NCBI GenBank assembly: GCA_029959195.1
Contig: CP114119.1
Location: 2,480,001 to 2,544,000, forward strand
Origin: Dictyophora rubrovolvata
Taxonomy: Eukaryota > Basidiomycota > Agaricomycetes > Phallales > Phallaceae
DNA: 64,000 bases
Direction of reading: 5' to 3'
Shown here: positions 1-64,000 of the stretch, piece after piece
Layout of the letters: every line of letters starts with the position of its first letter
Position numbering within the stretch: position 1 is the stretch's first letter
Notes under the pieces: generated by a model
What the model was told of the DNA's origin: nothing
The model's input: only the letters and a program-made list of their open reading frames with translations
The model's database searches: none
Program-made: the position numbers and the translations under genes

Positions 1-3000
1 TGAAAAAGCTTGATTCCGACAAGATACCCTAAATTTAACAGCTATTCCAGGACATCACAATAATGAAGTGGGCAATGGTTGTGTCTATGTTAGCAGACGT
101 CAGCAGCAGGAGTTTCACAGGATAAGTTCTGAGAAGAACCGCAACCAATTGATTATTCCCTCTGTGTATTTTTCAAAACGTGGTACCATCGGAGGCTGTT
201 GGATATATCCAAAAAAGAAACTACCTAAGGTTCCGACGTCTGTACGCGAGTTTTCGAATCAATCTATCAAGTAAGAAGAAGCCTTGTCTTCTACTCTTCT
301 GTGCCTTAGAAAGAATGAAGCAGCATTAGTCATGCCATGTGGTATAGTCAGTGCTCAGTCGAACTTCTTCATGGCTGATTCTGTCAAACATGTCGATCGC
401 TTGAATGCACGGTTTTTTTTACTGAAAATAGAATTAGCTTTCTATTCTACAAGGTCGTTTGTAATGGGTTTACTATCGTGTGGTATTGGGATGGACCGAC
501 CTCGGATCTTTCTTTCTTTCGGAACTTTTGGTTTTGTAGTTTTTTGACATGCATCTGGCAACTGTCATTTACTAGCAGCCAACGAGACAAACTAGCATGG
601 AATATGGTCTCTCGCTTCCCTCTGAATGAATTGCAAGTTCCACGGTGGAGCGTTTATAAATAGCCTTGATGCGTTTTCGGGCTTCACCAGGCTTCACCAC
701 GCACGCGCAGATACTAAAAGCATCCTTTCAACTTCTTCTAATGGTACGAAGTAATTAATATCATCTCATTCGGCATAACTATCTTCCCGAACGTTGGGTT
801 TAAACTCCCCCGTGGCCTTCTCTCAAGCCCCAAGCTTGACTCATGAAAAATGTGAGGTCTTTTACTTATTACTTCTTATTGCCACAATTTGATGCGTCTC
901 TCGGAATACTCATTATGAAAGATAATGGTTCTTGCTATCTGTTGCTTGAAGTTGAAAGGAATTGACTCATTCTTGCAGGGTGAATGCTGATCGCTAATTA
1001 TATTCTCTTCAGGTCTTCTTGACACCAGCGGACTCCCACAGACACTGTTCTTCGCCTCCACGGGTTCTTATTTGTAAAAGGTAGCGCATTACAGGTTAGA
1101 CTTTCAGTCAGCTGGTACCTGAAATTTGAGCACCTCAAGGTGTTCTCTTCTTCCTGCAGGTTTTCCCTCTTCCTGGTAAGTTTTGGGAAAAAATTGGCTA
1201 CCCTCCTTTCACATGTCATTGGTTTCACTTGCGAAACTTCTGGACGAGTGATGGACACACCTCTCTCCCATTAAAACTCTGTACCCGCTGTCCACACCTA
1301 CATATTAACTATCCTTCAGCTGTGAGTACCCATATGGTAGGGTGCTACTTCGATACGTGTGTCGTCGACATAGTGAGGTTCCATCTTCTCTGTGCCGGGT
1401 TTTTGAAAACTAACCTCCGAATATGTAGATGATGATCCAGGGCTCTCTTTAAACGACAGTGAATTTCAAGACGAAAGATCCATACTCTGTTAATACTAAC
1501 AGTGGAGTAAGGTTTAGGTTGGTCTAAATTTGCCAATTAACTTTTACTCAACAAGTACACATATGTCCGCCATCAAGATCCGTGCTTATGAATGTCCTGC
1601 CAGTATTATTTAGATCTACGGATTTAGGCCCTGTTACGGGCCGCTGGCTATTCGTTTGGTCCGATCTTGGTTTAAAGCATCAAGGATCAAAAGCTATATT
1701 CTAGGAACTCTTCGAAGGCCGACAAAGTCAACTGTCAATTTCACATGTTTGTGTGTATTGCGCCATTTTAAGACTGAATGTCGCCTGCGCTTCAGCGCAG
1801 ATTATATATAATTGAATTGAAGCATCAAGTAAGCTAGACTTATTATTTCCATTGACATCTCTTAATGGCGTTATTTGTTAGGGTTATCTGGCAATCTCTG
1901 CGATTTTCCAGATTATGACATAAACCAAAGTCTGCAGATATCCAACCAACTGCAAGTGACTTTTGTATTTGGCATTTACGACGCTATACGTACATCCCTG
2001 ATCATACATCTTGCCCTTGGTCACCTGAGAGAGGTTGACATTATCCCGAACATACAATCCGAAAGCTCGATAACGGTGATAGCTGGGGATCACGGTCCAT
2101 ATGCCAAATTGGATGTCTTTTGTCAATATCCATTGGAATTTGATTTGTGGGTTGGCCACACAAAAACACTTTTGAGTAATTGTTAGGGGTAATTACGGGC
2201 ATTTCCATCATCCCGACGTCGATAAAGAAGCGCTTCAATTCTTCCACTATCCAGCCAAAGTCCAAGTTGATGGTTTGAATTGAAAATTGCTTTTTCAGAT
2301 ATAGCATATGCTGTAAAGGCTAGCGAACATAAGCCCAGGCCGATCCAGTTCGATCGGAGGTGTTAGTCAACAGGAATTGACCAAAGCTGCTACAATTGGA
2401 CAGCACGCTCACTTCTTAAGGCCATTGTCCGGAACCACGCGCGAATTAGCTGTGTCCATAATTATTCTATCTCCGGCCGGGATGTTGTCATGCTGGACGG
2501 ATTGAATGATCAACCGCGGATTTATTATTGACGCGAATGAAAGGAGCAACAAAAAGCGATGTTGTGAATTTGGACTGGAGCAATATGGGAAGGAAACAAG
2601 GTGCCATTTAGATGATAGTTGAGTCCGTAGCAAAAGGACAGGATCAGGAGGAACTTGAAGTTTGCGTGATGATGCTGAGATAATCAAAAAGGGCTTAGTC
2701 ATGAAGCCGAAGCCGTGACTCAGCAGCGTTTCGGGTTCCCGCGGCTGGACAGCTCGTTCGTCCAGCTCTTGTTTTTTAACCACAACATTTAAAAACGGCG
2801 GCTTTATTGCCGCCTCCTACGAATTATTAATTTTACACACTTTCCTGTTGCTTAAACACCACAAAGTCAATCCTTGAATAATTATTTGGGCTGTGCAATC
2901 CAGTGCACCTTTTGCCGTTAAATTCGCCCCCCACGTGATTTTTTTTTCTCGTCTAATAAAAAGTACTCTGTCGATCCGATAATTGTTTTTTTCTTTCTAG
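1..3000. other. Gene-poor left flank, no gene recognised
   Basis: Only short open stretches occur on both strands. The longest are on the minus strand at about 1884-2307 and 2409-2783, overlap other frames, and show no domain I recognise. They could be remnants of a decayed gene. The last 60 bases before 3001 are T-rich and end in a splice-acceptor-like tttctag next to the ATG at 3001, so a 5' UTR intron of the next gene is possible. Confidence 0.5.
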
Positions 3001-6000
3001 ATGGCTACCAGCGCGACATACAATACTATTGGTCTCAGCAATGGCGGCTCAAATTCGATACCCCATGGGGCAAATTCTCCCTTTTCTGCTTCGTTGAGCC
3101 ACACTATCGACTTGACGGCGGTGGATGATGATGACGATGAAGACATGGACGAAGTCGACACTACTGCCGTTCATGAGCGCGATTATAAGCGACCACGAAT
3201 AGGTATTCTCCAAATTTAGACTCAAGCGCATGATCCTTATTTTGTCACTTTTGTGTCTCAGACTCCAGTGGCTACGTTCCGTACACGCCGCCTGTACCCC
3301 TTTACGGGAGCACACCTATCAACCAATCCGCTAGAGATCGCTATAGAGCTCAGTTTGCCACAAACTCAGCTGCATTTTTCCCCAATCGCCCCTCGCCCGG
3401 TGCACCATTCCCGCCTGCGATGTCACCTAGTCCCGTTCCCCACCTACACCATCCTAGACCCCAACCAGCTCCACTTCCACAAAAAGCGAAAAGTAGACGT
3501 GGTCATGTTAGACAGGTTATTGACCTTACATCGTCTCCCTCTCCTCCCCCTGTCCCAGCCGCGCCCCCTCTTGTTGTCCCACCACATTTGCCACCCCATA
3601 TGGCCATCCATCCCCATATGCAACAACCGATGTTACACCAAACAAACCTACCATCAGACGTCGATCCTCGTACCCCAGTGTGTATAGGGCAACTAGCCAC
3701 AACCCTTCTCATTCTTTACCCCCACGATTATGTTACTGTCCGACCTAATGATCCTTCTCAGCCACTGCGATCTTTCGACGATTTCGCGCCTGTTATCCTG
3801 AAATACGATCCCGCGGGCCGAGAACGGTCTGCGAATGGAGACGAAACCATAAACGCCATCCCACCCTCGCCAATAAGAGTGGATGACTCTGAGGATCCGT
3901 TCGCTAACACGTGTGGCGTCGTAGTGCAGAAAGTTGCTAATGTGATTGGTCCCATGCTAGGGAAGGGTTTAATCAAGGTGGAGGCTCACGTTAAAAGGAA
4001 CAACCAGCCAGTGAGTATTAATGCATTCTACATCAAGTGCGAAATTGAAGGACATCTTCCCTTTCCGGTATTCAGATGCCATTTTTGCCTTTACATATTT
4101 TACTCTTCACACCCAAGGGCAATATCGCTCTCGTTTCACAACACCTGTACAGCGCACAGTTGATGTTAGATCACCCGGTGGCTCCCTTTGATATTACGCG
4201 TATGAACGTTCTCTATTCAAACCCGCATAACCCACCACCTGGAGGATACGGACCTATTGGTCTATTTGCAAAACAGTGCATCAATAAATGGGCTTTGCAA
4301 ACAAACTCGAAAAGCGTTGAAGTTCAAAGGACCCAAGTCGATGAAGTCTTCAAGAGCCTGAAGTCTGGAGATGATCTGGAGGAAACGTCGGCCTGTAAGT
4401 TCGCCGCTGTACTGAAATACTCAATTGGCTAATTTATGTGCAACTCAAGCTTCTTGTGTTAATACAACTCTCTATCCACATCAGAAAAAGGCTCTTACCT
4501 TCCTTCTTGATCGTGAGAACGAGATCAGTGGTCCTGCTCGAGATCCTGAATCGACAGGACCTCAACCCATAGCTTCTCGTTGGCAGGATGGCACGTCATC
4601 GCTCTGGACGGTACGTTTCACTCTCCCCATCTTCATATGTAATTTTCCGGATTGGTTCTCAACCCTAATTTCATGTAGGCCCGGAAGGACGCTTCAGGTC
4701 GAATCATTAGTTGGATGCACGTCGTTACGACCCGAGAAGTGTATACCGAACCCAAGGAATGCAAAGCTGCTTTGTTAGCAGATGACGTATGTCAAATACT
4801 AATTTTATCCCTTGTCCCGGGTTTCTGATCGTTGCCTAATAGATGGGTCTCGGCAAGACGATCACTTGCGTGTCTCTCCTCGCTGCTACGCTTCCAGCTG
4901 CTCGTGAATTTGGCCAAGAACCGTTAGATGCTCTTCCTCGGGTACCTTTTTCTCATATTGCTTCCGACTCTGCACTGTCAACTATGGCAGCTGGTGGCTA
5001 TAATACACCGTCCGAAGGCAAGACGAAAGGAAAGGGCAAAATCGAAGAGAAGCGGGAGATCGAGGAGTACAATCGAGCTTGTCGTCTTAAAGTCAAATCT
5101 CGCGGCACTTTGATCGTCTGTCCTCTTTCCACAATCGTTAATTGGGAAGATCAATTCAAGGAACACTGGGCGGGTGAAGTCAATGTTGTGGGTGGCGCCG
5201 CCGGGGGTTACTCTGTTGCGGCAAAGAAGAAGACCGCTTCTTCGATAAAGGTGTATGTTTACCATGGGAACGCTAGGAATTCCGATCCGAATTTTCTGGC
5301 CGATTTTGATGCTATCATTACGACTTATGCGACTCTTGCCAGCGAATACTCTAAACAATCTCGAAATGGAGATGATGATGACGTTAGTGACGGAGAGAGT
5401 GGGCTGGTCGAAGAAGTTCAAAATACGACTCTGGATGAGAACGGCCAAGTTGTCTTAGCAGCTAAAAAACCTAAAGGCAAAAAGAGGAAGAAGGCCGGTG
5501 GTGCAGAACAGAGTAGTCCGTTACAAATGGTCCATTGGTTCCGTGTCGTTCTTGACGAAGCGCAGTAGGTTCTTTCTCTGAAATTGACTTTGAATCTTCT
5601 TACGTATAACGGGTCTAGTTGTATCAAAGAAACTTCTACAGTGGGAAGCCGTGCGTCGTGCGCGCTTACCGCCAACAGGCGACTGTGTCTCACTGGGACG
5701 CCGGTGCAGAATAAACTGGATGACGTCTATGCACTCATCAAGTTTTTACGATTAGAGCCCTTCGACGATAAAGCTGTTTGGACGGAGTATGTTGGTGGTC
5801 CAGCAAAATTCGGACAGCCTTTGGGTATCGCTCGGTTGCAAACGCTCATGAAATGTATCACACTACGGCGTACAAAAGAGACTACGACCGCGGACGGTAC
5901 CAAGATATTGAATCTCCCTCCTCGGGATGAACGTCTGGAGTACCTGGCATTTGACGAGAAAGAACAGGCTATCTACAACGAATACTACTCTACATCCAAA

Positions 6001-7509
6001 GAGGAATTCAACCAGATGACAGAGAAGAACGAAGTCATGAAGAACTACGTCGGTATACTACAAAAGATTCTTCGGCTCCGCCAGATATGCGATCATGTCG
6101 AACTCGTCAAGGGCAAAGGCGTTTTGGCCGATGATAGTATGTCGGATGTACCTGTCAACTACGAGGAGCTTGTAGGGGAAATAATACGCGAGGGCATTAC
6201 CGTTCAACGAGGGTCTGCGATCTTTAATCTTCTTCGAGAATCGGGAACCGCTCAGTGTGTTGAATGTGGTATCGAGCTCGCGCCACCTCTAGAAGATGTG
6301 AAAGAAGAGAGTTTGGAAGATGATATGGGAGGCAAGCGAAGTCGAAAGCTCAAAACGTCGCAGCCCGGTTCTCGTATTCCAACCCGACAGAGTAGTCCCA
6401 CTACTTCACGTCCCGTCCTCACGCGCTGCCAACATTTGTTTTGTATAGAATGTTTCCATACTTCCATTTGCCCCGGATGGCCCGATGTCCCACAAAATCT
6501 TCAACGCTGTTGTTCTGCTTGTCAAGTGGGGTTAACACCTCAAGATGCGGTCGAATTGAGCGTGGATTCTTTGAACTGTATAAAAAAGAAGATCGCCCCG
6601 TCGGCCGGTGGAAGACGAGAACGAAGACAAAAAGGGCAAACAAGTTACATGTCTACGAAAATCAAGGCACTCATTACAGATATACTTGAATTCTCGAAGT
6701 CGAATCCGCATTCAGATAATTATGATCCAGAGGCTGTTGATATCCAAGTAATGGACAGCGAGGGTCATGTTATGAAACAAGACGTCGTTAAAACTGTTGT
6801 TTTGTAAGTGTTACTTTTGTCTTCGTGCTTTGTGTTTTAACATTGTGGAACTCGCAGCTCTCAATGGACGAGTATGCTTGATAAGTATGTCATATTCCTA
6901 ATTACTTCCCCCGCATTGTTGATGTGCCCGCTTTAGAATCGAAGACGCCCTTGAACTGGTACGAATCAAGTATGACCGCCTCGATGGAACAATGAAGCGA
7001 GATGAGCGCACACGCGCAATGGATGCATTGAAATATGATCCCAAGTGTGAAGTGCTTCTAGTCAGTTTAAAAGCCGGTGGCGTGGGTTTGAACTTAACAG
7101 CCGCTCAACGAGTATACCTTATGGATCCATACTGGTAATTGGAATATTTAAGAGTGTTGTTGTACTTGATATTGATCGAGAGCATCTATTACAGGAATCC
7201 AGCTGTTGAAAATCAGGCCGTGGATCGGATTGTAAGTGGTTTTCGCTTTCCCACTGATTCTTCTGAATTTGACAACCCTCCCCTAATCAGCATCGGCTTG
7301 GTCAGACGAAACCCGTGACAATTAAGAAGTTTATTATCGAGAATAGCATAGAAGATAGACTATTGGAGGTGCAGCGGCGCAAGACTGCCTTGGCGAACAT
7401 GACTCTCGGACAGCCCGTAGCTATTAGCAAAGCAGAGCTGCAACGTAGACGAGTTGAAGAGCTGAAGGTGTTATTCGGACAGCAAATTCCTGCGCCAATT
7501 ACGCAGTGA
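3001..7509 (+). CDS. HLTF/Rad5-like SNF2 ATPase with RING finger
   Basis: Probable DNA-dependent ATPase and ubiquitin ligase of the Rad5/HLTF branch, nuclear, expected to act in post-replication repair. The N-terminus is acidic and proline-rich with two SUMO-interaction-like motifs (TIDLTAVDDDDDED near residue 36 and QVIDLTSS further on). A region ending in PMPLHILLF resembles the C-terminal half of the HIRAN domain of HLTF. The SNF2 core follows: Walker A ADDMGLGKT (intron after ADD, at about 4790-4842), DEAH box whose last codon is split by an intron at 5565, LCLTGTPVQNKL, then the helicase C part with VFSQWTSML, SLKAGGVGLNLT and RIHRLGQTKPV. A RING-like cluster (CVECG, then CQHLFCIECF, then CSAC) lies between the two lobes, as in Rad5/HLTF. 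Exon 6858-6884 is only 27 nt. The Rad5/HLTF class is firm; the exact ortholog is not settled. Confidence 0.88.
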
Positions 7510-8219
7510 AGATCTGTCCACACATATTCATATATTCTTATATTACAACAATTGAATTTCCTAGGTGTAATAATGTATGTGGCTTTTTTTTTTTTGCTAG
7601 CGACGACGTACATACATTGTTTATACGCAATACACTCATAGTAATATATTCTCCTATCAATAGCAGCAGCGTAGATTACATTTGCGCTACAGAAAAGGAT
7701 CATATGTGGCTAAGATACAAACAATCATAGAACGAAACCCCGCGGATGAAAAGAGAAAATGATAGGCTACATAATGAGGGCAGATAGGGGTAAAACCAAT
7801 AGATCCAGGAATGAATGAAACGTGATATGCGAGGTCGAAGTTTGAAGGGTATATATGGCGCCATGGTTCTTTGAATTGTTTCGCGTTAAGACCTAATGCG
7901 CCACGAGGGACTCGGTTAGAATCGCAATGGAGCTGACGACTCCGATGATTGTGAAAAGTCAATTACAGGAACTTCGTCGATAGCCGGGAGAAGTCTCGCA
8001 TTCGACGAATTCGAATTCGGCTACCATATTTGTGGTACACCTTCACCGTGTTGATCATATCTACAAAAACAAGAGGAAAAGGATATGAAAATGGAAACAA
8101 TAGTTCATTTTGAATTTAGACTCATTAAAACAGTAAATGAATAAATCGGAAGCATAGGGAAGAAAAAGAAGAAACGAGAAAAAAAAAACTAGAGAAGTTG
8201 AATCTTGTCCAAACGTGAC
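7510..8219. other. Convergent intergenic region
   Basis: Lies between the 3' ends of the SNF2 gene and the minus-strand transcription factor gene. A possible last exon of the latter sits at 8021-8060: a donor-like gtaagt directly after codon 8223 could join it and add about 13 residues before a TAG. Nothing else is recognised. Confidence 0.45.
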
Positions 8220-11200
8220 TTACCCAACAGGAATCATGAGGGCTTCCATTCCATTAACCATGACAGCTCCAGCATTCAAATCCATATTTCCCCAAGGTTG
8301 CATTTCGGCATAGGGATCGTACCAACCCCCCGCCTGTGGATACATCATACTCCCCGCATATGCCTCCTGAGGCATTGGGCCGTATGCCATGCCAGACATT
8401 TGGTTCGGATGCGGGTGGCGTTGCATCTGACCAACATACTGCTGACCAGTAGGCGACCGGTATTGAGAATGATCTTGTTGCTGCGGATATACACCAGCAT
8501 GCATGTGCTGAAAGTCATGCGAAGCTTCTTCAAATTCTATGTCAGGCGGCACACGTCGAGGAGAATCCGGCAGAACTCTTCTCTCAGCTGCACGACGAAT
8601 CATCAACCTTAAGCTACGAGCATATCGACCGGCCGGAGCTTTATCGAGAAGGGAAAAAAACGTCTATCATGTTCCGAGTGGGGAAAGTTAAAACATTCAA
8701 AGCTTACTTTGTTCTAAGACATTAGCCAATTCTTCCACCATCTTCTTAATCGCGGGTAAATCACATTCTTCGGGACTATAATAAACGGGGTCAATAACGT
8801 TTTTCAAAAAAAAAGCTAGGAACATTAACAACTTACATTAACCGCGCAAGACGAATTAAGAAAGACGCCGCAAAGGTGGCAGTAGCGTGCGTATAGTGAA
8901 CAGCTGGGAAAAAAAGCCATCAATCACGAGACAAAGGGGAGGTGCTCAGCTGACCACGAACCATATTTCAAATTTTCCCGATAAGCAGAGGCTCTTAATG
9001 TCGTTTCTAGACCCAGCTTCGCAACGTTTATCGAGCGAATAGCAATTTGTCGTTGAGCTGGCGGCATTCTCACAGCGTCTTCTGGTCCGTTGATTCCCAC
9101 GAGTGCTGTAGCATTATGAAATAGCTCTGCAAACAGTTGCTGCACTTGAAGACTTTGACGGTAAAAGACGGACTATAGATGGGATATCATTGAGTGTAAG
9201 ATACTCGAAAAGTTCGACCTACATCTGAGTACTTTTCAGCAAACTTTTGATCCCAATGGTCAAACCAAACTTTAAAGTCGGTATCGGCTTCGCGAAGAGT
9301 CAGGAAGGTCTCATCTGTGATGGAGTCTTGTTGCGCCAGTCTGTTATGTATCTTCTCACGTAAAATCATCAGTTCGACCATTGATACCAATCGCATGTCA
9401 TCTTCTATAGCAAGCGGATGTTGCAATAATAGACGACAGTCCCGTATGGAATCGTCAAATCGCAGGATAGCCGGTCGTCCAACGCCATACGATATTCTAT
9501 TGACAGTCAAAAGTGTCAAATTAAAACATAAAAAGATTTGGAAGAAAATCAAAACGCACTGATGTTCGAATAGATACAATACAAACCACGTCCGTGCTGA
9601 AATGATTAATTCCCGTTCTTCACGGGAAGTTGAAGTCTTATTGGCGTATATTCGGCGCATAATCCTTGGCCATGCTTTGTCCATGCCAATCTCGAGCGCC
9701 ATTCGAACCGCGTGTCCTATATCACGCAATGATTAAGAAAAAAGCACCCCAAAAATTTTTTTTTCAACATAGCGCTGATGCTGATACGTACCGCCACTCA
9801 GCCAACCATTGTCTGACCACCCCGACACAAGAACTATTAAAAAAAGGACATTAACATGATAATCTTTAAAAAAAAAAAAGAAATGATGATAGTTAATAAC
9901 ATACCCATTGCCTGAACAACTTCCTGTCGAGTCACGGGAGAGAACAATGTTCTACTGCATATAGACTGGACCTCGTCTAAACACTTCTTGAACGTCTCCG
10001 TCGGAGGTCCACCTTCGCATTGTACACGGGCGGCAACCATACAAATACAATCCACGGCAAACGGCGAGCGTTCATGGAGCTCGTCAAAGGTGTCCGTTTG
10101 ACTATCAAATACAGGCAGGAACGTCGAGCAACCTTGGTAGAACCTGTGGGAGAATCACACACAAAGTTAACGGCGATATTGAATTGCCAGAGGTCGAGAA
10201 TGTGAATCGTGAAGATTGCGAAAATGAATGTGGCGTGGGGAAGGAAAAAGAAGAAATGGTGAAGGATGGGGGCAGGTACATGAACAAAGTACGCACGTTG
10301 TGAATAGATCTCGTGCCTCTCGTTCTGTGATTATGTTCTTGGTGACGACTACCAAAAAAAAAAACGCATCATTACGATAATGCTTGGCCGATAACAAGTG
10401 AGAGTCGGAATACCATCTGGTGGAGCCAACGCTCTCCCAACCCCTCGATGATGTATCTTGCGTCGTTTCATGGGTTTTTGTCCATTCAAACCTAAATTTC
10501 CTGAATGCCCCGAGTGAAAATGCGAAGGGACTGGAAATGGTGACCGTGAGCGTGCACGGCTCGGGGGACCTGACGAACTTCCATTTTCCTACGAAATGTC
10601 AAATCAATTTTTAGCCATGGGCTATAGGTTGAACTGAAAATGGTTCAATAATGACTTGCCTTAGCTGAGATTTCAGCGGCGGCTTCTGCAAGACCCCTTA
10701 ACACTTCCCAGGGAGCGACCAGACCCGAGGCGGGCAACTCCGACGAGTCCTCGTCTTCACTCGAGTTGGCCGAGGTATCATTGGACGAGACATGTCGTTT
10801 ACCATTATCGTTCTTTGACGAGCCTGTATATATTATTACTTGTCAGAACAGTAGAATAAATAATAGAATATGACCGTTGGGTCCTTGTTTGCATACCTTG
10901 TACAGTAGATAAGGAGGGAAGGCCTTGAAAAGACTGTTGCTGGGACCGCCCTTGAACGAACTGGGGTTGCGGTGGAGGCGGGCCTTGATAACTTGAGCTA
11001 GCAGGTCGTTTTAGAGCCGATCGCGGGCTGACAACAGCATGAGGGGTTGCTGGAGAGCCATGACCTCCAGTTGAAAGACTGCCCGTTCTCGGTGAAGGGC
11101 CATTCCCTATCGATCCTCCACCGCCAGCTCCTGGTAGTAGAGGGTCGACAATGTTCATCCCTGTAACGGTAGCTGCCCCGCTGGAAGCCGGGGAGTGAAT

Positions 11201-12129
11201 GTTGTTGTTCGTGTAGGGGGATGTGCCAACGGGGGACTGACGAAACGATGAAGGACCAGCGGACCCACCACGCAGCTGAGCAATGAGATCGAGCAATGTA
11301 CTGTGTATAGCATGTTGAGTATTTCGAATGTCGGACACCTGTGATTCTAAGCTACGTATCCGTCTGTATCAAAAGGAGGGGAGGGGAGGGGCAAGAATAG
11401 GGGTGGTGAGTTGAGATATCAGTGACCTTGACAAGTTGGGAGACTGTAGTAAGACGAGGATACTCACTCTAGGCCAGCTTCTCCAGTTAACGTCGGTTCC
11501 CGAGTTGGTTTTTCAAAAAGGCATTCTAGTCCAGCGTGGCGACAACGCCTACAAGGGGGATTTTCAGCCCCTTCACATCTCATCTTTTGCTTACGGCAGG
11601 CATTCTAGAATTTCTAGAGTTGAAAACGACGGGTCTTTTCAAAGTGATTTAAAACGATTAGGGCTTACGCATGCACCTGGAAAAACAGACGGGTTAATCA
11701 GTATATGGGATTGAGTTAAAAAGATAGCAGGGAAAAAGGTGTACGTGGGACACGATTCAAGGTTTTGGTGGGTTTCACCACTGGTTTCTTCTCATCAGGA
11801 GATCCGGATTGGAGGAGATCGTTGGATGCTGGAGATGTAATTTCAGTTTTCTGAACTGGGTTTGTTGTGTATGGCTGAGGCATGTCGACATTGCTGCGAT
11901 GAATCTGGTGGTTGGGATCTTGGGCGAACTGGGGATGCTGCTGCTGCATCTGAAGCTGCAAATGGGAGTTGTGGGAATTGTGGGAATTGTGGGGGTGCGG
12001 ATTGTTCATGTTTTCGACAAAGAAATCGATGGTGTGAACGGGAGACTGTCCGTCGTCGTGGTGGTGCGGAAAGAAGCCGCCGCTGGGCATCGGCGCTGGC
12101 TTTGTGAAGGCGTCTGTGGGAGAAGCCAT
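8220..12129 (-). CDS. Zn2Cys6 fungal-specific transcription factor
   Basis: Nuclear DNA-binding regulator. Exon 1 (12129-11745) is rich in His, Asn and Pro with NSHN repeats. An 8 nt microexon (11676-11669) and the exon from 11604 rebuild a binuclear zinc cluster with spacing C-x2-C-x6-C-x7-C-x2-C-x6-C (CNACRKQKMRC then CRRC and a final Cys). A short heptad-like linker (RRIRSLESQVSDIRNTQ) follows, as is usual for dimerisation next to this cluster. A Ser/Pro/Gly-rich stretch (11338-10900) leads into the fungal_trans middle homology region, with GHAVRMALEIGMDKAWPR near 9700 and RISYGVGRPAILRFDD near 9500. The C-terminus is Met/Pro/Gln/Tyr-rich and stops at 8220, or at 8021 if a last intron is used. 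Basidiomycete relatives are often labelled prtT-like protease activators; I cannot confirm that role. Many introns; inner exon edges are approximate. Confidence 0.85.
11669..11676 (-). other. 8 nt microexon of the zinc-cluster gene
   Basis: Read on the minus strand, the sequence is gtttttccag, then GTGCATGC, then gtaagccc. Splicing C|GTGCATGC|AATGCC gives Arg-Ala-Cys-Asn-Ala-Cys, supplying the first zinc ligand. Without it the CxxC pair is incomplete. Confidence 0.8.
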
Positions 12130-13641
12130 ACCATGTGCGAATTGTGTGCGAACGTGAATTCTTGCTTAAATATTTAAAGAATTCGCCTAGAAATTACGAT
12201 AGTATATGCTGGTAATAATCTAACGAGACATTATTATTATTATAATACTTTATATTACAAGATGGATATCACAGACTTCTTATACGAAATTCTTCTGAAT
12301 TCTTAGTGTGTGCCCCAATAACCTGAGTCGAGTCGGCTGTGAATTGATGATATTGATGATGGGATGCCAGTTAGGTCAAACTATTATCATTGACAGTTCC
12401 CATTTGCACCTTGACACCATACATACAAATCATGATATGAGAGAACGACCGATGATCCAAATCCAAAGCCGCAGGAAAGCTGGCGGCGAAGAATCCTTGA
12501 AGGGTTGCAAAACTGAATGCAAGATCGTGTTTCGGGTGCTATTGTTGAACGCCGCTCATTCTTGTGGACAACATAGCCAAATGGAACATATATACTTATT
12601 TAAATTGTTGTGCTTGCATTCCATTCCATAATGTTCAGTAATCCTTTGGAACCTTCCATCCACTGCCACTGTCGTCACCGACCACTGATATGTAAATATA
12701 TTGCTTTGCAAAGTTCGTATGTATGTAGTGGGCGAGTATGTGCCTGATGTGTATGTACATGTGTGCGACATTCTCGGAATCCCGTCCCTGAGCTAAACCT
12801 ATTGCATTCTCAGACAATAAACGGCTCTCAATTTTTGGATGAGGTACATGCATTCCTTGTCCAGGGATGCTCTAATTTATTTTTTCGCAACCATTTACCC
12901 CACATCACGCCTGCCAGGGTCGTAGCATATCCATACCCGTACGACGTTGAGAAAAATGTGACACACACTTCCAAACACTGCAAAAGACAGAGTCAACAGT
13001 CTCTCAAGGAATCAATTAAATGGCTGTCTAATAAATTCAAATTGCGTATTATGTGTAATCGGACGTCGAACAATGAAGGTGACGTGTATTGATACCATAC
13101 ATCACGATATTCCGAAATTCAACAATCGGAATCAAGGTATTTCAGTCGGCTCCATACTCGCCTTTTTTCGTGTCGATCGTGTCGCCTCTGAGGTGTCTAA
13201 CCAGCTCTTGGCCCCTTTTAGTGGTGAACAAGCCGTGTCCGGAAGTATACATGTATGTACATACTTTGGGTTTGGAATGAACGGCTTTCGTGGCGCAATT
13301 AACAGCTAACCCAAAATAGCAATGAAGATCAGATCCGTGAACGTCCAAGATAAAAGTCGGTGCTAGAGATCTCGACGGCTTTAGAACAAAGGAAAGAGCT
13401 GTTATAGCATAGCGTCGAGACGCGGTTTTTTTTTTGTTGAAAACGCGCAAATCGTTTCACATTGCTGAACTATAATAAATAGTTAATTTACATCAACATC
13501 GAGGGAGCGGACGACTCCATATACATATGTATGAACAGTTTTTGGCAATCCCGTAATAACAAGTTTTTTTTGATTTGTGTTATACAATAAATCACACTGA
13601 AGAGAAAGGTTTTTACGCCAAGGCAACGTCTAGTCTAGAGC
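12130..13641. other. Intergenic region upstream of transcription factor
   Basis: Contains the promoter of the minus-strand zinc-cluster gene and the 3' flank of the endoglucanase gene. An AT-rich tract with repeated tattat lies at 12225-12260. No coding exon or repeat family is recognised. Confidence 0.5.
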
Positions 13642-15405
13642 TCATGGTAAGTTCGGTTGAACAGCTTGGACCCAGAGCGGTTGGTCAGATCCATCGGGGT
13701 TTGGTGTAACACTAAGCACGTATGTGGTAGCAAAAGCTCCCTAGTAATGACGTGTCAACAACGACGTATCGGACAACAGAAATGTAACTTACAGCCGCCC
13801 AGACTGAGAACCCAACGATACTATCAGAATTTTCCTTGACGTAGGCTAGTTCCTGGCCTAAATCTGTTTCGCAGCTTGCAGTGTTTCCTCCTCCAGTTTC
13901 AGATAGGAGAGCTTGACGGTTGCCGCTTTGTTGCAACCATTGGACGAGGGTGGTGAGAACATCGACATTGTTCTACCAAAATGCTTAGGCAACGTTTCAA
14001 GGTGTAAAAAAAAAAAAGTTAAATACCGTAACACAGTCAGCGTGAGTACCACTGTTATCCGAGTCAAGATATTTGTGGACTACCGGCAAAGTTAGTACAA
14101 ACCAAAAGTGCAACTGAGATAATCACCATCGAAAACAAGTTTGCCAACGCCACCGGCAGGATCGGTGACTGTAAGAAGATCGGGGCCAGCCTCGGTTGGG
14201 AGTGTTTGAGCACTGGAGTAGCTTGAGCCTGGAATAAGGATAATTTGAGAAGTTGCCCCGGCTTCGCGAATCGCGTTGACAGCGGCTTGGACAGATTGTG
14301 CCCATAGAGCAGTGCCATCGGGTAAATCATGAGGCTCGTTCCTGAATCAAACGCCAGTTAGAAAAGAGGAATCTCCAGTCTCCTTCGAAAATCTACGCTT
14401 ACATGACACCGAACTATTATGATTTAATGAGTCACGAGTATCATTAGCGGATGAGATCAATACATACTATGATTTTTTCCGTAGAGGCGTACTGTGTCGC
14501 CAATTGGGACCAGATGGATGCGAACTGGGCATTAGTGGGACCACCTTGGCCAATAACCTCACCGTTCCATCTAGCATAGTTGTGCTATACACAATATCAT
14601 TAGAACTTGTCTATCGAACCCCACATAATACCTTACCAAGTCAACAATGACGTGGGCACCAGTCGCTAGAGCCGCTTGGACAGTCGCATCATATTCGGAG
14701 AAGAACCCTTGATCAATGTCTCCACCAAGGGTGGGAGTCATCAATTGCCAAGCTAATAAAATTGATGAGGGCTGTGTTGGGCCGACAATTTTACTTTACT
14801 AAACGTTCTTACCAAACGCTGATTAAATGAAAAGAATTAATTAAAATCAACAACAACAGTGACACCGGTATCAGCGAGAAATACTTACGAATACGGAAGA
14901 GGTTTGCACCCTCGTTAGCAAAATGAGCATATTGGGAGGGGGGTGGAGTAGATGGTGGACCACTGAATGAACCGTTGGTTGCCACGGAGAAATCGTACCC
15001 TGCAGTGTTTACACCACCAAGGAATGGCAGGCCAGAACCGTTGCTTCCCGGACTAGAAGTCGGAGCTGGAGCACTGGAAGACGGGGATGAGGGCGACGGA
15101 GCAGGGGAAGGAGCAGTTCCAGGAAGACATTGCGAGTAATCTATAATATTATATGGTTCAGAATCAGTAAGTCATTCTATGGAAGTTGGAGACGATGGTT
15201 CGCTTACAAGGATTCGAGTAAGTGCAGACAGATCCTGAGGCACAAGTAGTTGCACCAGTCCAACTTTCCCCACCGCCTGACAAGTGACAGTGAGTCATAA
15301 AATATAGACGTAATACTACTTCAAAGTCTTACATTGCCCATAGATAGGAGACTGTGCGCTTGCCAGATGGATGGCAGTCAAGAGCGTCGCAAGGGCAAGC
15401 TTCAT
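13642..15405 (-). CDS. Secreted CBM1-GH5 endo-beta-1,4-glucanase
   Basis: Secreted cellulase. The start at 15405 gives a clean signal peptide (MKLALATLLTAIHLASA). Next comes an N-terminal family 1 cellulose-binding module (YGQCGG, GATTC, GSVC, YYSQC, with the four expected Cys), a Pro/Ser/Ala linker, then a GH5 catalytic domain resembling the Cel5A/EGII type (subfamily 5). Visible motifs are LFRIPFAWQLMTP, the acid/base motif FGVMNEPHD, DVHNYLDSD and the nucleophile motif LLSETGGGN; WVQAVQPNLP ends the protein. The gene is heavily split and contains a 6 nt microexon (14813-14818) and an 11 nt microexon (14403-14413), each needed to rebuild a conserved motif. The product would cut internal beta-1,4 bonds of cellulose outside the cell, which fits a plant-litter or wood degrader. 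Confidence 0.93.
14403..14413 (-). other. 11 nt microexon of GH5 gene
   Basis: On the minus strand TTCGGTGTCAT is bounded by ataatag and gtaagc. Joining to G|AACGAG gives FGVMNEP, so the exon ends two bases into the Met just before the catalytic NEP motif. Confidence 0.85.
14813..14818 (-). other. 6 nt microexon of GH5 gene
   Basis: On the minus strand CGTTTG lies between ttaatcag and gtaagaac. CGTATTC|CGTTTG|CTTGG gives RIPFAW, a conserved GH5 strand. The flanking introns are 70 and 60 nt. Confidence 0.82.
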
Positions 15406-16288
15406 TTTTATAGAACTGAAAGAAATATTGGTTCTTTGTGAGTGAAAACTCCAACTGAGTATAACACTGCATTTATATACCTGGCCGGGACTACTTGAAT
15501 TCATCAATCGGGAAAACAGCCTGAGCTTTAACATGAACAGCGTCAGTCCTGGAGAACCTCTTCACTCCGAGATAAACCCCACATGTTCTGTGGGATGGTC
15601 AACTCAGAGATATAGATGTTATCAACTCCAGAACCGTTGCTGTCAATTAATCGGCAAGAGTACCGAAGATAAAGCGTCGATTCCACCGACAAAAGAGGAC
15701 AAAGGATTCTATCAGCCATTCGCCAGGTCCGTCGTTTCTGCGAATTCGGGGTTACATAGTCAAACCATCTTGGGCTTTTCAGTTGAAGTCTACACTTGGA
15801 GCTGGATCAGAAAAGTCAACATTGCTTGTGAAGATTATTCATGGACACGATCCAGCAGAAGCCGATGGTGCAGACAATGATGTTCATTGTTTTAGATGAG
15901 ATGAATCATGGGTGGGACACTCCACTTGGTGAACATTGCTGCATCAAACAGTCGTCATCACCATTCGCCGGCCAACAGTTTCCGAGCAGGTTCCGAATTT
16001 GTTTCAATGAAAACTTTGTCCGAATTCCTCCAAAGTTAAAAACTCCGCCAATGTAACAATTCACGCGGAAGAAATTTGAAAACGAACTCCACTTTTTGAT
16101 AAGATATTATATGCCGCATCTAGGAACACAGTTAGTATGCAGAAATTTTGCAGCGATTTCCGACGTGGAAGGAAACCAGCCGTTAGCCGCTGTGACTATC
16201 GTGACCGATTGGGGACCGTCGACATCATGATGAAATTACGCTATGTCCAGGTTTCAAACTTCTTTCAGGTTTCGTCTTTGTTCTTGTG
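15406..16288. other. Divergent promoter region between cellulase and hydrolase
   Basis: Shared upstream region of the endoglucanase (minus) and the LDAH-like gene (plus). The stretch tataaatgcag, read on the minus strand near 15475, is a TATA-like element about 70 bp upstream of the endoglucanase ATG. An out-of-frame ATGATG occurs at 16230, 59 bp before the hydrolase start, and opens a short upstream reading frame. I see no gene here. Confidence 0.45.
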
Positions 16289-17518
16289 ATGGCTTCTTTC
16301 CCTTCTTTTTTTATCTCATGTAGTAGCGAAAAAACGAAATTAAAACCAACCTCATCATATTCTGGAAAGTGCGTCCACAGTATCTCTGGTGTGAAAGCGG
16401 AGGTGAAAGCAAAATGGTGGCCTTCGCACACTGAAATTCGCACCCTCGCTGTTTTTGTGCCTGGTATGTAATTAATCTCATGTACTATGCATGCGTAAAT
16501 TTGAATACAGACTAACGTCATTTGTGTTTGTGAATTTATCAGGCAATCCTGGCGTAATTGGATTTTATGACTCGTTTTTGGATGCGCTTCATCTGAGATG
16601 CAGGAAACAAGGATTGGCCATACTTGCCCATGGGATGCTTGGACATGCACCGCAGTTGCCCACACCGAAGTTTACGGGGCTATTACATCAAGTTGAATCT
16701 CTTATTCAAGTTTTAACTAAGATAAGGAAAGAATGGGCAAAAATACGAGTAGTTGTAATCTGTCATAGCGTAGGGGCTTGGGTAGCTACACAGGTAGTTT
16801 TTCTTTCAAAATTTAACTGGGAAATGATCATTAATGTTAAAAAATTTGCCTAGAGTCTCAAAGCAGGAGCCGATATTGACGCAATCTTCGGGTTATTTCC
16901 GGTGCTTTCGAATATCTCTCTCTCTCCTAGAGGGAGACATACATCTGTACGTAACGAACATTCGAAATTGCATAGCATCGACTTGCTTATCGCTTGCGCA
17001 AGTGGTTGTTTCACAAACCCCTCCCCTATATAATGATTGTGCTGGCAGTTTTTCTGCGACCGTTCGCTCCTTTTCTTGTGGAGCTGCTATTCGACACGTG
17101 GCCGTCACATCAACAAGGGGTTCTTTTATCCATAATCCGGTCTCCTGGGGTACTTTTGTCATGCCTTACAATGGCACAAGAAGAAATGAAGACGGTATTG
17201 ATGCCAGATGAGCACTTTTTGAGGCAGCATTCAGCTAAGTTTTGGTTATACTACGGGGTCCAAGATCAGTGGGTTGGTGCCGAACGAGAAAGAATTGTCA
17301 ATATATTAGAGAATCCCGGAGGCCTGAGAATCGTCCACTGCAAACACGGTATACCCCATGATTTTTGCATTTGTGAGTCCCTCAAAAGGGTTCAACCTCA
17401 TGGCGCTATTACTCACACGGCTACTTGCCTTTTTACGTTTCAAAAACACGCTTCAGTGCACGGAGAAATCTTGGCAGAACAGTGCGGAGCGTGGTTGGAA
17501 AACGGAGATCTCATCTAA
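16289..17518 (+). CDS. Lipid droplet-associated hydrolase (LDAH/DUF2305-like)
   Basis: Predicted alpha/beta-hydrolase of the LDAH family, found on lipid droplets in animals and plants and thought to act on lipid esters. The start at 16289 is the first ATG in frame. Exon 1 ends at 16463 inside the family's oxyanion loop, giving VFVPGNPGVIGFYDSF after splicing to 16543. The nucleophile elbow reads VICHSVGAWVATQ, then LKAGADIDAIFGLFP and SPRGRHTS. The catalytic Asp is likely in YYGVQDQWV and the His in GIPHDFCI. A last intron from gtgagtcc (after 17372) to cttcag is likely, giving DFCI-LHGEILAEQC; reading through it also stays in frame. The elbow has Cys where most members have Gly (GHSxG). It is followed on the same strand, 160 bp later, by the Mit1-like gene. 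Confidence 0.82.
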
Positions 17519-17583
17519 AACACAAGTTTTGTATTTGATATTTTGTAACGGTTACGACCGATCGTTTCGTGTTGGAAAAAAAA

Positions 17584-17611
17584 ACGCGTGACGTGTGGCA
17601 GAACAACGCGT
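17584..17611 (+). promoter_or_regulatory. Two ACGCGT boxes upstream of Mit1-like gene
   Basis: ACGCGT occurs at 17584-17589 and 17606-17611, 22 bp apart and 67-94 bp before the ATG at 17678. ACGCGT is the MluI cell-cycle box bound by MBF in yeasts. A role here is inferred from the motif and its position only. Confidence 0.4.
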
Positions 17612-17677
17612 TACCGTAACGTCATACGGTTGAGACTCCGACTTGCTTTGGCCGTGTCGTAGGCTCACCACGCCATC

Positions 17678-20600
17678 ATGGTTAAACTGGCTGAGCCTAC
17701 AGAAAACGAAACAAACGTGTCAGGTTTAATTATAAATGATCTAGTTGATCGACCCTCGCTACAAATAGACAAGCCCATCATAAAGCGACCCCGACTTTTT
17801 ATAGACGGGATAGAAGCTCATCATCTCGAATCCAGACATCTCTATAGGGAGCTAGACTTTGAAATGATGGACGATTCACAAAGCAATGACCCTGTAGAAG
17901 TTCTGGGTGAAATTCGAATACAATCTCACATATTCTATTGGGTTCTCCATGAAAATGATGTTATCTATCGGGTGTGTTTCCAGTTCATTCGAGGAAAGAT
18001 CGTATCATTTTAATCCATTTAATAGCATGCCGCGAGGTCTTTTAAAAATGCATATCCGGGTCTTTTAACTACCTATAGTGAGATGCCTTGCTCAACTCTC
18101 GAAATGTGTTACTGAGGCTCACAATTTCGTGCTAGCCAAAGCGAAGGTCACCGGGACGCTTCCAGGATTCGATCCCCAGACCACTCAAATTCATCCAAAG
18201 CATCGAATTCGGCTCACCATAAATCTTCCTCCTCCGACTAAAACTGGTCCTCCTCGTGGTGTACCTAAAACCTCTAAGCTTAAGGGAAGATCGAAAGCCA
18301 TCGTCATCGAAGACTCCTCTGAGACCGGCGGTTCTGAGTCTGCTTCGGAGGATGATTATGGCGAGCAAAGCGATTGGTCGGGAAGAGGAAAAGAAAAGCG
18401 CAAATTCGCTCGACCTACGCGACAGAGCAATCGCAATGTGACGACAACAAATTACCGGGAGCCTTCTTTGAGTCCAGTTAAAACTAGAACCAGTGGTAGA
18501 TTGCGTCAGAGCGCTAGAGAAACTGAAGATGAGGAAGAAAGACACGACGAGGTGGAACACGATAGCGACGGTGGCGAAGAGGTTGCAAAACCGGAGAAAA
18601 AAAGGATTCGTGGTCGCCTCTCTCGACCGGCTTATGGAAACATACGTCTAATCGCTGATTTGTCGGAAAATGAGTCGGACGACGATTATCCTCTCAAGGT
18701 TCACCGTGATGCCTGCGACAAATGTCAAGAACCTCCCGCTCATATATCGTTGAACAAGTACTACGCAAAGCTTAAGAGAAAACGCCACGGAAGGAAGGTT
18801 GCTCCTGATGAAGAAGAAGAGGAACGGTTACGAAGTCTAGGAGGTTGGGTTCGCTGGTAAGTTTAGCTAAACCATAATTTTTTTTACATTTTTGTTTAGA
18901 CTTCTGCAGTTTGAAATGCACTGTGGGCATCCATTGGAGATGCTTACCGAAAGCTCAACGGGATGAGATCATGAGAGCGGCAAGAAAAAGGGTCGAGGAA
19001 GCTGAGAAGGAGGGGCTTTTCCCCCGTCGACTTGAGACCCTAAGCGCTTACGACACTACTGACTTTTTTTGTGGTGCATGCATTCAAGGCGGAATTTGCA
19101 TGTATTGCAAGGAGGTGGCAGTCGTACCTGACGAATCCCCGGAGCTCAAATTCACTACGCAGAATCTCTCAATGACAGAAACCCCTCGAACGGCAATGTC
19201 ATCCTCAGATAACGTTAATGACCCTTCTGTGTCACTGGCCCAGCCTGCCGATACAGCTAATGCTCCCATGGAGGAATCACCCCGGGAACTTCTTTTTAGA
19301 TGCCAGGCATGCAAACGACTGGCACACTATGCGCATTTCCCCCAACCCGACCCCGATGATTTATTGTCTACAGTTGATTTGGCGACTCACTACCAGAAAA
19401 GCAACTCGTGGCAATGTACAGATTGTATATCGTTCATATATCAATTGGACAAGATTTTGGCTTGGCGACCTTATCCTGCTGACGCTACGGAGCCTTCCCG
19501 GCAAAATGGAGGTCCGGTGGATCATAAAGCCTTGCTCCCTCGAGAATACTTAGTAAAATGGCTTGATCGGAGTTATCGGCGTGTGGAATGGGTACCACAT
19601 ATGTGGATACTATCGACATCGGCATCTAAACTGAAAATTTTTTTGGCCACAGGTCCCAAAGTCACCTTATTGGATACCCCTAGTAGCGAGCTCATCAATA
19701 CGGAACGAGACTCGACCCCGAAGGAGCAGATGATGCAAGTAGATGATCCCGATTTTTTGATACCCGACAGTGCCGTTGGACAGATATCCGCTGAAGACAG
19801 TCCAGTGGCTGAGCAGGAAGGGCCAGCTGGTCCATTGCCGGATGCAGAACGTAGAATACCACCAGCTTGGAGAAGAGTAGAACGCATTCTTGATATTCGC
19901 ATCTGGAATCCTTCGAAACGACCTAAGAAACGGGGCGGTCGTTCAAAACGCTCCAAGCAAAAACGCGTTGAAACGGAATCTGAAAACGAAGCAAATCCGG
20001 AAGCAGAGGAACAGCAAGTTGCAGCCTATGAATTAGGTCAGCAGCCCGATGAAAAATTCCTGGAGACTATAGATGAGTGGGAAACGCGCAATAGTGAAGA
20101 GATAACGACCGAACAGACCCCGGATATTATCTGGGCTTATGTGAAGTGGTCGGAGCTGGGTTACGAAGACGGTTTGTTGTCATCATTTCTACTTGGGATC
20201 CTGGATACTAAGTTGTGATTATAGCTACATGGGACGTCCCTCCTCGTGCTTCTGAACCAGGTTACGGTGAATTCAGACAAGCCTTTGAACGTTTTCTCCA
20301 AGCCCGTCAGGTGTCTATCGCGAAGAAGTCCACAAAGGACGCCCAAGCTTTCGATAATCGACCTAGAGCTGCATTTGAGCGAAAGAAGCTCGCTTTAACC
20401 GCCAATCCCGAGCTAGGACAGAAAGGAAAGCTAATGGACTTCCAAGTGAGAAATCGCAGTCTTACCTTGATAATCGTTGTAATTCTTTTGGAAAGCTCGT
20501 CGGAGTGAATTGGTTGTTCCGCAATTGGTGGAAACATCAACCCTCGATTTTGGCCGATGATATGGGCTTGGTAAACTAAGATAACATAGCTTCGGGCGCC

Positions 20601-23600
20601 GATTTTTGAAAATGTTTCTAGGGGAAAACTGTGCAGATCTCCACGTTTGTCGGATATCTCGTCCGGCATTATGACGCTTGTCCCGTTCTGATAGTGGTCC
20701 CGAATTCGACGGTTACTAACTGGCTGCGAGAGTTAGCTTTTTGGGCCCCTCGTGTCATAGTCGCGCCTTACTATGGCGATTTCAAAGGTCGAGAAGTTAT
20801 TCGTCAATATGAGCTCTTCCACGAAGCGGTACACGAAAACTATACTCGACTGAAGTTCCATGTTTTAATCGCGACATATGAGTCTGCTTCCAGTCGAGAA
20901 TTTTCTACTCTCTTCAAAAGCGTTCCTAGATGGGAATTGTTGATTGTTGATGAAGCACAGCGACGTGGGCAATTTTTTTTATCAGCCACAAAAAATGCGC
21001 TAATATCTCTCAAGTAAAAAATGATACCAGTTTATTATTCAAACGATTGAACGAATTGAACTCTATTCATCGAATTTTGATGACAGGCGTAAGCAGTTGA
21101 TACTAGTTTTTAATAATTTTTCTCCCATTCTCATTACTACATAACAGACGCCGCTCAATAACAACATTCGGGAATTGTTCAATCTCATGAATTTTCTTGA
21201 TTCGGAGAAATGGTACGACATGCAGGCGTTGGAAAACGAATACGAGAATATAACTGAGGACAAGTTGATAAAACTACATGAGGTCGGTTCTCACCAACAT
21301 CCTCAGAAATTGCATCGTGATAAGGGTTTTCTTTCTACCGCAGGATTTGAAACCCTACTTTCTCCGGCGTACAAAGGCGTGAGTTACTAATTGATACATT
21401 GTTTCGGCTCACATAATTGACTTCTGTATCAGAGATGTCCTCAAGCTACCTCCAAAGGTGAGGCTGGAAACCCAACTGCACGATTTTTCGTTCAATTTTT
21501 CTTTAAAATTAGAATGAAGTCATTGTCCCTCTTTCTATGAGTTCACTTCAAAAAGAACTGTACAAATCACTCCTAAGTAAGTCTTTTTCAAGAAAAAATA
21601 TATGGTAATAGCGCCGTTTTTTTATAAAATATCTATAGGCAAGAATGTTGGGCTTATTCAAGGCTTGGTACATCCGTCTAAAGTGGCCAATTCCTCCGGT
21701 AAACCGGGATTGAGGAATATGTTGATGGACCTTAGAAAGTAAGTCTAAATTCACTGCACCCTGGAATGCGCTCACATTCGTCCAGGTGTTTACAACACCC
21801 ATATCTTGTCCAACCCGAACTTGAGCCTCACGGACCCGATTTAGTCCCCGCCGCGATTCATAAGAATTTAGTCGACGCAAGTTGTAAATTACGCTTCCTC
21901 CAAATGATGTTGCCCAAGTTGAAGGCTCGCGGACATCGTGTACTTCTATTTAGCCAGGCGAGTAAAATTGATTATATGGGCACTTTTTTGAATTTAAATG
22001 GCATATTTAGTTTGTGATAGCTCTGGACATAATTGAAGATTTTTTGAAAACTGAAGGCTATAAATTTTTGCGTCTCGTGAGTATCATTTTTTTAAAATCT
22101 ATAAATATTTATATTCTGAATTATTCTCGAGGATGGGAATACGAAGCAACTGCAACGTCAGAAGGACATGGATGCCTTCAATGAACCCAATTCCGATTAT
22201 TTTATTTTTATGTTATCTACTCGAGCTGGTGGAGTCGGCATCAATTTATGGTCGGCTGATACTGTAATTATTTTCGATCCCGACTTCAATCCTCACCAAG
22301 ATCTTCAAGTAAGTGTACTCTACTTCAATTTTTTTGTATCTACCTTCTCTTACTCGATATTCTGCAGGCCATTTCTCGAGCCCATCGATACGGCCAAAAG
22401 AAAACAGTACTTGTATTCAAGTTTATGGTTAAAGGCGCTGCTGAAGGTAAAATTTCTCTCAAATTTTTTTATTTTACATTCAAAAATTTATCCGTTGGGT
22501 AAGAACGCATTATGCAAACTGGAAAAAAGAAGCTCGCTCTCGATCACCTCATTGTACAAAAGATGGATGAAGAAGAGATATCAAGTGATTTGCAGTCGAT
22601 TCTCACTTTTGGTGCAAAAGCCCTTTTCGATGAGTCGGAGAACAATGATATCACTTGTGAGTGTTCGCAGATGTTGAAGGGGGAAGTATACATACTAATT
22701 TTATTTCTACTAGATACTGACGTAGACATTGAGAAGCTTATCCTCCGTACCGAACATGAAGGGGACGAAGTCGCGGAGGGTAGTACCAATACTTCTAGCT
22801 TTGGATTCGCCAAGTTATGGACAGCGGACAAAGATGTTCTGGAAGAAATTCAGGAGGATACCCCTCAAGATCAGGATACCAGTTTTTGGGATGCCATGTT
22901 GGCGAAAGTCACCGAAGAACAAGCCAAAACCAAAGCCGCTGAAGTTACTGGTCGCGGAGCCAAACGGCGGGCGGCTACTACGGTGAAGGTACGGGTGTCG
23001 GTTATTCAGGGTTAATTTCATCTTTAAAAGAGGTTTTCTTTTATTTTTCTCAAGAAATACGTATTTGATGTTGACTCGCCTGAAAAACCCCATGACAAAA
23101 AGTGGAACAAAAGCAGGAGCTCAATCGGTGGTGATGACAAGGCTTATTCTGACCACGAAAGCTCTCGATCTGCTTCCATGCCCCAGCCATACACCGTATC
23201 TGATGTTGATGAAGATGACTTAGTTGCACAAAACATGCCGGCTCTATCGTTACCCCCTGGAATGCAAGCCGGACCGTCGACGATGGTGGCTCCTAAGCCG
23301 GCGAAAGTGAAACGGCCCAAACAGTTACAAAAAGTTCTTGACAACAAGAGGATGAACAAGGATTGGGATGATGACGACGACGCGGTGCAATGTGGTCTCT
23401 GCCAAAGACTACACGGCCCAGGGGATTGTTTTATGTCCCAAAATCCTCTTAACCTCATAGACTATCGGCATATGATTCTCAACGAATCAACGGAGCCTCT
23501 TGAGAAACGTAAAGCAGCTATACATGCTATTGATTCTCATCTTGCTTCCCGGGGTTTGTCGGAACTTATTAGAGGGCAAGGGAATGTTGCCGCAGAGAGA

Positions 23601-23953
23601 GTTCCCGGCACGAGTAAGAAGCGTAGGAGTTCGTCGCCGTCCCATGGTTTGGTAATCAAGAAACAAAGGCTTATCGGCGAAAACCGAACCCCTTGCCTCA
23701 TCTGCAACGGTCTTTACCATCTAGTCAAGAGCTGTCCCGTTGTCAAGGCTGGAGCGAAGAGGTAAAGAATTTCTTTTTTTTTCGCTTTCTTGGGGAAAAA
23801 AAAAACCCCTGGCTTACCCATTCTCTCGTTTTCTTTAGCATTTCCGCGGAAATTCAACGTTTATCTTCGGTACCAAACTCTCAGGCCGTGATCAACATGT
23901 TAATAGATTGCCTTCAGAAAGCCAAACAACAAGAGTTGATACGAAGATACTGA
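17678..23953 (+). CDS. Mit1/CHD-type chromatin remodeller
   Basis: Large nuclear SNF2 remodeller resembling S. pombe Mit1 and the Mi-2/CHD group. The N-terminus is poorly conserved, followed by a basic/acidic low-complexity part. PHD-type zinc ligands come next: [20 protein letters not shown] (using an acceptor at cttctgcag, about 18908), [15 protein letters not shown] and [12 protein letters not shown] chromodomain-like segment holds [19 protein letters not shown] and [14 protein letters not shown]. The ATPase core has ADDMGLGKT (split by an intron before GKT), [46 protein letters not shown] and [14 protein letters not shown]. The C-terminus has charged stretches and two knuckle-like CxxC motifs ([15 protein letters not shown] and [14 protein letters not shown]). 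About 15 or more exons. In Mi-2/SHREC complexes such proteins slide nucleosomes in silent chromatin; that role is inferred from the family. Confidence 0.87.
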
Positions 23954-24389
23954 TTTGATTTATATTTCATATAAGATTAGTGTACGTTTTGTTGTTATTA
24001 AAATGATGTTGTAGCTTTTAATTTGTCAGCATACACTCATAATATATACACCTCATTGTTTGAAAGAATTTGAATTTTTTTGCGCTGTTAAAGGTCAGAT
24101 CACCGATCTTCGTGCCAGTCGCTTGGGGTAAAGTCCGTTTTGGGCGACCGGGTGGTTTCGCCGGACTTGGTTACCAAATGCTAATCTGATGCCGGAAACT
24201 AGTGTACATATATAGTCAACAAGCAAGTTTGAAATAGCTTGTCGGGTGATTAGTACACATGAAAAATAGATTACATCAATATAAGCCAGAGGGGTATTAA
24301 TAATGACGTTCGGGTTGATTTCGGGTATCAAAACAAAGAGACAAAAATCCGGGGTCGTAAAAAAAATAACTGAATCATGCCAGGTTCTT
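23954..24389. other. Convergent intergenic region
   Basis: AT-rich 3' flank of the Mit1-like gene and of the minus-strand F-box gene. I see no gene or repeat. Confidence 0.5.
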
Positions 24390-25997
24390 TTATAAATTAA
24401 CGATACTACTTAAGCGAGGCCAAGTGGTGAGATGAACTTGGAATAGAGCGAAAGGTGACCGAAATGAGGATTGACGTTTCGTGAACTGGTTGGCAAGGAT
24501 GATCTTGAGGCTCTTCAGAGTATCGGTGTCGGATACCGAGAGCTGATGCAAATGGCGCGACGGAATGGTAGTAGTATTGGTAGTGGTGGTAGACGAATTA
24601 TTCGTAATGGTGTCTGATGAGGACGTAATAAGCCGCTCGAGAGAAGACATTGCAGCTAGTAAAGGAAGTATGAAGGCGCTCGCGGTCCTGGCCGATTCCG
24701 ACGTAATTGCCAGAGTACTGGTGCCGTATTTGAGCCGAAAGCTAGTGGTCGTGCCCACCGGCTCAAGTAAATTGTTTACGCGCACAAGATCGGGATAAGC
24801 CAGAAGGCTTTGCTCGTCGACTATCACAGCGGATCGAAGTGAGGAAACATCAAATGAGTCGAGGATGTGGTTTGTAAGTAATGAGGGATTTGGGATGGGT
24901 CGCCGGTTAAGGTGTAAATGGAGCACCTGAAGCTTAGACGTCGTGATATAGGCTAGTAAAGCTACGTCCTGGCTTGCCCCTAAAATTAATTTAGATAATC
25001 TCGGTAAATTGATGATTTGACTCGGTTTAGGGGAATTTAGTTTAATATCGTTGCTGAAAGAAGGATCGGGTATCGTTTTGAGCTCGAGTGATTCTAAAGT
25101 AGGACATTGATTGAGGAAAGTAAGGAGTGTGGTATGTGTGAGACATCCAAGTTTGGAATCCCATGTGACGGTTCGGAGCGTAAGCTCCTTGATATTGGAA
25201 ATCATTGGCTCAAATGTCGACCACGGAAATGGCTGGGGCATATCGAACGTTAAAGATTCTAGGGAGCAGGCATTGTCGAATAGGTGGTCCAAGTCTATGT
25301 CTTTAAGTCGGTTGTACTCCATTTGATGATAGGAGGGGGACCACGGAATGACGTCTTCGATTGCACGATAGAGCTGGAGATGTTTGAGCTCGGGTGCACT
25401 CCTCCTGAGTGGCGCATAGATTTCATTGTATCTCAGACAGGATAATTTGAGAGAAAGAGAATACAGGCGATCCATATTGGGAAAAACGAAATTTTCGAGT
25501 GCTACGATTTGGTGACTCGCGTCGTCGTAGAGTGGATAATCTGGTCCGCCAACAGATACAGACAGAGAGGCATTCCTGGATCGATGGAGTATAGTTTGCA
25601 AAAGGGTATGACTCCTGCAGTTTAAATCGAGCTCCGACCAAAAGGTAGGTGCGTTTAGGAGCAAATCTCGCCACCTTTGGCAAACCCAGGATAAATATAC
25701 GTATTTGAGCATTCGGGTGCCAGACCGTTCGTTGAGTGCAAACGAAAAAATCATGAGAAGGATTTCATTCGGAAGCCTGTCGAAGAGTGGTAGCGGTGAA
25801 AAAAGACTCGAGGGGGTATTCTTCGTGAGCCGTCCGGAGGAAGTTGGTAGAGTGCCTCCCAGAGCCTTTGAAAACGACTAGATTCTCTCAGTATTATGTC
25901 CTGGGCATGCAGCAGGACGACAATGACTCACGGAGGTTTGAGGCCGCACCGGTCGCAGAGAAGGTTCGAGCATTAGGGAGCTGCAAGAGTTGTGCAT
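24390..25997 (-). CDS. F-box protein with leucine-rich region
   Basis: Two-exon gene. Exon 1 (25997-25932) reads MHNSCSSLMLEPS and joins exon 2 (from 25877) through a 54 nt intron in phase 0. The F-box is LPLFDRLPNEILLMIFSFAL followed by LSWVCQRWRDLLLNAPTFWS. The rest is a long series of irregular leucine-rich segments (LESLTF, LKELTLRT-like, LESLELKTIPD, LSKLILG, LQVLHLHLNRRP) typical of the very large agaricomycete F-box family. A TTN/SST low-complexity loop occurs near residue 400. It should serve as the substrate receptor of an SCF ubiquitin ligase; the target is unknown. Without exon 1 there is no ATG upstream of the F-box. Confidence 0.82.
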
Positions 25998-26408
25998 GGT
26001 GGGGTAGGAGAAAGAGACTGAGACAAAAGACGTGACGAGTTGATAGAACAATTGAACATTAATATGGGGGCCCCTAAGCCCCTCCTTTTGAAGCTTCTGG
26101 GGGAGGAATCGCAATACTAATCAAACGCTGCGAATACCGCGTGGGCCTATGCACCTTAAATAGCAATAAGGTTTATTACTCACCTTTTTGTTATTATTAC
26201 TGCATTGCTCCAGAAACAAGGCTTATTTGGCAAATGCGAGCCATTTTATATATATGAGTAAGTAATAGCCTTGGGCAGGCGTGTTTCGGAGTGGGCGAGT
26301 CCCATTTTGAATGTTTCGGAGTTGAAATTCGCAAAGAATTGCTGCCGGAGCACCGTGACAAGACCGTCGTCGTCGCCGAGCACTTTTCGAGTTAAAGGGG
26401 CTGTGGCG
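25998..26408. other. Divergent promoter region
   Basis: Upstream region shared by the F-box gene (minus) and the LYR gene (plus). It has a GC-rich inverted-type stretch (gggggcccctaagcccctcc at 26065) and a TATA-like ttatatatatgag near 26245. No gene is seen. Confidence 0.4.
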
Positions 26409-27608
26409 ATGCCAGTGGTTTTCCCGATCAAAACGCTTTATAGGTCATTGCTGAAGGAGGCGCGCAAACTACCACACGTGTATCTAAGGTGACTGTGAAT
26501 TATAATAATCAGAAGTTCTGAGTCATTTATTCATGTCAGATCATTTTTCCGTCTCAAATTCCAACTGTATTTTCGAGAAAACATCGTAGGACGGCACTGC
26601 AGTCCGCAGCTTGTTGCTGCGAAGCTCGCAAAAGCGAAACGGGTCAGTAATTTTCGCCATTGTTGCTTACTTGACAACGTGAATTCACACAACATCACAC
26701 GAATAGGAGCTGTCCAAGCTGCAAAGAGCCAACAGGGGTGAGAAGAAACCATTCGACCATGTGCTGGACCTTGCATACGGGCGAAAAGGGAAGCTGAAGC
26801 ACGAGCTCATGCAGGTTCGCATTAGGGAAAGGGAAAGGGAAATTATTCTGATCTTCAACTGATGTTAACCAAACAGCGATATTTAGAAAATCCATTCGAA
26901 CCCCAACCGGCGCGCATCATTTCCGCAGTCGAACGTTCCCGGCCGCCGTCGTACTCTCCAGAGCTCGCAACTTTACTCACTTCAATCCATTCCCGTACAC
27001 TGACGCGGCCTCTCAAACCCGCAGCACTCAAAAACCCACCAACACTGCCCGAACGCGCCTTGAATCCGTCGTCCGGAGAGGCCCGCATCTTGGGCCCCTT
27101 CAGTAAGCGCAGAGAGGTAAACATCCGCTGGAGGTACCACACGGGAGAGATAAGAAGGACATATTACCCTTTGGAACTCACAGAACCAGATCATCATCCC
27201 CATGAGAATCACGATCTTCTTCGCAAAACAGGGCTCGAGAAGCTCCATTTATTGACGGAAATCGAACAATTGGCTCGCTCTCCCCGCAACGGTCGTCCCT
27301 TTCCTCGAAGGCAGCCCAGCGGCACCCAACAAAATGTACAAACATGCCTTTCACAGCCTGACCAAGCCAAGTTCGATCCTTCTCCGTCGCTTCCGCCTAG
27401 ATTCCTGCGGAGAAGATATCGCGAGCTACTAGCTCGCATTCCTATTCTCGTCCCGGACAAGACCGCCAAGTTCTCTGTCAGAACGAGCTGGTCTCCCCTT
27501 GCATTGGTTAGTTCTCAGCGTAATATACAATACCCTGGCGTCCCCGACGAAGACATGAAATGGCTTGCCGCTGCCTCAGAGATTGCCCTGAAAGGCGGTT
27601 CACGGTAA
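26409..27608 (+). CDS. Mitochondrial LYR-motif (complex 1 LYR) protein
   Basis: Four exons (26409-26488, 26540-26642, 26707-26814, 26877-27608) give 340 residues with all phases matching. The N-terminus PIKTLYRSLLKEARKLP carries the Leu-Tyr-Arg motif followed by an aromatic/basic helix (SFFRLKFQLYFRENI), as in the Complex1_LYR superfamily. These proteins bind the acyl carrier protein and the iron-sulfur or complex assembly machinery in mitochondria. A second conserved-looking block reads DHVLDLAYGRKGKLKHEL. The C-terminal 240 residues are basic and Pro-rich and much longer than a minimal LYRM protein (about 90-120 residues); their role is unknown. Assignment to a particular LYRM is not possible from sequence alone. 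A gggaaa triplet repeat lies in intron 3. Confidence 0.75.
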
Positions 27609-27843
27609 TACCGTACTTTTGTTATTATTGCCCCTTGAACTAAGGCATCGGGCGTTAAGTTTACGAACAGTCAGATACATAATGTACTTTTAATACAGCA
27701 TTGAATAATATACCGGAAGAAAAAGACCAAAAAAGGCTGCTACTATAACAAAGCATTACAACAATAAATTAAGACTAAATCAAAATAAGCTGAACCTCTT
27801 ATGCAATTGGTTTATCAGCCCGAGTTTATTACGTATCATTACA

Positions 27844-30800
27844 CTATGAATCGTCAGCAATATCTCCAATAGCCAACTCGTGTAGTTGGCTGATATATGT
27901 ACTATAAGCAGGATCTTTCGGTTGAACGCTTGCAGGATCGCGAATGGATTGGTCGACGCCGCACTGAAAGTTCAGCATCGACCGATATTCTTCAAATGTA
28001 AACAGAGGCTTTTCTTTGACGCTCTTGAGCATTTCCTAGAATAGCACTGATTAGTATAGTTTATTTTTACACACACCGCAAGTAACATACCGCCGGTGTA
28101 ATCGAATACATTCCATAAAACAATTTGGCCCTTTCCAGTCCCGTATTACCCTGGCCGGCCGTCAATGTTTTCAGATTCTGTTGCAGCGATATAACGTTCC
28201 GCAATATCTTTTTCACGCCGTTCTCATTCATAAACCGGATATATCTCGAGCCAGATATCAGGACTTGTTCCATCAGAGCGCCTAGGCCTTCAAACACAAA
28301 TCTAAAAGAATATTATCCAATCAGTGGGCTACCAAGTTTGAGCAATGACCCGATCAGTGGACTTACAGACGCTCTTGTTCCGGAAGGGAAGCAACGGCGG
28401 CATCATCGCATTTGCCAATCTCAATATTGAGTTCCACGATATGAGGATCAGGTTCAACAGGCTCCTTTTCAACTTCATAATTGCTCTATAAATAGTCGTT
28501 AAAACATCAGATCAAATAACTGATAGTTGATGGATTAATTACCCGTTGCAAAGATAAATGGAGGTAGTGTATCGTCCGGCAACGGATATCAGTTCGAATA
28601 GTGAATACAATCATTTCAGCCAGTTGTTCATACGTCTTGAGCAATGCATCAAAACGTCTACAACAAAAAAACATCAGCGAACACACGCTTCCGGTGAAAC
28701 ACGACTCATATCCGCTTACAGTGCCATGGCTCTTGTCAAAGGTAACGAAAGATTTTCAACCGAACCCGGTTGAGAGGGTAGAATAGGCACATCAGGGCTG
28801 AACGGTGTCCTAGCTGATTGAACTACCGGCGAATCGATTGCGCCAACACCTGGTGATGTAGGTTCCTCGGAAAGTACCTTCAAGGCGTTTAATCTCTCAA
28901 TAAACCAGATCTACCGAGCCTTTAGCAAAGGACGTGTTTTAAGAGTACGGAATACCCACCAAACTGTAATATAGATGCCCCAGCGACTTGAGCTTGCGTG
29001 TTGGCATCAACAAGTCATCGTAAGAGATGGTCTCGCCACCCAAAAGACTCAATTCAATCCTAGCCTCCTGCCTACACAAATTCTGTCGCTTCTTCGGCTC
29101 TTGAACCTGAGATCAAAATCAAAAAAAAATCAATACATGTATAAGCCTTTGTACTTTTGTATATGACATACCAAGTTACTGTACATCGCTGATAAGCACA
29201 CCGTAATTTCCGGTCGTTGAGCCCACGTAGCAGATGTTAGGACTTGAGTTTCAGCTCCTTGTCCCAGTACATGACGAGAAACAAGGTCACGGAAGTAATC
29301 GCTGCAGCACTGATAAAACTGAATGATTATCCCTAATACGAATCGCGAATAATTCTCTCGGTGGTACGGGATCGAGTGCAACATATAGCATAAGGAGTTT
29401 ATCAGTGACATTAGTTGGACGACCGCCTTGAAAGTGGGTAGATTGAGAACGACAGGAGCTTGGAAGATACAAGACACCTACCTTGACCAGTGGAGGCGAC
29501 GATGAGTCTACTACATCCGAGCTTGGTTGAAAAGCATCTGGATCTGAAAAAAATAATTTTAAGTCAGATCGGCGTTTATACACACTAAACGTAGCTTTGC
29601 TTGCCAGAGATTGTGCTTTGAAATATCGCTTGCACTTTCTCTTCCAATTGCGGTAGATAAACATTGAGAACGAATTCATCCACAAATGAACTACATGATC
29701 GAGCCGCTTCCGATCCGTTCGGTAATATTTCTGACACTCTCTCCAGGAAACATAACGTGGGTCGGAAGAGGGCGTTGATGTGGAAAGCGTCCGGTTTGAT
29801 CAATACGCGATGATGACCAGCTTCTAAGAAACGATCGTCTGCGCCAATGGTAGATAATGAGGTCTGAGTAGCTTGGTCTGACGTTCCTTGGACTAAACCC
29901 GGGACAGTGTCTTTTAAAACCCGTGTCAGCTCTTCTTCATGTCGTTTCAGAGTTTTGGCCATGGATTTAGAATCCGATTCACTAAAACGGAACACGGACT
30001 GCGAAATATAAATTCCACCGATACAGTTATATTGTGTTAATGCAGCTCTGACCTTTGACTTGTCACGACTATTCCTTCCCTCGCGCAGAACTTCGTTTAT
30101 GGATTTAAGGGTATTGCGACCGGCGGCCAGGCCACGTTCTTCATCCACTAGATACTGTTCAAGAAGGGTTTGGATCTAAAGGAACAATCATAGATTCAAT
30201 CCATTGAACAACCCAGACACTGAAATGTTTACCTCAGACTGGACTGAATACCAAAGCTCGCTCAGCGGAAAGATCATAGCTCTATCCTTAAAGTCTCGCC
30301 TCTGAGAAAGTATATTAGAACAAGATTCTGGTTTAAAAAGCTTTGAATAACCGATTTACCAAACCTATTCGATTTGATACCTCAAAAATGGCACGTAGGC
30401 CCTGAAGAACGGCATCGAACTTGGAATACAAAGTCCAAAATAGGTCACGTAATGTTTCTTGATCGGCCGGTCTGACACCAGACTCCAACGAAGCATGTCG
30501 AAGCGTAGTTTGTGAGATCGACCGTGAACTACTGAACACCGTTGCTGGACGTCCCGATGACCCAGATCCAAGAAGGGTCGCGCGTTTATTGAATTCGGCG
30601 CGTTCGCTAACCTCCTCGATAGTATTTTCGATTAAAGAGTATATCTCCACAGGTAGCCTTTGAGCAACAATGTCCAACGCAGTAGTGAGCTGCCCCAAAA
30701 TGGCGAGAGATTCCAATAGTGTCTCAACATAGCAAAAGGAGTCACTCTCAGGATTGTTCGACGAGGATGCAGCTTTTGTAAAAGATGTTAAAGAGTTTGA

Positions 30801-32287
30801 AGGACCGGATATTCGATCTGTAATGAGTTCTTCGGATACATCAACGGGGGCAGTGTTTGACCGAAGCATGAGATTGTTTAGAAAGCGAGATAGCCTCTGA
30901 GGTTTGAAAGAATTGGCAAGGAAAGATGGATCCATGATATCGGATATAGTAAGATTTTTCTCAAATTCGACCATGGAAACTAGTCGCCGTTAGTAGATTC
31001 TACGGAACCCACGTCGATATAACATACATGTTTGTTGGCCGGGGGTATAGGCTGCCCAGCGCGATTCACACCAGAATGCTTTTAGATATAAATGGGCGTG
31101 TAGTTCTTCGATCAAAATTTCTTTTAGAGCCTTCAAACATTCAATAAATATCATACAATAGTTGGGAACTTGAACCACACGTACCGTTTCTTGCCCCGAA
31201 AGATAACTGCGTAAGTCTGACAAAGCACCAATTTCCAGCATGTCGGGCCTCTTTATGGTCTTCAGACTTCTAACCAACAAATTTGATGCTTGAAGAAGGC
31301 GTTTCTCTGTTATAAGCGATTCAAGAGTGTCCGGGACTGACTTGAGATTTTCACTAAAGGCTGGCACGTAAATTGCTGCGAGCTTGAGACACGACTTTGG
31401 AAAACACATACATTCTATCGAGTAGGCGGAGCATCTCTTCAACTGTTTGCCCACGACTCCACAATTGCACCAAGTCTGCTCTTTTTGTTCCTAATGCCTC
31501 TCTCGTTTCTTGTAATGTCGTTCGTAAAGCGCCAACTTGTGATTGTGTTGTGCTTAGTGATGAAAGTAATGAAGCATGACGAGGCAAAGCCGCTGCAAAG
31601 GATTGATGATGCTCTAATAACATTATTGTTAGGAGAGATACTACAACATCACAAGGAAAAGTACCGTACGCTCCACGGTCCCCTTTAACTTTCGCTCCAG
31701 GGAAATCTTCGCAGTTTGGAACGATTCAAACTCTCGATCGGTGGCCGTTTGCAGTAACCAAAGAGCACTATCGACAGGATTGAACTACCAAGTTATTTCG
31801 TTTGCAATGGTAAGAGGGATAAGCTGATGCGAAGCACCTCAGAGTCAAGAAATGATCCCCATTCCTCAGAAATTTGATCAAGAATATCTTAATGACAAGT
31901 AACGTTATTGTATATTCATTGCACTGGAAAAGATTCAGACATACCGTCAACATCCCCGGCTCGACTCTTGCCATTCAGACGAGTACCCTGTACTTTGTCT
32001 CGGATACGGCGCTGTCGTTCTTTCTCTTCGGCTAATTCGCGTTCTCGTTCTCTTGCTCGATCGTTATCACCATTAGCAGCCGCACGAGCCGCGTTCTGAA
32101 AAGCCAAGATAGCTGTTCGGCCAACAGGTGTTAAGAGATCATCTTCTGGACTGCGAGCTTCTTCTTGCGGTGGAATTCGACGGCCTGCGACTAATGAATT
32201 TGGAAGGGGGTTATTTGGCAAACCATTTGAAGAGACTTGGACTCTTGGACGTGGACGATTGGGAGATAAAGATCCTTGTTGAGACAT
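27844..32287 (-). CDS. sec8: Exocyst complex component Sec8 (EXOC4)
   Basis: Subunit of the octameric exocyst that tethers secretory vesicles to the plasma membrane at hyphal tips and septa. The start at 32287 gives MSQQGSLSPN, then a low-complexity charged N-terminus with a Glu/Arg-rich helix (RERERELAEEKERQRR). The Sec8 signature region follows: DQISEEWGSFLDSE, then FNPVDSALWLLQ, a coiled coil (LSSLSTTQSQVGALRTTLQE), KRADLVQLWSRGQTVEEM, LLVRSLKTIKRPDMLEIGA, LSDLRSYLSGQE and ILIEELHAHLYLKAFW. The C-terminal half continues in many exons to HELAIGDIADDS and a stop at 27844. Overall size and order fit a fungal Sec8 of about 1,150-1,250 residues. At least ten introns; only the outer limits given here are precise. 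The 3' end is convergent with the LYR gene, 235 bp away. Confidence 0.88.
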
Positions 32288-32545
32288 GCAGCGCGTGAAG
32301 AGACTATGGTTTGTCGTGACACATGTCTTGAGTGACAGTTGCCGATTACATAATTGCACGACAGCTGAGATCAAGCTGAAATGATGATACAGATATCAAT
32401 AATTCAAGAAGAGTATTATTAGATTCATAAGTATTACAAGAACGTATTACTGAGGTATAGATGAATTAATAGCATAGTGTCCAGTACTCTGCATAGGGTA
32501 TATTGAAGGTAGTGGTGCAAACGGTCTAGCAGACGATTTTGGTTT

Positions 32546-34493
32546 TCATGCTCTATTCGATTTGACAGGGGAAGTATCCACTCCTTCGATGTTTTCATTA
32601 AGGATGACCGTTTTGGACTCATCGCCCTGCTCCTCAACAACGCGCGCTAGATGATCAGCAACTCCCAAGTAAAATGTAGCAGGCTTAAATGCAATTTTAC
32701 GGCCTGTAAATTCTGCCCATTTATACCTGGCTGCATTGATCCATCCAACCTTTGAGAAAAAAAATTAGGATAAGCTGATTTCTTATAACGTCAATAAATT
32801 TTCACATACCAAGTCCAAGTGGCTCACGTTTTCTAGAGTCCCAAGATATGTTCCCTGCAATTAAACCATGAGTGCGTTGAGGATAGTACCATAGGGACAG
32901 GGACTAACCCATTTAGATGACTCCACCGAAACTAAGCCATCATTTGGTCCCTCCGTTGCCGAAACAATCGTATAAGGATATCTCGAAGAAAATAAGTAAA
33001 GCGGAATGTTTCCAAGGATGAAACAAATCACCTCCACGTATCTATAAGACCTGGTTCATATGTTGCACCCCAACTGAAGTATTTGACACCAGGAATATCC
33101 GGTGTTTCTTCGTTGAATCGCCGCATATTTTCTACGGTCAGCGATTCGAAAGCTTTGCCATCACCTCCCCCATTAGGGAGTAAGTCTAACAGTGACATGA
33201 CAGACGGCATTCGTTCATCTACCAAAATTTATTTGTGATAATGATTTCTAGAGAAGACGCACTTACGGCCAATTGTTTGAATAAAATGGTCCGCGAATAT
33301 TGATCCTGTTTAATGACCAATTAGCTCCATGTAACAGGTAAAGAGAGAAATAGATTCTAACCTCGGTGGGGAGTGGCAATGGTTGTAATGGATAGCACTT
33401 TAAAAGGCTTTTCCAAATGGGTTGTCAGATATCGACAATCTAAACCACCCTTGAGAGGGAATATCGGTTATTTACTTCATTAGGAAACAATGATACAACA
33501 CTTCATACCATACTATGTCCTGGGAAATTTTCACCGTCATTAGTATCCTCAAAAAATCGAAGAAGAATTTCCTACCTATTAGATGTACCTCCCTATCAGA
33601 ATACACCTTGGATATCTGCTCCAGAAGAACTTGCGCTCGGGTGCTTATACTACTTGTGGCCGGAACGCGAGTAATCAAAACTTCAGTTCCGTTGGCTTCC
33701 AGCACTTCCTTGATGCCTCTCCAGTGCGATACTTGAAGAGGAGCAAAAGAAGTACCCAACTGGATAGAATCAAAACCTAGTAAACCATGACAAAAAACAA
33801 CAGGATTCTTCGGTGATCGATCTATTATATAATAGTGTTAACCAAGACGAGTCTATCAACATTGCTGATGTCAAACTTGCATTTCCTACGTATGCGTTCC
33901 CTTTCTTCTTGTAAAGAATCAGCTCGGTCTTCTTCTTCCAGCATTTGATCTATGTTTTGTTTATTGCCCCGTCGAAACCAGTTGATGTTGAAATTATTAA
34001 AACTGGAGAAGAAGTCATTTTGGGTTTGGGTTTGGGTTTGGGCAGTGTTGCCTCGATCTCTCATGGACCGTAGGGACTCGACACAAGACTGTCCCGGATT
34101 AGATACGATTGGATTGGAGATGGGTTCTGAATCGTACGACATGGAAGGCGACGGAGTCAAAACAGGACATGCGGGGGTGTTCATAAGCGACCGTCGTGTA
34201 AGAGCATTAAAAGCTCCAAATAGATTAGGAGCAGAGGTCGAAACAGGCCGCATGAGAGCACGTTTGGGCTTTGTCAATGTATTGTGACGAACTGCATTTC
34301 GAGGAGTAGAATGACCGGCTTTAGTAGTTTCGACCGGTTTCACTTCCACAGATGCAGGCGCAGGTAGTACCTGAGATTCAGTGGCAGAATGCCCTGACTC
34401 GGGGTTCTTTCGGGAAGTCTGAAACCACTGGCTTGCGTTGGGCATACGCGGCTTGTTGAAGGAATATTTTCCAGAAGAAGAGGAAGAAGACAT
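32546..34493 (-). CDS. Alpha/beta-hydrolase lipase (triacylglycerol lipase type)
   Basis: Predicted esterase/lipase. Exon 1 (34493-33881) encodes a Ser/Pro/Thr-rich N-terminal extension of about 200 residues with a TQTQTQTQN tract and a charged end (QMLEEEDRADSLQEERERI). The hydrolase domain starts YRSPKNPVVFCHGLLGFD after an intron that appears to use a GC donor (33880-33822). It continues YFAPLQ-like SHWRGIKEVLEANGTEV, TSSISTRAQVLLEQI and VHLIGHSMGGLDCRYLT, where the catalytic Ser comes from an 11 nt microexon (33509-33519). Then come TIATPHRGS-type residues, GATYEPGLIDTW, EGPNDGLVSVESSKWG (likely Asp) and NVSHLDLVGW (likely His). The layout resembles bacterial family I lipases more than animal ones. 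No signal peptide is seen, so the product is probably intracellular. The stop is at 32546. Confidence 0.82.
33509..33519 (-). other. 11 nt microexon carrying the lipase catalytic serine
   Basis: On the minus strand GACATAGTATG is bounded by atttcccag and gtatgaag. ATAG|GACATAGTATG|GGTGGT gives Ile-Gly-His-Ser-Met-Gly-Gly, the complete nucleophile elbow. Confidence 0.85.
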
Positions 34494-34637
34494 GATGATG
34501 ACGCACTACTCATTCGACTGCTGGGCGAGTATGATGATGATGCATGAGGACCACTGCAGCTTCGACTTTATAATGCCCAAAGTGGACCAAGTGGCTACGG
34601 CAAGCAACTACAAACGCCCACAAGTCTTTCTGAACCC
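34494..34637. promoter_or_regulatory. Short divergent promoter, lipase and zinc-finger gene
   Basis: Only 144 bp separate the two start codons. A clear TATA-like tttataatg lies at about 34568 on the plus strand, and repeated gatgatgatg runs are present. Both genes must place their core promoters here. Confidence 0.5.
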
Positions 34638-35060
34638 ATGACGGCACCAACCAAAGGACCATATTTGCCGTCGACACTTCCTTCTTATCCAGCCTTGCAA
34701 GATGGTTTTATCATTTATCATTTCTTTTTCTGAAACCAACGTACTGACACTTCTGATAGTATCTACGACTCTAGAACAGACAAAGTCTACCATTGGGCGA
34801 ATAACCAACCCGCAAGAGTATGTTTTGTCTCTGTCAGCCCAGTCTAGTACTGAATCATGAATCTAACTACTTTCTTTAGAACACCCATCTTTATCTGCGT
34901 TTTCGAAAGTAAGCTCGATTTCTGGCCAGAAAACAATTCGTCTCAACCCATATCAGAATGCAATCGACTCTATCCTTCGCGAGATAAACTAATGGTCCAC
35001 AAGAAGCGCGATCACAATTCCGATGATCCAAACGATATTTTGACATGGAATGAACAGTAA
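34638..35060 (+). CDS. Small single C2H2 zinc-finger protein
   Basis: Four small exons (34638-34704, 34760-34817, 34880-34908, 34957-35060) give an 85-residue protein with all phases matching. The N-terminal half is MTAPTKGPYLPSTLPSYPAL followed by a short polar helix. Removing the 48 nt third intron (gtaagc to atatcag) rebuilds FICVFEKCNRLYPSRDKL with MVHKKRDH, a zinc finger of pattern C-x4-C-x3-Y-x5-L-x2-H-x4-H. Reading through that intron also stays open but moves the first Cys too far away. The acidic tail is NSDDPNDILTWNEQ. One finger alone usually does not give strong DNA specificity, so RNA or protein binding is equally possible. I do not recognise the family. Confidence 0.6.
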
Positions 35061-35441
35061 TGATATACATGTGGATCCTGATTGCGATAATATTGCAATT
35101 ATACAAAAAAATTATACAAAAACAGGATATCACATTCGCTCTTTCGGCGTCAGTGAAGTTTCATTGGCGAATTGATCTATCATCAGAGAATACGACTTAT
35201 CACGATAGCAGAATGCCTTTGTGACGGATCGGACCAGCTGAAACCTTTCTAGTGGCTAGGCCTATGTAGATTCCCTTAATACATTACGAATTTACATGCC
35301 AAAGCGGTGGTATCCATTTGTAAATCCCTTGACACGATTAAACACGATTCTATAATACGGCTGCAAACATAAAATTTGCAAGCTCTAGCAGAAATGCTAC
35401 ATTTGGATAGATACAACTTATGATAGCTAAATCCTCGGCAG
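35061..35441. other. Convergent intergenic region
   Basis: 3' flanks of the zinc-finger gene and the Lsg1 gene. AT-rich, with no gene recognised. Confidence 0.5.
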
Positions 35442-37963
35442 TTATTCATAACCTTTCCCACTGCGCTGTTTAGCTCGCTTGCTCCCCTTGAAATGTTTTT
35501 TCGATGAAGCCGACTCCGGATTATTAGCAAGGATCGACATTAACCTAGCTTGTCTCGTAGATATCGCCGTACCGTCATCGGCGATTGAGTTCTGATGCGG
35601 GTACGATCTCCCACGTGAAAATTGTTGGCCCATTACGAATGGTCGGGATGACAAGCCGAATTCTTCGAAAAATGCTGCGTCTATGGCACGCGCCTTCCGC
35701 CCTTCGAAAGGTGCAGTCGCCGTTGCTTCTGTACTGTTTGTACCAGTATCACCAGCAGGATCCTGAGGCAAGTAGGTATCTGCCCCTTTGCCGACCCTCG
35801 TCACAGGGGCTTTCTTCTTTCCTGCCAATCTGAGAAGAGCATTTTGTTTTGTGGGGTAATTAAAGTCTTCTTCGGATATATCTGGTGGGGGATGACAGAA
35901 TAGTAATTTCGCATTGACATAATCCTTCAAAATATATCGTGCTGCACGGGATTCGTCAGGGTTTCCCTGTCCTGCGCGAGCAAACCCTCTGGCAACTATG
36001 CACGCAAGAGTAATTAGTTATTATTATTTGAAAGAAAAAACACACAACTCACTGGCATAAGCTACAAGTAAGTCCTCTGCAGTAACTCCATTTGATTCAA
36101 AACCCGTTTCTTCTCCTCTCCGACGAATCGTGAGGCCATATGTTGCTTCCAATACTTCACGCCCAATCCTCTTAGTCACGAGACCAGCCGGTCCATGAGC
36201 CTCCCTTAATTGATCAATCGGAAGCACCCCATCACATACCAACTCCGCTTTTTGAACAGCAAACTGAGGGAAAACCAACCCTGGACAATCGCATAAAACA
36301 ATTTCGGGTGAAAGATGAATCGTCTGAAAGTGTTTTGTCTTCCCGGGAGTCGACGAGACAGAAACTTTCTTCTCCCCCAATAGAGAATTGATCGTACTGG
36401 ATTTTCCGACATTGGGATATCCAACCAAACCTACGGTGAGTTTTGGAGGTGCACCATTCGCATCTTTTATGCTGTCTGATGAGTAAATGCCTATCAGGAT
36501 TCCAAAAATGAGTAACGTGGTTGAAAAAGACTGACCTGTAAGTTTGGGAGCCGTCTTGATAAATAATTGTTCTAGCTCTAACACGCTTAGTACCTTGGTA
36601 CGTTCGTCGTCAGTACTGTCCTCCTCCGCAGAGAAGTACATCGTATCATCAGCATTGTCCGATTCTGAATCAGTTTCAGGCGGCTCCTTGATATCTTGTT
36701 TATTTTCATTGACCTGCGGCGTGGGTTTGGGTATTACGTCCGTTTCCGTGGAATACTCCTCGTCGTCGTCATTTCTATCATTTCTTTCCAATTCATATGA
36801 CTGGGTTAACATTTCCTCTCGCTCTCGTCTTGCTTGTTGCAATGCGGCAGCATTAGCAGCTGAGAAAAATGCATATGTAACACCCTGCTGATCAAAATAA
36901 TCCGCCCATTGTCGTCTATAAAATCGAAAACTAGTCAAAAAATGTTTTTAAAACGGATACTATGAATTCACCTTTGTTCCCCCGTCAACAGATCGGCCTT
37001 ATTGATCAACAATAAATTTTTCCTCTGAAAGTCGCTCGTGCAAGTCCCCCTTTCACCTTCAGGACCCTCGATATCCAATACATACGACTCTAGATCTTCA
37101 CATCTAAATCGTAATGGATTTCGAGCATCAACGATTTGAACGATAAGATGCGACCGTTCTAGAACACGCCAGAGTTGTCGCCAAACCTCAATGTTCCGTT
37201 CAAAGGGCGTTAACAGAAGTTCCTGTTCCTCGGATAACCTATGATGCATATAAACCACATGAGCGGATCTGATTTAAACATGGGATATACTCACTGTGCC
37301 AAGCTCCGTCTCCAGTCTAAGAATGCGTCTCTCTCTTGTCGTTCTAATTGAGAAGTCGTCATTTCTCGAGTCCATGGTGGTCTAAAATAAACGTGGGTGC
37401 ACAGAAAACCTTGGAATAATGAGATACCATACCTTCTTGGCACCCGAAGTTTGCCTCGATTTTCACGGTGCCGCCTCAAAGCTTCTTTTTCCTCTTGCGC
37501 AGTCAGCAAAAATGGGTTATGAGTGGAGGATACAGCCAAAGCGGGCGACTGGATAAGTTTAATATTCTCCTTCTCTGAAAAAGGACATGAGAAAAAAAAG
37601 ACATTGAGGATGCAATTCCGACTGGACGTTACCTGCTGTGAAATCGGTAGCCGCCAATTGCGCAGTGTTCAAGAACTCATCGAGATCTCGTTCTTGTGTG
37701 ACTGAATTCAAGCGACTTGTGGAATCTAGATCAGTAGTGTACTGTTTTAATGTGATTAGTGTGGAATCAAAACGACTGTCTTTTGTGTTTTGGCGGATGA
37801 GAAACACTAACCAGGTCGGATCCTTTATGTTGATGCTGGCGAGCATCTTTGGCTTGTCGGTTTATAATGGCACGGCCTAGTCCATGTTGATTTTTGGGTT
37901 TTGGAGGCTAAACTTTGATGAGAGTTTTGTTAAGATTGAAAAGAAAAGAAACATACACACCAT
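35442..37963 (-). CDS. lsg1: Large-subunit GTPase Lsg1
   Basis: Cytoplasmic circularly permuted GTPase that releases the export adaptor Nmd3 from the 60S ribosomal subunit. The G4 motif INKADLLTGEQ comes before G1 (GYPNVGKSSTINSLLG) and G3 (VLCDCPGLVFPQ), which is diagnostic of the YlqF/Lsg1 family. The N-terminus PPKPKNQHGLGRAIINRQ and the FLDWRRSLAQL block are Lsg1-specific in my memory. An acidic insertion (DDDEEYSTET to SAEEDSTDDERTK) lies between G4 and G1, as in yeast Lsg1. The C-terminus is Lys-rich (KGSKRAKQRSGKGYE). The ATG at 37963 seems to stand alone as exon 1: it is followed at once by gtgtgtatg, with the next exon starting at 37907 (CCTCCAAAACCC). Divergent from the homeodomain gene. 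Confidence 0.92.
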
Positions 37964-38475
37964 TCGGGCGGGTCCGATGGCGTACGAAGGAGGTCACTAG
38001 TCTTTGAGAGCGCTTACATCATTCAAGCTTTTCCCAGCCGTCTTACTTCGACATTGTTTCCTACCAATTATCGCCCAATTCCGAGGAACATTCAGATGGA
38101 TCTACAAGTGGTGTGACTCATCGTGCATTATGTGGAATGTATACAAAGTAAGATCTTGCGGGCTTGTTGCTTTGTGGGAGGACTCAGCCGTACTTAACGA
38201 CCTGGAAAAGGTGAACAAAGATACGAAAACTACTGCGATTCTGGGGTAGCTCAAACCACTTATCTATGTCTTCTTTCTTGACTTGTGCAGTCGTCTGGTA
38301 TGCGCCTTGCCTTCGTTTGTGGCACGACACGGAGCAAGAGGAGGATAAAGAATGGAGCGTCGACGACGATACAGACAAAGGAGTAAATCGTATAAAGCGT
38401 CGTCCGACGTGAACCTCGAAGCTTGCTACACGCAAATACTCTTATATTCTCAATCTTTGCATTTCAGAAGAGATC
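37964..38475. other. Divergent region between Lsg1 and homeodomain gene
   Basis: Open stretches on either strand show no recognisable product and overlap each other. Probably promoter and 5' UTR of both genes. Confidence 0.45.
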
Positions 38476-39104
38476 ATGTCTACTCGTACCAATGACGAAT
38501 CTCGTTCTTCTTTCCCAAGCTCATCGCCATTATCATCTCTGCGATCTCCTTCCCCGGTACCTGTATCAGAACCTTCAAAGCAGCGCTCTGAAAAGCGGAG
38601 AGGAAGGAGACAGAAACAGAATAGTGCCACGTCCTATGAACTTCGACCGCGGGGTATCAGGCAAGAAGGTAATAGAAGTTCGTCTTACGTCTGGCATTCA
38701 TGTTGCTGACTCCGATGTTTTGTGAATCTAGAGCCAGATGAGAATCAATCATTAGAAACGCCTGCAAGTGGTCACTTCACAAAGGCCGAGACTGAAGTTC
38801 TCAAAGACACATTTAACAAAGGGGTATGGACGCCAGGTAATATCACCGTGAGATCTTTGAAAAAGGAATTAAAAGAAAGGTATTCCATTTTCATGTTGAA
38901 ATAAAAGAGTTTATGTTCATAAATAATGGTTCTTTTAGAGATGGGAGACAAAGAAGTGATAAACAAATACGAGACTGGTTTTCTCATCAGCGGAGGAAAT
39001 ACCGCGAATCCGGGAAAAACATGTCGGGAGAAAATCTCAGTGATGCTGTTGAAGGATTACTTCTTTTGAAACGGCAACCGATGCAGGCCAAGCCCGAGTG
39101 CTAG
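38476..39104 (+). CDS. Small homeodomain protein with unusual recognition helix
   Basis: Three exons (38476-38668, 38732-38879, 38939-39104) give 168 residues in one frame. The N-terminus is Ser/Pro-rich with a basic patch (SEKRRGRRQKQNS) that may serve for nuclear import. The homeodomain begins near GHFTKAETEVLKDTFNKGVW, helix 2 is ITVRSLKKELKER, and helix 3 is SDKQIRDWFSHQRRKYRE. The WF, Arg53 and the basic end are present, but the position of the near-invariant Asn51 holds His. This is not the mating-type HD pair: no partner HD gene and no mitochondrial intermediate peptidase gene is nearby. Probable nuclear DNA-binding protein of unknown target. Confidence 0.75.
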
Positions 39105-39548
39105 AAACGCAGGGCCACGGGCACCCTACTCTTTTCATCCGACGTGAAATTTTCCCCTACGGCATATGATATATGGCATATGGCGATGTCGTTCCAATGT
39201 ATTAATCAAAAGTGTGTATTGTAGGTTTGAAACTATCCTCCATGTTCGCCTGTTTGCTTGAAACCCGATAATTTGAGCGTTCGAAGTTCGAACGCCTGAG
39301 AATTTGACCGAATCTTCTTGTGCTATTAGTCTGACTCACGTTGGTTGCGTTCTTTTTTTCTGCCTCGTGTTACCAGTTACGACATTTCGTTTTCTTTGTT
39401 TCACTCGGCGTTGCAAAAAAAGCCGTGCATTTTCATTTAAAGGTCCTGTAATAATCAAGTATTACTGCACCCCAGTACTACGTTTGCCGCCGTCCACTAC
39501 ATCGTTCTCGTGCTCTCTTCTGTCACACCGCCAAAGTCCATCATCGCA
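39105..39548. other. Intergenic region upstream of RNase III-like gene 1
   Basis: Probable promoter of the RNase III-like gene. It holds a short imperfect repeat (ggcatatgatatatggcatatgg at about 39161) and the palindrome-like gttcgaagttcgaac at 39278. No gene is recognised. Confidence 0.45.
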
Positions 39549-40555
39549 ATGGCTCTCCCTCAGCTTCCCGCATTATCAGAGTCCTTCAGAAACAGCATAT
39601 TCAGCAATCAGCACACTTCAGACCCAAATGTTCCGCCTTTTGATCGTCTCGTTTTCGTCGGCGAGAGCACGATCCAATTCGGAATTATGCAATGGCTACT
39701 GCAAGGCCGTTATACAGCCGTTTCAGCCGATGGTTTGAAGGCGAGTAACCAGCATCATTTGATTTTTGATTCCAACAATCTCTGCAACAAAAATTCCGCA
39801 CTTGTAGAGGAAGCTTTACAAAAAAATGGAAAGTAGGCCGAACGCTTGGGGGAGACTTTACAAACTTCGCAGTTACTGTCCTATTTCATCCTTTTCGAAT
39901 ATCCCACAACCAAGCGTTCATAGCGAATTGTCTCCGCCATCGAGTCCTGCGTCCACACCCATGGAACATCGCTCTCATGGTAATTTGTTTTGTGCATATG
40001 TCGGAGGTGTATTACTTGAGCATAATGGAAAATGTGCGGTCATTAATCAATGGATTAAGGAAATTTTCGAGTACGAGTTAGATGAGGGAAGCGCAGAAAG
40101 TAGTGATGAGAAAGAGTTCCTTCCGAGTCCAGGCAGGATGCAATCACCTCGCCCGAAATATATCTCTCCATCCTCCAGCCCCACGAAAATTCCCGATAGT
40201 CCCTTAGCGCGGAACACAGTGCCAAATGGCAATGGAAACGGCGTCAACAATACGAACCCAGTTAGTCTCTTGAATGAAGTGGCAACGAAGAGAAACAAAA
40301 AGGTTTCCTGGGAAGAGGTTTCTACGGGTCCGTCTCATTTGTCCGAGTGGACGTCAAAGCTGAAGCTTTCCGGTATGTGTCAAGACTTTACCAAATTCGC
40401 CTATTTAGTCATAGCTCTCGTCAGAATGGTCAGAAGAGTACGTCGGTACCGGTTCGAATAAGAAAATCGCTAGAGCTGCCGCTGCCGAGCTCGCGTTGAG
40501 AGTCGCAGGCTGGGTGAGTAATGTTTTGTCAGATCCAGAATCTCAGTCTCAATAA
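39549..40555 (+). CDS. RNase III-like/dsRBD protein, copy 1, no catalytic site
   Basis: Three exons (39549-39740, 39808-40372, 40425-40555) give 295 residues. A degenerate RNase III fold is seen: DRLVFVGESTIQFGIMQW stands where active enzymes have ERLEFLGDAVL, and NAWGRLYKLRSYCP then GNLFCAYVGGVLLEHNG match the later helices. After a Ser/Pro linker (SPSSSPTKIPDSPL) comes a dsRNA-binding domain: NPVSLLNEVATKRNKKVSWE, then EEYVGTGSNKKIARAAAAEL. The first intron needs a GC donor (AAG|GCGAGT, 39741-39807) to keep the frame that matches the neighbour copy. The metal-binding acidic residues look absent, so RNA binding without cleavage is likely. Same order of domains as the next gene, 473 bp downstream on the same strand. 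Confidence 0.72.
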
Positions 40556-41028
40556 TCGATTCCGCAAGCAATGATTGCCCTGCAACAATGAATATGCTTT
40601 GAAATTCGACGTTTCCAATTATGCCAAGTATTCCGCTTTTGAAGTTTATTGTTTTTGTTGTTATGTTGGACAAACGTGTTTCTTTTTTGTTGTTGTTGGA
40701 TTAGCCCGAGCTCGATACAGATACTTGTAAAACAAAAATTTATAAATTGTTTTTGATGCATAATTATTTCTATTGGCCCTTCAAGCCATCAATCAACTCT
40801 CTCGGAGCCATTTTTATGACTCACACCTCCTCGAAAGATCCAATCGGAGGTTATTATCGCATGCTGTGATTACTCCAAAAATAAACACGAAACACGCCCG
40901 TGCCAATACTATAAACAAAATAAGAACTTTTTTTGTGACTCCCCTCGTTTGTGGGTCGGAGCGAGGTATAAAAAGGAGCTGCCTTCAAGCAAGTTACGTA
41001 ATTCAACAACCCACCACATTTTGCCACG
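40556..41028. other. Intergenic region between the two RNase III-like genes
   Basis: Head-to-tail spacer. A TATA-like gtataaaaag lies at 40966-40975, about 55-60 bp before the ATG at 41029, a good core-promoter candidate. The upstream part is AT-rich 3' flank with tgttgttgttgg runs. Confidence 0.5.
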
Positions 41029-42135
41029 ATGGATGGCACCGCTACTAACGACAAGTTTCCTCCTTTACCAACGCTGCAGGGTGAAATATTGCTAGAAATT
41101 TATACTCACAAATCTCTTGGGAAACTAGCCGGTCTTAAAGATAATGAACGATATGTTGTTTTGGGAACGAAGGCCTTCGAATTGGCGGTAACGCAATGCG
41201 TGTTCAAGCACTTTCCCCACTACAGCTCCAAGGAAATAGAGGTATGTTCCGTACCATCTATCCTGATCAGTTTCTCAAACATTCGTTATTCTGAAAGGAC
41301 GAAGCTAAAAAACTCATTTCCGACGAAAATTTTCTAATCTGGGCGTCACAGTATAAGCTGAGGGAAAAGTTGCGATACAATCCTGCGGATAAGGACGCGA
41401 TTTTCACTTCCGAAGGGGCTCGCGAAATATTCCTGGCTTATATGGGCGGTGTTTACGATCACCCAAACGGGCTCGCTCTCCTACTGTCATGGGTTATGAA
41501 TGCTTTTTTCCCCTCCACCACAACAAAACTATCTGAACACGAGCCTGCGAACGATTTGGAGCCTAATCAGAACCTCCATTTGAATGGCCTAGATGGGCTT
41601 AATCAATATCGCACAACAGACGAATCGCCACCGATGCTTCCATTTCACAAACCTCGCCCGTCATTCCCGGATACCCTTCATTTTCCTGAGCCTCCTCGTT
41701 CTATATATTCAACACCTCTCAAGCGTGATGTCCCTCCGCATATGGCTCACGGTTTTATGGCCAGGCCCTCTGTGACGTTTTTACCGAGATTCAATGAAAT
41801 TACAACCCGTCGTCGTTTAGATGTCCAGTGGCTTGCCGAGCAAACCGGAATGCAGCATGCTCCGCTGTGGACGATTGAATGCTTTGGTGAGTGTCCTTGT
41901 TGTTCTTTATTCCCCTTTCTTTCTCGGAGCACGTAGCCTGTTTTGCCACGACATCCGTCTCGACGAAACGAAGCATGTGCAAATCCTTTACCTGCTGAAA
42001 TGTTCTTCTTTTACTGATTGATATCTATATCTAGTAAATGGACATGTATACGGAACCGGTACCGGTACCACGAAGCAGCTTGCCAAAGAAGAAGCGGCTA
42101 AAGAGGCTTATTCTGCGCTTGGACTAGATGGGTAG
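41029..42135 (+). CDS. RNase III-like/dsRBD protein, copy 2, no catalytic site
   Basis: Three exons (41029-41241, 41298-41886, 42035-42135) give 300 residues. Starts MDGTATNDKFPPLPTLQGEI; then THKSLGKLAGLKDNERYVVL and GTKAFELAVTQCVF, where ERLEFLGD of active RNase III has become ERYVVLGT. Then come FLIWASQYKLREKLRYNPAD and REIFLAYMGGVYDHPNG, which lacks the Glu of the second catalytic helix. A Pro-rich linker precedes a dsRBD whose last part is NGHVYGTGTGTTKQLAKEEA with AAKEAYSALGLDG. Related proteins occur widely in agaricomycetes as RNase III-domain proteins; their role is not known to me. It may bind or protect dsRNA, or act as an inactive partner of Dicer-type enzymes. Confidence 0.78.
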
Positions 42136-42793
42136 GGTAAAGTACCAATTGTTTTTTTCACTCTCTGAGATCATGTTATATTGACTGATGGAACAAGTTT
42201 TGAGCATATGCATTACATTTCTTTCTGTACGTGCTTTCGTTTAGTGGCTATCGGTATATATAGCCTACTGTGCACAATGGGATTGGCTCTTTTTTCTTTC
42301 TTGCCATTGTCACAGTAGGCTGTGTCCTTTTTTTGTTGTTCTGATAACTTGAATGTAATTACGATGCGGAAAGTTTGTGAGAATATGAATACACTTGTTT
42401 CTTAAGTATATCGATATCGAACTGTATAGGTTTTATTTCCAGGGGAATGTATCGATTAAATATTAACGGCTGAGCTGGTTATTTAGTAGTCGTTAAGGCA
42501 GTTTGTTTTGGCGACAAAACTTGGTTTTGAGGAGCGGAAGTGCCTTTACAATCTTGGGGCGCCTCACTCGTCAGAACAATTTCAATTTCAATTTTAATTT
42601 CGATCTTGTTCTTTTTATCAAAAAAGGTTTTATCCTCCATTAGACAATGCTTGTTATTGGATTTATGATAGCGAACAAAGGCTATTGGCTCACACGGATC
42701 TGGCACTATTATGTAATCCTGCGTGTATCACATGTTCTTTAGGTGACGTTCACTGAACTTTCCAAATTTCTTGCTTTTTCTGTCTACGGAGAA
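42136..42793. other. Intergenic region upstream of E1 alpha gene
   Basis: Contains 3' flank and promoter. Short near-palindromic tagcctactgtgcaca and cacagtaggctgtg copies (42262 and 42312) form an inverted pair about 50 bp apart. No gene is recognised. Confidence 0.45.
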
Positions 42794-44736
42794 ATGCGGT
42801 ACGTCTCACGTATTGCACCCTTTAAAAGAACTTTTTCTACGGGAACGCATGGCTACTTGTCAAACTCTCGATCGCCTATTACCCCGGAGCTTCACTTTTT
42901 CAACAGTGTTACTGGCGATGACACCCAAATACCGACATATCGCGTTATAGATGGTGCAGGAAATGCGATACGAGGGGCGGGTATACCACAAGTATGGGAG
43001 AATTCATTACAAGATCTTTATAGTTGCCGGCTGATTACGATTACCAGATTGAAGAAGCAACGGCTAAGAAACTGTACTTCCTTTTGAAACAAACCTGCTT
43101 TCAAGATTTATTAATTCATCCTTGCCAACAGCTATGAGAAGATGAACATGTTACCGCAAGTGGACAATATTCTGTATAATGTTCAAAGACAAGGGAAGAT
43201 TAGTTTTTGGGTAAGTAAGAGTCTGAGTATTTTATTTTTTTTCTGGCGTCATCTGTGCAAGGGTGATGAAATGATTCCACGATCATCATGTCACTTAATG
43301 TGCTTCTTTCGTGCGATCACTGGCCCGGAGCATGGGTATCATCACACCTAGCGTTTCCTTCTGCAATTTATTTTACAATTCGTTCTTTCATTTGCTAATT
43401 GAGAGATTTCTCATACAGATGACATCAGTAAGTACACTTTGCTATTTTCATCGGATTTGCTCCTTAACTTTATTTGTAACTAGCACGGCGAGGAAGCTGT
43501 GGTCGTGGGATCTGCGGCGGCTCTCGATTTTCAAGACGAAGTCTTAGGACAGTATCGTGAACTAGGTGTTTTATTATGGCGCGATTTTCCTTTAGATTCT
43601 ATCATGGGACAAGCCTTTGGCAATTCAAATGACATTTCAACGAAAGGAAGGCAAATGCCGGTTCATTTGGGCTCTCCCGCCCATCATTTTCACACAATTT
43701 CGTCACCTTTGGCTACTCAGATACCACAGGCTGCCGGTGTTGGTTATGCCCTGAAGAGAGATCCTAACCGCCAGGGAAAAAATTGCGCTGTATGCTTCTT
43801 TGGTGAAGGTATTTTAAAACGATAGGCCGTATATGTATCATCTTATTCGCACTTTCTGATTCCCGGTGATTGTACTTTTTAGGTGCGGCTTCTGAGGGTG
43901 ATTTTCATGCCGGACTCCTTTTAGCTTCGACGATACCATCTCCGACACTATTTTTGGTTCGGAATGTACGATCATCCGTTCGTGTCGGGCGTAGTACTGA
44001 TTTTTGCGTTTATTAGAATGGATTTGCTATCTCCACTCCTGCTCACGAGCAATATTATGGAGATGGAATTGCTGCTCGTGGTCCTGGTTATGGAATTGAT
44101 ACCATTCGTGTTGACGGAAATGACGTATTGGCGGTATTTTCGGCCGTCAAAGAAGCTCGGGAGAGATGTTTGGTACAATCTCGGGCGGTACTTGTAGAAT
44201 TCATGACATATAGGTATGTGATTGGATGTGTGATTTTTTCAAACACTTGTTAATCAAGTGCAAATAGAGTTGGGCATCACTCCACCTCAGATGATTCATT
44301 TGCTTACCGGGCACAGCAAGAGGTTGAAGATCGCAAGCGCATCGATAATCCATTATCCCGTTTCCGGCTTTTCTTGGAATCCAGACAGTGGTGGAATGCT
44401 CGCGATGAGGAGGCAATGAAGACGAGGCATAAAAAGGAAGTGCTCGATGCATTCAAACGTGCCGAGGCTACAAAACGGTGGGAGCTCAAAGAACTCTTTA
44501 CTGATATATATGGCGGAGAGGAACCATGGCACATCGTGAGTCTATGAATTATCATCGAGCTAATACGCCGATATCACTGCTTCTATCTTCTATAGAAAGA
44601 ACAAAGGGAGGAGCTTGCAGAACTAGTGCGCAAATACGGCAAATCTTGGGAACCTTGGAGAAAGGAACTGGAGAAATTTAGAGGGAAAGGCGAAGAATTA
44701 CTATCAAGCGAGCCTTTATCTAACGACGACAAGTAG
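42794..44736 (+). CDS. Branched-chain 2-oxoacid dehydrogenase E1 alpha, mitochondrial
   Basis: E1 alpha subunit (BCKDHA type) of the mitochondrial complex that decarboxylates 2-oxoacids from Val, Leu and Ile, using thiamine diphosphate with E1 beta. Nine exons (42794-42991, 43048-43073, 43132-43210, 43419-43427, 43484-43808, 43883-43965, 44017-44213, 44268-44536 region, 44596-44736) give about 441 residues. The N-terminus [18 protein letters not shown] is a typical Arg/Ser/Thr mitochondrial presequence. Motifs: [31 protein letters not shown] (MTS from a 9 nt microexon), [13 protein letters not shown], the thiamine-diphosphate motif [13 protein letters not shown] to [11 protein letters not shown], and the regulatory phosphorylation loop [16 protein letters not shown]. 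The C-terminus [19 protein letters not shown] is charged. The ATG at 42794 is the first in frame that yields the presequence. Confidence 0.95.
43419..43427 (+). other. 9 nt microexon of the E1 alpha gene
   Basis: ATGACATCA lies between tctcatacag and gtaagtac. It supplies Met-Thr-Ser between ISFW and HGEEA, matching the MTSYGEEA/MTNYGEEA stretch of other E1 alpha proteins. Confidence 0.88.
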
Positions 44737-45470
44737 ACATGTGCGTATCCAAGGTTTCTGTCGATAATTTATCAGGTTGTATCTGCCGTAATATAAATGT
44801 ACCTTTACAGTCACGTGACGGTGGGTCAATATGTATAGGCTTCGCCTTTAGCTTTTGACCAAAACCCAGGTGCTCGGCTCTTGTTTGAAGCTGTTAAAGT
44901 ACGTTCTGAATTGTGAAGACCTGACATCCCAACCTTGAGCAATTTAGGATCGCCCTCAGTTCAGTATCATAATCGCCAGACTGAACAAACCTTTTGGATT
45001 TTGAGCCCAAGGTCTCTAAATGGCATGCAGGCACAAGGTCGGCTGAATTCTCCAAGGAAGCTTCTAAGCGCGCCGCATTTGATTTCAACTATATCAGACC
45101 TTCTTGATAGTTCACTTTGGCATTAAAAAGTTCGCTTTACAACGGACTCAGGGTACACTAGCTGACGACCAATGAAAAGTTTTTTCCTCGCTCTGCGCAC
45201 GGCTGTGTAGCGAATACATATAACAACTATACTGCCGATGCTTATTAGTACAATGGCGCTCTTTTTCTTGGCCGTCGTATAATTTACTAAACGCCCTAGG
45301 AAGTCGTTCAAAATCAGGGAATGTGGTCCATGTCAACTCACTTCTCACTTTCATTGTGTTAAGTATACAGCGAAAACTTTTCGACGGTCTTCTTCTTTCC
45401 TTTTTCTTTCTTTTCCTTTCTTTTCCTCTCTTCTTTACCATCTCTCCTATCTTTCTAGGAGGGATCAAAC
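44737..45470. other. Intergenic region with pyrimidine-rich promoter tract
   Basis: A 75 bp run of almost only C and T (about 45388-45457) lies directly before the ATG at 45471, typical of strong fungal promoters or 5' UTRs. It ends in tttctag, which could be a 5' UTR splice acceptor. Nothing coding is recognised. Confidence 0.5.
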
Positions 45471-47560
45471 ATGGATGATCCCACGGAGGAATTGGACGAG
45501 TTCCTTGGTTTAATTCGTGACTCCAGAGTCACTACATACGCCGTTCGTGAGTCGTCTTTACCTAGATCTAACGACGGGTGTAACTAACCGTAATGTAGTT
45601 GCTTCGTTAGCTCTTTTACTGTAGGATCGCCCTTGATCTTACGACTCGTGTTAAGACTAACCGTACCAAGTTTTGATTACCTCCTCACGATTGAACAAGA
45701 GGTGCGCTGAAGTGCCTATCTCTCAGGTCTCTCGTTAACTTGGTTGATAATAACAGATAACGTTCGTTTGGAAGAGCCAGTTTAGATGGGGAAAGGTCTT
45801 GTTTGTAAGTTACTTTGATGATCTCTCTCAACCTGAAAACTTTATTTGCTTTTGATGGTACTTTTTAGTTAGTTGTATGTTTACCTTTGCTGCTGTTTAG
45901 CTGCGTTCTCATCATCCTTGTGATAAGCTACGCTACGTTGGCCTTTTCTCCCATTCGTTTAACACAGCAGGTACGTTAAGTTAACTGCTAACCCACCGAC
46001 CTAGGAGAAGGTTAACATCTGTCCTTTTAGTTTATCTCAACAACACTGCGGGTTCGAAAGTAAGTAGTTTGTCGCATAAGAAATACTATTTTGATTAACA
46101 ATAAACCCGCAGTTGTACGTTTGACAACGCAGTCGGTTTTGGAGCAGCTATGACACTAATAAAACTAGCTGTTTGACGGCATTACGATTTCAAGTATAGC
46201 TAATATCTAAGGATGGAACTACCTTCACTGACTTACGCCTTTTCAGACCGCTAGTACAAACGTTGTTCTGTGGCTAGTAGAACTGGCCCTCGCCATCGTG
46301 GGTCTTTCACCTGACAATGACACACCTTCCGGCTGAACTGTTTTTGTTCTGAAGCGTGTCTGGCTTCTCTACAGTCGGTCAAAAATCGTACTTTTCGGAC
46401 TTTCGGCGCTTTATATATGTTGGTCACGTTCTAGAATCAACGCGTTTATGATCTGATCATTGAAATAGGCAGTATAACTGTTGTGTAATGAATAACATCT
46501 TCGTAAGCTGTTGATCCCTATACTCATATTTCACGCAGAACCACTATTTCTGTAACAGCTCTATTCCACAAAGGAGGTGCGTCTAGATTTTTTCTTTCTT
46601 TAAAACCACTTCCTCATTGAAACCAGTACTGCTCCGACCTGGGTAAGCACCCGTTTCGTGATACTGCATATATTCCGGGGCTGATTGTAGTTAGACCTTT
46701 CTTAACGGGCTGTTATACAAACAGTAAGTTGTTTACAATAAATTTCAACGCCGAGTTGTCATCATGGCCTATTTTCAGTTCCCTCGTATTACTCCTATGT
46801 GGTGTTAGCACCCATCGCTACTGTAAGTATATAACATGGTCATGTTTCAAGAAAAATTTGTGGACTTCCAAACAGACGACCGTTCTATTACTCCTCACGG
46901 TATACAAAACGACACAAGCAATGAATGCAAACGCAGGCTATCAAAGGCCTGCTATGATATCGTTACTTCTCAGAGACGGCATTTTATATTTTTCGTCGTA
47001 AGTATTTTCTCGGTTAGACGTGTTTGCAATTTTTTTTAAAAAAAAGTTCGTTCTTATTAGCGTCATAGGTGATTTTGGTACTAGCTCGCTATCAGACTTA
47101 GACTAAAGATTTTGAATACGACAGTGGTCTTAATTATCAACCTCTTAGTCTTCAAGTTTGCGAGACCAACTATGGCTAGTTTCGGCTCCGGGTAAGAACT
47201 ATCAATTTCATCTGCAAACCAAATTCCTAAAATCTTATTAGATTTTTGGTTGCGTGAGATCAAATTTTACTTTATTCATTATCATTATTAATGCCCGTGT
47301 TCTTTCTGGTCAGAGTCCCTTACGTAGCTGGCTCACGGTCATTTTTGAATGTCCGTGAAAAACTTCAACGTCCAAACGTCTCAAACATCGAAACGCTAAG
47401 TACCTTCGAGTTAAGGGTTCCTGATGCGGTATTGACTGAAAGATTCGAAATGGGCGTTTTGGGAGGTAATGATTATCAGTCGGTTCAAATGAGCGTGACC
47501 GATGTGGAGCTTGATTCAGCGGCCACGCTGGTCGCGTCGGAAAGCGCTCCTTGGGCTTAA
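45471..47560 (+). CDS. DUF6533 multi-pass membrane protein
   Basis: Basidiomycete-type integral membrane protein of unknown function, built from many small exons. Exon 1 (45471-45546) reads MDDPTEELDEFLGLIRDSRV and joins a 22 nt exon (45599-45620) and then FDYLLTIEQE, ITFVWKSQFRWGKVLF: the DUF6533 signature (YDYLLTF-x-E-V-x-x-IW). Later blocks also match the family: a TM stretch, TTVLLLLTVYKTTQAM, SLLLRDGILYF, LKILNTTVVLIINLLVF and VAGSRSFLNVREKL. The tail is soluble. Exons between about 45850 and 46350 could not be set with confidence and may be partly decayed. It is likely to have six to seven membrane segments. Such genes are greatly expanded in agaricomycetes. Confidence 0.68.
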
Positions 47561-47685
47561 GAGGAGTTATATCATTTTTTGGTGCATGTTTCGTTCTTAT
47601 TACATTCATTTCGCATTCTCCGCAATTTAAACTGTTTCTTTACATAAATCGAGTTTGGTCAGATATATACAATGGATTTACGCGC

Positions 47686-49317
47686 TCAACCCTCATCATC
47701 ATCCATATAATCATCGGGATCCGGTCCTACCCAAATATTCTCCGGGTCTATTAATTCACCTTCATATATAGTTTTGAGCCTAACGTGGAGGCGCCAAGAT
47801 TGTCTCATTTCTCTGAGGATCTTGCGCTGATTGATATCCCATACCAAAGTGGTCAGCGGGACGCCCATTTGCTCTCTTGCCAAAACCACGAAGGGAAGAG
47901 AGGGTTGGGGTCGAAACGGAGACAGCCTTTTTAATTCTGGACACAGAACAGAGGCGGAGGAAATACCATATTCTCTTGGTGGCGTTGTCAAAGCACGAAA
48001 CACAGCTTCTTGAAAATCATCACCGAGAAGGCTTAAGGTGGTAACTTTCGAAAATACATAAAGCCAGCGTGCTACCTGGTCAGCAGACATGAGCATGTAT
48101 CCAATGCGAAGGGATTTCACTTGACTAAATTTGGACGAAAGGATTGGTATAAATGAGTCGAAGTTCCGTTCGGAAGGGAAACGGCCCAACGTTAACGTGT
48201 GAAGATTTGGACCAAACTCTACAATGGTTAACAAAGAGTATAGGCAAGCCAAGTTGATACCGCCGTCGGCATCATTGCTTCCTTTGAATTCGAAATGCTC
48301 CAAGTTTGGGAAAGAGAGGGTAGGAAGATAATGTGGTAAATCGCCCTTCCAAACTGGACCACTGCCAAAGAGCGAAAGTTTTCGCAAGCTGTTTCGACAC
48401 GTGTTCAACATGTCATAAAATATTCCAAGGGAATGTGCTTCCTCGAATGGTATCAGCTGAATGGAAAGCTCCGTGAGGTTTAGATGAAGACCGACGAGAT
48501 GTTGCCAATCGACAGTAACTCCGGTCAGTCGAAGATGGCTAAGCGAGGGAGGGGCTGACGCAAACATAGACATAAGGGAATGGGTCTCCAAACGTTCGGC
48601 AAGAGGGAAATTTTGATAAAGTTCCAAATACTTCAGCAGAGGGAATTGAGTTATTTCTAAGTGCCTCATGACGCCAGCCATGGGTTCCCAATTATCAGTA
48701 ACGCAAAGGAAGGAGCGCCAGCGATGGGCGTGTGGAAGCACCATTGACATGTATTCATCTAAATGGTTATCCCTGGGCCAAAGCTGATCATCCTCAAAGT
48801 CAAATCTGGTATCACTAATATCGATTTCGATGATTAGCGGGGATGTACGAGAAAGTTCGATGAAATGACGGGTTAGGTTGTATGGTGATTCTTCATTGAA
48901 TGCGAGGAAAGACCAGAGCCATGAAGCGCAGTGGGATAAGGTCCTCCACTTTCTGCAAACTTTGGAGTAAAGTAGCGGCATTCGTGGTGACTCTATGTTT
49001 TCCGGGCTACAGAAAGTCCCCATGTGAAATATGTGAAGAATGATGTCGTTTGGTAATGAATTGAAGGGAAACAGTCTCCAAGAAGACCACTCGTGATACT
49101 TCTTAACCACGGCGAGGTCATGTTGGTGATCGAGAGTAGGAGGTCGATCCTCAAGTGTTCGAATGCATTGGGCGAGTCGTCGGACTTCGTCGCGGTCGCG
49201 TTCTAGATTAGGAAGGCTGTTGGGTGTTGGTTCTTGATGCGTTGATAACCAATATTTGAAAATTGGTCTTTCGTCCTCAAAAGATAAAGACGTAGGGGAA
49301 ACAGGTTCCATTGACAT
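47686..49317 (-). CDS. F-box protein, intronless
   Basis: Single open frame of 543 residues. After an acidic N-terminus and a heptad-like helix (LERDRDEVRRLAQCIRTLED) comes the F-box LFPFNSLPNDIILHIFHMG, then LYSKVCRKWRTLSHCASWLW. The remainder is a leucine-rich-like series (LKYLELYQNFPLAE, LSHLRLTGVTVDW, LRKLSLFGSG, LEHFEFKGSND, LHTLTLGRFPSE, VKSLRIGYMLM). The acidic C-terminus is DPDDYMDDDEG. Predicted SCF ubiquitin ligase receptor; the substrate is unknown. It ends 125 bp from the 3' end of the DUF6533 gene (convergent). Confidence 0.83.
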   Translation of the reverse strand: MSMEPVSPTSLSFEDERPIFKYWLSTHQEPTPNSLPNLERDRDEVRRLAQCIRTLEDRPPTLDHQHDLAVVKKYHEWSSWRLFPFNSLPNDIILHIFHMGTFCSPENIESPRMPLLYSKVCRKWRTLSHCASWLWSFLAFNEESPYNLTRHFIELSRTSPLIIEIDISDTRFDFEDDQLWPRDNHLDEYMSMVLPHAHRWRSFLCVTDNWEPMAGVMRHLEITQFPLLKYLELYQNFPLAERLETHSLMSMFASAPPSLSHLRLTGVTVDWQHLVGLHLNLTELSIQLIPFEEAHSLGIFYDMLNTCRNSLRKLSLFGSGPVWKGDLPHYLPTLSFPNLEHFEFKGSNDADGGINLACLYSLLTIVEFGPNLHTLTLGRFPSERNFDSFIPILSSKFSQVKSLRIGYMLMSADQVARWLYVFSKVTTLSLLGDDFQEAVFRALTTPPREYGISSASVLCPELKRLSPFRPQPSLPFVVLAREQMGVPLTTLVWDINQRKILREMRQSWRLHVRLKTIYEGELIDPENIWVGPDPDDYMDDDEG

Positions 49318-50866
49318 GGATATTTCTTCCAGGGGGGGAAGGGTCTACTTTTTAAAGGTTTTGGCTCTCATGGGTGTCGGGAAAAAGCGGTGTCCAGAAA
49401 CAAGATTTTCAAGGTGGCCTCAGGTTTCTATTCACCCATAAAGGACAATCGTCCGTCGTCCACATTCTGTTGACGTCCAGGCGATAAAAAGGATGGGGCC
49501 GAATTATTTGACAGTGTATGTCCAATGATTTCCCTTCCCACGTGAGAACGAGATGACTCGCGTTCATTCTCTCGTGAAGCTGGATAAAACGACGAGACTT
49601 TGCGATTGAAAATCGGCACATTCTCCTCTGCGTCTGTCAAAAAAGTGTTCATAAATATAGGACCACAAGAACACACTAAGCATATAGAGTCAGAGACTGA
49701 AATCGAGTATTACTTCGATGCAGAACGACATGCAGTGGTTGTCGCTGACGTATCTTTGGGGAAAAGACAAGGTATGTTATGGTTTTTTCCGAGAAAAGAA
49801 CAAGTCAAGTGCTATCAGGTACTTAGTAAATACTCTTCCTGTTCATGGGGACAACAGAGCATTCGCAAATATCCGATGTCGGATGCAGTGCTGACCATCA
49901 CGGTAACAAGCGGACTTTCGCGAACTTCCGAAGATAAACACTGGAAAATAGTTAGTATACGTATATACGGTTTTGACAGAGTTATCTCGACTTGACGAAA
50001 AAGTACCGCGTACCTTGTAGACCAAGCGTAGTTGCTTACATTAGGCCTCGGCATTGGCCGGAAGCATTCTTTCAGGGTCCAAACGTCTTCGCTCGCGCGT
50101 TCAGTTTGGCCCAAGGCTCCAGAACTCACAAAAAACATCGCGGCCTGGGGAAACTATTCTTGATAACACAAGGAAACGCGGTAGACCGAAATGATCTAAG
50201 AAGGGATGGGTGTGAGTGTTACATCTTATCTCAGCGAAGTTTGAATTTACCTTGCAAATAGTTATTTGCTGAGCCAGTGACTACTATTCCAAAGATGAAT
50301 CATGATATTCTAATTAATATTTCTTGCTTCATTGTCGAAATATATGCCATCCGAGCTTCAACATATGGGTGGGATTAAATGTTGAACATTGACTGTCTGT
50401 CTTCGACAAATATGGTTCTGCTTTGCGCACATCATGATGCATGATCCATCACTCGGGTGCAGACAACTGCATTTAACTGCATTGACGACGTTCAATCATC
50501 GATCCATCAGGAATTCAGATGCATCTTGCAGAAGTGAAAAAAAATTTCTTTTCTTTTCTGTGGAGAAGCTTTAGTTTTGAAGTGTTTGAGTCTAGTAATC
50601 AATTGCATGGGATGTATCGCGTGCGGGTTTTGTTATAGGTAGGGTCTCTTGTTGATCCGTCCCATGCATCCGAGACGACACCGGAAGCCGTCTATGATCC
50701 ATCAGGATGGCTTATACAGGTGAGTAGTGGGATTTATGTACTTGAATACGCACTGTTTCAATACGTATTAAGGATAGTAGCGCCAATTATGCGTTCAACG
50801 TAGATTGGTGTGTAGCACCTCTTCCGTAAGTATTCGTCTTGTATCATTTAACGTCAAGGCATTGAT
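49318..50866. other. Intergenic region with a decayed repeated fragment
   Basis: No whole gene. On the minus strand at 49815-50138 a fragment reads ECFRPMPRPNVSN, which resembles KTFRPMLKSDVSN at about 53450. A possible lone exon reading SLVDPSHASETTPEAVYDPS lies at 50639-50719, bounded by tgttatag and gtgagt. I do not recognise it. Confidence 0.4.
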
Positions 50867-53035
50867 TCACCAATGGTAAGTCGTGGTAGCATATTTAATC
50901 CTGACCCCGATAGCTATCGCGACTTCTATCAAAACCATCGCAACCGTAAACCACCCTGCCGCTTGCATACCCCGTCTTCTATCGGCTGTAGGTAGACCAT
51001 TTGAAGCATTATTGTAGTCTGGGTCTACCATCGCCATTGCAATGCTCAACATGATGACGCCGGCGAGTATGAATATAGCAGAGCACACGGCGAACCCACG
51101 AACGAAGCGGCGTGCGACTATATCGCGGTCCATGTTGATTCCTTCAGAATCGACGATGATACCCATCCCACCAGCAGCAACGGCTGCAGAGACGAAAGTG
51201 GCCGCGGCCCAGGCAATCAGTACAATGTCACCACGGTCACCGCCAAAAACTTTACTCCATGCTACTGAAGCGCCTGAAAGGAACAGTCGATCACAACGTG
51301 CTATCGCCTAACAAAGGAAATCATACCGAAAAAAGCGACGGCACCCAGTGTTGCAAAATTGGTTCTATAACTAGCAGCACTACTCAGGCCAAAGGCCTCT
51401 GAATGGGCCTCTTCATACCGTTCTCTCTTGTGTGGACTGCTGAATGTGACTGGAGCTCCTCTGGATCCACGTCGCCCCATCCACTCACGAGCAGCGGTGT
51501 TGGAAGTTGCAGTTGCTCCACGGAGGGTTGCGCGACCTGAGCGTGCTGTTGATTCTTCCAAGGTTCCAGTGGTGAGTTGTCGTTCACCTATGACATTCTA
51601 GAAATTACGTGAGTACTTAGGCGAGACAGTCCAGAGAACAATAGGTGCACATCTTTAGCTATCTCAGCAACAGTTTCCAGGTTTTCGATCGCTGACTCTA
51701 TCCATGCGTGAATATCTTGTGCCCATTCATACTGGAGTCACGGACTCTTCAGGCGACATCATACTTAATGAATCTAGGATGACTCACCTCTCTGAGTTCC
51801 ATCTCAGTGCACTGGAAATCACTAAATACGCAAATTCTAAAGCAAAACTGACCATACAAACCTTGGTATCCCATGAGCAACCTGAAAATTCGGCGTTATT
51901 GGCCAGCTTCAGCTAAAAACGACGCCTAGTGTGATGTAATGGGGATGTGTGCCATTCATAGTACTTACAAATGCGTCCCATCGTGGTCTTTGCTCTTGCC
52001 AAAAGCTCTGAAGTTCCTCTATTCCAGCCAACAAATGATGGTCTAAGTGGATGAACTACGTTCTGTTGGATCATCATATCGAATTGAAGAAGGTTGAAAG
52101 GTTGTACGCACTGGTCGTAAAGCTTGTACACGCCGCTCCCATATGTCGTTGAGGTCCCTCTAGAATTCAAAGGTCAAAATTTAGTCTAGACGGTTCAAGC
52201 GCAAGCTTCACAAGTACACATATACAGACCTGATGAATCACATAGGTAAATATAGCTGGCCGTACGGTGAGTCTATCTTGGACTGTGGGGAATTCATGAG
52301 AGCTATATCATTGATTAGGGAGCGCTGAGACAGACCTAAAGTACATTCTCTCTCAGCGGCCAGCATGGCAAGGAACCCTTTGCGCTGCGCCTCCAATTTC
52401 CGGCGCTCGGACTTAAGAGAGCCCTCGTCGGGCTCAAACCTCACGTTCAATGAATCGTCTTGAATACCACTACTAGCCATTGGAGCAGACAGAGAGCGGT
52501 GCAAGGAAGACTGACGCTTGGTGAGCGTGGTTGGTGATGCATCAAGACTCGGAGGACCATTCACTTCTCCTTCGACAGATGAGGATATCGCGGCATGCGA
52601 TGAATGAACCGAAGGCGTAGCAGGCTGACTCAATACAAGTCAGGTAGAAACCTCCAAACTGCTGAGGTCCACTGACCTGAGTGTGGGTTGGTGGCGCATC
52701 AAGACTTAGAGTACTATCCTTCACTTCTCCTTCGGCAGATGGGGATGTGGCGGCATGCGATGAATGAATCGAAGGCGTAGCAGGCTGACTCAATACAAGT
52801 CAGGTAGAAACCTCCGAATTGCTGAGGTCCACTGACCTGAGTGTGGGTTAGTGGCGCATCAAGACTCAGAGTACTATCCTTCACTTCTCCTTCGACAGAC
52901 GGGGATGTGGCGGCATGTGATGAATGAATCGAAGGTGTAGCAGGCTTTCTCAATACAAGTCAGGTAGAAACCTCCAAACTGCTGAGGTCCACTAACCTGA
53001 GTGCAAGTTCCGAGATCTGTCTCGTCATTAGACAT
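50867..53035 (-). CDS. Membrane protein with tandemly duplicated 5' exons
   Basis: Unrecognised basidiomycete protein. Exon 1 (53035-52997) is MSNDETDLGTCTQ. Exons 2 and 3 (52944-52837, 52784-52677) each encode 36 near-identical residues (PATPSIHSSHAATSPS to THTQ), and exon 4 (52624-52336) begins with a third copy and runs on to SSLHRSLSAPMASS and RRKLEAQRKGFLAMLAAERE. Further exons give VQDRLTVRPAIFTYVIHQ, DHHLLAGIEELQSFWQEQ, EWAQDIHAWIESAIENL and then a Ser/Arg/Thr-rich stretch. The last part has four likely membrane segments (ATLGAVAFFG, IVLIAWAAATFVSAAVAA, GFAVCSAIFILAGVIML, GWFTVAMVLIEVAIAIGV) and ends YATTTYHW. All duplicated exons are phase 0-0. Exons between 52150 and 51600 are tentative. 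Confidence 0.62.
52625..53000 (-). repeat. 160 bp exon-intron tandem repeat
   Basis: The landmark caggct begins at 52621, 52781 and 52941, an exact 160 bp period. Each unit is a 108 nt exon plus a 52 nt intron. Copies differ at only a few positions, in the introns as well as the exons. The third exon copy is fused into a longer exon. Confidence 0.9.
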
Positions 53036-53224
53036 TGTTGAGTTACAGTCACGCTGTGACTAAGCGTCACTTGTAGACACGCGTCCATTCCCGTCAGTGT
53101 CCGACTCGTGTCAATACACCGAGTGAGGTACGTTCCTTTATTAGTTTAGATCAAAGCGGGTTCAGACTGAATTGGATTAAGCCACTGAAGATACATGGGA
53201 TAACGAATCATTACAGAGGGAAAA

Positions 53225-53360
53225 ATTGCCAGTATTCAGGCCTCCGGTCAGCTCGAATCGGCTGCACGCTTTAGGTAACAATATATATTCAGACGTCGCC
53301 GTCATGAGTAGCGAACTCAGCGATAAATAATAATTTTAGGCCAAGGAACAACACAAGTAT
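53225..53360. repeat. Dispersed repeat, copy A
   Basis: About 130 bp similar to 55785-55920, in the same orientation. Shared stretches include ccagtattc, tccggtcagctcg, tatatattcagacgtcgccg and gaacaacac. Differences are small substitutions and 1-6 base gaps. Confidence 0.8.
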
Positions 53361-53516
53361 ATTTGTGAACGAAAGAAAAATCATCATACTGCGTAGCTTG
53401 TAGTAGTCAATACCAAGCGTACTTCTCAAGTTGCTTACATCAGACTTCAGCATTGGCCGGAAGGTCTTTCTGACGCTTTCAAACATGAAGGTTTGAAGTT
53501 CAGCTGCACCGGCCAT
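53289..53516 (-). pseudogene. Fragment of an unknown membrane protein
   Basis: Open stretch ending FLSFTNILVLFLGLKLLF, a likely membrane segment, then a stop. KTFRPMLKSDVSN resembles ECFRPMPRPNVSN at about 50060, and its 3' half lies inside dispersed repeat A. Probably a remnant of a small duplicated gene; the parent is not in the window. Confidence 0.35.
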
Positions 53517-53958
53517 CCAAGAGATATCATCGATAGATTTGGTCAGAGGCCGTCAGCTAAACCAGAAGATTTTAGGGAATAGATGCCTTAATATTTCCTC
53601 TCGAAGATAAGGCCTTTGCGTATCAAAACCTCTAGCATACCTGGCGTGGTTCATAATCCGAATCAAATTCATCCATCATGTCGATGTTCGATGTCGTACT
53701 GCGACTAAATTCGAATCTCTAATTTTCTGCCGACGTGACTGCATTACACCCAATCCAAATTGTCAGGTTTGAGCGTGTCAGATCAGTTATCACGACCGTT
53801 CTGCACAGCTGCAGCACTGGCACCCGAATGATGCACTCACTCAATTAGTACTAGCTCGAAAATACGGATCTCTGGCCTAAATATTGAAAACCATATTAAC
53901 TTGAAAACGATATTGGGTTCAAACCATCTATGTTCTCCCGTTTTGACGGTTGCCCTCA

Positions 53959-55020
53959 GGGATGAATAGCACGAGCAGTAATAGCCCCTCGGTCTTGGAC
54001 AGTCTTATCCAGGAGATGTACTGGAAGTACGTATTTGATATTCATATCCAAATGTCAATGCTCATTTCCCGGATATTAGTTACGTCTCTAATGTGATTGA
54101 TAGTAGTATATTAGGTGAATTCATCTTTGCTAGGAAGAACATCAAAACTGAAGAAAAACTTAGCACTCCTTTTTTTATGTCACTGTGTTAAGGTTCTCAC
54201 AAGAAGTGGAGTTTATATGGCTCAAGCCTTTCCGTCTTTCGTCTTTGCTTTACATTTGCACGGGGTATGGCGGTTTGGCCCGTCAAGTATTTATATTGGC
54301 TGTTAAACCTGTACCAGGCTTTTGGTAATCATTTCTTCGTCTTGGAAGGCACATATGAAAGTGGACTTATTACTTTCTTTCTAGGCATAATAGCATTTAG
54401 TAGATGCTTTACAAGGTAACAAATCACAAATCCCTTGTCTTTATCCGATGATCTCATTATTCCATATTCGATAGCCTAAACGGTATATCTGCGCTTTACG
54501 GATAAAAAACCAGACAGCAATTTACATGATTTAGCCGAAGAAAGCACAGTTGCTCTCACCGCTAATGTCGCTACTATCTTTACCGACCTCCTCGTATTCG
54601 TTATCTGTATGTGGAAGATATGGGACGTGTGGAAATTGAAGCGTGAAACAGGTATCCAGAATAGCAATGGCCTTGTATCCTTACTCCTCAAACAGAGTGA
54701 GTTTTTATCAAGTCCTATGATAAGATTTAGTAAAAACTATTCCAAGGCTTGTTGAGGTGTTGGTGAGCACTTGATTTTGAAATTCTATATTGATGTTATC
54801 TCATTGAGCTGCAAGCTTTGTTGTTGTTACAACTGTCGTCCTTACAGTTATTGTCGAAATGAGTTATATCAAAACGTTAGCTTAGACCTTTTAATCAACG
54901 TCTTTCTAGGTCGAAAACGTATGCGCTGTTCAGTTGTTTATCCACTGGCATTTGTTTTTAACTCACCGCCTGACCAGCTTGTCGTAGCGAACATTTCAAG
55001 TGCCTTTCAAACTGGGTGAG
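53959..55020 (+). pseudogene. DUF6533-like gene, probably degenerate
   Basis: Starts MNSTSSNSPSVLDSLIQEMY. Family blocks appear in order: NYVSNVID, then FSQEVEFIWLKPFRLSSLLY with ICTGYGGLA (the DUF6533 core), LNGISALYG (position of the RVYALYGR motif), and ANVATIFTDLLVFVICMWKI followed by NSNGLVSLLLKQ. I could not join all blocks in one frame with plausible introns: the YDYLLT part before SQEVEF is missing, and the C-terminal SRLLLNLR block is not found. Either introns were missed or the copy is decaying. It is a distant relative of the gene at 45471-47560. Confidence 0.45.
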
Positions 55021-55784
55021 GTTGTTGAAACACAATTTGCTCACTCCCCAACAAGCATGTCGTACATTCTAGTCGCCAGTTTCACATTAGATCTTCGTCG
55101 ACACAACTCTCCTCGTGGAAATGGCGATGCCCGAGGCAGAAGATGGCAATGAGGGGACAGCTTGGAACTTGAACCAGCCTCAGGCAGGCTGATTCCGCTG
55201 AAAATACTGTGCCGTTGGGGTTCATACAAAAACCTGCCAAATTGGCTGGTCATTTCAATACTTATTTATACTGTACTTAGAAAAATCTCGAAAACTTCAC
55301 GAAGGTCTTCGATTAGGTTTGAACACTAGCACAGATGTCGTCTTTTACAGAATCATGCCCAGATGTTATTATCGCGTATGTATGATGCTGTTGCGTGGTG
55401 GTAGGTCCGGTCCGGTTTGGAACCAGTTTGGGGACTGGACTGGAACTGAGATCGTTCAGAATATCTAGCTGATTTGACTGAAGCCAAATCATAGTAATTC
55501 ATAGAATTTCGGGCGTCGCCGGTCCCAATACGAAGCAAAACAGGCAGTCTTATTATTAGGATCGTTTCGCAGCCTTGTAGCCTTTTTATTCCCGTTTGCA
55601 AACGACTATAATTAGATGGTTTACAGATTTAAAGAGGGGGAAAGAAAACTATCTCAGGGGGAAAGACTGAATTTGGGGATTAGAAACTGTCAATCATCGG
55701 TTTCAGACTAAACCGAACTAAGCCAAACTAAACATACACGAGATTCAAATTTTTGCAACGAATCATTGCAGGGGAACATTTTTA

Positions 55785-55920
55785 CCAGTATTCGGGCTTC
55801 CGGTCAGCTCGTCGGTTGCACGCTTTGGGTAACAGTATATATTCAGACGTCGCCGTTATGAGTAATAGCGAACCTAGCGATAAATAATTAATTTTCGGCT
55901 GAGGAACAACACGAGACATC
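55785..55920. repeat. Dispersed repeat, copy B
   Basis: Second copy of the repeat at 53225-53360. The open frame seen across copy A is not kept. Confidence 0.8.
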
Positions 55921-56166
55921 TGTGAAAGCTACGACATTGACACTATTAATCCAGTTTTGGCATACAAGAACCAATGGATATTAATGACAAGGACCATCGT
56001 CCAATAAAAGAAGAGCGGAATTCAACTTGTTAAGCTGAGAATGTGCATATCGTTATGGAAAATGAGAGGGTAGTGAGAGAGGGACTGTTTGTTGGTTAAT
56101 CTGAGTAGTCGAGATGATCTTTACGCTGTTCACGCCATCATTACTTCCGTGTTAAAATGAGTCATG

Positions 56167-56316
56167 GATTATGACAGTCGATGGCTTTACCCATGCCTCC
56201 GTACCTTAGGGCCCCATCGACATCCATCTTATTCACCATCGATTATGACAGCTGATGGCTTCACCCATGCCTTCGTACCTTGGGGTCTCATCGATATCCA
56301 TTCCTTATTCACCATT
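56167..56316. repeat. 74 bp direct tandem duplication
   Basis: gattatgacag starts at 56167 and again at 56241. The two units share gatggct, acccatgcc, cgtacctt and ttattcacca and differ at roughly one base in eight. Confidence 0.85.
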
Positions 56317-57546
56317 TCTTCGGCTGTTTTTTTATTATATATGTTTATGAATTAATGGAAGTGCATCTAAAATCTATGTTATGTTATGGAATCTTCTTGT
56401 ACATATAACATACATTGGATTCTTGAAACACTGGTGACTCGCTTGAAGCATTCCAACAGATATGTGGTGCCGAATGGGAACGTCATCTGACAGGGTTCGA
56501 CGAGAGATGTTTTCAGGAACAGTCTAAAGTTGTCGACAAAAGATGTCCCCCGCACGAGCAGATTCGAAGAGCGGATTACATTCTTCTATTGTGGGTTTAG
56601 CTTTTGATGTCAACAAACGAACCCTCAAGGAAGAGTATTTCCGTAACATCGGCAATAGGATCCTTCCGACGACGCATTTCCCCTCAAAGAATGTCGCAGC
56701 ACTCTGTATTGTAGCTGGTCAAATGATAACGACATCGCTTGGGTGTGTTTGTAACCTGAAATGGAAATACTTGCAGATCCTGGACTGTAATAGGCCAATG
56801 CCGTTTTGGAGGTTAGTAAACGTTCGCCGGATGTTGCTAATGAAACAAAGTGCACATGGATAGAGTTTGCATCTTCCCCGGAAATAAAGAACCGCCGTCA
56901 TGTTCTGTGAACAAAAAATAAATAGATCGAAGACAAGCCTGGGAACGCCAGGCTTCCACGGAAAGCTTTTAAAGCCGTGCAAATGAATGCATATCCAAAA
57001 TAGTGATAATATAGCAGTAGTTAAAGATGATGAATATCGAGGGACAAGGCACCAGTAAATACTAATCCAGGTTGGCATCCAGCTCGGGAGTCACTAATTT
57101 GACCTCATTTCGGAGTCGGCCTTTCCAACCACCGACACAATTCAGTTGAATTCTTTGGAAGGAATGGGAAAAATTTGGAGAATCAAGAACAAAAATGTCT
57201 AGCATTGGTTGTCACGAGAGAGCTCCCTTCGATCCCAATTGAAATTTTGAAACTCAGAAAATGGTGATACCGCTTTGAGCTTTGGCCTCGATGTCCGTCA
57301 CTCGTTTATCCATTTCCAAAGAAAACTCTCGCTATGCTACGAAACAGGTGCATATGATATGACATATCAGTGACGCACCACATGATATACTATGCGTGCT
57401 GGCTGTATATAAGGCAAAGGTCCTGAGGCAAGTTGGTCAATAGCGAAAAGCTCGACTTTCAATTTCAGTGTCATTTTCTACTTGAACGACGGTGGTGACA
57501 TTCTGCTTCATATCTTCAAACACAGAACTGACCTTTTTTCCAGACT

Positions 57547-58881
57547 ATGTCTAACATCGTGAGACCCTCGGCTGCATCTTTCAGGAGAGCAGGATGGATC
57601 GCTGCTAACAAGAAATCCCTGCTCGGCTACATCAATTCATTGCTCACCACGTTCACCAGACATCGTGATGCAGGAGAAGAGCTACTTCCTCCTGTTAGAA
57701 AATTCAAAGAATTCATTGAAAAGGACCCCGTTGTCTTCACGGATTTTGTTAGAATGTTCGAACGAGCAACTGAAAGCGTATGGCGTCTCCCTGACTAACC
57801 CTCGTAAATTTTTGAGTACCCCTTCTCTAGCCCAAGAACTATCAAGAACTGATCGTACTATTCAATGAAATATTCCGTCAAGCACCCGTTTTCGGCACCT
57901 TGGGGCCCCCTGTATACATGATTATGGCACAAAATATGAACACGCAGGGCGGATTCTCCGCTTACACCAAAGAGGTTGTCAATCATCATTTCAAGAAGAT
58001 GTTTGAGACTTGGGTTCTTTACCTCAATTCCAAAGATTCTCGCAGCGTCCTCAACTCTGGGAACGATGGATGGCTTAGCACTGCTGCCTTTAATGCCCTG
58101 ATGGCGGAATACGACGGTCGCACGTTCGTGCAAGTCTTTATTTGCAATCCCGAAGAAGAGTACTATGGTTTTATATCCTTCGAGGACTTCTTTAACCGCC
58201 GTTACCGGTCGCCTGAAATTGATCGCCCCACAGGTCCTATTGGTGACTTGCGCCTCATCAGCGCTCCCTGTGAATCCAATACATATGCGTACCAGCAAAA
58301 CGTTCAGCTGGTTGATGAGCTTTTCATTAAGGACGAGAGGTACTCCCTTTTGCACCTGCTCGCCGACGACCCTTACACATCAGAATTCATCGGCGGGAGC
58401 GTGCTCCAATCATTCCTTAACACCACGGGGTACCACCGCTGGCACGCTCCGGTCAATGGGGTCGTCAAGAAGATTGTTACTGTCCCAGGGACCTACTTCA
58501 CTCAAGCACCCCGACACCCTTGACTCTGTAATCCCGCCTCCGGAATCTGACGAGCTCCCTCCTTACCTGAAATCACTCAGGTTCTTCGCCAATACCAATA
58601 CTCGCATGCTTATCTTCATCGACGCTGACAACACCAACGTCGGCCTTGTTTGCTTCATCGCCATCGGAATGACCGAAATTTCCAGTTGTGAAGCCACCGT
58701 TTATGAAGGACAACACGTCGTGCGAGGAGATGAGTTGGGCATGTTCCACTTTGGTGGATCTTCTTCTGCCCTTGTTTTCCGTGCTGCTGCAAATGTTGTT
58801 GTCGAGCCCAAATATACACTACCCGGCGCCGTGCTCAAAATTAACAGTATCATCGCTGGTGCACCTCTCGCCTCCTGCTAG
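57547..58881 (+). CDS. PsiD-like (PSD-family) decarboxylase, copy 1, frame interrupted
   Basis: Relative of the PLP-independent tryptophan decarboxylase PsiD, itself a soluble offshoot of phosphatidylserine decarboxylase. Exon 1 (57547-57777) has FKEFIEKDPVVFTDFVRMFE; a 53 nt intron leads to exon 2 from 57831. Motifs in PsiD order: PKNYQELIVLFNEIF, APVFGTLGPPVYMIMAQ, GGFSAYTKEVVNHHFKKMF, YYGFISFEDFFNRRYRSPEI, SAPCESNTYAYQ, GYHRWHAPVNGVVKKI, then EATVYEGQHVVRGDELGMFH. The self-cleavage serine motif FGGSSSAL is present. The frame changes at a run of four C (58509-58512); copy 2 has three C there and stays in frame. This may be a true one-base insertion or an assembly error. If intact, the product would be a cytosolic aromatic amino acid decarboxylase of about 430 residues with a pyruvoyl group. 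No psilocybin-pathway genes lie nearby. Confidence 0.8.
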
Positions 58882-60298
58882 GGGAGCATCGTGGCGACAT
58901 TGTTGGAGTTAACTAAAGCGAGCGTGGTACAGAATTTTTTCATGTCCCTGACGACGTCTCTATCTTTTTGTATTGTTTGTACCATGTCCCATGTATGTAA
59001 CTTGGATACTTCTCCTGAAATGAAGATTGTGTAAATGACATCGCATCTATTAAGCTGGGCAAATAAGCTCGGAGGCGCAAACGCGTACCCTCAAGTAAGA
59101 GAAGCGCGCTCAAATCGGAGTTTGAATACTGAACGGGCGGGGTATAAAAACACTCCAACGCCCGTAAGATGCTTTTTTTTTTTTCTTTGATTCTTCCACG
59201 ATCAACACGCCTATGAAGAAACTCCCGTGGCAATGAGACGAGGTTGATGCTCTGTTCCGCAGAGAGTCGACGTTGACATCGTCCGTTTGGCCATATCTAC
59301 CTTGTTACGTCTAAAAGAAACGGACTGTGATAAGCATCTGAGGCGTTCCGACCCGGGCCGTTGTTATTCCCCACACTTTTTGTTTTTATGTCGGTATAGA
59401 AATAATATACGTGTTTTTTTTTTTTTGCTTTTGATGGTGTGTCAATAATCCCGGGAGTCGCACCGCAGTCTACGATCATTTTTTGGATGGACGCTCTTTT
59501 GTTCTATTCACGCAGGCCGGCGCATCGTCATATGGGAGGAACAAGGTCGCGTTACAAAACAGACTTATTCAGTGTTGACTACAAAAGGCGGCCCATATGT
59601 AGCATAGTTCCGTAGGGATGGTGTTGAAAATCTTGTGCTGATTGATTTCTGCAGAGAATAATATTGAAAAAGTCGCGATTTTGTACTTCAAAATATGACA
59701 ACCTTTACCGGATAGTTTTTACCACGACAGTTTTTACGCAGCAGTGTGTGGTCCTTCCACAGTGCCCACCGCCGTAATACAAGGAGTCGTCGCCCTTAGG
59801 TTAGTGTTGTGTGGAATGGAACGAATGCAGTTTGCTGTAAGTACTGCCACCGCTGCGACTGTCAAATCGTACTCTGAATCCAGACTGCATTTAGGTGTTA
59901 GCCTGTACACTTGTGAGAATACTCGTAATTGGCAAGATTATGTACACGTCATGTCAATCGGCTCACTGGCTTTATTGACATGGAGTTCTCCGTTTGGTCA
60001 GATAGTGGCTGAATGCAGTTGGGTGTTTTTCAAAACTACGATGACCCGCAGAAGGGAAGATCTATCTGGCAAAGATTATGTGCCAAAGTAGTAAGTACTA
60101 AGGTTCCCACCACGGTCCGATGAGAGTGGTCCTCATAAAAAGAAATATAATATTTATGTCGCTTCAATGGTCTATATAAACCGGGGTTTTATAATTGTTT
60201 GACACTGACCTACGATCACTTGCACATTCTTCTCTAGGTATTTATGTTCTACCTGTGAATACCACCCTTTTCAATGCTTATTTTCAACTTTATAGACC
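58882..60298. other. Intergenic region between decarboxylase copies
   Basis: Holds poly-T runs (59170, 59413) and an open stretch at 59744-60091 (plus) with LRLVLCGMERMQFAV and IGSLALLTWSS, which I cannot assign. A TATA-like tctatataaacc lies at 60171, 128 bp before copy 2. Confidence 0.4.
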
Positions 60299-61648
60299 AT
60301 GTCTGCGGCTACAAAGCCTTCAGCCTACCCTTTCGAAAGTGCAGCTGGCGAGGCAGCTATGTCCGACTACATACGAAGATTAGTTGTTCAAGCCCACCAA
60401 CATTACCATCAAGGGCGGGCACTTCTTCCCGAGGTTCAAGCCTTCAAAGAATTTATCGAGCATAATCCCATTGTCTTCACCGAGTTTGTCAGTATGTTTG
60501 AAGGAGCGACTGAACCCGTATGTTCTTCTTTTTGTTCAAAAATCAGGTTTCTGTCATGTCTGAATATCCCCTCTCCGTTTTAAGCCCCGGAATTATGTTG
60601 AACTTGTTTGGATGTTTGACGAAGTATTCCGCGAAGCACCGACTTTCAGTACTCTGAATACCCCTGTTTACAAAGTCATCGCACGAAGTGTCAACACGCG
60701 CAGTGGATTCTCCGCCTACACGGGAGAAAATGTCAACCAGCATTTAAAAAAGATGTTCGACGCTTGGGCCTTACACCTCACTTTGCCAGACTCCCGTAGT
60801 GTGCTCACCGGCTCGGATGAACGTGGAGGTGGATGGTTCAGTACCGCCACGTTGGATGCTCTGATGGCGGAATACGACGACCGCACATTCGAGTAAGTGT
60901 TTGTTTGTAATCCCAAAGAACCCTCCTATGGTTTTAATTCCTTCGAAGATTTTTTCACCCGCCGATACAGGTCGCCCGAAATTGATCGACCCACAGGACC
61001 GATTGATGACTTGAGTCTCATCGGTGCCCCATGCGAAACAACCACATGTGCGTACCAAACGAATATGCAGCTAGTCGATGAACTTTTCATCAAAGACCAG
61101 AAATATTCCCTTATACACTTGCTAGGCAATGATCCCAATACCAAGGAATTCATAGGCGGGAGTATCCTCCAAGGGCTTCTTCGTATCACAGGATACCACC
61201 GCTGGCACCCTCCGGTCAATGGAGTGATAAAGAAAATTTTTAGTGTTCCAGGAGCATACTTCGCTCAAGCACCCAGCACCCTTAACACTTCACTCCCTTC
61301 TTCTGAATCCGATGAACCCTTTCCCTACTTCAAGTCGCTCACGTACATCGCTAATACCTCCACTCGCCAGCTTTTCTTCATAGAAGCTGACAACGCTGAA
61401 ATAGATCTCATTTACTTCATCGCTATTGGAATGTGCGAAGTCTCAAGCTGGCAAGCTACGGTTTATGAAGGACAACACGTTGTGCGAGGCGATGAGTTGG
61501 GTATGTTCCATTTTGTGGATCCTCCTCTGCCCTTGTTTTTCGTGCTGCTGCAAATGTTGTTGTTGAACCCAGGTACACAATTCCCGGCGCCGTCGTTAGA
61601 ATCAACAGTGTCATCGCTGGTGTACCTCTATCTCTATCCTCTTCCTAG
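60299..61648 (+). pseudogene. PsiD-like decarboxylase, copy 2, disrupted
   Basis: Tandem paralog of the gene at 57547. Exon 1 reads FKEFIEHNPIVFTEFVSMFE up to about 60518, an intron ends in ttttaag at about 60582, then PRNYVELVWMFDEVFREAP and SGFSAYTGENVNQHLKKMFD. The frame has TAA directly after DDRTFE at 60894, where copy 1 reads FVQVFIC. Downstream similarity goes on (YGFNSFEDFFTRRYRSPEI, GYHRWHPPVNGVIKKI, AQAPSTLNTSLPSSE, YEGQHVVRGDELGMFH). A base is missing at the maturation motif: MFHFGGSS of copy 1 becomes MFHFVDPP here, and the family C-terminus then runs in another frame to a TAG at 61646-61648. With two independent breaks this copy is most likely a pseudogene. Homologous coding text continues through the stop, which argues against an intron. 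Confidence 0.8.
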
Positions 61649-64000
61649 TGAAGTACTGTGGCGAAATTGTTGGGAAAGGAAGCCCTTATGTTGACGTCTC
61701 GATTGCATCTCTATTTTCTTGTACACCTGCCCGTCTCATGTATGTAGCTTCCCCTTCGTTGCGGATTTGTCATGTAATACACACGAGGGCTATTACAACT
61801 TGTAAACCCGGTCAAAGAGTAATTATCCAGTCTTACTGATTTTTTCCTCGTGTGATATCTCGTCCCTCACTTCTTTTTCTATCAATAAGGCTGTTTTAAA
61901 GTTTATGAGATAATGTCTTTAAGGGAAAAAGGCTGTGCCGTCGTAGATTTAATATTCAGAACTGGATACTAACTCCTTCAAGATCCCCTTTTTTGTTTGA
62001 TCCTGCCACAATTCTTGTCAGACTCAGAGTATAAATATAAATGCTCAAGTGTTGGAGGATTTACAATAATTCCTTCCCCTCAGCTTCAGTTTTACTTTCG
62101 GATTTTGAGGTATTGGAACATTTTGTGGGCCCTTCGGGGACATACACAGAGCTTCACACGATGTCATGCTCCAAATGATGCTTCCCTTTCATGAAAAGTA
62201 TGAACAAATGGTGTGAAAATAAATGCTGACTGGTCTGAATCATTATATGTAGAAGTCATTTGGCAAGTCTTCCGATATATATCCAGTTGTGTCAGCTTTG
62301 GCACCAGACGTACGTACGTCGTATGACTTGTATCATTATCATCGTCTGTCAGCCAGCGATAAGTCGACCCCCATCCCGATACCGAATGCCACTGAGTTAA
62401 ACAGAGTTTGTAGCCCTCCCCTTTGACCCTTCTTGGATGCCAACATTAATAGCTAAACTTGGAGGATTTATCCCATTCTTTCGGATGCAGGTTTCATCGC
62501 CTTATTTCCGATTTGTGTATTGCATCAGACCATATACTTTATGAATGTGTGTGGTTCGAGAATAAGAATATGCCAGGACTTGTGCTCTACTTAAACAAGA
62601 CAGTGACAAAAGCATTTCTTCTGGTGGAAACTTCTCTATTGGTCCGGTTTTATCATTAAATGCAATCTCACACGGAAGGGAATATATTCCCATCAAACTA
62701 GCTTAAATAGATAGATGGTTCGAGTTACACCACAGAATCTATTTACATGGCTCCACAAAAAAAAAAAGAAAAAAAAGAAATAAACAAGACAGTGACTGGG
62801 TTTGAATACCGTTTGAGAACGTGCAAAACAGGCACCATGAACGATGATTGATGGATTCAGAGAAAAAACTAACTGAACGACTGACACCTTCAGTGTCGAT
62901 GTTATATTTCTTGTGCTGGCAAACTTCGGTTACCTGAATCACGTCCTTGTCCGAAGTTAGCAGATCTTCTCCAAGACTCGGAGTCGGAGCTTGAACATCG
63001 ATTATCTTTGCACGACGAGTCACTAAACGCATCGTCTTTTGCTAGGAGAGGTGTTATATCGGTTCTTTTCGCATAATGCAACACTTTTTGCTCATTCAGG
63101 TCCTCTAGCCTTGCTAATCGAGTCCTGGCTTTGAGCGCGCAGAGTTCTAACATGCCCCACGAACCACTGGGGCCCGGGATGCTTGTTTATCTTCCAGCTT
63201 CAGGCGTATGTCTTACATCTAATCTTTCTGCATATTATATTATACCCACTATTTCTACGACACATCCTATGGAATTCTTGCAGTGTTACCCGAATACAAA
63301 TGATTGCGCTGGAAACTCGATAGTATAGTACCCTCTTGAAATATACGAATCCGGCGCTGGCGAAGCAATAAATTTCAAAGAACATGGAGCGGAGCGGATG
63401 TCTGCTTTTAAGACCTGGCTGAAAGAAAGTCAGGCTGCAGGATTGACTCGGTCTCTTGAACAACAGGATGTGCGGCGGGACACAACGATATTATGGCACA
63501 CAGGAGGGACTGAGTCGTGGGTTTATTTGTATCAACTTTGCAGTATGTCTCTACCTTCCCGCTTATCGTAATTCTACTCATTTTACTGTGTGGAGGTAGT
63601 CTTGAATATAGCTTGGACAAGCCACGGATGGGCGTTGTGTCATCGTCGTGGTTGCTACTTCTTGGGTTTTGGAATTTGACAATTTAGGCTACAAGAGCAA
63701 GGTCTTTTCCGTAATAGGTCAGCAGCTGTATATTGTACGCAGGGTTTTATTCGTGTCTTCTCGTTTTAAGTAATGTTCGTTCAAGTGCTGTCGAAGCAAA
63801 GTGGATTATTTACCCTCATACCACTATACCATCAAACTCCTCTACACATCTTTCTCACGTTGGGTCGCATGCAAACAAACCTCTTTTCGTTTCTACTCCC
63901 TTCCGAAGTTCTGTAACTCGTTTGTATCACTTTTAACTCGGATTTAGTAATCTTCGGAGTCCCGTCGAGGGGCGACATCTCCGGCTGTACCGCCCCAACC
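61649..64000. other. Gene-poor right end
   Basis: Mostly short open stretches with no recognised product and poly-A/T runs (62758-62780). The only candidate exon is at 63329-63571. No transposon ends are recognised. Confidence 0.45.
63329..63571 (+). other. Candidate exon of an unknown gene
   Basis: Starting after the acceptor-like gatagtatag, the frame reads YPLEIYESGAGEAINFKEHG, then ERMSAFKTWLKESQAAGL and TTILWHTGGTESWVYLYQLC, to a TAA at 63569-63571. The composition looks protein-like, and an upstream short exon MPHEPLGPGMLVYLPASG with a following gt (63152-63207) could belong to it. No family is recognised. Confidence 0.3.

Follow-up and report, generated by a model that had tools for sequence, protein, structure and literature searches.

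A tandem array of 160-bp units, each with a complete intron, at the 5' side of a putative membrane-protein gene in Dictyophora rubrovolvata

The host gene and its surroundings

The DNA analyzed (the window) was a stretch of 64,000 nucleotides from contig CP114119.1 of Dictyophora rubrovolvata, positions 2,480,001 to 2,544,000. Its introns are short and its genes closely packed, as would be expected of a fungus, probably a basidiomycete. The gene of interest was predicted on the minus strand, with the ATG at 53035 and the stop ending at 50867 (Table 1). The joint between exons 10 and 11 was the least certain part of the model.

The predicted protein contained hydrophobic stretches at residues ~392–419, 429–464 and 479–507, all in its C-terminal part. 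The mean hydropathy of the 19-residue stretches there was above 1.5, as in membrane proteins. This was in agreement with the first-pass annotation, which had called the locus a membrane-protein gene, and a membrane protein is a fair guess for the product. No Pfam family was found above the cut-off for the protein. The best match (E = 0.26) scored 11.4 bits, where the cut-off is 25, and was rejected as a family assignment because a score so far under the cut-off was attributed to chance.

The 28.2-Mb genome, in 11 contigs, was searched for related sequences. No paralogue in the single-copy state was found, all 10 protein matches (E up to 10) being to the host locus itself. The 36-residue repeat unit described below was not found elsewhere in the genome either, all three matches being to the array.

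There were 14 long open reading frames; one that overlapped was dropped, and the other 13 served to train a codon-usage test. The predicted frame was the best of the three on its strand in all 12 exons, and the best of all six in nine of them. The exceptions were exons 7, 8 and 11, in which a reverse frame scored higher. Among random 108-mers from the window, only 2.6–4.5% did as well as the repeat exons. The test penalizes stops and the model was picked on open frames, so these results were not independent of the gene model.

Directly upstream of the gene, at window positions 53289–53552 on the minus strand, lay another open frame that held a hydrophobic stretch and for which a Pfam search at E up to 1 gave nothing. 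This frame may be the last part of a second membrane-protein gene. Farther away, on the plus strand, two open frames (window 57831–58523 and 60897–61694) had similar translations and appear to be tandem gene duplicates. On inspection, their translations resemble phosphatidylserine decarboxylase-like proteins.

Table 1. Predicted host gene and the parts of its 5' region that make up the array (window positions)
Feature	Position	Strand	Description
Host gene	50867..53035	-	12 exons, 512 codons + stop; splice model built by hand on open frames
Exon 1	52997..53035	-	39 nt, MSNDETDLGTCTQ; last 7 nt CACTCAG (52997-53003) = start of repeated segment
Intron 1	52945..52996	-	52 nt, GTTAGT...CTGAC...AAAG; unusual acceptor
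Repeat exon a	52837..52944	-	108 nt, phase 0-0, 36 aa
Intron 2	52785..52836	-	52 nt, GTCAGT...CTGAC...TCAG
Repeat exon b	52677..52784	-	108 nt, phase 0-0, 36 aa
Intron 3	52625..52676	-	52 nt, GTCAGT...CTGAC...TCAG
Repeat copy c	52529..52624	-	diverged and 3 nt shorter through a deletion; forms the start of exon 4
Exon 4	52336..52624	-	289 nt, phase 0-1; copy c first, unique coding sequence after

Extent and anatomy of the array

Tandem Repeats Finder (TRF) reported one long-period array, at 52539–53003, with a period of 160, 2.9 copies, 91% matches and a score of 783. It lay close to the 5' end of the predicted host gene, on the minus strand, and its three diverged copies were spaced at 160 nt. 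In 20 single-base shuffles of 6 kb (window 50001–56000), the best TRF score was 44. This indicated that the array was not a product of chance. It was also the only array with a period of at least 100 in the 202 kb scanned, which covered the window and its neighbours (264,000 bases less 62,000 N).

Two other tandem repeats were seen. The first, at window 56163–56315, had a period of 74, two copies and 86% matches. A stop occurred in each of the six frames within the surrounding 300 bases, and one plus-strand frame was open across the repeat itself. The second, outside the window (G000:C3:2624366-2624592), was a 36-bp repeat with 6.1 copies and 94% matches. It is possibly coding, since 36 is divisible by three.

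The array and its limits, together with the splice signals, the phases and the open frames, were read directly from the DNA. The repeat unit consisted of the last 7 nt of exon 1, a 52-nt intron and approximately the first 100 nt of a long exon. A complete intron and its flanking exon ends were thus contained in the unit, and the same whole 52-nt intron was present in all three units. All three introns showed a donor of the form GTYAGT, a branch-like CTGAC and a terminal AG; the acceptor was AAAG in intron 1 and TCAG in introns 2 and 3. Repeat exons a and b were rich in Ser, Thr and Pro, and each contained one TP and one SP site. Copy c had no donor at the end of the unit, and ran on into the unique coding part of exon 4.

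The first-pass annotation had described three 160-bp units head to tail at 52625–53035. The array does contain 2.9 copies, and the gene lies on the minus strand. Within this interval, however, are three introns and no more than two copies of the exon; the third falls outside it. The statement that every exon was of phase 0-0 was correct for exons a and b, but not for exon 4, which bears copy c. Likewise, the 36-residue unit (PATPS to THTQ) was seen in copies a and b but not in copy c. On the other hand, the proposal that each added copy contributes 36 residues without a frame shift fits exons a and b, which are both 108 nt long and of phase 0-0.

The likeness between the copies ended beyond both ends of the array. 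The sequence after copy c was compared with the intron, and the sequence before the exon-1 tail with the end of exon b; the observed scores were reached by 3101, 2734 and 4597 of 5000 shuffles. The letters GTCAGT, with which introns 2 and 3 begin, occurred in exon 4 shortly after copy c. An extension of the repeat past copy c on this ground was rejected, as the local alignment was no better than those of the shuffles. Strictly speaking, a donor may have been lost after copy c, although the GTCAGT carries no weight above chance.

Because the likeness stopped beyond both ends, the duplicated segment was taken to be the exon-1 tail, the intron and the first ~100 nt of the long exon. Exons a and b seem to be chimeras, in which the head of the long exon is joined to the tail of exon 1 and its donor. 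The duplication had been thought to involve a whole exon, but this did not fit the third copy, which has no donor where the unit stops and is continuous with the rest of the 289-nt exon, with sequence unlike the intron following it; the form of the ancestor is presumed from these features. The letters CTCA were common to the exon-1 tail and the exon-4 sequence at the point where the two meet. The letters are few, and offer only a suggestion of microhomology that might have been used in the duplication.

Divergence and origin of the copies

Introns 1 and 2 differed at five of the 52 sites, introns 1 and 3 at three, and introns 2 and 3 at two (4–10%). Exons a and b differed at 6 of 108 sites, and four of these differences were silent third-position changes (dS about 0.15, dN 0.026). 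Units a and b as wholes therefore differed at 11 of 160 sites, 6 in the exon and 5 in the intron. Copy c was more distant, with 13 differences from a and 11 from b over 95 aligned sites, and the sole indel in the aligned part was 3 nt long.

Over the first 66 nt, the comparison of a with c gave a dS of 0.26 and a dN of 0.089. In the comparison of b with c over the same length, dN (0.113) was above dS (0.057), so that coding constraint was not seen in that pair. As the a/c and b/c rates disagreed, the copies tell no one simple story.

On these figures the copies are moderately diverged, and not very recent. The copies had been said to look recent, which is doubtful with a dS of 0.15 between exons a and b and introns that differ by 4–10%. 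'Nearly identical', the other term applied to them, was appropriate for exons a and b and for the introns, but less so for the third exon copy.

The 5' part of the middle unit was more like the downstream copy, and its 3' part more like the upstream copy. There were 20 variable sites, of which the four where a equals c were omitted, and the other 16 were fitted to one breakpoint. Thirteen of these 16 informative sites followed the pattern (shuffle p = 0.049). Unequal crossing-over between two earlier copies predicts such a middle unit, and the pattern gives this mechanism weak support.

We interpreted the array as very probably the result of a tandem duplication of about 160 bp straddling intron 1, followed by the addition of a third copy, with 36 residues added per copy. 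The segment copied would have comprised the 7-nt tail of exon 1 and its donor, the 52-nt intron and about the first 100 nt of the next, long exon, and the second copy would have been placed head to tail with the first. The third copy would have come from a later unequal exchange (or slippage). Each extra copy would bring a complete intron and a chimeric 108-nt exon. Each would also add 36 Ser/Thr/Pro-rich residues to the N-terminal region, with the rest of the protein undisturbed. The outcome was probably two extra introns and 72 amino acids.

We infer a single-copy ancestor here, and gain rather than loss as the direction of change. We likewise infer transcription and splicing as modelled, the order of the events, the mechanism of copying and the effect on the protein.

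The frame is kept at 36 added residues per copy because the old intron has phase-0 junctions on both sides and the coding part that was copied is divisible by three in length. Of duplications of random length, one in three would keep the frame. No special cause is therefore needed, beyond selection against the rest. The earlier suggestion that the protein was lengthened and introns were gained in one step could be retained in part: tandem DNA duplication best explains the added introns and codons without a change of frame, but the gain would be the copying of an intron that already existed.

We also considered that the repeats might be a minisatellite-like array in a transcribed 5' untranslated part of the gene, with translation starting downstream and the open frames accidental. 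This would suit repeats that are Ser/Thr/Pro-rich and fast-changing, and in which the amino-acid-changing rate exceeds the silent rate between b and c over 66 nt. In addition, 3.6–4.5% of random 108-mers from the window scored as well in the codon-usage test as copies a and b. On the other hand, three in-frame open copies were joined to the ATG exon and to a long open exon, and the predicted frame won on its strand in every exon. The silent third-position changes that make up four of the six differences between exons a and b, and the sole indel of 3 nt, also argued for coding sequence. We give the untranslated array only a small chance of being correct.

Similar copies could also be produced by an assembly artefact, in which two haplotypes, or one unit, were stitched in tandem. 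An assembly error is very unlikely because the copies differ: units a and b do so at the 11 sites mentioned, and the third differs more and carries an indel. Three diverged copies at 160-nt spacing are unlike a simple expansion error.

Repeated insertion of a mobile intron (introner-like elements have been reported in fungi; PMC4457414), suggested by three near-identical introns in one gene, was rejected as having a negligible probability, since flanking exon sequence had been copied along with the introns and near-identical introns were not found in other genes: a search of the 28.2-Mb genome with the 41-nt intron core, allowing up to 3 mismatches, gave three matches, all inside the array, which fits local duplication.

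Known systems and predicted splicing outcomes

The closest precedent is CNN00420 of Cryptococcus neoformans, which contains an array of the same anatomy (Sharpton et al. 2008, PMC2395259). As described in that report, repeats of ~107 nt hold exon ends and a full-length intron, and their expansion adds introns. The introns within the gene are near-identical, introns 3, 4 and 5 being identical, and the number of repeats differs between strains, as the first-pass annotation suggested might be true of the present array. Unequal crossing-over, conversion or slippage was proposed by its authors.

The array described here was of this kind: its unit held a complete intron and exon ends, and its introns were near-identical and not found elsewhere in the genome. 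It differed from CNN00420 in having a longer unit (160 versus ~107 nt) and introns that are less alike (PMC2395259). In CNN00420, splicing, intron gain and strain differences were backed by ESTs, orthologues and resequencing (PMC2395259), whereas the present array was read from one genome sequence.

In a potato RdRp gene (PMC4974935), an intron was gained by a tandem duplication that also crosses the boundary between intron 1 and exon 2, and most of the splicing signals were reported to be inherited from the parental intron. The new donor in potato arose from a formerly exonic segment, whereas in the present array it is the old donor that was duplicated, together with the tail of exon 1. Tandem exon duplication, which is reported to be abundant in eukaryotic genomes (PMC9013439), likewise gives exon copies in tandem that are potentially alternatively spliced. 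The copies in that report are exons, whereas the piece copied here seems to comprise a portion of a long exon, an intron and 7 nt of the preceding exon.

In the AGGT model of tandem genomic duplication and the fission yeast cases (PMC3443670, PMC3629103), duplication likewise raises the number of introns. In these, however, exonic or cryptic sites become the new splice sites, whereas here an existing intron was copied whole. The AGGT exonic duplication model was rejected for the present array, as one and the same 52-nt intron is present in full in each unit. One review does not count simple duplications of existing introns in its table of gains (PMC3443670). In duplicated human genes, internal tandem repeats are described as lengthening exons or, at exon-intron boundaries, altering splicing (PMC2812944). 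The mean unit there is 30 bp and cryptic sites give rise to the new introns, unlike in the present array.

We regard the array as an ordinary further case of a gene change already described in a yeast. It is one more fungal example and leaves the general picture unchanged. It is a clear case of how DNA copied across an intron would lengthen a protein, raise the number of introns at once and make chimeric exons.

The consequences of splicing errors or choices within the array were predicted from the gene model. Skipping of exon a, or of a and b together, kept the frame. Retention of intron 1, 2 or 3 alone led to an early stop, after 53, 89 or 129 codons, respectively.

The AAAG acceptor of intron 1 is possibly weak or poorly used. 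As a rule, an acceptor that ends in AAG is weaker than one that ends in CAG or TAG. In a first, coarse scan of the 202 kb (unmasked), 65 intron-like segments were found, which ended in TAG (31), AAG (16), CAG (14) or GAG (4). With five control donors, AAG was found 11–19 times and TAG 8–16 times; with two control branch motifs, AAG was found 11 and 18 times, and TAG 8 and 11 times. Compared with these controls, TAG was enriched and AAG was not, as far as so coarse a test can tell.

A second scan of the 202 kb, which took coding flanks into account and was not sharp, gave 17 segments at the strictest threshold, with AAG in 4, versus 0–4 in four controls. Behind GTYAGT, the class to which the donors of the array belong, five segments remained at this threshold (CAG 4, TAG 1, AAG 0), and eight at the looser thresholds (AAG 2). 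Enrichment of AAG behind strong donors was thus seen in neither scan.

The upstream donor might often be joined to the TCAG acceptor that precedes exon b or copy c, which would make the repeats a frame-neutral cassette array that sets the length of the N-terminal region; we consider this rather unlikely. Were it true, splicing, in addition to copy number, would determine whether one, two or three repeats of ~36 residues are present. Should intron 1 be poorly spliced to exon a, its donor may pair with a TCAG farther on, which would shorten the protein by 36 or 72 residues without a shift of frame.
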